Virus record (IMG/VR): IMGVR_UViG_3300024518_000549
Span: 1-29,986 of that record
Length of the DNA stretch: 29,986 nt
Reading direction: 5' to 3' (one strand)
Source: a virus
How positions within the stretch are numbered: position 1 is the stretch's first letter; the number at the start of each line of letters is the position of its first letter. The notes beneath the pieces are model-generated. The model was given only the letters and a program-made list of their open reading frames with translations, searched no databases and was not told the DNA's origin. The position numbers and the translations under genes are program-made. Shown here one piece after another: positions 1-29,986 of this stretch.

Positions 1-67
1 CGAAACTTTTTACTATGTTATTCCAATCACTATGCTTTTTGTAAGCTAGTTCTAAAATTGATTTCAT
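1..67 (-). CDS. partial duplicate: N-terminus of the sigma-like HTH protein
   Basis: This is the left-end copy of the first 22 codons of the gene that is complete at 29424-29915, beginning ATG at 67 with MKSILELAYKKH and running off the contig edge. It is not a separate gene. It shows that on the circular map the sigma-like gene starts only four bases after the stop of the ATPase gene at 72, so the two are probably co-transcribed. Confidence 0.9.
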   Translation of the reverse strand, partial: MKSILELAYKKHSDWNNIVKSF

Positions 68-138
68 TTATTTAATTATTAAAATTAGCTCTAACTTGTT
101 CGTTTGGTTTATTAGGCGTTAGTGTTCTAGGGACAAAG
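1..138. repeat. terminal direct repeat, left copy (contig closure)
   Basis: Bases 1-138 match 29849-29986. The first 126 bases are identical, base 127 differs (C here, A at 29975), and the last 11 bases match again. The repeat covers the start of the sigma-like gene and the end of the ATPase gene, and both reading frames continue sensibly across the join. The simplest reading is a circular or circularly permuted genome of about 29,848 bp whose assembly overlaps itself. A true short terminal repeat on a linear molecule is less likely, because it would cut through two coding regions. Confidence 0.93.
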
Positions 139-980
139 TATTCTAATGGGTCATATATTTCGCCAACTACAAAAGGCAATCCAAACTCATTAATACTAAA
201 GCTAAACGTATCAAAAGCGTAACCTCTAGAGCGTTTGCAGCTTACTGTTATCCATTCTTTATTGACTGTGTTTATTTCAAGTTGTATTTGGTTTTCTGTC
301 TTTTTTTCAAGGAACGAGCCTAAATGTCCTGTTGGTTTGTCGCTTCCGTAATTACTATGTATGACCGTTACTATATGGCAATCGTATTTTGCAGATAGTT
401 GCATTATTTTCTGAACACATAAATTTGATTCTTCTAAATTATTAACGTCAGACACCAAATCAGCAATACCATCAATAATAACTAAACCATTTTTACCTTT
501 GTTTTGCTCTAAACAGTGTTCTATAAATTGTATCCGTTCCTTATACCCTATTGTCCTAAGTGCGTATGTGTGATAACAACCTATCTCTTTAGTGTTTGAC
601 ATATCTTGAACACGCTTAAAAACTCGTTGAGCGTGCCAGTGCCCTTGTTCTGTATCAAAGTGCATTAAGCAACGTCCGTCACGATGACCTTTTATTTTAC
701 CACCAAAGTTATTGCCACCGCTTAAATAAACAGAAGCTAGTAAAGATACAAAGAAGGTTTTTTTTGATTTTGGGGGTGCTTGTACGAAGCTGAAATTTCC
801 ATAAGTCCCAATTGGAATTGGCATTGTGATGTCACCCCCTTTAGCTTGTATGGTTTTTTCGCCCAGACTTAAAGCCGTTGGAGGGTACTCCATAACCTCT
901 GATGTGTCGATAGTGCATTCTTCTGCTATCAACTCCATCAACATATTATGTGTGGTTTGTTCTTCTGTTATCTCTTTCAT
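72..980 (-). CDS. RecA-fold (RepA/AAA_25-like) ATPase, probable replicative helicase
   Basis: This 302-residue protein has the layout of a single-domain RecA-fold ATPase, like the hexameric RepA/AAA_25 helicases of plasmids and phages. A Walker A-like loop APPKSKKT lies at residues 68-75, an acidic FDTEQG segment near 108-113 sits where RecA-fold enzymes keep the catalytic glutamate, and a Walker B strand LVIIDGIADL spans 166-175. A further strand IVTVIHSN (203-210) resembles the RecA motif 3/sensor strand. No primase or zinc domain is visible. The final glycine of a classical GxxxxGKT loop is replaced (PPKSKKT), which is common in this family. It lies downstream of SSB and the recombination genes and directly upstream of the sigma-like gene across the junction. 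Opening DNA at the phage fork is the likely role. A RadA/KaiC-like recombination ATPase is the main alternative. Confidence 0.78.
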   Translation of the reverse strand: MKEITEEQTTHNMLMELIAEECTIDTSEVMEYPPTALSLGEKTIQAKGGDITMPIPIGTYGNFSFVQAPPKSKKTFFVSLLASVYLSGGNNFGGKIKGHRDGRCLMHFDTEQGHWHAQRVFKRVQDMSNTKEIGCYHTYALRTIGYKERIQFIEHCLEQNKGKNGLVIIDGIADLVSDVNNLEESNLCVQKIMQLSAKYDCHIVTVIHSNYGSDKPTGHLGSFLEKKTENQIQLEINTVNKEWITVSCKRSRGYAFDTFSFSINEFGLPFVVGEIYDPLEYFVPRTLTPNKPNEQVRANFNN

Positions 981-994
981 TGTTTTGTATTGTT

Positions 995-1342
995 TTATGT
1001 TACTTTCTTATGTTGTATGTTATATTTAGGGTTTAAATTTCTTATTAAGTTTCTTTCTAATATATCTATAATTTTACGATGTTTTGACCATTTATCAGTA
1101 TCTTCATACACTTTAAAATTATTAATTCTTGAAATATAAACCTTATCAATATCTTTAGTTAGTCTATGTGACATTAATCTATCCCTAACATAAATGGTTT
1201 GACCTACATATATTACTTTATTATTATTAAATAAAACATATACTGTTTTAATATTATCTCTGCCAAAACAAAAATAAGGTTTATTATTTTTTAAATCATA
1301 TTTAATAAAATCTATTCCGAAATAATTAATAGTATTATTCAT
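995..1342 (-). CDS. free-standing GIY-YIG endonuclease
   Basis: This 115-residue protein is essentially one GIY-YIG nuclease domain. The usual GIY strand reads VYVLF (34-38) and the YIG strand reads IYVGQT (44-49). These are followed by an arginine helix (R53, R55) and the C-terminal helix ERNLIRNLNPKYN (97-109), whose glutamate E97 is the expected metal ligand. No DNA-binding module is attached, so it resembles compact free-standing homing or Seg-like nucleases more than intron-borne ones. It sits alone between a rho-independent terminator (1373-1396) and the ATPase gene, and its A-rich leader contains TACCTTTA (1370-1363), one base from the Bacteroidota -7 consensus. An insertion by a selfish gene between SSB and helicase is likely. 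A role in recombination or host DNA breakdown cannot be excluded. Confidence 0.85.
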   Translation of the reverse strand: MNNTINYFGIDFIKYDLKNNKPYFCFGRDNIKTVYVLFNNNKVIYVGQTIYVRDRLMSHRLTKDIDKVYISRINNFKVYEDTDKWSKHRKIIDILERNLIRNLNPKYNIQHKKVT

Positions 1343-1372
1343 TCTGTTATTGTATTGTTTTGTAAAGGTAAT

Positions 1373-1396
1373 AAAAAAGGCGGTTATTACACCGCC
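1373..1396 (-). terminator. rho-independent terminator after SSB
   Basis: On the minus strand GGCGGT (1396-1391) pairs with ACCGCC (1384-1379) around a six-base loop GTAATA and is followed by six U (1378-1373). It begins nine bases after the SSB stop codon and separates the recombination operon from the GIY-YIG gene. Confidence 0.88.
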
Positions 1397-1404
1397 CTAG
1401 TTTG

Positions 1405-1704
1405 TTAAAATGGTAAGTCGCTTGTTTCAGCTTCTTGAACCACTTCCTTAGCTTCTTCACGTTCCGCTTTCACGATGTTTCCATCTGTCCAAACAACTTG
1501 ACCGTTCCCAATGTAAGTTCTTGGTTTCTTAGCTTCACGTTCTTCTTGTGTTTGGCTAATCATAATTGATGCGTTATTTCCGTAACGTGTTTCGTCATTT
1601 ACTGACATTGTAAGGTTTACATAAACCGCTCCATCTTTTCCAGCGATGAATTTCTCCTTTGGTAATTTGTCCACTCTTAGTGAATAGTTGATAATTGCTC
1701 CCAT
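1405..1704 (-). CDS. ssb: single-stranded DNA-binding protein
   Basis: This is a short (99-residue) OB-fold-type SSB. The body has the alternating strand pattern of SSB (INYSLRVDKLP, AVYVNLTMSVND, SIMISQTQEEREAK, RTYIGNGQVVW). The end is an acidic tail finishing SDLPF, matching the DDIPF-type tip through which SSBs recruit partner enzymes. It is shorter than bacterial SSB (about 170 residues) because the linker is reduced. Upstream at 24 nt spacing is the possible recombination protein and downstream is a strong terminator, so it is the last gene of a recombination/replication operon. It should coat single strands at the phage fork. The terminal motif is the main reason I prefer SSB over another OB-fold protein. 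Confidence 0.86.
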   Translation of the reverse strand: MGAIINYSLRVDKLPKEKFIAGKDGAVYVNLTMSVNDETRYGNNASIMISQTQEEREAKKPRTYIGNGQVVWTDGNIVKAEREEAKEVVQEAETSDLPF

Positions 1705-1728
1705 AATTTAATTTAATTTAATTGTTAT

Positions 1729-2112
1729 TTATTTTTTAAATGATTCTGATTCGTCCTCTCCAAACACTCCTTGTTCGTAAAAGCCTGTTAATTTTAAAAC
1801 GGCTCTGCTCATTGCTCGTTTCTCTGCCATTTCAGCTACATACCAACTATTTGTTGAACTGTCTTTATAACTATCACCTTTTAAGGCACTTCCAAAAGTT
1901 TCAATCGTTGCAGCTCCTTTATGTGCTACGGCTTTAAATACCGCGAAATTTGGTTCGCATCTTACAACCTCATAACTTATTTGAATTTTGGCTACGGCTT
2001 GAATCTTGTCGATTCCGCTTCTGGTTATGATTAAATAGTGTTGATGTTTAAATACATCGTCTTTTTCAAGTTTATACTCTTTGTATAACTCTGTTAATTT
2101 TTCCTTGTTCAT
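1729..2112 (-). CDS. possible recombination/ssDNA-annealing protein
   Basis: This is a 127-residue mixed alpha/beta protein. A Lys-rich N-terminal helix is followed by strands KHQHYLIITRSGIDKIQ and ISYEVVRCEPNFAVFKAV, then a GSALKGDSYKDSS segment. It ends with a helix containing AEMAEKRAMSRAVLKLTGFY and an acidic tail. The "AEKRAxSRAVLKL" helix resembles one I associate with small phage proteins encoded beside SSB and reminiscent of the ERF/Sak annealing group, but I cannot confirm the family. The neighbouring ssb and NinG-like genes support a recombination role. Function is inference. Confidence 0.55.
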   Translation of the reverse strand: MNKEKLTELYKEYKLEKDDVFKHQHYLIITRSGIDKIQAVAKIQISYEVVRCEPNFAVFKAVAHKGAATIETFGSALKGDSYKDSSTNSWYVAEMAEKRAMSRAVLKLTGFYEQGVFGEDESESFKK

Positions 2113-2113
2113 A

Positions 2114-2242
2114 TTATTTGTTTTTGATTTCTATTTGTGCTTCTAAAAATTCCACTCGTTTCTGTAAAGCATCAATACGAGCGTTTAAGTAGTCTATTGT
2201 ATCAGGGCTTGAACTTCTTTTAACATCTTCTGAATAAGTCAT
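2114..2242 (-). CDS. 42-residue coiled-coil protein, unknown function
   Basis: A short frame from ATG 2242 to TAA 2114 encodes 42 residues starting MTYSEDVKRSS. The second half is a heptad-like helix (LNARIDALQKRVEFLEAQI), a probable short coiled coil. It fits exactly between its neighbours, one nt after the 66-residue gene and one nt before the 127-residue gene, which is good evidence that it is translated. No function is known to me; dimerisation or an adaptor role is plausible. Confidence 0.65.
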   Translation of the reverse strand: MTYSEDVKRSSSPDTIDYLNARIDALQKRVEFLEAQIEIKNK

Positions 2243-2243
2243 A

Positions 2244-2444
2244 TTAAATCTCTTTAAATAATTCGTAAGGACTATCTACGTCTAATAAAAATCTTAAGTC
2301 TGTTACCAAACCATAAGGCATATCTCTAACAAATTCGTAAAGCTCTAATTGGTCAACTGCATATCCAACTAAAGCTGGGTGCTTAACATTTCCTGTTTCT
2401 AAGTTGTCTTTGTACTCTGGTTTTAATCTTTCAAATAAATTCAT
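2244..2444 (-). CDS. 66-residue protein of unknown function
   Basis: This is a compact acidic protein, predicted mostly helical (MNLFERLKPEYKDNLE...ELYEFVRDMPYGLVTDLRFLLD), with no cysteines and no membrane segment. It is the first gene after the terminator/promoter pair at 2472-2539, so it heads the operon leading to the recombination candidate and SSB. I do not recognise a defined family. Confidence 0.7.
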   Translation of the reverse strand: MNLFERLKPEYKDNLETGNVKHPALVGYAVDQLELYEFVRDMPYGLVTDLRFLLDVDSPYELFKEI

Positions 2445-2471
2445 AATGTATTGTTTTAATTAATATTAAGA

Positions 2472-2504
2472 CAAATGTATAACAAATAATTCAATAAAAA
2501 AAAT
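2472..2504 (-). promoter_or_regulatory. candidate Bacteroidota-type promoter for the ssb operon
   Basis: Minus-strand TACATTTG (2479-2472) matches the Bacteroidota -7 element TAnnTTTG exactly. The region about 20 bp upstream is a T-run rather than a clean TTTG -33 box. It lies directly after the terminator at 2511-2539 and about 30 bp before the ATG at 2444. This position, where a new transcript is needed, supports it. Confidence 0.6.
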
Positions 2505-2510
2505 ATAAAC

Positions 2511-2539
2511 AAAAAAAACCACCCTTTTTAGAGAGTGGT
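2511..2539 (-). terminator. rho-independent terminator after the NinG-like gene
   Basis: On the minus strand ACCACTCT (2539-2532) pairs with AGGGTGGT (2525-2518) with one G-U pair, closing a six-base loop, followed by a run of U (2517-2511). It ends the transcript carrying the lysis genes and/or the NinG-like gene before the next promoter. Confidence 0.92.
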
Positions 2540-2594
2540 CTTAGTTTGGCGGTTAGCCGATATTAAAACAAAAACAATACTTTACAAAGATACA

Positions 2595-2642
2595 TTAAGT
2601 ATCTAGTTCTTTAATTAACAATTCATATTTTTCTATTAACAT
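2595..2642 (-). CDS. possible 15-residue micro-ORF coupled to the NinG-like gene
   Basis: ATG 2642 lies one base after the stop codon of the upstream gene (TAA-A-ATG) and opens a 15-residue helical peptide, MLIEKYELLIKELDT, ending at 2595. The start spacing is typical of translational coupling in this genome. The peptide is so short that chance is a real alternative, and it could also be the remnant of a longer gene. Confidence 0.28.
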   Translation of the reverse strand: MLIEKYELLIKELDT

Positions 2643-2643
2643 T

Positions 2644-3042
2644 TTAAAAGTTTTGTTGATTTTTTAATTCGTCTAGTTTAGCTTTGTAATCATTAAATAT
2701 ATCTAACCATTCATCGTCTGATAGTTTGTATATCTCACGTGATTTTATTAATAGTTCTTCTGATAGTTGTTCTCCTAATGATAAAGAATATTCATATTGA
2801 CGCCCATACTCAAAACGGTTACATTTACGGCACTGACTGTAAACGTTTCTAGGGTCGTAGCGAGTAGATAATCTACCCCTTGATATAAAGTGACCAGCAT
2901 CGCTTTCTGTAAAATGTATAGGTTTTTTACAGGTTATGCAATTACAATAGCCAGTATTATTATCAGCATCTCTACGTCTTATATATTCGTGAAATACTTT
3001 GTCAATTTTATTTTTCCAGTATTTTAATGTTTTTTTTGCCAT
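2644..3042 (-). CDS. NinG-like HNH/zinc recombination endonuclease
   Basis: The 132-residue protein carries the NinG core. It has a basic helix (KYWKNKIDKVFHEYIRRRD), a zinc cluster CNCITC (C33, C35, C38), the AGHFISRGRLSTRYDPRNV block (49-67, H51 and N66), then a second cysteine pair QCRKCN (C71, C74), and a helical C-terminus. Lambda NinG supports phage recombination and has a treble-clef HNH-like fold, so strand cleavage or junction processing is the likely role. Compared with lambda NinG (about 200 residues) the N-terminal extension is missing. The same frame is open for 35 further codons upstream with Lys-rich sequence but without a standard start. ATG 3042 is the only ATG in frame there. 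The promoter at 3174-3206 serves it; a terminator follows. Confidence 0.75.
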   Translation of the reverse strand: MAKKTLKYWKNKIDKVFHEYIRRRDADNNTGYCNCITCKKPIHFTESDAGHFISRGRLSTRYDPRNVYSQCRKCNRFEYGRQYEYSLSLGEQLSEELLIKSREIYKLSDDEWLDIFNDYKAKLDELKNQQNF

Positions 3043-3064
3043 TTTTGAATAGTTCCCAGATATC

Positions 3065-3102
3065 TTATCTATTTGTTTAGATTTATATTTATCTATTTGT
3101 TT
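3065..3102 (-). repeat. 24-bp-period direct repeat upstream of the NinG-like gene
   Basis: The 14-mer TTATCTATTTGTTT occurs at 3065-3078 and 3089-3102 (+ strand), and its core TATTTGTTT occurs a third time at 3106-3114. Read on the minus strand in the NinG frame it encodes KQIDK twice, eight codons apart. It may be coding remnant, an iteron-like protein site or leader structure. Confidence 0.6.
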
Positions 3103-3173
3103 TGGTATTTGTTTTTTTATGCCTTTAAGGGCAACAAAAACGTTTAGCTAATTAATCAGCTTAACAAAAAATT

Positions 3174-3206
3174 CAAAGTTATATCTTTTATTTTAATTAA
3201 AAAAGA
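3174..3206 (-). promoter_or_regulatory. candidate promoter for the NinG-like gene
   Basis: Minus-strand TAACTTTG (3181-3174) matches the TAnnTTTG -7 element exactly. The expected -33 area around 3200 is T-rich without a perfect TTTG. It lies in the 170-bp gap between the holin-like gene and the NinG-like gene. Transcription would start near 3167, giving an unusually long leader of about 125 nt. Confidence 0.5.
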
Positions 3207-3212
3207 AAAAAG

Positions 3213-3692
3213 TTATTTATTTTTCCAATGCTTTGTTATTTTCTCAGCTGAACGCATCCCGAAATAACCACCATAAACCAAAAGCAATAAAGAACTAAGT
3301 AAATCAATCCAATCAGAAGATATTTTAAAGCCATCTAAAGAACTATCTAATATTATGTATATAAATAGCGTAGCGGTTAAAAAAGCCAACGTTAAAGGTC
3401 TTATATTGCGTGTTAAATAACTGTCTGTATTGTTGTCTGAAACCCATCGCTTTGTCGTTTCTTGCATTTCTATTTTATCGAAGTTTAGTTCTTCTAATAA
3501 AAGTTGTTTATCTGTTTCGCTTAATTTGTCATCAGCACCTATTTTACTAGCTAAAACCTCTAAGGCTTCTATTCCTGTAACGTTCCCAGCTATTTTTAAT
3601 AGTTCTGGTGCTACTTCCTTACCTTGTTTTAATAACCAACGTAAAGCATCTCCTACTCTTGTCGTTCCGTTTTTATCTTTGTATTTAGGCAT
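3213..3692 (-). CDS. holin-like protein with two membrane segments
   Basis: This is a 159-residue protein with a charged, soluble N-terminal half (residues 1-95). It is followed by two hydrophobic segments, about 98-117 (RPLTLAFLTATLFIYIILDS) and 128-144 (WIDLLSSLLLLVYGGYF), and a basic C-terminus. The RPLTLxFLT and LLLxVYGxYFGxRSxEK patterns resemble the phage holin family found in many Bacteroidota and alpha-proteobacterial phages (GTA holin-like). It overlaps the end of the endolysin gene by 8 nt, which strongly suggests a lysis role: membrane permeabilisation or release of the muralytic enzyme. The 52-residue membrane protein on the other side of the endolysin is a second holin/antiholin candidate. 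Confidence 0.75.
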   Translation of the reverse strand: MPKYKDKNGTTRVGDALRWLLKQGKEVAPELLKIAGNVTGIEALEVLASKIGADDKLSETDKQLLLEELNFDKIEMQETTKRWVSDNNTDSYLTRNIRPLTLAFLTATLFIYIILDSSLDGFKISSDWIDLLSSLLLLVYGGYFGMRSAEKITKHWKNK

Positions 3693-4062
3693 TATTCCAA
3701 CGTGCTTTAGTTTTTCTAATATCGTAATGTGTAAAAGTTTGGTACATACCTAAGCCACCTTGAAGTATTTCCCCAGATAAAATCAGTTCTTCTAAATAGT
3801 CGTAAGTATCTAAAACTGGGTCAAGTCCTTGTATAACTATATCAGCAGCTTTACCTAGTAAGTGTTGAGAGTTTACAGAACCACCGACCGACTTATTATG
3901 TGCTTCACATCTATAAGCACTGTTTATTGTTATAGGCATCGCAACGCAATCTCTAACATACTGTAATTGGTTTGCTAGTTTGGTAATATTAACCAAAACA
4001 TCGCTAGGCATTTCACAACCACACTTACAATCAAATTCTTTTATGCTAAAATTTTTAGTCAT
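3685..4062 (-). CDS. endolysin, M15-family (D-Ala-D-Ala carboxypeptidase-like) peptidase
   Basis: The 125-residue protein is a single M15_3-type zinc peptidase domain. INSAYRCEAHN (46-56) is the characteristic strand. SQHLLGKAADI (65-75) supplies zinc ligands H67 and D74, and THYDIR (111-116) supplies H112. A Cys-rich N-terminus FDCKCGCEMP (10-19) is common in this family. There is no signal peptide, so export should depend on a holin, consistent with flanking membrane-protein genes overlapping it by 8 nt on each side. It should cleave peptide cross-links in peptidoglycan at the end of infection. ATG 4062 is preferred because of the overlap with the upstream 52-residue gene. Confidence 0.9.
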   Translation of the reverse strand: MTKNFSIKEFDCKCGCEMPSDVLVNITKLANQLQYVRDCVAMPITINSAYRCEAHNKSVGGSVNSQHLLGKAADIVIQGLDPVLDTYDYLEELILSGEILQGGLGMYQTFTHYDIRKTKARWNNA

Positions 4063-4213
4063 TCTTTTTCTTATGCGTTTCGTAAATCTTTTGTGCAGTA
4101 TATCCTATTGACAATAAAAGCAATATAATCTTTAAACTATTCTCTATGTGTGTAAAGCTTACACCTAAAGTTATAGCGTTTAAAAAGCCTATTTTCAAAT
4201 CTTGTAAAGTCAT
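4055..4213 (-). CDS. 52-residue single-TM protein, holin/antiholin candidate
   Basis: The frame from ATG 4213 to TAA 4055 encodes MTLQDLKIGFLNAITLGVSF, then a polar link (THIENS), then a strong membrane segment LKIILLLLSIGYTAQKIY and a basic tail. The first 20 residues are also fairly hydrophobic, so one or two membrane passes are possible. It shares a TAATG junction with the upstream gene and overlaps the endolysin start by 8 nt. Small size, hydrophobic core, charged C-terminus and position beside the endolysin make it a lysis-cassette protein. Which of the two membrane proteins forms the lesion cannot be told from sequence. Confidence 0.78.
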   Translation of the reverse strand: MTLQDLKIGFLNAITLGVSFTHIENSLKIILLLLSIGYTAQKIYETHKKKND

Positions 4214-4575
4214 TATAATTTATGCTTCAAATAGTCAATCCCATAAAAAGAGTGAACTCCATTACTGTCTAAATCTACACTAGCCGACTTCCAGCCGTAT
4301 GGGTGGTCTGCTTTGATTAACTCACCATCTTCGCTATAAGTGTCTTCTAATTGCCACGCTACATCTAAGTGATATTTACTACTTAATACTGGTGCTTTAG
4401 TTTCATTGCCTTCTGAGTCGTATTCGCCTTGTTCTAAGACGATATTACCTAGTTTAACGATACTATGCTTGTGCGTTGGGTACTCGTTTCCTTCTTCATC
4501 TGTTGATACGCCTAAAGCCTTTATTTTAGCTTCTGCGGTCTTTTGGTCTTTAAACTCGTATTTTCCTATATACAT
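4213..4575 (-). CDS. 120-residue protein linking fibre and lysis genes, unknown
   Basis: A soluble acidic protein beginning MYIGKYEFKDQKTAEAKIKA. The middle has a strand-rich segment (HSIVKLGNIVLEQGEYDSEG) and a VAWQLEDTY motif, ending GIDYLKHKL. It has no TM segment or cysteines. It follows the large fibre gene and precedes the lysis cassette, where tailed phages often place fibre-associated or virion accessory proteins, so a structural or chaperone role is plausible but unproven. I do not recognise a catalytic motif. Confidence 0.7.
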   Translation of the reverse strand: MYIGKYEFKDQKTAEAKIKALGVSTDEEGNEYPTHKHSIVKLGNIVLEQGEYDSEGNETKAPVLSSKYHLDVAWQLEDTYSEDGELIKADHPYGWKSASVDLDSNGVHSFYGIDYLKHKL

Positions 4576-4585
4576 TTTATTTATT

Positions 4586-7282
4586 TTATATTGTTGTTAA
4601 ACATTCTAGTTCTTCATCTGTAAGAGCTTCTTTAAAAACTGCTATACATTTAGTTTTACCAAAGAAATTATTACTATAAAAACCATTAAAACTTAGGTTG
4701 TTAAAAGTATTTGCAGAAGGCGTGACTCCATTTGAACTTGTTGCGACTTTGTTACCATTTATGTGTAAACTAAAATCATTAAGCTTCCATTTAAAAGCAA
4801 TTTTATAGAAAGATGTAATATCACTTACCGCTGGTCTTTCGTAAACCTGTAAAACTCCGCCAACTTCCATATATATAATAGCTCTTGATGATGATGTGAA
4901 CCCTAGTTCAATTCTATTTGAAACAGTGGCGTCATTTATAGATATAGAACCACTAAAATCAGTTAATGAAGCTATCTCTGCATATAGTACTCCCTCTGTT
5001 GAGTTTATTAAATCTGAGCTACCTGAACCAAATGCTGCATCGGCTAAACGTGTTTTTATTGACCCTTCGGTTGGTATGTATGAAGTGCTGAATGAATTTT
5101 GTTCTAATTGTGCACCCCAAGCGTAAATAGTAGCACTTGAATTAGATGGTTCTGTTCCTCTTAAACCCATTGATAACCTATCAGATGTAGCATCGCTTAC
5201 TTCAAATCTATTCCAATTAGTAGTAACTGATATTGTTTTATAACTTATATCATCAGAAGATATTTCTATGTTTATATTAACATCTGATTTTAAATAAACA
5301 GAAGAAGTGCCATTTATATCAGAACCACCATAGTCCAATCTTATTAAACTATAATCTGAATTACTTGTCGCATTCCCTTTGTTAAATATAATTTTATCAG
5401 CGTTTTGTGTTCCATCTGGAGATGTTGAATTATTAGAAGTAACAATTGGCAAAGAACCTGTACCACCATTTAATTTACTCCATTGATTAAAATCTTCTGA
5501 ATACGTTACTAAATTCGTACTCTGCGGCTCAAATAACCAGCTCCCACGTCCGCTATCTGGTACTACTTCTTGACCTAGAACTTCTTTTACAGATACGTTG
5601 TCTATGTAAGAAACTTCTCCACTTGTGCCATTACCTCTTATATAAAAATATGAATCATTTCCAGTTGTAGTTACATACCCTCCGTAAGTGTTTTCAGAAA
5701 TTAAACTTAAATTTATAGGGTTATTAACGCTATTTATATACCATTGTGGTGATAATCCGTTTGTTATATATGCTTTACAAAAATAAGTTTTTCCCGTTTC
5801 TATTGATAAGTCAGTTCTTTTAATAAAACCTTGAGAACCAACGGTTGTAACTTTAGCCATTCCGTTTTCAAGTTCTAAAGTAGAGCCAACGTGTGCTGAC
5901 CATCCATTTAAACCATCACTAAAATCACCATTACTAACCAACTCACTTCCTAAAGAATCTTGATAACTAAACCCTTCGTAGTTTATTCTAGGTAGGTTAG
6001 TGTCGTCTGTAATTTCTATTACTGAAATGTTTGATATACTATAAGAACTTCCACTAGAAGTTGTGGAATAAATTCTTAATTCTTGACCTATTGGAGCAGT
6101 AACATTAAAAGTATGTTCTCCGTTTGCATAATTTGCGTAATTAGCTAAATTACTAGCAGCTCCATCTCCTACGCCAAAAAAAGCAGTTCCACTCGTTAAG
6201 TCAGCTACTGTCAATTTTATTTGATATTTCTTATTTGCAGTAAAAACATTGCTTGAAGTTCTAATATCACCACCAATAGTATCGCTAAAAATAGCTTTGC
6301 TAGTACCAATACTCCAAGCATTCGACAAAGTCCAATCTTGTCCGACCTCTTTAACGCTTACGTTGTTTATTTTTATGTTAGGGTTTGAATTATCAGCATT
6401 CTCAATATAAATTGTTGAGTTAATAATCGGACTTAATATTTGAAAAGTATGAACACCAACCGATGTTATTTGTTTCCATTGTTGCCCAACGGTACTTTGA
6501 AAAAACACATAAACACTTGAACCTAATTCCTCTACATCTATAGTTACTTGATAATAAGTGTTAGCTTTAGTATTAAGGGTTTGATATGCTTTTGTATATA
6601 TATTAACGTTTGTCCCTATTAAAGAATTGCCTGAAATACTCCAACCAGATTGTAAACCCCAATCACTATCTGTAGCAAAATTTCCGTTTGTTACTTCCTC
6701 CGAACCCTCTTGAGAGAAATCTCCGTTAGAAACTAAGTTACCACTAAGGATTTGCACGTCTTCAATTAAACCTTGTGAGTTTACTCTTGTGGCGCTAGAA
6801 TTCCTAGTGAAATCGAAGTCTCCGTCTATTGCTTCTTTTACTGAAACGTTTGTTACTTTTCCAACAAAACTATTACTACAAAACACCCCCAAAGGCTGGT
6901 CTGATGCCCAAATATGATTTATTGTATAGACACCCGCTGAAGTTATAGTTAATGCTGGTGTACCACCAAGTCCACCATAAACATACAAAGTACCTGATAA
7001 AACTTCTGTTACATTTATTGAAATTTTATATAATCTTCCTATTACACCTAAGTCATAACTTGTTTGTGCATAAGAACCACTTACTGCTACTGCTCTAACT
7101 AATTGATTAGCCTCAATAGTCCACCCAGTTCCTAAAGTCCAACCAGTAGAGCCATTACTAAAATCGCCATTTGTCACCAGCTCTTCACTTAAAACTTCTT
7201 CAGGTTTAACACTTAATATTTTACCATTATCGTAAGATGTTGGAGTAGTTACTATACTCGCTTTTTCTAATAAATTACTCAT
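4586..7282 (-). CDS. large tail fibre/adhesin with four inserted beta-sandwich modules and LamG-like end
   Basis: The 898-residue protein shares its core with the smaller neighbour at 7476-8717. The shared pieces are a short N-terminal tip, an ATRVNSQGLIE segment (164-173), LPRINYEG (430-437), LFEPQSTNLVTYSEDF (583-598), YIPTEGSIKTRLAD (735-748) and a LamG/concanavalin-like C-terminus ending ALTDEELECLT. Four modules interrupt this core, at about 34-150, 181-312, 313-425 and 446-568. Three begin with an NGDFS-type strand and all close with a N(V/I)SV(K/I)E(V/A/I) strand, like carbohydrate-binding CBM4/9-type beta sandwiches. It probably sits on the virion surface and binds glycans on the host. 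Gene order (virion genes before, lysis genes after) fits. No enzymatic residues are recognised. Confidence 0.82.
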   Translation of the reverse strand: MSNLLEKASIVTTPTSYDNGKILSVKPEEVLSEELVTNGDFSNGSTGWTLGTGWTIEANQLVRAVAVSGSYAQTSYDLGVIGRLYKISINVTEVLSGTLYVYGGLGGTPALTITSAGVYTINHIWASDQPLGVFCSNSFVGKVTNVSVKEAIDGDFDFTRNSSATRVNSQGLIEDVQILSGNLVSNGDFSQEGSEEVTNGNFATDSDWGLQSGWSISGNSLIGTNVNIYTKAYQTLNTKANTYYQVTIDVEELGSSVYVFFQSTVGQQWKQITSVGVHTFQILSPIINSTIYIENADNSNPNIKINNVSVKEVGQDWTLSNAWSIGTSKAIFSDTIGGDIRTSSNVFTANKKYQIKLTVADLTSGTAFFGVGDGAASNLANYANYANGEHTFNVTAPIGQELRIYSTTSSGSSYSISNISVIEITDDTNLPRINYEGFSYQDSLGSELVSNGDFSDGLNGWSAHVGSTLELENGMAKVTTVGSQGFIKRTDLSIETGKTYFCKAYITNGLSPQWYINSVNNPINLSLISENTYGGYVTTTGNDSYFYIRGNGTSGEVSYIDNVSVKEVLGQEVVPDSGRGSWLFEPQSTNLVTYSEDFNQWSKLNGGTGSLPIVTSNNSTSPDGTQNADKIIFNKGNATSNSDYSLIRLDYGGSDINGTSSVYLKSDVNINIEISSDDISYKTISVTTNWNRFEVSDATSDRLSMGLRGTEPSNSSATIYAWGAQLEQNSFSTSYIPTEGSIKTRLADAAFGSGSSDLINSTEGVLYAEIASLTDFSGSISINDATVSNRIELGFTSSSRAIIYMEVGGVLQVYERPAVSDITSFYKIAFKWKLNDFSLHINGNKVATSSNGVTPSANTFNNLSFNGFYSNNFFGKTKCIAVFKEALTDEELECLTTI

Positions 7283-7476
7283 TATTCACAGTTTTCTAAG
7301 GCGGTTAATATTTCGCTAGTTCCAGTCGCATTTTCATAATACGTTGCTCTGGCTTGTAAAGTCGTTAAAAGGTTAGGCACTGCACTTGTTACCGACAAGT
7401 CAAAGTATATGCCACCCCAACCAAATTGAACTGGTAATCCCCACCAAGTTGTTTTATATATTTCTCCGTATCCCAT
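7282..7476 (-). CDS. 64-residue virion-associated protein between two fibre genes
   Basis: A small aromatic, glycine-rich protein (MGYGEIYKTTWWGLPVQFGW) with a helical C-terminal half. It has TAATG junctions on both sides, to the small fibre gene upstream and the large fibre gene downstream. The "GEIYxxTWWG" opening is reminiscent of short proteins placed among fibre genes of Bacteroidota phages. A structural adaptor between fibres is possible; the function is unknown. Confidence 0.72.
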   Translation of the reverse strand: MGYGEIYKTTWWGLPVQFGWGGIYFDLSVTSAVPNLLTTLQARATYYENATGTSEILTALENCE

Positions 7477-8717
7477 TATGTTGTTAATTTTATTATTTCT
7501 TCATCTGTTAAAGCGTTCCCAAAAACTTGTGAATTGTAAATCTCACCTTCAAAATTTAAGTAGTCATCATTACCTTGAAATTGAAATATATTTAATTCAC
7601 TAAATAATCTATTAGTGTCTAAATAACTATTTAAAAGTTGTCCGTTTGCAAAAAGCTTATAGCTTCCGCTATCCCATTTAACCGCTACTTTAAGCCTTCC
7701 GCCATTGTGCGTAAAATTATAATTAACTATTGGAGAACTAGGAAACTCATTTATAAAAAACTGTAAAACGTTTGAAGTTTTAAATGCGAATTGTATTAAA
7801 TTGAATGTCCCACCTCGTAAACTTATTACGTTACCAAGTGTATCACTAGAAGCAACCGCAAAAGGTTTAACGTCTAAAAAAACCACTCCTTTATTTTTGT
7901 TAAAATCTGTTTCAGCTTTAACCTTACGCTCCAATTCTCTTGTAACGGTACTGCCTTCCGTTTTAATGTAGCTGCTTAAATAGTTACCTTCTTCAAGTTG
8001 TGCCCCCCAGAAATAATTATAATCGCCTTTAGTGACAGTAAGATTTCCATTTGATGTTGTTCCGTAAATGTAAGGTCTTACAGTTGTGTTTCCAGAAGTT
8101 TCACAAGTGATGGATATTCTATACCACCCATTTGTAAAAGATTCAATGCTGTTATCTATTAACGTTATTTCGCTTCCAGTTGTTTGAGGGGTGAAAGATG
8201 TTCCTTTTCCTAAATCAAAAAATATACTTGAATAATCTGTTTCAGCGTCATTAAACAAGGCTAAGTTGCAATATGTAGCATTTCCTTTTTTAGCAAAAAC
8301 TGATAAAACAATAGTTGAACCGCTTGTAATTGAAGCAGACCCCCTAAGTCTCATTCCAAGAACGCTAGACGAATTACATTCTAATTTGTCAGCGGTTTCA
8401 GTTCCTTCTGGTGAAACGTCTTCGTTTGCTGTTACAGTTGTTCTTGTTTTTAGCCATAAAGCATTATCAAATTCTTCGCTTCTTAATTGTCTGTTTGTTC
8501 TACTTCCTTCCATTAAAAGGCTAGGACAATCACCACTCCAATTCAAGCGTGGGTTATTTGAGCCTACAATTGTTTCAATTAAACCGTTTTCTTTTACTCT
8601 AGTTGCATCGCCAATCCTAAAAAAATCAAAATCTCCATCACCATCAACTGGTAAAACAGAATAAACTTTGCTGTTTTTATATCCGCTTGGTATTATTGCT
8701 AGTATTGGGTTTTCCAT
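7476..8717 (-). CDS. tail fibre/receptor-binding protein with CBM-like and LamG-like domains
   Basis: I place the start at ATG 8717 (MENPILAIIPSG), which overlaps the upstream stop codon as TAATG. The frame is open to 8759, but that region lies inside the previous gene. The 413-residue protein begins with a tip followed by DATRVKENGLIE (37-48) and PRLNW (56-60). Residues 70-240 look like a carbohydrate-binding beta sandwich (SEEFDNALW, WYRISITCET, YFWGAQLEEG). After SYIKTEGSTVTR comes a LamG/concanavalin-like domain ending ALTDEEIIKLTT. It is a paralogue of the 898-residue protein without the inserted modules. It probably binds surface glycans on the host. Confidence 0.82.
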   Translation of the reverse strand: MENPILAIIPSGYKNSKVYSVLPVDGDGDFDFFRIGDATRVKENGLIETIVGSNNPRLNWSGDCPSLLMEGSRTNRQLRSEEFDNALWLKTRTTVTANEDVSPEGTETADKLECNSSSVLGMRLRGSASITSGSTIVLSVFAKKGNATYCNLALFNDAETDYSSIFFDLGKGTSFTPQTTGSEITLIDNSIESFTNGWYRISITCETSGNTTVRPYIYGTTSNGNLTVTKGDYNYFWGAQLEEGNYLSSYIKTEGSTVTRELERKVKAETDFNKNKGVVFLDVKPFAVASSDTLGNVISLRGGTFNLIQFAFKTSNVLQFFINEFPSSPIVNYNFTHNGGRLKVAVKWDSGSYKLFANGQLLNSYLDTNRLFSELNIFQFQGNDDYLNFEGEIYNSQVFGNALTDEEIIKLTT

Positions 8718-9169
8718 TATCTTTCTATTATTATTGAAGTAGTAGCACAGTACCACCATTCACCGTTCACTTGTAGTCTTAACGTTACTGTTTCCCCTTT
8801 ATTTATTTCTATTGACCTACCAAAATCTAAAACTACTGATTCCCTTACGTTGTTTCCGTAAGTATCTGTTTCACTACCTTTTAAAACACCATCTACATAA
8901 ACACTTAAAGTCAAAGAGCTTCCACTAGGAAACTGCCTAGAACTATAAGGCATTGACGATATAATAAATTGACTAAAATAACCATTAAACGGCACTGGAA
9001 TACCACCATAAGAGAACGGAAACGTTGTACTAGAACCATTATCATAAAGCGTGTAGGTATTAACACCACTGATATAATGTCTCCAAGTCACAGATATTTT
9101 TTCAGTCGTTAAACCTCTGCTTGTGTATTCTACTGACTTCGCTCTTATAAGGTTATTTGTAGAAATCAT
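8717..9169 (-). CDS. beta-rich virion protein, fibre-base candidate
   Basis: The 150-residue protein has dense Ser/Thr/Tyr/Gly beta-strand patterning (ISVTWRHYISG, SSLTLSVYVDGVLKGSET, GETVTLRLQVNGEWWY) with no catalytic motif, signal peptide or TM segment. It lies between a very small basic gene (ATGA overlap) and the first fibre gene (TAATG overlap). It could be an attachment piece for fibres or a minor capsid decoration; I cannot choose between them. Confidence 0.72.
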   Translation of the reverse strand: MISTNNLIRAKSVEYTSRGLTTEKISVTWRHYISGVNTYTLYDNGSSTTFPFSYGGIPVPFNGYFSQFIISSMPYSSRQFPSGSSLTLSVYVDGVLKGSETDTYGNNVRESVVLDFGRSIEINKGETVTLRLQVNGEWWYCATTSIIIER

Positions 9170-9288
9170 TTATTTTTGTATTTCAATTTCATTTCATTAT
9201 AAAACTGTTTAGCGTATTCTTCGTTTGCTTTAAGTCCTATATATTTTTTTAAACGCTTAACGTTTATTTCTTTGACTTTGTACTTCAT
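9166..9288 (-). CDS. 40-residue basic protein, unknown
   Basis: ATG 9288 overlaps the connector-like gene's stop as ATGA, and TGA 9168-9166 overlaps the next ATG as ATGA, a strong sign of a translated gene. The product starts MKYKVKEINVKRLKKYIGLK and is highly basic and helical (about one third Lys/Arg). It may bind DNA or an acidic virion protein. It belongs to no family I can name. Confidence 0.72.
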   Translation of the reverse strand: MKYKVKEINVKRLKKYIGLKANEEYAKQFYNEMKLKYKNK

Positions 9289-9785
9289 AAAACCCAACCA
9301 TTAAAAACTGTGTCGGTGTCTGGACTTATATCGTTGTCGCTGTTGCTTGTGTATTCTGGAAATTTAGATTGATTAAAACATAAATAATCCACTAGTCTAG
9401 TGCTGTAATAATTTGCATACTCTCTAGCTTTACCTACTAAATAATCAACTTCATTTTTATTAACGTTTTCAGCAGTTTCGCTTGAATGCTTAAACACTCC
9501 GCCATTCTTAATTTGATATGCCGCAAATGGAATATAATTAACTTGAGCGAACCATATAAGGGTTGGCTGTATATAATCGCTTACAAGGGTTAAATAGTCC
9601 CCAGATAAAGTACTGTTTTCAATGTCCGTACTTATTCGGTTGTATAAATCAGTTCCTAGTAAGTTTTGTATGTCAATTTCTTGACCTAGTTTTATAAACT
9701 GTATAAACTTGTCAGTATCAACATTCCCATCTAAGATAGAATTTCTTACTAAGTCAGTTCTTGATATAAATAATGCTGTTGCCAT
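9285..9785 (-). CDS. head-tail connector-like protein
   Basis: A 166-residue mostly helical protein. ISRTDLVRNS opens it, LGQEIDIQNLLGTDLYNRI forms the central helix pair, then come DYIQPTLIWFAQVNYIPFA and a C-terminal half AREYANYYSTRLVDYLC ending in an acidic tail. The pattern resembles the short connector/adaptor proteins (gp6-like; DUF6712-type) placed after the portal in Bacteroidota phages, and here it immediately follows the portal gene with zero spacing. It probably docks below the portal ring and joins head to tail. Confidence 0.7.
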   Translation of the reverse strand: MATALFISRTDLVRNSILDGNVDTDKFIQFIKLGQEIDIQNLLGTDLYNRISTDIENSTLSGDYLTLVSDYIQPTLIWFAQVNYIPFAAYQIKNGGVFKHSSETAENVNKNEVDYLVGKAREYANYYSTRLVDYLCFNQSKFPEYTSNSDNDISPDTDTVFNGWVL

Positions 9786-11603
9786 TTAGTTTTTGAATTT
9801 CATTTTGTTCCAATATTCGGCTGTATAACCTTTGTACTTCATATCCTTTGGTGCTACTGGTACTTTCTGTGCGTTCTTAGGCATTTTAAAACCTTTACTT
9901 TTAGCTTGACCGCTTGTTATTTGGCTTTTTTTACCTTCTTTAATTTGATAGGTCTTTCTGAACCACTTATGATTGCATCTAGCACCGCCTTTATATAACC
10001 ATATAGAGTATGTATCTGAGCCACCTTTGCCAAAACCAGCGTTTACAGATTTTTTACCCATTGCCACAATATCTTCTTTGCGATATACTTTTTTAGCTCC
10101 TATCATTTTAGAACAAAACTGTCTGCTGTTTGACCCAGCTTTTTCAGGTGCATAAGAATAACGTACTAAAAACTCAACACCCTTTTGACTATCTTGTTTT
10201 GATTTGCCATCTTGTTTGCTTTTTGCGTTTGGTTTAGCCGTTCCAGTACTTACAAAATTCCATATTTTAGACAACGTTGTTTCATCTTCTTCTAGTTCAG
10301 TGTTTAAATCTGTTATAACTTCGTCTAGTTCATCGTTTAATTCATAATCAACTTCGCTTTCATCTACTAAATCATATTCAGCTAGTAGTTCTTCTTCACT
10401 CTCTCCTAAGTCGATTAATTCATCAGCAATATCACTACCCAATTCATCAGGTAAATCTTGACTAAGTTTAACCCCAGTTTCTTCTTCTCTAGTTTCTGCG
10501 TCCTCAACGTTTTCTAAGTCTGTAAATTCTAACGGTTGAAGCGTTTTAAAGTACAATTTAAGGCTCATTTGATTAAATGCTAGTATAGAATCAAAAGCAT
10601 CTATTAAAAGCGTCTGAAATGGTCTTATAACGGTGTTATCCATTAAGGTACTAGCTGTAATTAATTCTTGTGCATTATTACCAAGTCCGCTATTATCTTT
10701 AATACCTAAAAGCATAGGTGAAACCACTCTGTGTGCTACCATTACTTTTTTAGAACTTTCATCACTTAAAAATTGATATTGTTGATGTGCTTCGCTTAGT
10801 TGTATAGGCTCAATAGTTGCTGCACTTTCTGGATTGTCATTAAATGCTAAAATAAATTTACCTGCATTGCTAGAACCGCTAAACTTAGAATATATACGGT
10901 TTTCTAAGGCTTGGCGTTCTTCAGCGTTTGGTGTACCATTGTTAAAATTTATTAACATTGAAGGAGCTAATCCGTTCAGGATATTATTTAAATGATAGTT
11001 CGAGATTTCCTGTTCGAGCTCAGCATATTGTAAACCACCAGCATAATCTGGACTTGAATAGTATTTATACCCAGCTCTGTAAGGTTTTACATATATAATC
11101 TCAATATTTTCTTTACTACTTCCAAAAGATGGTATTCTAGTTGTGTGACCTACGTTCTTAACCTTCTTCCAATCATCAGCATAGTAATACGCTTCTATTT
11201 CGCCTTTGTCATTACATTTTTCAGCTCTTAAATTTTCAACAGGAATATGTTCAACTTGTGCAATAGTTTTTTTATCCTTAGAGTAAATGACTTGCATAGC
11301 ACATTGACCCATAAGTTTAAGGTCATAGCATAATTTACGAACCATATCTTTATGAAACAAAGAAATCATTTTAGCGTACTGCTCTGGCTTTTTATTTGAG
11401 TTTAAAGCATCTAGTCCACGACCGTAAATCATCTCACTAATTCCATTAATAATAGCGTTATTTGTTGGGCTACCATTGTAACGTTGGATTAAATAATTAA
11501 AATAATTGTTATCAGAACCATAACTAACCCATTCTTTGTTTGATTTCTCAACAATTTCTGGAGTTGTGTAAGTACTTAAATTTACTATTCTTAAATCGTT
11601 CAT
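9786..11603 (-). CDS. portal protein with fused C-terminal head-morphogenesis-like domain
   Basis: Residues 1 to about 360 are a phage portal: an N-terminal segment with WVSYGSDNNYFNYLIQRY, a stem/wing region with SNYHLNNILNGLAPSML (201-217), and a crown-proximal part VMVAHRVVSPMLLGI (287-301) with LITASTLMDNTVIRPFQ (314-330). A very acidic linker (about 362-442) follows. A separate basic module (about 475-550) has RYSYAP, SRQFCSKMIGAKKVYRKEDI and YKGGARCNHKWFRKTY (C497, C543, H545, W547). The last module recalls the Cys/His end of Mu gpF-like minor head proteins, suggesting a portal-minor head protein fusion. The portal forms the ring through which DNA enters. Total length (605) exceeds a bare portal (about 400-500). 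Confidence 0.85.
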   Translation of the reverse strand: MNDLRIVNLSTYTTPEIVEKSNKEWVSYGSDNNYFNYLIQRYNGSPTNNAIINGISEMIYGRGLDALNSNKKPEQYAKMISLFHKDMVRKLCYDLKLMGQCAMQVIYSKDKKTIAQVEHIPVENLRAEKCNDKGEIEAYYYADDWKKVKNVGHTTRIPSFGSSKENIEIIYVKPYRAGYKYYSSPDYAGGLQYAELEQEISNYHLNNILNGLAPSMLINFNNGTPNAEERQALENRIYSKFSGSSNAGKFILAFNDNPESAATIEPIQLSEAHQQYQFLSDESSKKVMVAHRVVSPMLLGIKDNSGLGNNAQELITASTLMDNTVIRPFQTLLIDAFDSILAFNQMSLKLYFKTLQPLEFTDLENVEDAETREEETGVKLSQDLPDELGSDIADELIDLGESEEELLAEYDLVDESEVDYELNDELDEVITDLNTELEEDETTLSKIWNFVSTGTAKPNAKSKQDGKSKQDSQKGVEFLVRYSYAPEKAGSNSRQFCSKMIGAKKVYRKEDIVAMGKKSVNAGFGKGGSDTYSIWLYKGGARCNHKWFRKTYQIKEGKKSQITSGQAKSKGFKMPKNAQKVPVAPKDMKYKGYTAEYWNKMKFKN

Positions 11604-11605
11604 AT

Positions 11606-11956
11606 TTATATTATTATAAATTCGTTATCCGAACTTTCTTCACTTATATACTTATCTTTATTGACGCTGTAATATTCATCATTACTTTGGTTAATTGCTT
11701 GGTCTGTGCAAAAAATCTTATCCTTATAAATTATATTATTTGAATAAATAACATCTAATATATAAAAATCGCTTTCAGTTAAAGCACCAAAAACAGCATC
11801 AAAAGAAATATAGTTCCCATCAATAACCGAAGTAGCATCAACCGTAATAGTTTTGTTTGTACTTTCACTAGTCAATTTTAGGTTCAATGTACCTACCGTA
11901 AATTCTCTTGGAATTATCTTAAAGGTTTTATTTCCGCTTGTGGCTATTAACTTCAT
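11606..11956 (-). CDS. 116-residue head-region protein, unknown
   Basis: A strand-rich protein (KTFKIIPREFTVGTLNLKLT, KTITVDATSVIDGNYISFDA) with an acidic C-terminus ending EFIII. It lies between the tail tube gene (with terminator) and the portal gene, two nt before the latter. The ATG is preceded by TTTATATATTAAT, a leader shared with TerS and the chaperone gene. It could be a decoration, head-tail joining or tail protein; there is no diagnostic motif. Confidence 0.68.
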   Translation of the reverse strand: MKLIATSGNKTFKIIPREFTVGTLNLKLTSESTNKTITVDATSVIDGNYISFDAVFGALTESDFYILDVIYSNNIIYKDKIFCTDQAINQSNDEYYSVNKDKYISEESSDNEFIII

Positions 11957-12001
11957 ATTAATATATAAATAAAAAACAATTATTTTGTATTGTCTAGGTA
12001 T

Positions 12002-12031
12002 AAAAAAAGGGCTATCCGTTAAGATAACCCT
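12002..12031 (-). terminator. rho-independent terminator after the tail tube gene
   Basis: Minus-strand AGGGTTATC (12031-12023) pairs with GATAGCCCT (12016-12008) with one G-U pair and a six-base loop, followed by seven U. It lies 22 bases beyond the stop codon at 12054 and would let the tube transcript accumulate separately from the portal genes. Confidence 0.93.
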
Positions 12032-12053
12032 GATTTATAAGTAAAAGTACTAA

Positions 12054-12581
12054 TTATGCAGTTGGGTCAATTTGAACCGCTGAAGCATCGTCAGTAATTA
12101 CAGTTGATGTTACAAAGTAAGGCGGTGCTGTTTCTTGTGCATTCACCGTTAATGTATATCCTGTTAAATCACCCATTGCTGCACCTGTAACGATAGTCCC
12201 TCCGTTTACATCGCCACCATTTTCAAGACCTACTAAAAAGAAATTACCGTTATAATCTTCAACAGCTACGTGTGGACGTGCGTGAGCGATTAATTTAAGT
12301 TCTTCTTGTGTAGCTTTGTCTTGAAAGGTCAAAGTCATATTAAGTGTAGTATCATAGAAAGTTGTTCCGTTTTCTCTGCTTGAAGTAATAGCAGTTTCCA
12401 TTGAACTGTTTCCTTTTACATCAAACTGAAACCAAACAGGGCTTCCAGCTACTGCGGTAATTTCTCCCGCTACGATTGTTGCATCTCCTAAAGTTCCGTA
12501 GTCTGCAAAGTAGATAGTTTTAATTCCACCTACTGCCGATTTACAAGGTACTTTACGTCCGCTTGTTATTAAGCATCCCAT
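12054..12581 (-). CDS. major tail tube protein
   Basis: A 175-residue beta-rich protein starting MGCLITSGRKVPCKSAVGGI, with strands around VWFQFDVKG, TTFYDTTLNMTLTFQDKAT and a central ELKLIAHARPHVAVED segment. The IKTIYFADY, TTLNMTLTFQDK and LTGYTLTVNAQE patterns fit tube proteins I associate with Bacteroidota siphophages. It directly follows the capsid gene and has terminators on both sides, as expected for a virion protein needed in many copies. Polymerised hexamers would form the long flexible tail. The assignment rests on pattern and position; a decoration protein is the alternative. Confidence 0.72.
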   Translation of the reverse strand: MGCLITSGRKVPCKSAVGGIKTIYFADYGTLGDATIVAGEITAVAGSPVWFQFDVKGNSSMETAITSSRENGTTFYDTTLNMTLTFQDKATQEELKLIAHARPHVAVEDYNGNFFLVGLENGGDVNGGTIVTGAAMGDLTGYTLTVNAQETAPPYFVTSTVITDDASAVQIDPTA

Positions 12582-12602
12582 ATTTTTAAAGTTTTTTTAA
12601 AT

Positions 12603-12631
12603 AAAAAAGGGTAGGCAGAACCCACCCCTTT
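12603..12631 (-). terminator. rho-independent terminator after the major capsid gene
   Basis: On the minus strand a G-rich arm (AAAGGGGTGGG, 12631-12621) pairs imperfectly with a C-rich arm (CCTACCCTTT, 12615-12606) with one or two bulges, followed by a U-run. It lies 20 bases after the capsid stop codon. Pairing is imperfect but placement and U-tract support it. Confidence 0.82.
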
Positions 12632-12650
12632 AAATTTGATTAGTTAATTA

Positions 12651-13586
12651 TTATACTGTCGTTCTTAAAACGATATCAGTTACCTGTGCATACTGAACAC
12701 CAGCAGTAAATCTCATTACGATACGAACATTTTGAGAACCGTCATTTTCTGCCATATCAATCACTCGTACTTCGTTCAAGTCATTTAAAAGACCTGTTCC
12801 AAAGAATAAGTTAGATTTTTCAGCAGCGATAATTGTTCCAGCTGCTGCACCTCTTGCTGGTACAACTGGAATTCCATCAAAGAATAAAGAACCTAAAGAT
12901 TGGTTGTTTCCTTTGTTTTCGTATCCGTTAGCACCTTGTCCACCAGACTGGAAACCACCTAAAGCTCTTGTGTAAGCTCTAATTACATCAGAAGCAGCAT
13001 AGATATATAAATCTTCTGAGCCATAAACAGCTGTTGGAATTGCATCTACAACAGAACCTAATTCAGCGATAACATTTGCAGCTGTAATTGCAGCACCTGT
13101 TAATTCTTGTCCAGCTGGTAAATCTGCATCAGCAGCTAATTTAGTTCCGAAACCGTCAAACTGTCCACTTACAGCAGTTGAACCAGACCAGATATTTTTT
13201 TCCGTTCTATCAGCTACTTTTGCAGCAACGTGAGCTAGTACGAAATCAGCAAAGTTTGGCGCTAAGTTATCGAATGCCGAGAAGCCCATTTGTTCAGCTT
13301 CAAAAGAATCGTGTAAGTCTTTCTTACAGATGTCCATATTAACCTGAAATTCTTCTGGTTGTAGGATAGCTTCTGTTAAAGTTAGCGTTCCTTGATTTGG
13401 CTCAAACCCACAAGATGCATCTTTTACGATGTCATCAGTTGAAGCCTTCTGAATTACAGATTTAAATTTTACGTTTGGCATTACGGTAATTAACCCTTTA
13501 TCCAAAGTGTCAGCAGATAGTAAAGCAGCAGCGATATACTTGCCACTAAATTCTCCAGCATAAGTTGTTGTTAATGATACACTCAT
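12651..13586 (-). CDS. major capsid protein
   Basis: The 311-residue protein has the layout of an HK97-type coat protein: an N-terminal arm (MSVSLTTTYAGEFSGKYIAA), a long helix region (DLHDSFEAEQMGFSAFDNLAP), a central domain with DVIRAYTRALGGFQSG, and C-terminal strands LFFGTGLLNDLNEVRVID and VRIVMRFTAGVQYAQVTDIVL. It follows the acidic scaffold-like gene and a protease gene, the usual head order, and has its own terminator. Its codon use looks smoother and less AT-biased than neighbouring small genes, as expected for a highly expressed virion protein. The HK97-fold assignment is inference from layout. Confidence 0.85.
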   Translation of the reverse strand: MSVSLTTTYAGEFSGKYIAAALLSADTLDKGLITVMPNVKFKSVIQKASTDDIVKDASCGFEPNQGTLTLTEAILQPEEFQVNMDICKKDLHDSFEAEQMGFSAFDNLAPNFADFVLAHVAAKVADRTEKNIWSGSTAVSGQFDGFGTKLAADADLPAGQELTGAAITAANVIAELGSVVDAIPTAVYGSEDLYIYAASDVIRAYTRALGGFQSGGQGANGYENKGNNQSLGSLFFDGIPVVPARGAAAGTIIAAEKSNLFFGTGLLNDLNEVRVIDMAENDGSQNVRIVMRFTAGVQYAQVTDIVLRTTV

Positions 13587-13607
13587 TTTATTTAGTTTTA
13601 GTTGTTA

Positions 13608-14222
13608 TTAATTATTTAGTCTTGACATTACTCTATCAATAGTAGTGCTTTTTCTGTTTTTAGAAACACTGAATTTTGATATAGCTTTGTTTACTTCTGG
13701 ATTTGATACGATAGGCTCGGCACTTGGCTCGTTTAGTTCAGCTTGTACTTCAACAGGTACTTCATTTAACTCAACTTTTTCGTGTTTAGCTAATTCTTCT
13801 GTTAAAAGGTTTCCTAAGTCCTCGCTTAAATCTTCTTTTGGTTCTAGCATTGCTTTGATTTCTTCAATCATATCTTTAACTTCTGCTAGTTCTTCTTTAG
13901 TAGCATAGCCTAAAGATTCTTCTTCTTCCGCTGCTTCAACCTCAACTTCTTCTTCTTCGGTTTCTTCTTCGGCTTCAGCATCTTTAATTTCAGAAATTAC
14001 ACCTTCTTCAGCTACTACTAATATTTTACCATCTTCAAGAATGTAGTCACCAACAGGCAAAGCTACTTTTTCATCTTCTGTAACGATAAACACTTCCACG
14101 CCACTTTCAAACGAATCAGCTTCGATGACTGTACCGTTGTCTAGTTTAGCTTGTTCTAGCTTAACTTCCTCGTTAAGGTTTAGAACGTCTTTGATTTTTT
14201 CAATCACTTTGTTTGATTTCAT
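13608..14222 (-). CDS. acidic scaffold-like head assembly protein
   Basis: The 204-residue protein has a helical N-terminus (MKSNKVIEKIKDVLNLNEEV) and a small beta domain (NGTVIEADSFESGVEVFIV, PVGDYILEDGKILVV). Next comes an extremely Glu-rich run (about 86-105), a coiled coil (KEELAEVKDMIEEIKAML), and a basic C-terminus (SKFSVSKNRKSTTIDRVMSRL). Acidic, helical proteins with basic ends placed just upstream of the capsid gene are typically scaffolds that template the procapsid and are removed on maturation. The nearby XkdF-like protease candidate could cut it. Confidence 0.75.
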   Translation of the reverse strand: MKSNKVIEKIKDVLNLNEEVKLEQAKLDNGTVIEADSFESGVEVFIVTEDEKVALPVGDYILEDGKILVVAEEGVISEIKDAEAEEETEEEEVEVEAAEEEESLGYATKEELAEVKDMIEEIKAMLEPKEDLSEDLGNLLTEELAKHEKVELNEVPVEVQAELNEPSAEPIVSNPEVNKAISKFSVSKNRKSTTIDRVMSRLNN

Positions 14223-14261
14223 ACTTATATATAATTTAGATTAATTTAATTTGCATTTTTA

Positions 14262-14642
14262 TTATCCTAACATAGCATAAAGACCATTTGCGGATTTATC
14301 TGCTCTTGATTGTAATTCTGATAAATCACTTCTATATGCTTGTAATTGTCTAATAGATATTTTTGCCTCAGGTGGCAGTTCAATCCCTAAATCTTTTGCA
14401 GAAGAAACTAATTTTTTAACATCGCTATCTGTAGCATCAATTCTTTTAACTATAGCTTTTGATTTGTTAGCAATGTCATCTACTTCATTTGCTGCTCTTC
14501 TTATAGCACCGCTTAAAGCATCTGCATCAGATTTTATTTTATTATAAGTTTTTTCAATATCATCAACTAAAGCCAACTCAATTTTTTGATTAGATAATTC
14601 CTCTTTATTTAAGTGTTTGTAAACTTTTTTTAAATTGTTCAT
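14262..14642 (-). CDS. helical coiled-coil protein in the head module
   Basis: A 126-residue almost fully helical protein (KAIVKRIDATDSDVKKLVSSA, IRQLQAYRSDLSELQSR) with heptad patterning and no cysteines or membrane segments. It lies 28 nt after a fibre-like gene and 39 nt before the scaffold-like gene. It may help scaffold assembly or be a minor virion component. No family is recognised. Confidence 0.7.
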   Translation of the reverse strand: MNNLKKVYKHLNKEELSNQKIELALVDDIEKTYNKIKSDADALSGAIRRAANEVDDIANKSKAIVKRIDATDSDVKKLVSSAKDLGIELPPEAKISIRQLQAYRSDLSELQSRADKSANGLYAMLG

Positions 14643-14670
14643 TTTATTTATTTATTAATTTGTATTTTCG

Positions 14671-15120
14671 TTATGCTTTTTTCTGAATTATGAACCACTG
14701 TAAGCCATCACTCCAAACTTGAATACCCTCATAAGCCTTGTTAATTACATAAGCAGCCGTTGACCCATCTAAAGTGTCGCTACCTATTGGTGTTAGCTCC
14801 GTTCTTGTAGCCGTTGCATAACCACCGTTAGATATAATTCTAATTATTCTATTTGTACTACTAGCAGCACTAGGTAGGTTTAAGACTTGCGTTCCATTTG
14901 CACCACTCCAAGAAAGTTTAATTAGTATTGAGTTTTGATATGCTGCATCGCCTAAACTTACTGTAACATCTGGCTCAACCGTTAGGCTTGTAGGGATTAA
15001 ATAGTTGTCTATGTGATTTAATGATGTTTGTTTTGTAACGCCACCTTGTACGATTGCAAACAGTTCACCGCCTTGTAAATCTGTGGCTATTGGTAAAGCA
15101 CTTATTTTTGAATTTGCCAT
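14671..15120 (-). CDS. virion accessory/fibre-like protein
   Basis: The 149-residue protein opens MANSKISALPIATDLQGGEL and continues AIVQGGVTKQTSLNHID. This is the "I-S-x-L-x-x-A-x-x-L-x-G-x-E-L-x-x-I-V-Q-x-G-x-T-x-K" attachment sequence I recognise from many phage fibre and decoration proteins. The rest is beta-rich (VLNLPSAASSTNRIIRIISN, GIQVWSDGLQWFIIQ). It is probably a virion surface or decoration protein anchored through its N-terminus. It overlaps the upstream Cys-rich gene by one base. Confidence 0.72.
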   Translation of the reverse strand: MANSKISALPIATDLQGGELFAIVQGGVTKQTSLNHIDNYLIPTSLTVEPDVTVSLGDAAYQNSILIKLSWSGANGTQVLNLPSAASSTNRIIRIISNGGYATATRTELTPIGSDTLDGSTAAYVINKAYEGIQVWSDGLQWFIIQKKA

Positions 15121-15344
15121 TATGGTATAATATTATAGTTATCTTCTTGAAGTATTAAATCTCCGTTTTCTTGTACTAAAAAATCTTCTTGTATAGTTGC
15201 TGAAATACTCCCTATTCCTTGTGCTATAATATCACCATTACAGCATTCAATAGAATAAGCGTCCCTATCCCTACATAAGCAACCCCTACGACCGTTTCTA
15301 GGACTTGTTTTGCTTGGCGTAAAATACTTTGACCACCTACCCAT
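15120..15344 (-). CDS. 74-residue Cys-containing protein between protease and head genes
   Basis: Opens MGRWSKYFTPSKTSPRNGRR, then GCLCRDRDAYSIECCNGD with four cysteines (C22, C24, C34, C35), then AQGIGSI and an acidic end. The CLC...ECC arrangement could bind zinc or form disulfides in the virion. Short proteins with an RGCxCxD...YSxxCCxG core occur in Bacteroidota phage head clusters in my recollection, but I know no function. The start overlaps the protease gene by 8 nt. Confidence 0.72.
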   Translation of the reverse strand: MGRWSKYFTPSKTSPRNGRRGCLCRDRDAYSIECCNGDIIAQGIGSISATIQEDFLVQENGDLILQEDNYNIIP

Positions 15345-15942
15345 TATTTTCGCTTTCTTTTATGATGTCAATTATTTCTTGAACCATTAAATCCTCTTTA
15401 GATAACCCTTCGTTAATCGGTTCTTTTGGACGTTCCATCTTATCAGCGAAGTAACCCTCAATACTAAAACCTTTTACTTTACCAGTTTTTACAAACTCAT
15501 TCCAGATTTTATCGTTGTTTACTTTAACACTACCAACCCAAGAACCTAAAGGTAAGTCCATTCCAAACTTCACACTCTTATCGTGTACTTTATCTTCAAC
15601 TATCCAACTTTCAACTAAACTTAAACCTTCTAATTCGTACTGATGTTCTAGTGTTGAGTTGTTTTGTTTGCTATTCATTAAATACATCTGGGACGCTTTT
15701 AAGACAGTATCTTTTGAAAAATATATGTAGTATTCATCTTCGCCATTGCGTCTGTAAATAGGCTTGTTAGGTATTAATAAAGCACCCATTAATATCCTAC
15801 GCTCACCATCTATTTCTGCAAGTTTAAACTCTTGGCTTTTTAAAGCAACAAAATCTTCTTCAATTGCTGGTGATTCCACAACGCTTATAGCTTCTATCCC
15901 TAGTTCGCTTTCTTCGTCTAATATCAATTCGACTATTCTCAT
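15337..15942 (-). CDS. XkdF-like putative prohead serine protease
   Basis: The 201-residue protein begins RIVELILDEESELGIEAISV followed by VESPAIEEDF, the hallmark opening of the XkdF/peptidase S78_2 family. NKPIYRRNGEDEYYIYFS, NSTLEHQYELEGLSLVESWI (with a possible catalytic His and Ser) and LPLGSWVGSVKV follow in the family order, and KGFSIEGYF closes the fold. It should trim the scaffold or capsid inside the prohead. It starts the head module, 35 nt after the tape measure gene. Confidence 0.82.
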   Translation of the reverse strand: MRIVELILDEESELGIEAISVVESPAIEEDFVALKSQEFKLAEIDGERRILMGALLIPNKPIYRRNGEDEYYIYFSKDTVLKASQMYLMNSKQNNSTLEHQYELEGLSLVESWIVEDKVHDKSVKFGMDLPLGSWVGSVKVNNDKIWNEFVKTGKVKGFSIEGYFADKMERPKEPINEGLSKEDLMVQEIIDIIKESENNG

Positions 15943-15977
15943 AATAATATATAATTAAATTTATTTATTTTTGTTTT

Positions 15978-17777
15978 TTATATTGTAGCTCCTTCAACTA
16001 TATTGTTTTCTAAACTTTGTGCTGTTGTCACATCGTTTGAAACTACATAAGCTTGAACTGGTTCGTTTGTTTGACTTGCAACCGCATCACCTAAAGCACT
16101 TGTTTCACTTGCACCAACTACGTTAAAACTTGGGGGGGTTGGAGCAGCACCAACCGAAGCACCACCACCAGCCGAAGCACCGCCACCACCGTTTGGAACT
16201 TTAGTCTTTTTAATGTTTTGTATTTGCTTCATACCAGCAAACACTGCAGCACCTGCTGCTGCAACCCCTAATGCTGGGCCGACCACAGGAATACCAGCTA
16301 AAGAAGCGTAAGAACTTTGAGCAGATTGATAGGTTTGTATTAAGGTAGATGCAATGGCTAAAGCCTTACCAGCAGCAGTCTCTTTACCAGCCAATTCTGA
16401 GAATGAACTTAAAGCGTTTCCGACTTTCGCTAAATTTTCTTCTTTTGCCTTAGTTGTTTTATCATCTAATTCTTTATTTGTAGCTTCAATTTCTTTTTTC
16501 TTGGTTGCTATTGCTACATCATTAGTTAGATTTGTTTGTCTTGATTGCTCTGTAAACTCGTCAAGTGCTATCTGTGCATCAATCTTTGCTTGTGTTTCTG
16601 CATTTGCATTATCAACAACAGCTTGTAGTCTTGCAGATTCTTGGGTTGCATATTCTTCATCAATAGCTTTTAAGGCTTCTAATTTTAAAACCTCATCTTC
16701 TATTTGTTCAGCATTAAACCTTTTTCGCTCTATTGATAAAGTGCTTTCACTTTCTAGCTTTGAGTTTGTAAGCTCTATCTGTTCCCTATCTAATGCTAAA
16801 TCGTTTGCTTTTTGTTCTGACCTAAAACCTTCTATTTGAGCCAAAACCCCTAACCTATTAGCTAAGGCATCTGTGACCGCTACTTGGTTTTCAATAGAAT
16901 TGTTTTTAGCTGCTTCGGCTTGTGCTGATGCAAGTTGAGCGTCTGCGGTTGCTAACATTGCTTTCTCCTGTTGTTCTAAAACAAGTAAAAGTTCGTCATT
17001 TGCTTTTTTACGTTCGCTTATGCTGTTACGTTCTTCATCGCGTATTTGTCTAAGTTGCTCGGCTTGTCTGTCGTACTTCTCAACTAAAAGTGTTTGTTGT
17101 GCTGCTGCTAATTCAGCGGAATTTGCTAGTTTAACATTTTCTTGTGCTGCTTTTAAAGTTTCTGTTGCATAATTCTTAACCGCTTCAGCTGACTTCTCAA
17201 CAAACTCTTTGCCTTTATCAAAAGAATCATTAACACCTGTTAAAACATCTAGACTTTCTTTACCAGCACTTTTAACGTCATCTAAAGCACCAGCAAAATC
17301 GCCACTAAATACTTTTTTAACGGCACTAGCTAGGTAGCCTAAAGTATCTAAGTAACTATCAAATCGTTCCTGTATGTTTTCTTTAAATGCCTTAGCAAAA
17401 CTTTTTAAAGATTCTAAAGGGTTTTTAAATATAGCATCAAAAAACTTAATGACCCCGCCTGTATTATTAACAATAAAATTAACAAAGTCGTTAAATACAA
17501 TACTTACAGCTTCAAAGGTTGTGTTGAATATATCAGCAACTTTTTGGTTTTGCATAAAAACCTCGCCAAGCTTTGCTAATGCAGCCACAACCAATCCAAT
17601 ACCTGTTGCTTTTATAGCTGTACCCAGACCCTTAAAGCCTTTCGATGCTGCTGACGTTCCTTTTTCTACATTTGCAGTTGCATCACCTAAGCTGACTAAA
17701 CCAGAATTAACTTGCTCTATTCCTTTGACAGCACCTTTACTATCTACGTTTAAATTAATAGTTTTTTCTATTGCCAT
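15978..17777 (-). CDS. tape measure protein
   Basis: The 599-residue protein opens with MAIEKTINLNVDSKGAVKGI and a helical region with VNSGLVSLGDATANVEKG. A hydrophobic segment (GIGLVVAALAKLGEVFM) is followed by a long Ala/Glu/Lys-rich coiled-coil body (about 190-455) and a second hydrophobic stretch VVGPALGVAAAGAAVFAG. After a Gly/Ala-rich linker it ends PVQAYVVSNDVTTAQSLE. This layout is typical of tape measures in Bacteroidota siphophages. At about 0.15 nm per residue it predicts a tail near 90 nm, supporting a siphovirus. It is shorter than many tape measures but in proportion to a 30-kb genome. Confidence 0.88.
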   Translation of the reverse strand: MAIEKTINLNVDSKGAVKGIEQVNSGLVSLGDATANVEKGTSAASKGFKGLGTAIKATGIGLVVAALAKLGEVFMQNQKVADIFNTTFEAVSIVFNDFVNFIVNNTGGVIKFFDAIFKNPLESLKSFAKAFKENIQERFDSYLDTLGYLASAVKKVFSGDFAGALDDVKSAGKESLDVLTGVNDSFDKGKEFVEKSAEAVKNYATETLKAAQENVKLANSAELAAAQQTLLVEKYDRQAEQLRQIRDEERNSISERKKANDELLLVLEQQEKAMLATADAQLASAQAEAAKNNSIENQVAVTDALANRLGVLAQIEGFRSEQKANDLALDREQIELTNSKLESESTLSIERKRFNAEQIEDEVLKLEALKAIDEEYATQESARLQAVVDNANAETQAKIDAQIALDEFTEQSRQTNLTNDVAIATKKKEIEATNKELDDKTTKAKEENLAKVGNALSSFSELAGKETAAGKALAIASTLIQTYQSAQSSYASLAGIPVVGPALGVAAAGAAVFAGMKQIQNIKKTKVPNGGGGASAGGGASVGAAPTPPSFNVVGASETSALGDAVASQTNEPVQAYVVSNDVTTAQSLENNIVEGATI

Positions 17778-17908
17778 TGTAACTCTTGTTTTAAAGTTTT
17801 GTAACCTTCTTTAATTGTTGTAGGTAGTTTGTATTTACCTTGTGCTATTCGCAAATTTTCGGTTTCTCCGTTAGCGTATTTTAAACTCTCTATTATTAAT
17901 TTAATCAT
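17768..17908 (-). CDS. 46-residue small protein between tail tip and tape measure genes
   Basis: ATG 17908 to TAG 17768, overlapping the tape measure start by 10 nt. The product MIKLIIESLKYANGETENLR continues AQGKYKLPTTIKEGYKTLKQ and ends QELQWQ. It is basic and helical, without cysteines. Length and tight overlaps argue for a real gene; function is unknown, possibly a tail assembly helper. Confidence 0.65.
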   Translation of the reverse strand: MIKLIIESLKYANGETENLRIAQGKYKLPTTIKEGYKTLKQELQWQ

Positions 17909-17913
17909 ATTTT

Positions 17914-20490
17914 TTAGTTTGAATTTATAAATATATCAGAATCAAATGATGAACCTTCGTTTGAACCAACAGTATAAACAGCTCTTAAAGAAATTTTGTA
18001 AGTTGTTTTATTTTCTAAAGACGTAATTGTTTTGCTCGTTCCTGTTTCTGAGCTTAAAAATTCATTGTTTAAATAAATATCGTACCTATCAAAATTAGGG
18101 TCTGTAATAGCTCCCCACTGCAATCCGATACTTGTACCCCCCTGACTAGTTATCTCTAAACCTTGTACCCTTCCGAAGCTTCCTATTTGTCCATTAATCT
18201 GTTGTCTTGTATCTGCTTGAAGGTTATACAATTCCAAGTCACTCTTGTTTGTTAATAGGTTTGTTTTTATACTGTTTATTCTGTATTCTGTTTTATCAAT
18301 AATAAAGATGTCGTTTAAGTTATATTTTAAAATTATATTTAAAGGTAGATAAGCTGACACTTTTGTTTTACGTGAATTTCTAGCAAATAAATTAGCCACA
18401 TAATTTCTGTAATACTTAGTAAATAAATCATTTGATTGATTAAGTTGGGCGGCAGTCCCAGAGCCTAAAGTGTATTCGTCAATCTCTACGCCAAAATTTA
18501 AAGTTTCTGTTAAAAACCCTGTTGTTGTATTCGATATAGAATTAGAAGGTCTTAAATAGCTACTTATTCCAGTAAGCGTATTGTCTAAGTTATCCCATAA
18601 TAAATTAGTGGTTGATGTTGAAGTAGAAGCTGCATAAAACAATAAAGGCTTTCCTATCGTTGGTTCAAATTTCTTGTCCAACATTGCACCTTGTCCAATT
18701 GTTGTAAGTGTTCCGTTATCTTCATCGCTCAAACGTTCGTACATCATTTTTTCAAAATCAAGCTCTATCTTGTAGTTGCTTCCATCCCATTCATCATTCC
18801 CATAACTTTCTTGTGCAAATACATTGCCTTGTAATTCTTCTGCATATTGAACCAGAAAAGATTTTTTACTTTTAAAATCAAAAACCATATTTTTAAACTG
18901 CAATAGCTTTGACACTGAAGATTTACTTGTGTCCACATATTCGGTAATGTCATAAGATACACCAGCGTTATAATAGTCATCTAAAGGTAAAACATTAATA
19001 ATTCCATCTTCTTTGTATGCAGTTAAATTGTACATTAAAAACAAGTTCTTTAGAAAATCAAATATTTTCATCTTAGGTATTTGCCTACTTATTGTAATTG
19101 TGTTTTCTGATGCTGGTGCGTCTTTTTCATAAGTAGATTGGCGAATAGTTGTAAACTGCCCACCGCCATTGTCAAAAACTTCTTTAACTAACAAACTTTG
19201 TGAAATTCCAACAGTGTTTTCGGCATTTATATTTATTACTGAAAGTATTGGCATCTCTCCATAAGTTTGAGGGGTAAAGTCATAGCGGAATGTTTGCGTC
19301 CCAGTTCCACTTTCTTCAAATAAAGTTGCACTATTTGACCCCCTTAGTATTTGTACGTCATAACTTTGATTTTGGTCAAGTGTTGTAACTGTTAAATAAA
19401 ATTCATATACTATATAACCAACAAACAAAGGTTCATTTGTGTAACGAGGTCTTGCGATTCTAAGCTCGTCACCGCTTACAAGTTCGTAGTTATTTCCTGT
19501 ATCATCTGGTTGGAAGAATAAATTAGAAATATTTTGAACTCCACCGCCTTCAATAGAATTTGATAAAAACCCTTCCTCTCTGTGAAGCCACATATATAAT
19601 TTCCTAAAGTTTGGACTATTAAAAAATTCTTCGCTAAACTTAATTTGTGGATAAGTTGTTTCTATTGCATCAATAATAACTTTAGTTTTTAAAGCTGGTT
19701 TTAAATCTGCGAAGTTTATCCAATTATCTGTTATGTGGTCTTTGTATTGTCCATTTTTATATCTCATATTTTTACTGTGAGTTATAAGAGGGAATATTAA
19801 GTCATCACCTTCAGCAGTACCAATAAACTTACTTCTAACGAAATCGTTAGTTAAAACGAAATTTAAAGAATCAGGATATGTTAAAGAGCTTAATTCATTC
19901 TCTGCTAGTAGTTCTTTAAACTCAACCGTTTCACCAGTAAATACTAATTTATAAGAATAAGCTACATTGTTTTTTAAATCAACTGAAGTAAGACGCATCT
20001 TACCAGACTTGTAATTAACGCCATTTAGCTGAATAAGTCCATCGCCTTGATACCTAGCATCAAAACTATTATTAACATCCACGTCATAGTAATGCTTAAA
20101 GAACTTATTATTGTGCTTAGAAGCTGGAACGCTAAACTGTTGGCTAAAGGGTGCAAATATCTTTGCTGGGTCTTTTACATTCTGAATAGTGTCTGTAATT
20201 GAAACGCTCTCGTCATTAAATAATTCTAGCTTTGTAAAGTCATCATATATTTGATATGTTTTTGACCCTGAAAATATACCGCCACTAATATCTAAAGTAT
20301 CGTTTCCGCTTGGAGCTATTGCAGTAATCTTTCCTTCAATTCCTGTTGATATATCTTTGATGATTTGCCCTACACTAAAGTTCCCATTTGTGAAATCTGT
20401 TGAAGTATCTACAAGTCTAGTCGATGATGGAAAGTAACCATCGCTAGTAAATTTATTACCACCTCTAATATATAAGTCAATTATCTGCAT
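17914..20490 (-). CDS. large tail tip/baseplate protein with C-terminal fibronectin III-like domain
   Basis: The 858-residue protein has a conserved-looking N-terminal region with DPAKIFAPFSQQFSVPASKHNN (about 108-129) and NKFFKHYYDVDVNNSFDARY just after. It then has the family block LNGVNYKSGKMRLTSVDLKN, and a middle region with RQIPKMKIFDFLKNLFLMYN that resembles tail-tip (hub) folds. The final about 90 residues (LEITSQGGTSIGLQWGAITD, then YDIYLNNEFL and TSLENKTTYKISLRAVY) form a fibronectin type III-like domain. It is encoded between another tail protein and the tape measure. It probably forms the tail tip that touches the host and retains the tape measure. Confidence 0.78.
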   Translation of the reverse strand: MQIIDLYIRGGNKFTSDGYFPSSTRLVDTSTDFTNGNFSVGQIIKDISTGIEGKITAIAPSGNDTLDISGGIFSGSKTYQIYDDFTKLELFNDESVSITDTIQNVKDPAKIFAPFSQQFSVPASKHNNKFFKHYYDVDVNNSFDARYQGDGLIQLNGVNYKSGKMRLTSVDLKNNVAYSYKLVFTGETVEFKELLAENELSSLTYPDSLNFVLTNDFVRSKFIGTAEGDDLIFPLITHSKNMRYKNGQYKDHITDNWINFADLKPALKTKVIIDAIETTYPQIKFSEEFFNSPNFRKLYMWLHREEGFLSNSIEGGGVQNISNLFFQPDDTGNNYELVSGDELRIARPRYTNEPLFVGYIVYEFYLTVTTLDQNQSYDVQILRGSNSATLFEESGTGTQTFRYDFTPQTYGEMPILSVININAENTVGISQSLLVKEVFDNGGGQFTTIRQSTYEKDAPASENTITISRQIPKMKIFDFLKNLFLMYNLTAYKEDGIINVLPLDDYYNAGVSYDITEYVDTSKSSVSKLLQFKNMVFDFKSKKSFLVQYAEELQGNVFAQESYGNDEWDGSNYKIELDFEKMMYERLSDEDNGTLTTIGQGAMLDKKFEPTIGKPLLFYAASTSTSTTNLLWDNLDNTLTGISSYLRPSNSISNTTTGFLTETLNFGVEIDEYTLGSGTAAQLNQSNDLFTKYYRNYVANLFARNSRKTKVSAYLPLNIILKYNLNDIFIIDKTEYRINSIKTNLLTNKSDLELYNLQADTRQQINGQIGSFGRVQGLEITSQGGTSIGLQWGAITDPNFDRYDIYLNNEFLSSETGTSKTITSLENKTTYKISLRAVYTVGSNEGSSFDSDIFINSN

Positions 20491-21606
20491 CTATCTTATG
20501 TTGTTTATAGTGTCAAAAGCAAAGTCTATTTTTATAGTGTAGTTAATTAGCTTGTCGTTAAGACTAGTTTTATAACTGAAGCTAGAATCTGTTACATTTA
20601 TTGGTAAAACATTCCCATCTATTTCTATCCAACAGTCCTCGCTTAATTGCATTTGTTTAAAGACTTCGTTGTATGCTTCTGGATAAAACCCTGTGTTTAA
20701 GTCCATTTTTTCAGTACCCATTTTAAAAAGGTTCTTCTGTTGGTGCTTATCTACTGCATAGCTATTTGATACAAGTGTATTTCTTTTGAAAGATTCTTTT
20801 TTAGTTGATAGTTGTTTATTGCTTCGCTTAAAAAACCATATATCTTGCAATGCTCCAAACTTGTTTATAAAACTTAATTTGTAAGGCTCGTATTTGCATT
20901 CTTCAATATTATCTACTTTGATTAAATCAACGCTTCCAACTATTGAGTTTATATATATAGTATCAACTGGAAATAAAGCCGTACTATCTAAGAACTGATT
21001 TAAACAAAGACTACCTTCAAAAGTACCACCATCATTTAAAACCCTTTCTTCAAATTCATCTGCTGGGTTTATTGTATTGGTTACATATTGTATTTGAGTT
21101 GATGACCCAGATGTTACACTAAAGTTTTTTTCATATAGCTGCTGACCATTTGAGTAAAAATAAACGTTGGATACTTTGCTAGTATCAACAGGCAAATAAA
21201 TAGGAGCATCGTCTAGCTTTACTATTGTTAAATTAGACTGTAATAAACCAGAATCATTTTGTGGGTTTATACCTTGCTCAAAATAACCATAACCATAAAA
21301 CCCTTTATTAAGTACGATAGGTAGCGTAGTTTCAGTACCAGCAACAATCTTTGTGATTTCATAATCAACCCAGACTATTTCTGTTTCGTAGTCATCAGCG
21401 TTATAAGTTATATAATCTCTTACAAGTTCAGCAATCTCAAAGTTCACTGTATTATTAACCGCTAAGGCACTAAGGTTGTAGGTTTCCAGAGTTGGTCTGC
21501 TTGTTGTTTGCGTCCCTGTGTATATCCAAACTTTTAATGTCGCAAATGTTAAAAGCGTTTCGTTTAAATATACATAGTAAGGACTTCTTACATTAATTTT
21601 TGCCAT
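20491..21606 (-). CDS. tail protein, distal-tail-like candidate
   Basis: The 371-residue beta-rich protein has an N-terminal domain (MAKINVRSPYYVYLNETLLT) with NFEIAELVRDYI. The C-terminal block includes LSFINKFGALQDIWFFKRSN, and then LNTGFYPEAYNEVFKQMQLS (about 308-327). That second block is one I associate with tail proteins of Bacteroidota siphophages. It abuts the tail-tip gene with no spacing. It may link the tube to the tip (distal-tail role) but the assignment is positional. Confidence 0.7.
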   Translation of the reverse strand: MAKINVRSPYYVYLNETLLTFATLKVWIYTGTQTTSRPTLETYNLSALAVNNTVNFEIAELVRDYITYNADDYETEIVWVDYEITKIVAGTETTLPIVLNKGFYGYGYFEQGINPQNDSGLLQSNLTIVKLDDAPIYLPVDTSKVSNVYFYSNGQQLYEKNFSVTSGSSTQIQYVTNTINPADEFEERVLNDGGTFEGSLCLNQFLDSTALFPVDTIYINSIVGSVDLIKVDNIEECKYEPYKLSFINKFGALQDIWFFKRSNKQLSTKKESFKRNTLVSNSYAVDKHQQKNLFKMGTEKMDLNTGFYPEAYNEVFKQMQLSEDCWIEIDGNVLPINVTDSSFSYKTSLNDKLINYTIKIDFAFDTINNIR

Positions 21607-21607
21607 C

Positions 21608-22138
21608 TTATCGTTCTGTTAATTTTATTAAATCTTTTTCTAGTCCTATTGAATAGGCTTTTATTAATTCATCTGGAAGCCTTTTAAATGCAGCTACAAA
21701 TGGTTTAGTAAAAAACAAACTAGGTTTAATTCCTTTTTGATATATACTTCTAGCAATTAAAAACGCAGTACTTTGGTAGCTTAAAAACCGCCCTGTCTTT
21801 CTGTCTTTAAATTGTATCCTACGTCTTTTAACATAGCTTTGCATTGCTTCGGTTAAACCACCTTTCTTTCCTGTACCACTGCCAAACTTAAAAGGACTGT
21901 TCGGTGCTTTACTGCTTGATGACTTACCTCTAACCCCTTTGTCTTGAAACTCTCCGTATTGTTCCATTTCAAAACCCAGCTCAGCTCCTTTAGCTGTTAG
22001 CTCTACATTATAACCTAAACTGTTATAAAGTCCCTTAGTGTCGTTCTTATCGCTTTTAGATAGATTGCTTCTGGATTGCTGTATAACGTACTTAGCGAAC
22101 TTATTTAATTCTTCTTGTAGGGCTTTGTCTGCTAACAT
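21608..22138 (-). CDS. HK97 gp10-like head-tail joining/tail component
   Basis: The 176-residue protein has a helical N-terminus (LQEELNKFAKYVIQQSRSNL), then DTKGLYNSLGYNVEL and a beta segment with GFEMEQYGEFQDKGVRGKSS. A basic loop follows (SYVKRRRIQFKDRKTGRFLS), then ARSIYQKGIKPSLFFTKPF and a helical end. The EYGxFQDKGVRG and FFTKPF features fit HK97 gp10-like neck proteins. It overlaps the tail terminator-like gene by 7 nt. Confidence 0.72.
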   Translation of the reverse strand: MLADKALQEELNKFAKYVIQQSRSNLSKSDKNDTKGLYNSLGYNVELTAKGAELGFEMEQYGEFQDKGVRGKSSSSKAPNSPFKFGSGTGKKGGLTEAMQSYVKRRRIQFKDRKTGRFLSYQSTAFLIARSIYQKGIKPSLFFTKPFVAAFKRLPDELIKAYSIGLEKDLIKLTER

Positions 22139-22602
22139 ATCTCAATGTCGTTGTTTACCAATATATCAAACGTTGCAGTCCAACCAGCTACTTTGTTTTC
22201 AAACCTATCCACAAACGGCTCAAGACTTGCGTCACCATCCAATTGATATTTGTCGTTGTATAAATCGCCACGTCTTAAAACTTGCACTAACTTATTTAAT
22301 ACAGCTAGTTGTGTATTTAATACGTCTTGTTCATTATTGTTTCCTATAAATATATCTGAAGTTGGTTCTTTGCTTTCGTCCACTATATCCATTGCAAGGA
22401 TAGAAATGTTAAACCTTAAAACGCTCTCTTGTGCTGTGACAGTATTAACTATTAAATGCGATAAAGGAAATATAGTTTGCTTAGACAAATCAACATCAAA
22501 CAAATCACCCTCTGAGACAGTGTTTACATTTATATCGCCTAGTAAAGCGTCTTTAATAGTTTGGGTCAATAAGTAGTAACCCCTTATTCCAGTTTGGCTC
22601 AT
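22132..22602 (-). CDS. tail terminator/completion-like protein
   Basis: The 156-residue protein reads SQTGIRGYYLLTQTIKDALL, then IFPLSHLIVNTVTAQESVLR, NISILAMDIVDESKEP, DVLNTQLAVLNKLVQVLRRG, EPFVDRFENKVAGWTATFDI and ends in NNDIEIC. The alternation of two helices and four strands with "PFxDRFxNxVAGW" matches tail terminator/completion proteins of siphophages I know from Bacteroidota. It starts ATGA-coupled to the frameshift product and precedes the gp10-like gene. It would cap the tail tube and join it to the head. Confidence 0.7.
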   Translation of the reverse strand: MSQTGIRGYYLLTQTIKDALLGDINVNTVSEGDLFDVDLSKQTIFPLSHLIVNTVTAQESVLRFNISILAMDIVDESKEPTSDIFIGNNNEQDVLNTQLAVLNKLVQVLRRGDLYNDKYQLDGDASLEPFVDRFENKVAGWTATFDILVNNDIEIC

Positions 22603-22853
22603 TTGAATTTGCTTTTAATATTCCTTGCTTCTATTTCGTTTTTTTCTTTTGTATATGTTAAGTATGTCAAACACTCGTGGACATTTAGTTTAGTGATATT
22701 TTCAAACCTTGTAATATCTCCGTTAGCGATTGCATAGATTGAATTGTACCATCCCCATTTGGCTGTGAAGCCAGAAATTGCACTAAGCTCTCCTCGTTCT
22801 GTTTGCTCGAAGAGTTCAGGATAACTGTCGATAAGTCCCTCCCTAAATCGTAA
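22599..22853 (-). CDS. -1 frame extension of the tail assembly chaperone (gpGT-like)
   Basis: This frame is read after a -1 slip at 22853-22859 and adds 84 residues to the first 159 of the upstream protein, giving a 243-residue fusion. The extension reads LRFREGLIDSYPELFEQTER, has tryptophan-rich GFTAKWGWYNSIYAIANGDI, and ends with EARNIKSKFK. Its stop is ATGA-coupled to the tail terminator-like gene. A GTG at 22877 could start it independently, but that codon lies inside the upstream gene with no clear leader, so fusion is more likely. Together the two products would be the short and long tail chaperones that coat the tape measure during tail assembly. Confidence 0.8.
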   Translation of the reverse strand, partial: LRFREGLIDSYPELFEQTERGELSAISGFTAKWGWYNSIYAIANGDITRFENITKLNVHECLTYLTYTKEKNEIEARNIKSKFK

Positions 22854-23329
22854 AAAAAAACCATAGCACCAAAACACGCATCTAAAGGATAGTTCTTAGC
22901 TTCTTCGTTTGTGTCTGGGTCGTATTCTTTTAAAGTGTACCTTGTGTTTTTCTTTAAGTCAATAGGTCTGTATAAAACATTCATAGCCCTATGCAAGTTA
23001 TCGTTATCACCCATAAATGTATCTAAGTCCACATACTCACCAAAACTCATATTTTCCAAGTCTGGAATAAAACCGTAGTCTTTACCATTCATTTGAAACC
23101 TATTTATAAGCTGGTGTTCTACGTCAAACATATTATTGATGATAACACAAATATCTGTTATATCTTTTGCTTTCATTGAACGTACAACCTCAACAGGCAC
23201 TTTACAGAATATCTCAATCATCTTAGATTGCACTTCTGATTCCTTTGTAATATCTAATTTTGAAAACTCCTGATACTGCCCTAGAGTGATTTCATTTAAC
23301 GTTGTTGGTATGCTTAACTTTACTTCCAT
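22685..23329 (-). CDS. tail assembly chaperone, short (zero-frame) product
   Basis: The zero-frame product has 214 residues, opening MEVKLSIPTTLNEITLGQYQ, with helical segments FSKLDITKESEVQSKMIEIF and PVEVVRSMKAKDITDICVII. The slippery codons are F158-F159, and the frame then continues 55 further codons (DLGRDLSTVILNSSSKQ...) to TAA. Both frames stay open over about 168 bases, which is unusual unless both are used. It follows TerL after 35 bases, with TATATATTAAT before the ATG. Siphophages usually carry a chaperone with this frameshift close to the tape measure gene. Confidence 0.8.
   Translation of the reverse strand: MEVKLSIPTTLNEITLGQYQEFSKLDITKESEVQSKMIEIFCKVPVEVVRSMKAKDITDICVIINNMFDVEHQLINRFQMNGKDYGFIPDLENMSFGEYVDLDTFMGDNDNLHRAMNVLYRPIDLKKNTRYTLKEYDPDTNEEAKNYPLDACFGAMVFFYDLGRDLSTVILNSSSKQNEESLVQFLASQPNGDGTIQSMQSLTEILQGLKISLN
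22853..22859 (-). promoter_or_regulatory. programmed -1 ribosomal frameshift site, U UUU UUU
   Basis: A run of nine T on the minus strand (22860-22852) gives the heptamer U UUU UUU in the correct phase (V157 GUU, F158 UUU, F159 UUU, Y160 UAC). Slipping back one base leads into the 84-residue extension. No obvious stimulatory hairpin was found by eye. Confidence 0.8.
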
Positions 23330-23364
23330 ATTAATATATAAACTTTTTAATTTTATTTTAGTAA

Positions 23365-24573
23365 CTAAGATACAGTATATTTACCCCTGTTTGGGTTTTG
23401 TAGTTGAAAGCCTACTGCATAACGAACCGCATCTATTAAGTGATTCCAATTGTCTATTGGTGTATTTGACTTGCGTTCTAGCCAACGGTAGTTGTTTAGT
23501 TCCTTAATTAAGTTAGTGCTATCTGGACTTACTATAATATCATAGTCTTGTAATAAGCTAATGCCATAAGTAACACTCCCCTGTCCTTTTATACTTGGAC
23601 GTACATTACAACCCTTTGCTTTTATTTCGCTTAGTAGTCTAGGTTCAGCACTATCCCCAACGATTAAACCCTCTCTAGCGTGTTTTAAATTAAGCTGTGC
23701 TATTTGTGACGTTGTTAGTCTTTGTAAATAAAAACATTCCTTTAAATATATTCTTTTATTTGTGCTATCAATATTAACTTCAACTAGTGTGCTAGGGTCA
23801 GCTGCGAAACCATAATCTTGACCCCATACGCTTGTGCCTATATGTTTGAATTCACCTACACTCCAATTATTAAATATAACCCCCTCAGCTTTGTTTAGCC
23901 ACGAGCCTAGCATTTGCTGTTTATACTTCTCTGGACGTCTTATCTTCATTTGCTCTATTTGTTCTATATAGCTTTTAGATAAGTTGTCTATGTTATCTTG
24001 ATAAGTAGTGTGTATGTATGTAGTATTTTCTTTAGTTATATTACTACCTTCTTGCACCCCTCTATCTTCAAAGAAACGTCTATATATGAAATGCTCTTTT
24101 GTAGTTGGGTTTAGTATTAATATTATTCTGTTTGGTTTGCCTTGCTGCCTTACTGACAAATCAATAGTGTCAAACTTTTGTTCATCGACTAGTTCCTCTG
24201 CTTCATCAACAACCCACGTTGTAATACCTTGTAAAGATTTTAAGTTAGCTGTCTGGTCACCGCTAGATGTTTTTATACCTCTGAATATTATTTTACTACC
24301 AGTCTTTTTGTTTAGTATCTCGTCTTTGGTTATATGGAAGTCTGCTATTGAGCCGAACTGTTCTAGCTTGTCAATAAATTCTGGAATGATTGATATGTAA
24401 GCTGAGGTTAATGTGTAACGAGTAAACAGTATCGTGTGACCTTGTTCATATGTTAGCATCACTAAAAGGGCGTTTACTGAAAAAGACTTCCCAGAACCAC
24501 GCCCACCACTAATAATAAAATACCTACTGTCTGAATCAACAATAGGCATATATTTCTTTTTTACTTTAATCAA
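23365..24573 (-). CDS. terL: terminase large subunit (ATPase/nuclease)
   Basis: The 402-residue protein has both terminase domains. Walker A is GGRGSGKS (23-30), Walker B is TTWVVDEAEEL (118-128, D123 E124), and the coupling motif is ILNPTT (153-158). The RNase H-like nuclease has GQDYGFAADP (D253), VGDSAEP (D307) and HLIDAVRYA (H378, D381). It is a complete, short terminase_3/6-type enzyme. It overlaps TerS by 8 nt, and its N-terminus MIKVKKKYMP fits the start at 24573. It pumps DNA through the portal and cuts the concatemer. Packaging strategy cannot be read from the gene, but circular closure of the contig would suit headful (pac) packaging. Confidence 0.95.
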   Translation of the reverse strand: MIKVKKKYMPIVDSDSRYFIISGGRGSGKSFSVNALLVMLTYEQGHTILFTRYTLTSAYISIIPEFIDKLEQFGSIADFHITKDEILNKKTGSKIIFRGIKTSSGDQTANLKSLQGITTWVVDEAEELVDEQKFDTIDLSVRQQGKPNRIILILNPTTKEHFIYRRFFEDRGVQEGSNITKENTTYIHTTYQDNIDNLSKSYIEQIEQMKIRRPEKYKQQMLGSWLNKAEGVIFNNWSVGEFKHIGTSVWGQDYGFAADPSTLVEVNIDSTNKRIYLKECFYLQRLTTSQIAQLNLKHAREGLIVGDSAEPRLLSEIKAKGCNVRPSIKGQGSVTYGISLLQDYDIIVSPDSTNLIKELNNYRWLERKSNTPIDNWNHLIDAVRYAVGFQLQNPNRGKYTVS

Positions 24574-24835
24574 CGAACTTTATTAAATCTCTAAAATTAA
24601 TGTTTAATCCCTCACTAGAGTTAATGTCAACACTTTCCTTAGGTTTGCCATAACGATAGCTTAAATATAGTTGTACGGCTCTCATATCCCCTTTAGCTAC
24701 TAGTTCACCTAGTTTACCTAGTGCTTCATCTTTGTCTATTATAGCATCTAAGCGTTCTATAAGTTTTTGTTCTTGTGCCTTTGGTTTACGCCCAGCTCCC
24801 TCTCTAGCACCTCCGTTGTTTTTTCTATTATCCAT
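24566..24835 (-). CDS. terminase small subunit-like protein
   Basis: The 89-residue protein begins MDNRKNNGGAREGAGRKPKA; the GGxREGAGRKPK segment is a well-known start of many phage small terminase subunits. It continues with a helical body (IERLDAIIDKDEALGKLGEL) and AVQLYLSYRYGKPKESVD, a pattern also seen in TerS families. The 8-nt overlap with TerL confirms the assignment by context. It would bind the packaging site. Upstream is a 61-bp gap with no gene, containing TTTATATATTAAT. Confidence 0.86.
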   Translation of the reverse strand: MDNRKNNGGAREGAGRKPKAQEQKLIERLDAIIDKDEALGKLGELVAKGDMRAVQLYLSYRYGKPKESVDINSSEGLNINFRDLIKFVD

Positions 24836-24896
24836 ATTGAAATAAATTGTTTAATCAATCCTATTAATATATAAACAAATGCTTTTTATTTTGTTA

Positions 24897-25418
24897 CTAG
24901 CACAGTACAGGGTTTTTAACTCGGTTGTTTAATAACGCTCCTTTCACTTCCTTTATAGTCTTTGGTATTACTCTAGTCTTTAATGATGCGTTAAATGGGT
25001 CAAGGCGTGTTTGTTTAAACTCTTGTAGTGTTTCTATGTCCCATTCGCTTATAACGTCTGTAACGCTCTTAATACGCTTTAGTGTTTCGTTGTTGGTTGT
25101 TTGTTGTATTTCTTTTTTTATTTTGGCTTTTTCTATATCACCAAAAGGTTTACATAGTACTAACCCCAGCTCGTCTATCAGTTCATCGTGCTTGTCTTTA
25201 TCTTTATATTCTATGACGTCTATTGTATTGCAGTGGAATAATACAAGGTCGTGCTGGTTGCCTATCTCTTTCCCTATTGCTTTAAAAGTTGCTCCTGTTT
25301 CTCTTGCGAGTTTACAGAATACCTTTCTAGCATATACATATTTTCTTTTTCTTGATTTGATTGCTATATCAACTTCAAATTTTTCGCTTACTGCTTTTTT
25401 TAATATATCTAATCTCAT
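24897..25418 (-). CDS. protein with DnaA domain IV-like DNA-binding segment
   Basis: Residues about 20-70 read like the DNA-binding domain of DnaA. SRKRKYVYARKVFCKLARET (22-41) corresponds to the basic helix and "ARxxxxxLxRE" region, and IGKEIGNQHDLVLFHC (48-63) to the "IGxxxGxRDHxTVxHA" signature. The remaining 110 residues are helical and charged with no AAA+ ATPase. So it has the DnaA recognition module without the motor. It could bind a DnaA-box-like origin, act as a repressor, or help the phage ATPase load. It is the last gene before terS, so it may also mark the packaging/replication boundary. Confidence 0.75.
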   Translation of the reverse strand: MRLDILKKAVSEKFEVDIAIKSRKRKYVYARKVFCKLARETGATFKAIGKEIGNQHDLVLFHCNTIDVIEYKDKDKHDELIDELGLVLCKPFGDIEKAKIKKEIQQTTNNETLKRIKSVTDVISEWDIETLQEFKQTRLDPFNASLKTRVIPKTIKEVKGALLNNRVKNPVLC

Positions 25419-25427
25419 TGTTTTATT

Positions 25428-25574
25428 TTAGTTAAATTCTGCGTGTTCTAAGCACTCACTACAAAGGCTTTCGTTTAATTGACTTGGTTCTGCATTACAA
25501 CAGCCTGAACCTATGTATTCTTCTGTATGTGGGTTGTTTATTGCGTATTGTATTATTTGTTTTGGTGTTTTCAT
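25428..25574 (-). CDS. 48-residue Cys-containing small protein
   Basis: ATG 25574 to TAA 25428: MKTPKQIIQYAINNPHTEEY, then GSGCCNAEPSQLNESLCSEC and a short acidic end. Cysteines C25, C26, C38 and C41 make a plausible zinc-binding CC...CxxC arrangement. It fits between two genes (5 nt after the previous stop, 9 nt before the next start). Small Cys pairs like this recur in the early region. Unknown function. Confidence 0.68.
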   Translation of the reverse strand: MKTPKQIIQYAINNPHTEEYIGSGCCNAEPSQLNESLCSECLEHAEFN

Positions 25575-25579
25575 TTTGT

Positions 25580-25714
25580 CTATATTTTATTGTCTATTGT
25601 TTCTATTAAGTGTCTAAGGTCTGAGCGTTCCCAAGTTCCTAAGTCTAATCCGTTTATAAGGAATTTATAATAGTCTTTTCTATCAGTGTTTTTTATTTCA
25701 ATGTTTATATACAT
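25580..25714 (-). CDS. 44-residue small protein, unknown
   Basis: ATG 25714 to TAG 25580 encodes MYINIEIKNTDRKDYYKFLI, then NGLDLGTWERSDLRHLIETI and DNKI. It is compact and charged, probably a beta-hairpin followed by a helix, without cysteines. It lies one nt after the previous gene, consistent with coupling. No function recognised. Confidence 0.62.
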   Translation of the reverse strand: MYINIEIKNTDRKDYYKFLINGLDLGTWERSDLRHLIETIDNKI

Positions 25715-25715
25715 A

Positions 25716-26156
25716 TTAATCTAATTTAGTGAATTCTGCTGTTTGGTTTTTATTGTGTTCTTCTTTGTTCTGGAAGTAGTTATCTACTAAGGCATCTATC
25801 ATTACTAGTTCATCAATAGTAGCTACTTTTATTTTATGCATTAAGCTGTCTATTTTGTTTAGTACATTGGTACACATTTCAGGGTTGTTATTGTACACAT
25901 TATTAAACCCTTCTTGATATATTCCTTCCAATAGTTTTGATGTCTTATTTACTTGCAGCTTTACGTTCTGCTTAAACCCTACGCTTCCTTTTAAGTCATC
26001 GTTTGCTTCTAGTAGTAATTGACTTATCAATACACATTTTAAATAGCTTAGGTGTCTGTGTGTTATAGGGTCATCTTGTACCCCTCTTACTTGTTCTTGG
26101 TGTTCTAGTTCTTTTTGTTCCATTCTTTCGTAATATTCTTTTTGTTCTTTTTTCAT
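25716..26156 (-). CDS. 146-residue helical protein, unknown
   Basis: An all-helical, charged protein (MKKEQKEYYERMEQKELEHQ; HRHLSYLKCVLISQLLLEAN; KLLEGIYQEGFNNVYNNNPE; LNKIDSLMHKIKVATIDELV). A coiled coil is likely at the N-terminus. There is no enzyme motif or TM segment. Its promoter gap (26157-26237) contains no gene. It may be an early host-interaction or replication accessory protein, but I do not recognise the family. Confidence 0.68.
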   Translation of the reverse strand: MKKEQKEYYERMEQKELEHQEQVRGVQDDPITHRHLSYLKCVLISQLLLEANDDLKGSVGFKQNVKLQVNKTSKLLEGIYQEGFNNVYNNNPEMCTNVLNKIDSLMHKIKVATIDELVMIDALVDNYFQNKEEHNKNQTAEFTKLD

Positions 26157-26237
26157 TAGTTTATATTTTCATTTTATCGTTTTTTTGAAATTATGGTTTT
26201 GTATAAATTCAAACTATTAATATAATTACTTTTTTGT

Positions 26238-26465
26238 TTATTTGTTTTTTTCTATCCACTGTTGTTGCTGCTCTCTTAGGTATTCTATTTCACGCCTTAA
26301 ATAATCTGCTGCTTTTTCTAAGTCTTTTAATTCATCGTCTTTTTTTCCGCTTCTGCAAATATACTTAATTATATTTCCCCTATTGAAGTTTAGCTCATAA
26401 TCTTTTATGAAGTCTATAACGTCATAGCCTTTTCCGTTCTCGTAATGTAAATAAGTTGCTCTCAT
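26238..26465 (-). CDS. DUF3310-type protein
   Basis: The 75-residue protein has YDVIDFIKDYELNFNRGNII (14-33) followed by KYICRSGKKDDELKDLEKAA and DYLRREIEYLRE. This is the DUF3310 signature ("hxVIDFIxDxxLNFxxGNxIKYIxRxGKKxxxxxDLxKAxxYLxREI"). Such proteins are common in phages and often annotated as nucleotide kinase-like, though their activity is unproven. It follows the HNH gene by 4 nt; the tail is Gln-rich and basic. Confidence 0.85.
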   Translation of the reverse strand: MRATYLHYENGKGYDVIDFIKDYELNFNRGNIIKYICRSGKKDDELKDLEKAADYLRREIEYLREQQQQWIEKNK

Positions 26466-26469
26466 AGTT

Positions 26470-26943
26470 TTATTTATTTAATATGTAATGTAACGTTCCT
26501 TTGCTTGAAATGTTAAATTTCTCCATTGTTTTTTTATATGATTTTCTCTGTTTGTAAAATAATATTATTTTGTCGTGGTCGTGTATTTGTGCAAAAGAAG
26601 AAGCATATCTACCCTTTGCTTTTCTTACTTCTGGCTTCATATCCATCATATTATCAGATTGAGTGCCTATTGCTATGTTATCCCTAGAATTGTCTAAGCT
26701 GTTGCCGTTCAAGTGTCTGCATACAATCCCAGTTTTATATATATCATTTCCGTATTTTTGATATGCTTGAAGCCTGTGGGTTAAGCAGTTTATCCAACCG
26801 CCATTATTTCTTATTTTAATCTTATAATAACCATTAGACACACATCCTATTGGTTTACCCTTTAAACCTATTAATTGACCGTTCTCTTTTACTCTATAAC
26901 CTAAGTTATATGCTGTTACTTCGTTTCTGTTAAAATTACTCAT
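26470..26943 (-). CDS. HNH homing endonuclease
   Basis: The 157-residue protein has an N-terminal strand pair that may act as a DNA clamp (GYRVKENGQLIGLKGKPIGC). The HNH_3 catalytic core is THRLQAYQKY (55-64; H56), IVCRHLNGNSLDNSRDNI (73-90; H77, N79, N85), then GTQSDNMMD. A C-terminal helix-turn-helix-like segment (SYKKTMEKFNISSKGTLHYI) follows. It is free-standing; no intron is visible nearby. It probably is a mobile gene inserted between the exonuclease operon and the DUF3310 gene. Confidence 0.85.
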   Translation of the reverse strand: MSNFNRNEVTAYNLGYRVKENGQLIGLKGKPIGCVSNGYYKIKIRNNGGWINCLTHRLQAYQKYGNDIYKTGIVCRHLNGNSLDNSRDNIAIGTQSDNMMDMKPEVRKAKGRYASSFAQIHDHDKIILFYKQRKSYKKTMEKFNISSKGTLHYILNK

Positions 26944-26955
26944 TTTGTTTTTATT

Positions 26956-27078
26956 TTATAGTAATGCTAATATTCTTAAATCTTCTTGTATGTCTTTAAT
27001 CATTTTTAAAGCATCTTCATAGTCTTGGTTCTCCATAGCTTCAATAACTATGTCTAGGTCATATACAAATCTAATCAT
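26956..27078 (-). CDS. 40-residue acidic helical protein
   Basis: ATG 27078 lies inside the last codons of the exonuclease gene (8-nt overlap), and TAA at 26956 closes a 40-residue frame: MIRFVYDLDIVIEAMENQDY, EDALKMIKDIQEDLRILALL. It is acidic and helical. The overlap and helical periodicity suggest a true gene, perhaps a binding partner of the exonuclease or an anti-host peptide. Function is unknown. Confidence 0.6.
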   Translation of the reverse strand: MIRFVYDLDIVIEAMENQDYEDALKMIKDIQEDLRILALL

Positions 27079-27787
27079 TTGTTCTAAGTTTTAATAAGTG
27101 ATAACACTCTGCATATTTCTGACGTGCTTTGCCTTTGTATTCTTGTTTAAATAATTGATACATCTTTTTTGTGTATTGATATTTTGTATCGCAATCAGCT
27201 AAATATTTTTCTGCAAACTTTTTTCCTTTGCCTTTAAAATAGTTTACGTTGTCAGCTGTATCTCCTATTATCATTTGTTCATAGAAGTTATATAAAGCCT
27301 CGTCCTCGCTTATATCTAAAACCTCTTTATGTTTATAGTGATAGTTGTACATAAGGCAAGGGAACTGCTTATAGTCCTTGTCAATGCTTACTATCATAAC
27401 ATTATCACGACCTATTTCGTTAGACAACTCGTACCAGTACCTAGCAACCATATCGTCTGTTTCTATTCCGTAACCCCACACGCTGTCGTATTGGTCTTTC
27501 ACATATTGGTGCATTTCATTTAATAAAGGTGGTAACTCTTGTTTTTTTCTATTGGCTTTGTAGTCGCTTGTAATTAGCTTTCTAAAGTTTCCCTTACTAC
27601 CGCTAAACGTTAGTACACGTTCAACAGGATACATATCTTCAAGCTTGTTTACTATGCTCATAAACTGTTCATCGAACTTAGCTTGTGCATCTTCTATATC
27701 TCGATAGTATTTTTCATCTTCTGGGTTCTCTCGTTTCTTATAACAAGAAGCGAAGATTAAACTATCTGCATCAACTAGTAGTATCAT
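27071..27787 (-). CDS. 5'-3' exonuclease / RNase H-like FEN-family nuclease
   Basis: The 238-residue protein matches the phage FEN family (T4 RNase H, T5 exonuclease type). It has DAD at residues 6-8, SDYKANRKK (74-82), ETDD (109-112), SIDKDYKQ (134-141) and GDTADN (175-180), which supply the two acidic metal sites. K76, K81 and K82 fall in the arch-like region. Length fits minimal phage members. It should remove RNA primers and flaps at the phage fork. It is ATGA-coupled to the zinc-ribbon microprotein upstream. Confidence 0.9.
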   Translation of the reverse strand: MILLVDADSLIFASCYKKRENPEDEKYYRDIEDAQAKFDEQFMSIVNKLEDMYPVERVLTFSGSKGNFRKLITSDYKANRKKQELPPLLNEMHQYVKDQYDSVWGYGIETDDMVARYWYELSNEIGRDNVMIVSIDKDYKQFPCLMYNYHYKHKEVLDISEDEALYNFYEQMIIGDTADNVNYFKGKGKKFAEKYLADCDTKYQYTKKMYQLFKQEYKGKARQKYAECYHLLKLRTND

Positions 27788-27906
27788 TCTATATCTAAAT
27801 TAAAGCATTGAACTGAGCAATAATAATCGCCATTTGTTTCAGAACCACAACAAGCACAATCTGTCTTTGCGTCTGGTTCATCTATATAACTGTCAAAGTA
27901 ATTCAT
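27784..27906 (-). CDS. 40-residue zinc-ribbon-like microprotein
   Basis: ATG 27906 to TGA 27784, ATGA-coupled on both sides. The product, MNYFDSYIDEPDAKTDCACC then GSETNGDYYCSVQCFNLDIE, has C17, C19, C20, C30 and C34, an arrangement suited to one zinc ion. Such short zinc ribbons often bind partner proteins or nucleic acid. Here it directly precedes the FEN exonuclease gene and could be its partner or an anti-host factor. Confidence 0.72.
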   Translation of the reverse strand: MNYFDSYIDEPDAKTDCACCGSETNGDYYCSVQCFNLDIE

Positions 27907-28178
27907 ATTTCGTATTGTTTTAATTTGTTTTCTAAATCTTCTATTTGCTTGTTCAAGCCTATAAGCTGCTTGTTTTTTTCATCTCGTATAATTCCTATGC
28001 GTTTTGTTAGAACGCTGTTTTCTACGTTTAAAGCGTTTACGTATTGACCTATTTCTGTCATTCCTTGTATAAAGTTTCTTAGCTCTTTATTGGCTGGTTT
28101 TTGTTTGCTCCATTCCATAACCTTATCCGCTATGTGATTAAACCAAAGATTATATGACTGTTTTTGTAGTAACGTCAT
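27903..28178 (-). CDS. 91-residue coiled-coil protein
   Basis: A helical protein: LWFNHIADKVMEWSKQKPAN, ELRNFIQGMTEIGQYVNALN and a C-terminal coiled coil (GLNKQIEDLENKLKQYEI). No motif or TM. It overlaps the stop of the membrane protein gene upstream and the ATG of the zinc-ribbon gene downstream. It could be an early regulatory or scaffold protein; it is not recognised. Confidence 0.68.
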   Translation of the reverse strand: MTLLQKQSYNLWFNHIADKVMEWSKQKPANKELRNFIQGMTEIGQYVNALNVENSVLTKRIGIIRDEKNKQLIGLNKQIEDLENKLKQYEI

Positions 28179-28366
28179 TACACTGATAAACCAAAGATAA
28201 ACCCTAAAGTAACTAATAAAATCGCTGAGGCTACAACAGAAGCCATTATAATCAACTCCCGCTGTTCGTTTAGTTCTTTATCTCTTTGCTGTAAATCTCT
28301 TTTAGTATAAACCTCTATACGGTTTTTTCTAGTTTCAATGTGTAGTCCTGTTTTTGTCTTTTTCAT
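28178..28366 (-). CDS. 62-residue single-TM membrane protein
   Basis: The first 38 residues are charged and basic (MKKTKTGLHIETRKNRIEVY, TKRDLQQRDKELNEQREL). A clear membrane segment follows, about residues 39-60 (IIMASVVASAILLVTLGFIF). This gives a tail-anchored protein with its soluble part probably inside the cell. It is in the early region, so it may alter the host membrane, exclude other phages, or anchor replication; nothing decides between these. Confidence 0.7.
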   Translation of the reverse strand: MKKTKTGLHIETRKNRIEVYTKRDLQQRDKELNEQRELIIMASVVASAILLVTLGFIFGLSV

Positions 28367-28368
28367 AA

Positions 28369-28563
28369 TTATAGGTTTTTAATATATTCGATTGTTTGTT
28401 TTTTCATATAGTCAACGTCTAACCATTCTAATAACTCAACAGTACTAAATACTATTGTTGTAGATTCACCTTTTTCATTTATTCCACTAAGATAAGTTTC
28501 GTTGTCTTTTGTACTCATAAAAGTGTTAATGTCGTGTAAGTTGCTGTAAATTTCTTTTGTCAT
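28369..28563 (-). CDS. 64-residue early protein, unknown
   Basis: I place the start at ATG 28563 (MTKEIYSNLHDINTF), preceded by the A-rich leader AAAACAAAAACAAAC. The frame extends to 28596 but only with a TTG codon. The body is acidic and small (NETYLSGINEKGESTTIVFS, TVELLEWLDVDYMKK). It is the first gene after the possible promoter at 28594-28625. Family unknown. Confidence 0.6.
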   Translation of the reverse strand: MTKEIYSNLHDINTFMSTKDNETYLSGINEKGESTTIVFSTVELLEWLDVDYMKKQTIEYIKNL

Positions 28564-28593
28564 AATGTTTGTTTTTGTTTTATTAATATACCG

Positions 28594-28625
28594 CAATATA
28601 CAACTTTATTTTAGTTATAAACAAA
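28594..28625 (-). promoter_or_regulatory. weak Bacteroidota-type promoter candidate
   Basis: Minus-strand TTTG (28625-28622) is followed after 21 bp by TATATTG (28600-28594), close to the -33/-7 pair TTTG ... TAnnTTTG but with one mismatch in the -7 element. Its site, in a gap between the nuclease gene and a new small operon, supports it. Confidence 0.4.
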
Positions 28626-28628
28626 TTA

Positions 28629-29099
28629 TTAACTATTTTTTTTATTTATTTTTTCTTTTATATCAAAATAGCTATCCCATATTCCAATTTCTAGTTCTTC
28701 ATTTAAGTTAATTATTGCAGCGTCTTTTTCTTCCAACAGATAACAAGGCTTTAAAACCTTTTTCTTAGTCCAGAGTGTAGTATCAGGACAATAAATATCT
28801 TTAGTCTTTAAGTCTTTTAAGTTGTTAAGCCAAAACATATAATTGCCTTTAGGGTCGTTCACTAGGTAAAGTGCAACCTTACCTGTTTCTATTAGCTTAT
28901 CGTGTTTAAATTTCTCTAGTATTTTTGTGTCATAGTATTTATTTCTAAATTTCATTTCGATAATGCAAGGGATTCCTTTTGGCGTTGTTCCTACGGCGTC
29001 CCAGCTTTCGTTTCCTTTGCCTGTATGAGTTAAGTTCCACCCATCTAAATTTAAAAGTGTTACAACGGCTTTTTCCCAGTTATGTATTTTCTCAATCAT
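28629..29099 (-). CDS. PD-(D/E)XK-type nuclease candidate
   Basis: The 156-residue protein begins MIEKIHNWEKAVVTLLNLDG. It has the conserved-looking ESWDAVGTTPKGIPCIIEMK (31-50), with D34 and the E48-x-K50 pair expected of a PD-(D/E)XK active site. A helix FRNKYYDTKILEKFKHDKLI then packs against it, and KVALYLVNDPKGNYMFWLNN provides further strands. The order fits restriction-endonuclease-like nucleases. The C-terminal half is charged. It could process recombination junctions or act on host DNA; substrate unknown. It is ATGA-coupled to the 66-residue Cys protein upstream. Confidence 0.65.
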   Translation of the reverse strand: MIEKIHNWEKAVVTLLNLDGWNLTHTGKGNESWDAVGTTPKGIPCIIEMKFRNKYYDTKILEKFKHDKLIETGKVALYLVNDPKGNYMFWLNNLKDLKTKDIYCPDTTLWTKKKVLKPCYLLEEKDAAIINLNEELEIGIWDSYFDIKEKINKKNS

Positions 29100-29296
29100 T
29101 TAATTTTATTATATATGTTATCTAAATCTTTTATCCACATTACTAAAATTTTAGGTTTACAACTGCAAGGCTCATAGTAGGTGTGGTTTAAGTACCTAGC
29201 GTGGAGCGTACAGAGTAGCCTGTACTGTTCTTTTGATAGCTTTGTGGTTACATTTGCTTTAAAGTCCACCCAAGCGTCTTGGTCTTCTATTCTCAT
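29096..29296 (-). CDS. 66-residue Cys-containing protein, unknown
   Basis: Opens MRIEDQDAWVDFKANVTTKL, then SKEQYRLLCTLHARYLNHTY, then YEPCSCKPKILVMWIKDLDN. The HARYLNHTYYEPCSC part looks like a short family I recall in Bacteroidota phages. C29, C44 and C46 with H32 and H37 could bind metal. It is ATGA-coupled at both ends to the CGC microprotein and the nuclease candidate. No function known. Confidence 0.68.
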   Translation of the reverse strand: MRIEDQDAWVDFKANVTTKLSKEQYRLLCTLHARYLNHTYYEPCSCKPKILVMWIKDLDNIYNKIK

Positions 29297-29427
29297 AAGT
29301 CTATATTTATATCATTCCAATCATCACGCCTTTGGGCGCAACCGCAAGAGTCACCCCATATTTTTTTAACTAGCCAATGAATGCCAGTGTAGTAAGTAAT
29401 ATAATAAACTAAATCTCCTAGTTTCAT
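29293..29427 (-). CDS. 44-residue CGC microprotein
   Basis: ATG 29427 to TGA 29293, ATGA-coupled on both sides. The product is MKLGDLVYYITYYTGIHWLV then KKIWGDSCGCAQRRDDWNDI and a short acidic tail. A hydrophobic helix (LVYYITYYTGIHWLV) precedes a CGCxxRR motif. Very short proteins with this "G-x-x-CGCxxR" ending occur in Bacteroidota phages in my recollection. The hydrophobic start and single CxC pair suggest a membrane- or protein-binding role. Confidence 0.72.
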   Translation of the reverse strand: MKLGDLVYYITYYTGIHWLVKKIWGDSCGCAQRRDDWNDINIDL

Positions 29428-29915
29428 AACTTGTTTTTTATATGTTTCTTTGCGTTTGTATATGTATTATAGAGTGAGTAGTAACTTATTTTAGTGTTTC
29501 TGCTTAGCTCTGCAACGCTAACACCTTTAGCCACTATCTCAAATATTTTCTTGTCGTACCAATACATTTCGTTTAATATGCTATCTATATGGTCACGCTG
29601 TTTCGCCCATTCTTTTTCATCAATACCACTTTCTTGTATTTCTTTAAGTTCGTTTATATCTTCTAAATAAACTTTCTTTTGTCTTAGGCTTGACTTATAT
29701 AAATTTGTGTAAATACCCCTTAGAACTTTATAACAATAGTAATGGTTTACTTGGTCTTTATAGTAAAGGTTTAAACCCTTTTTTACATCAGCATCTAGCT
29801 GGATATACATTTCCATCACTACGTCCTCACTCATTGAGGGGTTGCAGCCGAAACTTTTTACTATGTTATTCCAATCACTATGCTTTTTGTAAGCTAGTTC
29901 TAAAATTGATTTCAT
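29424..29915 (-). CDS. sigma-region-4-like helix-turn-helix protein
   Basis: The 163-residue protein opens with an amphipathic helical block (MKSILELAYKKHSDWNNIVK; SEDVVMEMYIQLDADVKKGL). The middle resembles a sigma-2-type segment (YYCYKVLRGIYTNLYKSSLR). It ends in a clear helix-turn-helix (DKKIFEIVAKGVSVAELSRN, TKISYYSLYNTYTNAKKHIK). The last part matches region 4 of RNA polymerase sigma factors ("VAELSRxTxxSYxSLYxTxxxAKKHIK"). It may direct host RNA polymerase to phage promoters or serve as a DNA-binding regulator. It starts four bases after the ATPase stop codon across the circular join. Confidence 0.75.
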   Translation of the reverse strand: MKSILELAYKKHSDWNNIVKSFGCNPSMSEDVVMEMYIQLDADVKKGLNLYYKDQVNHYYCYKVLRGIYTNLYKSSLRQKKVYLEDINELKEIQESGIDEKEWAKQRDHIDSILNEMYWYDKKIFEIVAKGVSVAELSRNTKISYYSLYNTYTNAKKHIKNKL

Positions 29916-29986
29916 TTATTTAATTATTAAAATTAGCTCTAACTTGTTCGTTTGGTTTATTAGGCGTTAGTGTTATAGGGACAAAG
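29849..29986. repeat. terminal direct repeat, right copy
   Basis: This is the right-end partner of bases 1-138. The single difference (A at 29975 against C at 127) changes Arg to Ile in the ATPase frame. Confidence 0.93.
29920..29986 (-). CDS. partial duplicate: C-terminal end of the RecA-fold ATPase
   Basis: This is the right-end copy of the last codons of the gene that is complete at 72-980. It carries Ile in place of Arg (ATA instead of AGA) at the only mismatched base. It is a consequence of contig overlap, not an extra gene. Confidence 0.9.
   Translation of the reverse strand, partial: FVPITLTPNKPNEQVRANFNN

Follow-up and report, generated by a model that had tools for sequence, protein, structure and literature searches.

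Shuffling of phage receptor-binding proteins is known, usually of one terminal domain at a time. For the distal tail fibre adhesins of T-even phages, Tetart, Desplats and Krisch (in 1998) reportedly described motifs in one region of the adhesin, whereas in the fibre family described here every folded domain (up to seven, in varying number) is flanked by long conserved linkers. The available portions of other published accounts describe ongoing domain shuffling in receptor-binding proteins of phages (PMC10684548), lactococcal phages in which a conserved virion protein ('evolved Dit') has a loop that carries an added carbohydrate-binding module (CBM) and in which neck passage proteins diverge in the CBM region (PMC9692632), tandem domains of carbohydrate-binding type (BACON) in crAssphage, in phages of Bacteroidetes (PMC6949934), and the binding of the host capsule by the head spike fibre of RcGTA (PMC10218006, PMC7296036).

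We analysed a 29,986-nucleotide stretch of viral DNA (IMG/VR record IMGVR_UViG_3300024518_000549; hereafter the window), in which the 898-aa product of gene A consists of four related, predicted beta-sandwich modules (M1 to M4) inserted at three breakpoints of a short fibre protein. The adjoining gene B has the matching layout without inserted modules (Table 1), and its product is 427 aa long if translated from the first ATG (8759), or 413 aa if the in-frame ATG at 8717 is taken as the start, as an earlier note on this DNA must have done. Like the evolved Dit, fibre A carries CBM-type insertions in what appears to be a virion protein, but the evolved Dit has, in the available part of its description, one insertion loop per Dit, as compared to three sites and up to five added modules in the fibre family; A is also not recognised as a Dit (no Pfam match; its lectin-like and CBM-like predicted folds would still be compatible with one), and both of its terminal domains are exchanged as well. 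BACON domains, as far as the available account goes, are a different domain family arranged as a tandem repeat, whereas fibre A has three sites with swapped units. The available portions of accounts of phage domain mosaicism and of marine metaviromic islands do not describe fixed multi-site insertion, or constant linkers with full domain replacement, and no earlier description of a many-slot layout was found in the openly licensed PMC literature. Phage domain shuffling and CBM insertion are already known; the many-slot layout of constant linkers and variable modules adds a new form to these.

Table 1. Parts of gene A and the neighbouring gene B in the window (aa numbers are those of the product of gene A; three-digit L numbers denote related loci)
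Feature	Positions	Strand	Evidence
Gene A, 898-aa modular fibre protein	4586..7282	-	ORF; PHROG 5939 'tail protein' E 2.1e-26
Gene B, insert-free paralogue	7476..8759	-	ORF; block order; BLASTP vs A; profile match to Rcc01080
Linker L0, aa 1-41, ends in first NGDF module head	7160..7282	-	first 25 residues 97% nt identical to L116; model pLDDT <50 over aa 1-31
Module M1, aa 34-150, optional N site	6833..7183	-	79% aa identity to third G1 module of L003
Linker L1 with ATRV..GLIE and NGDFS stub, aa 151-191	6710..6832	-	89-93% nt identity to L116; model pLDDT <50 over aa 153-188
Module M2, aa 192-312, first of site G1	6347..6709	-	missing in L004; CBM16 2zex match of model
Intermodule junction NVSVKEVGQDW, aa 307-317	6332..6364	-	median aa identity 0.91, 2278 pairs
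Module M3, aa 313-425, last of site G1	6008..6346	-	kept in L002 and L004; replaced in L116
Linker L2 with ITDDTNLPRINY and next NGDFS head, aa 418-454	5921..6031	-	median nt identity 0.80, 1653 pairs
Module M4, aa 446-568, optional site G2	5579..5947	-	absent in L004; 2wys match of model
Linker L3 with GQEVVPDSG..WLFEPQSTNL, aa 562-599	5486..5599	-	median nt identity 0.79, 1653 pairs
Exchangeable lectin-like domain D5, aa 600-721	5120..5485	-	median nt identity only 0.39
Linker L4 WGAQLE..TEGS..EGVLYAEI, aa 722-770	4973..5119	-	48-51 aa in 72/72 parsed cases
Exchangeable C-terminal domain D6, predicted LamG/CBM40 fold, aa 771-885	4628..4972	-	6er3 match of model; swapped between L189 and L238
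C-terminal tag ALTDEELECLTTI, aa 886-898	4589..4627	-	median nt identity 0.64, 1378 pairs

The blocks that the earlier note had listed as common to A and B (ATRV, GLIE, PR(I/L)N, STNL/SRTN, TEGS and ALTDEE) are all present and in order, and the three breakpoints it proposed are real gaps, because BLASTP of A against B splits into separate pieces (the C-terminal half with E 7e-16, and a DGDF..ATRV..GLIE piece with E 2e-5). That the modules align with each other is borne out for four of the six pairs (500 shuffles each): M1-M2, M1-M4, M1-M3 and M2-M3 align with z of 12.4, 11.0, 8.8 and 7.6, respectively, and 0 of 500 shuffles reach each score, while M2-M4 is weak (20/500 shuffles reach its score) and M3-M4 taken alone is not significant (307/500). 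Neither the STNL domain nor the LamG-like domain of A gives a significant alignment with any module. The shared end N(V/I)SV(K/I)E is found in all four; the common start NGDFS ascribed to most of them was too loose, as it applies to M1 and M4, with M2 starting in NGNFA behind an NGDFS stub and M3 in GQDW.

Profile comparisons place the linkers in the already described family of the RcGTA head spike fibre (PHROG 5939). B matches PHROG 5939 with E 2.8e-39 (A with 2.1e-26), and an insert-free profile headed by B (A3) matches RcGTA Rcc01080 (PDB 6tb9) with E 1.9e-52, as does a profile headed by A with E 2.1e-36, at positions 556-746 only. Rcc01080 resembles the insert-free profile in its ATRV block, PR..Y, LLLE..TN, lectin-like domain and WGAQLE..IPT..TR; unlike A, it has no inserted modules. 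D5 is homologous to the RcGTA head spike fibre and to gp45 of phage E217. The RcGTA fibre has a Leu/Ile-rich N-terminal anchor to a base pentamer (a pentameric jelly-roll), but no such Ile/Leu-repeat anchor was seen by eye in the N-termini of A or B, and PDB matches of the neighbouring 150-aa protein all lie at E 0.16 or above, no base protein being recognised. Because of the missing anchor and the lack of a recognised base protein, we did not adopt the assignment of A as a head spike.

By predicted fold, the modules resemble carbohydrate-binding modules (CBM4/9, 16 and 22 type) with a beta-sandwich. Using VIA-align, the model of M2 was matched to CBM16 2zex (Z 13.9, rmsd 2.8, 122 aligned) and that of M4 to the CBM22-bearing 2wys (Z 12.3, rmsd 2.5, 123 aligned), both models having moderate to good local pLDDT and M1 and M3 being barely covered among the matches listed; the model of D6 (750-898) was matched to 6er3 (Z 16.4, rmsd 2.6, 149 aligned). 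Since the A protein has no Pfam match at E <= 1, and only 4 of 34 sampled modules match CBM_4_9 (PF02018) at E <= 0.1, weakly (best 3.6e-4), we call the modules CBM-like and not CBM_4_9. Matches to insecticidal and neurotoxin domains (Foldseek, VIA-align) were set aside as shared beta-sandwich folds with no evidence of toxicity.

The family contains at least 501 related viral stretches, and a degenerate pattern for linker L3 has matches in 103 viral stretches. Out of 126 distinct ORFs, 103 were parsed (the 23 that failed the motif search, and loci L261-L280, which were fetched later, are left out of the counts). In these relatives, inserts are found at the same three sites, i.e., before ATRV (0-1 copies), between GLIE and PRINY (G1; 0-4 copies) and between PRINY and WLFEPQSTNL (G2; 0-1 copies), in steps of ~118 aa: the start-to-ATRV distance is 41 or 165 aa, and the median lengths of G1 are 116, 244, 358 and 474 aa for one, two, three and four modules. 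Anchor distances outside the insert sites barely vary, and the ATRV-GLI spacer is 3 aa in 103/103. The inserted regions are not an invariant part of homologues: L004 is without M1, M2 and M4, and L003 is without M1. Presence and absence in relatives, together with the stepwise lengths, strongly support the repeated insertion at three fixed sites that had been proposed from the window, and the predicted variation between phages in module copy number and position is found. In total there are six exchangeable domains in the window protein and up to seven in the family. In cultured Nonlabens phages, P12024S among them, the corresponding position (portal, fibre, M15 peptidase) is occupied by an insert-free homologue; two Nonlabens isolates are nearly identical up to their C-terminal repeats, and no domain swap was found between them.

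The constant part of the fibre is its linkers (about 11-60 aa), and the modules and both lectin-like 'core' domains are all exchangeable. The fixed core of the earlier note has to be given up, as its two folded domains, D5 and D6, vary as much as the modules do and exchange as readily as the inserts. In the close relative L116 (portal 93.7% aa identical; portal and next gene 87.9% nt identical to the window), all six domains differ, mostly with 30-57% nt identity, and the linker centres are mostly kept (75-97%). Among pairs with 90-95% linker nt identity, module slots are unrelated (<60% nt) in 335/345, D5 falls below 60% nt in 48/50 and D6 in 14/15, in a comparison of 1751 pairs that are mutually non-independent. 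Part of the linker conservation comes from sample selection, because loci were chosen by similarity (80 of the at least 501 stretches in one search, 80 of 395 in another) or by linker DNA pattern. In two close relatives, the A slot holds unrelated proteins (a 157-aa ORF in L098 and a 544-aa YadA-like fibre in L100).

We consider it probable that gene A encodes a receptor-binding fibre diversified by cassette exchange, likely by homologous recombination in the linkers; the binding and the recombination enzyme are what we infer. On this reading, the product of gene A is a fibre on the virions of a phage of marine Flavobacteriaceae. It shares homology with the RcGTA head spike fibre and related tail proteins, and consists of a series of exchangeable CBM-type beta-sandwich domains between conserved linkers, with three linker positions that accept extra modules. 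The modules may bind host or environmental glycans, and swapping them would change the set of surfaces bound, probably tracking changing bacterial surface sugars. From fold, family and turnover, it is reasonable to see module turnover as a means of receptor-range diversification. Ig-like domains on phages offer a comparison for another role, in which the modules would be spacers or general glycan or mucus anchors that make the fibre longer or diffusion slower, with variation that reflects neutral drift and not receptor choice. This fits the generic beta-sandwich folds, the range of 0 to 5 module copies without gene loss and the insert-free form in cultured phages, but we regard it as unlikely, as the extreme turnover (335/345 slots at 90-95% linker identity) exceeds the needs of a neutral spacer, and the replacement of the whole A slot in L098 and L100 is as expected of an adsorption gene.

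Repeated tandem duplication inside gene A, followed by divergence in place and no exchange, would account for the one fold and one end motif common to all modules and for the module-head stubs (NGNFSQIG..NGNFSQEG..NGDF) that precede the first G1 module. However, no within-protein module pair (0/378) reaches 60% identity, therefore the modules come from elsewhere, and 85 modules have their nearest neighbour, of 60-90% identity, in another protein. With unrelated modules flanked by 90-95% identical linkers, and the single-copy D5 and D6 swapping too, we reject internal duplication as very improbable. Swaps of single cassettes have their limits at the edges of linkers, and modules are also found to move between sites. 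Between L189 and L238, a stretch of 10,055 bp that reaches to the last 10 nt of L4 is 99.8% identical, after which D6 differs, and L225 and L247 agree exactly as far as junction J1 extends, differ in one module, and agree again from 10 nt inside L2. The nearest neighbour lies at another site for 42 of the 85 modules, and cross-site neighbours have the same start-junction type in 44/66 (null 0.39; 0/2000 shuffles), or in 44/74 when module ends are trimmed (null 0.38; 0/2000 shuffles). There is some site bias, with a same-slot nearest neighbour for 102 of 258 modules as compared to 53 expected.

Short-read assemblers could also have joined different phages at the conserved linkers, which would make the mosaic largely an artefact: linkers of 30-180 bp at >90% identity are repeats that break assemblies and favour chimeras, and the metagenomic contigs are mostly short, many of those with portal relatives ending near the fibre genes. 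Against this, 11 groups of identical proteins (with at least two modules) come from 2-3 metagenome data sets each (though data sets that share a site or a co-assembly may be less than fully independent), the window itself is found again in L001, ORFs remain uninterrupted across as many as five modules, and the portal-to-M15 order is kept in relatives, so we give an artefact slightly less credit still than duplication. A dedicated diversification device (retroelement, invertase or integrase), suggested by the cassette-like units, conserved borders and fixed sites, is the least probable of these explanations, as reverse transcriptase (PF00078), resolvase/invertase (PF00239) and phage integrase (PF00589) were not found in the record (which may be a fragment) and repeats in gene A are limited to short, imperfect direct ones, with none inverted.

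For cassette exchange, phages that co-infect a host or reside in it may recombine through the linkers, by a homologous or an annealing route. In keeping with this, the window has a gene for a NinG/Rap DNA-junction endonuclease (2644-3042). Among the window proteins scanned, Pfam and PHROGs revealed no single-strand annealing protein, and we claim none, because the protein at 1732-2112 does not align with the Nonlabens ERF recombination protein. Synonymous-site conservation does not mark the linkers out as recombination tracts: the fraction of identical residues with the same codon is 0.58-0.63 in L0, L1, J1, J2, L4 and L5, about the portal level (0.60), and is above it only in L2 (0.72) and L3 (0.68). 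We thus rejected linker nt conservation as proof of recombination, since all pairs singled out L2, L3 and J2, and the portal yardstick leaves L2 and L3.

Along its whole length, the fibre consists of consecutive slots whose borders can be seen at the nucleotide level. A more tentative extension, which we hold to be possible but somewhat short of an even chance, is a combinatorial receptor array, in which the linkers would be the constant frame for a shared, largely phage-borne pool of hundreds of circulating glycan-binding modules, nearly every fibre lineage would combine up to seven binding domains into a set of its own, and exchange would be guided by start-junction type; if true, this would be a virus-side analogue of the constant/variable receptor design. 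The family would allow the speed and route by which marine Bacteroidota phages re-arm against glycan-rich hosts to be measured from sequence alone, and offers a large natural set of small modules for tests of glycan specificity. Should different modules turn out to bind different glycans, their combinations could help host prediction.

Gene A, coding for the modular fibre protein, and its insert-free paralogue, gene B, share all the core blocks named in the earlier note, in the same order; the internal ATG of gene B (8717) overlaps the stop of the preceding gene. The kinship that the note saw among the four modules of A (M1–M4) holds for four of six pairs, which align above all 500 shuffles, while M2-M4 is weak (20/500) and M3-M4 alone is not significant. 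The modules align significantly neither with D5, the lectin-like STNL domain of A, nor with D6, its LamG-like domain at the C-terminus. Related loci L008 (4525-8754) and L015 (3790-8028) encode proteins of 1410 and 1413 aa, respectively, with a second complete core, in the same block order, fused after the first.

Features of the window, with module segments of A in residues
Feature	Position	Strand	Details
Gene A	4586-7282	minus	898 aa
Module segments of A	residues 34-150, 192-312, 313-425, 446-568		compared by mutual alignment
Gene B	7476-8759	minus	427 aa; 413 aa if started at ATG 8717
150-aa beta-rich protein	8717-9169		directly before B; retained in some relatives (L098, L100)
Portal	9786-11603
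M15 endolysin	3685-4062
Holin-like gene	3213-3692
NinG/Rap DNA-junction endonuclease	2644-3042		PHROG 5034, E 3.9e-24

Module presence and absence agree with the fixed insertion sites and varying copy number proposed earlier: L004 is without modules 1, 2 and 4, L003 is without module 1 and has three modules at site G1 (between GLIE and PRINY), and L002 has the four slots of A with different content in three. The wider set was drawn from the best 80 of at least 501 alignment-search relatives, 80 of 395 portal relatives, and stretches matching a DNA pattern of linker L3 (103 in all). It gave 159 ORFs, 126 of them distinct; the 103 that were parsed carry 272 modules (zero to five each) in 13 architectures. 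Lengths rise stepwise, with G1 medians of 116, 244, 358 and 474 aa for one, two, three and four modules, and a start-to-ATRV distance of 165 aa with an N-site module and 41 aa without; the few G1 segments exceeding the length expected from their module count probably reflect a missed junction. ATRV and GLI are spaced by 3 aa in 103/103 ORFs, and linker L4 spans 48–51 aa in 72/72. In L003 (2605-5208) and many other G1 segments, the first G1 module comes after two to three 13-aa module heads in tandem (NGNFSQIG, NGNFSQEG, NGDFATDSDW), which resemble starts left from lost modules; A has a single such stub at aa 186.

Judged by alignment, the constant part of gene A is its linkers (L0–L5), and not the core described in the earlier note, since D5 and D6 differ as the modules do. 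Between A and L002, linker centres are 84–96% identical in nucleotides, as compared to ~33–60% for modules 1, 2 and 4, D5 and most of D6 (up to 72% at the D6 end); module 3 is common to both. Outside gene A and its borders, blastn found no match between L002 and the window, so the gene has passed between phages whose flanks differ. In L116 (portal 93.7% identical to the window's; portal and next gene 87.9% in nucleotides), all six domains differ and the linkers are kept. Across the whole set, pairs at 90–95% linker identity fall below 60% nucleotide identity in 335/345 module slots, 48/50 D5 and 14/15 D6; median body identity is 0.39–0.48, that of D6 still carrying a trace of the common fold. 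On a smaller scale, gene B follows this pattern: compared with L089, whose portal is 97.9% identical, it keeps 94–100% identity over residues 1-75 and drops to 31–74% in the remainder; no swap was seen against L094.

Recent swaps were found in three cases. L189 and L238 share 99.8% identity along a 10,055-bp stretch that runs to the last 10 nt of L4; D6 then differs, and similarity returns near the D6 end. The match between L225 and L247 ends exactly at the end of junction J1, one module differs, and the match returns 10 nt inside L2. L171 and L200 have one module and both junctions in common (97%, 349 bp) with unrelated neighbours. These edges agree with what linker-mediated exchange would predict, in which linkers would offer 30–180 bp of homology and the NinG/Rap endonuclease might help recombination; a search of this record turned up neither a reverse transcriptase nor a resolvase or integrase. 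The edges could alternatively be survivors of selection for intact folds. Synonymous conservation, which is at portal level in most linkers and clearly higher only in L2 and L3, speaks against linker DNA having a particular role. Random mis-joins in assembly are argued against by the recurrence of the window in L001 and by 11 groups of identical proteins with at least two modules, each in two to three metagenome data sets, a weaker proof than long reads.

The 264 modules clustered fall into 228 clusters at 90% identity and 163 at 50% (114 singletons), so the pool is far from fully sampled. No same-protein pair reaches 60% identity, and 42 of 85 modules with a nearest neighbour at 60–90% have it at another site. 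Among these 42 is window module 1, which is closest to the third of the G1 modules in L003 (79%). Cross-site neighbours have the start-junction type in common above chance (44/66; 44/74 after trimming; 0/2000 shuffles each). Searches of bacterial genomes gave one match, on a Flavobacteriaceae MAG contig, and 6/149 genomes of that family have a module-profile match. Three of eight loci from these genomes were read. L261 is phage-like, adjoining what we take to be a capsid-like gene, and its 264-aa ORF (1474-2268) carries one N-terminal module (E 9.5e-14), so the module serves in a different protein as well. NGDFENG..DNVSL repeats occur in L262, which adjoins a presumably GH30-like ORF, and in L263; both are host proteins. 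The pool thus seems to be carried chiefly by phages, with a distant kinship to glycan-binding modules of the host.

The model of A (mean pLDDT 67.8, pTM 0.32) does not predict the relative placement of domains. Module blocks are mostly at pLDDT 65–90 (module 3 about 50–77, parts of D5 low as well), and stretches below 50 include residues 1-31, 153-188, 426-442, 571-601 and 728-758, i.e., parts of L0, L1, L2, L3 and L4. The conserved linkers are thus among the parts that the monomer model cannot fold, for which an oligomeric stalk may be one explanation. Module 2 resembles CBM16 (Z 13.9, rmsd 2.8, 122 aligned), and module 4 resembles 2wys, which bears a CBM22 (Z 12.3, rmsd 2.5, 123 aligned). 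For D6, the match is to the sialic-acid CBM40 group (Z 16.4, rmsd 2.6, 149 aligned). The insert-free profile matches RcGTA Rcc01080 (E 1.9e-52), E217 gp45 and Pa193 gp46, and the B model resembles Pa193 9b45 (Z 20.4, rmsd 2.4, 171 aligned). The insertion sites, filled in A, are empty in the RcGTA alignment. By reading, cyanophage S-TIM54 and fosmid phage MedDCM-OCT-S45-C18 have a different lectin-like stretch between GLI-like and PR/LL blocks, which suggests that this site takes inserts in distant phages also.

The source record is classed as a virus record. From the terminase/portal side, the gene order is portal, a 166-aa gene, the 150-aa gene, B, a 64-aa ORF, A, a 120-aa gene, M15 endolysin and holin-like gene; the 150-aa protein, for which no match was found, could be a base for fibre attachment. 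In the cultured Nonlabens phages P12024S and P12024L, isolated from seawater on Persicivirga sp. IMCC12024, the order is likewise portal, small genes, insert-free fibre homologue and M15 peptidase; from this order and the Flavobacteriaceae match we infer to which group the host of the window phage belongs. By eye, the P12024S homologue (L167, 5995-7662) has leucine-rich, BspA-like repeats in place of the LamG-like domain, another C-terminal replacement. In L098 and L100, whose portals are ~95–96% identical to that of the window, unrelated genes occupy the A slot: a 157-aa ORF (14442-14915) and a 544-aa fibre, YadA-head-like by eye (14206-15840), respectively.

In the openly licensed literature searched, no description was found of a fibre in which long constant linkers go together with three fixed sites of insertion and every folded domain is exchangeable. 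The homologous RcGTA fibre is reported to bind the capsule (PMC10218006; PMC7296036). Receptor or glycan binding by the modular fibre of A is suggested by the fibre family to which it belongs, its CBM-like fold, the relatives that bind sugar and the speed of replacement.

What the first reader, a model, noticed from the sequence alone, without database searches (positions are those of the whole stretch)
22599..23329. Probable programmed -1 frameshift joins two tail chaperone frames
The heptamer U UUU UUU (22859-22853) lies in the zero-frame phase. A -1 slip yields a continuous 243-residue protein whose extension (84 residues) has protein-like composition, and its stop is coupled to the next gene. 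Both frames are open for over 160 bases. Frameshifted tail chaperones are established for lambda and many siphophages. Its position next to TerL rather than beside the tape measure is unusual.
Basis: partly seen in the sequence, partly recalled or inferred. Interest (0 to 1): 0.75.

Follow-up and report, generated by a model that had tools for sequence, protein, structure and literature searches.

The report
Frameshifted phage tail chaperone at T9
This phage makes two versions of one tail-building helper protein by slipping at a run of nine T's, and a run of at least nine is kept in 345 of 346 distinct related sites, which suggests that the slip may be made by the copying enzyme (RNA polymerase) rather than only by the ribosome.

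Summary
ORF 23329-22685 (-) carries T9 (22860-22852). A shift to the -1 frame gives a 243-residue product whose last 84 residues end in an ATGA overlap with the next gene.

It is neither chance nor a read error. All 346 distinct related sites found keep the same -1 relation. The run is T9 in 324 sites, T10 in 19, T11 in 2 and T8 in 1. Both C-termini are under selection, and 250 of 346 sites have no start codon from which the extension could be made separately.

Its place in the tail module, upstream of the tape measure gene, supports a lambda G/GT-type tail assembly chaperone. Two PHROG families of unknown function (32199, 38404) are its halves.

That is possible but not shown. Run length is conserved beyond the heptamer: four lineages at 17-22% identity lack the 5' T but have two T's on the 3' side, keeping T9 in a new codon register. 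One flavobacterial genome avoids A/T runs only from nine bases on and does not avoid in-phase heptamers. No downstream RNA structure was found. This resembles transcriptional slippage. I give RNA polymerase 0.50, ribosome 0.35, both 0.15.

Recoded tail chaperones are known; this is a new variant.

The parts
22685..23329 (-). Zero-frame chaperone ORF, 214 aa (G-like product)
   Evidence: phrog_32199 E 1e-21 and weak phrog_166 (tail) E 1e-4; conserved in all relatives
22852..22860 (-). T9 slip tract
   Evidence: nine or more T's in 345 of 346 distinct sites
22853..22859 (-). In-phase heptamer T_TTT_TTT inside the tract
   Evidence: the Leu codon just before it is CTT in 62 of 62 cases of the first set although CTT is about 14% of Leu codons
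22599..22853 (-). -1 frame extension, 84 aa plus stop (T-like domain)
   Evidence: 80-92 codons and open in 200 of 200 full-length loci; motif RWGWY/KWGWY
22685..22853 (-). Dual-coding overlap
   Evidence: Third-position entropy falls from 1.23 upstream to 0.76 here
22132..22602 (-). Next gene (phrog_30964, unknown function), start overlaps the extension stop (ATGA)
   Evidence: homologue downstream in 190 of 191 loci
23365..24573 (-). Terminase large subunit, upstream neighbour
   Evidence: phrog_2 E 1.6e-44
21608..22138 (-). phrog_29822 tail-module gene
20491..21606 (-). phrog_35281 tail-module gene
17914..20490 (-). phrog_38559 tail-module gene with a C-terminal fn3 domain
15978..17777 (-). 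Probable tape measure protein, 599 aa
   Evidence: phrog_9483 and phrog_3336 tape measure matches; sequence

Best explanation
The gene is a lambda G/GT-type tail assembly chaperone of a flavobacterial siphophage. Most expression gives the 214-aa zero-frame protein. A minority of events shift into the -1 frame at the T9 tract and give a 243-aa protein with an 84-aa helical C-terminal domain. By analogy with lambda, the shared N-terminal domain would bind the tape measure protein and the extension would recruit the tail tube protein. Shown by comparison: the -1 relation, the T9 tract, selection on both C-termini, lack of a general start for a separate extension, and gene order. Inferred: chaperone function and product ratio. 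Which machine slips is unresolved: host RNA polymerase adding one U on T9 (0.50), tandem tRNA slippage on U_UUU_UUU (0.35), or both (0.15). The confidence below is for the recoded tail chaperone, not for the choice of machine.
For: 346 of 346 distinct sites keep the -1 relation and 345 have nine or more T's, in 21 clusters at 50% identity. Extension always 80-92 codons while the zero-frame tail varies from 16 to 84. Both frames constrained in the overlap. No ATG/GTG/TTG for a separate extension in 250 of 346. Gene order TerL - chaperone - phrog_30964 - 29822 - 35281 - 38559 - tape measure, also in a flavobacterial prophage. Nonlabens phage P12024L has the same arrangement. For polymerase slippage: run length kept at nine in a new codon register in four remote lineages, Fisher p 0.0008 to 0.00007; one flavobacterial chromosome avoids A/T runs only from nine on, 15 against 95 expected, and not in-phase T7/T8; no downstream structure; RNA polymerase slips efficiently at nine A or T (PMC5009743).
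Against: No confident sequence or PDB fold match to a characterised chaperone. All experimentally studied tail chaperone recodings I know of are ribosomal. For polymerase slippage: the outer T's are also held by hydrophobic residues in both frames in most members; avoidance of long runs may come from replication slippage; T8 occurs once (L522); the lineages tested are not fully independent.
Confidence: 0.86

Rival explanations
1. Purely ribosomal -1 frameshifting: P- and A-site tRNA-Phe slip together on U_UUU_UUU, as in lambda on G_GGA_AAG, and T9 is only a by-product of flanking hydrophobic residues in the two frames.
For: The heptamer is in phase in every case, since a T9 always holds one. 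Known tail chaperone recodings are ribosomal (PMC5009743). The low efficiency expected of a plain U_UUU_UUU would suit the low fusion ratio known from lambda.
Against: T9 length kept in a shifted register in four lineages; no downstream structure above shuffles; the host genome sampled does not avoid in-phase T7/T8; no other slippery heptamer is ever used in 346 sites.
Confidence: 0.35
2. Sequencing or assembly error, or a decaying gene: the true sequence has one continuous frame.
For: Homopolymers are error-prone; some BFVD chains align to both domains in one protein.
Against: The same count in hundreds of independent contigs, in a cultured phage and in a near-complete chromosome; both frames under selection; T10 and T11 variants keep the frames, so they are substitutions.
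Confidence: 0.01
3. Two separate proteins: the -1 extension is translated from its own start inside the first gene.
For: GenBank annotates P12024L_40 and _41 as two genes; a GTG lies upstream in the -1 frame of the window.
Against: 250 of 346 sites have no ATG/GTG/TTG between the upstream -1 stop and the conserved Arg of the extension, and only 3 have ATG; conservation of the -1 frame begins at the tract.
Confidence: 0.03
4. A genuine recoded protein, but not a tail assembly chaperone; some other low-copy tail or head component.
For: No confident homology or fold match to a characterised chaperone; position beside TerL.
Against: G/GT-like architecture and size, helical extension, place upstream of the tape measure gene; weak matches to phrog_166 (tail) and to an annotated tail assembly chaperone.
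Confidence: 0.1

Closest known systems
Phage lambda gpG/gpGT tail assembly chaperone
   Same: Two overlapping ORFs in -1 relation, slip near the end of the first, fused longer product, tail module upstream of the tape measure gene
   Different: Slip tract is T9 instead of G_GGA_AAG; gene sits right behind TerL with four genes before the tape measure gene; zero-frame tail behind the slip is long (55 codons here) and dual-coding; no sequence similarity detected
Programmed transcriptional slippage at nine A or T (Thermus dnaX; Shigella mxiE and spa13; IS elements)
   Same: A nine-base homopolymer as the conserved signal; conserved extension in a shifted frame; host avoids runs of nine or more in coding sequence
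   Different: No transcript data here; no report of it in a phage tail chaperone was found in the papers searched
Nonlabens phages P12024L and P12024S (Inhavirus), proteins 40 and 41
   Same: Direct homologue: CTT TTT TTT TAT tract, same -1 extension, behind TerL
   Different: 30% identical; zero-frame tail only 25 codons after the slip; annotated as two hypothetical proteins

Membership tests
Lambda G/GT-type tail assembly chaperones | Two overlapping ORFs joined by a -1 frame transition | tested here: met
   346 of 346 distinct sites
Lambda G/GT-type tail assembly chaperones | Both products conserved (short and fused) | tested here: met
   Codon-position entropy and open-frame tests
Lambda G/GT-type tail assembly chaperones | Encoded in the tail module upstream of the tape measure gene | tested here: met
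   Tape measure 15978-17777, four genes downstream in the same direction; same order in L524; not directly adjacent
Lambda G/GT-type tail assembly chaperones | Sequence or fold homology to a characterised member | tested here: inconclusive
   No PDB match; weak phrog_166; one annotated chaperone in BFVD at E 0.058
Lambda G/GT-type tail assembly chaperones | N-domain binds tape measure protein, extension binds tube protein, neither in the virion | not testable with these tools
   Needs biochemistry
Programmed -1 ribosomal frameshift | In-phase X_XXY_YYZ heptamer | tested here: met
   T_TTT_TTT at 22859-22853
Programmed -1 ribosomal frameshift | Stimulatory structure downstream (common, not obligatory) | tested here: inconclusive
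   No excess of nested structure in 63 sequences; pseudoknots not tested
Programmed -1 ribosomal frameshift | Ribosome changes frame on a uniform mRNA | not testable with these tools
   Needs translation of a homogeneous mRNA
Programmed transcriptional slippage | Run of nine or more A or T, conserved in length | tested here: met
   345 of 346 sites; nine kept in another register in four lineages
Programmed transcriptional slippage | Conserved extension in the frame reached by adding one base | tested here: met
   One added U gives the same VFFL... junction and the -1 extension
Programmed transcriptional slippage | Transcripts heterogeneous in run length | not testable with these tools
   Needs cDNA deep sequencing

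The most novel reading that the evidence does not exclude
In tailed phages and prophages of Bacteroidota the tail chaperone extension is made by RNA polymerase slippage on a T9 tract (one extra U in part of the transcripts) instead of, or as well as, ribosomal frameshifting, so that a tail assembly ratio is set at transcription.
Probability: 0.5. Interest if true: 0.72.

Novelty: new variant of a known kind. Interest (0 to 1): 0.52.

Why it matters
It identifies the tail assembly chaperone, annotated so far as two unrelated hypothetical proteins, in a large group of Bacteroidota phages. It offers a natural set of hundreds of T9 sites, some of them in a shifted codon register, on which ribosomal and transcriptional slippage can be told apart. 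If polymerase slippage is right, different phage groups reach the same two-product output at two levels of gene expression, as is known for dnaX in bacteria.

Tried and rejected
Downstream RNA structure: none above shuffles (nested structure only). Homology or fold match in PDB: none of weight. Pfam: nothing significant. tblastn of the extension against cultured phages: nothing with one query, weak Nonlabens hits with another. Single-frame homologues: none in 346 DNA sites, although BFVD chains such as A0A516L611 align to both domain models; their DNA could not be fetched. T9 as rare by itself: rejected, a synonymous shuffle gives 0.53 per window. L518 was set aside as a false match (stops inside, no N-domain). 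Flavobacterium phage 6H as a fellow case: its -1 frame closes directly behind T_TTT_TTC, so no fusion path was found there. Structure of the whole fusion was not attempted, because a -1 fusion is not a direct translation of the DNA.

Full report
Observation. The zero-frame ORF 23329-22685 (-) reads GTT TTT TTT TAC at 22861-22850, so the T9 tract 22860-22852 holds an in-phase T_TTT_TTT. The -1 reading from the tract is LRFREGLIDSYPELF...NIKSKFK, 84 aa, ending in TGA inside ATGA with the start of the next gene.

Relatives. Relatives were drawn from IMG/VR, GTDB genomes and cultured phages. In the first 80 loci, 50-100% identical, all readable sites had the tract in the same phase; one had T10 by TAC to TTC. 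Nonlabens phage P12024L, 30% identical, has CTT TTT TTT TAT and an extension with the shared FSLKWGWY motif, but GenBank lists two hypothetical proteins. Some scans used a peptide pattern that covers the site (FFYHLGND). Two others did not: one from the extension alone (all 80 loci have nine or more T's) and one from the N-terminal half (every locus that reaches far enough has the -1 extension). Pooled and de-duplicated there are 346 sites, with the -1 relation in 346: T9 324, T10 19, T11 2, T8 1; 96 clusters at 70% and 21 at 50% single-linkage identity.

Both products are selected. In 200 loci that span the region the extension is always 80-92 codons, the zero-frame tail 16-84 codons, and the third frame closes after 1-6 codons, after 2 in 197. 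In 37 representatives the third-position entropy is 1.23 before the tract; in the overlap it drops to 0.76 and the three positions are nearly level; behind the zero-frame stop the -1 third position is the variable one (0.96 against 0.48 and 0.37). Given one frame's amino acids, the other would be open with mean probability 0.002-0.004. A start codon for a separate extension is missing in 250 of 346 sites.

Identity. TerL lies upstream; phrog_30964, 29822, 35281, 38559 and a tape measure protein follow downstream, the same order as in a flavobacterial prophage (L524). PHROG 32199 and 38404, both of unknown function, correspond to the N-domain and to a piece of the extension. AlphaFold gives an N-domain model (pLDDT 79) whose helix 149-173 runs through the slip point, and a helical extension (pLDDT 74). 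No PDB fold matched; viral models did, among them one weak match annotated as a tail assembly chaperone. Several BFVD chains align to both domain models, which supports a real fused protein. Chaperone function is inferred from architecture and gene order, not from homology to a characterised protein.

Ribosome or polymerase. The heptamer needs seven T's; nine are kept. In four remote lineages (L431, L519, L520, L521; 17-22% identical to each other) the codon before Phe-Phe is GGT, GCT, ACT or TAT, so the 5' T is absent, and in all four the codon after is TTG or TTA, which makes exactly nine. Against the other clusters Fisher p runs from 0.0008 to 0.00007 with the cluster cut-off; the clusters are not fully independent. 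In 0.94 Mb of coding sequence from one flavobacterial chromosome that carries such a prophage, A/T runs of 6-8 are at or above expectation, while runs of nine or more number 15 against 95 expected (Poisson 2e-24), and in-phase T7/T8 are not avoided. A second, smaller sample points the same way (10 against 22). Phage genes other than the chaperone avoid T7 both in and out of phase. No downstream structure was found. From the literature: bacterial RNA polymerase slips efficiently in vivo at nine A or T (PMC5009743); avoidance in many genomes starts at nine (PMC1088944); U_UUU_UUU is a weaker ribosomal site than A_AAA_AAG in E. coli (PMC5009743). Replication slippage could also cause the avoidance, and hydrophobic residues in the two frames could hold the outer T's in most members, so I stop at 0.50 polymerase, 0.35 ribosome, 0.15 both. 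No paper found in the held library reports transcriptional slippage in a tail chaperone.

Verdict. A real, conserved, programmed recoding of a probable tail assembly chaperone: a known kind of gene with an unusually rigid T9 signal, possibly read by a different machine from the one assumed.

Noticed in passing
L082 3001-3695 (JQ823123.1 23946-24640): Nonlabens phage P12024L proteins 40 and 41 are annotated as two hypothetical proteins but are the two frames of this recoded gene; phrog_32199 and phrog_38404 inherit the split.
   Followed up: yes
L346 10927-10048 (-), Flavobacterium phage 6H: gp10 (191 aa, distant fold match) is followed by about 300 unannotated bases with a -1 frame chaperone-like ORF, but the -1 frame stops directly behind its T_TTT_TTC; how the two would be joined is unclear.
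   Followed up: partly
L526-L545, L566-L605 (G217 chromosome sample): Sharp cliff in A/T homopolymer length in coding sequence: lengths 6-8 as expected or above, nine or more about six-fold depleted.
   Followed up: partly
phage loci, genes other than the chaperone: T7 and T8 on the coding strand are depleted in phage genes, in and out of phase, more than A7 and A8.
   Followed up: no
L522 (G1105:C6), about 8769: The only T8 tract among 346 sites (GCC GTT TTT TTT ATA), in one of the most remote relatives.
   Followed up: partly
L211 from 2977: The zero frame of this relative stops after 119 codons while tract and extension are intact; decay or assembly error in that contig.
   Followed up: no
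4586-7282 and 7476-8759 (-): Two neighbouring genes both match phrog_5939 (tail protein), possibly a partial duplication.
   Followed up: no
BFVD A0A516L611, A0A516L5A8, A0A6J5SVK3, A0A6J7WDG4 and others: Predicted single chains that align to both the N-domain and the extension models; natural fusions, annotated joins or run-length variants.
   Followed up: partly
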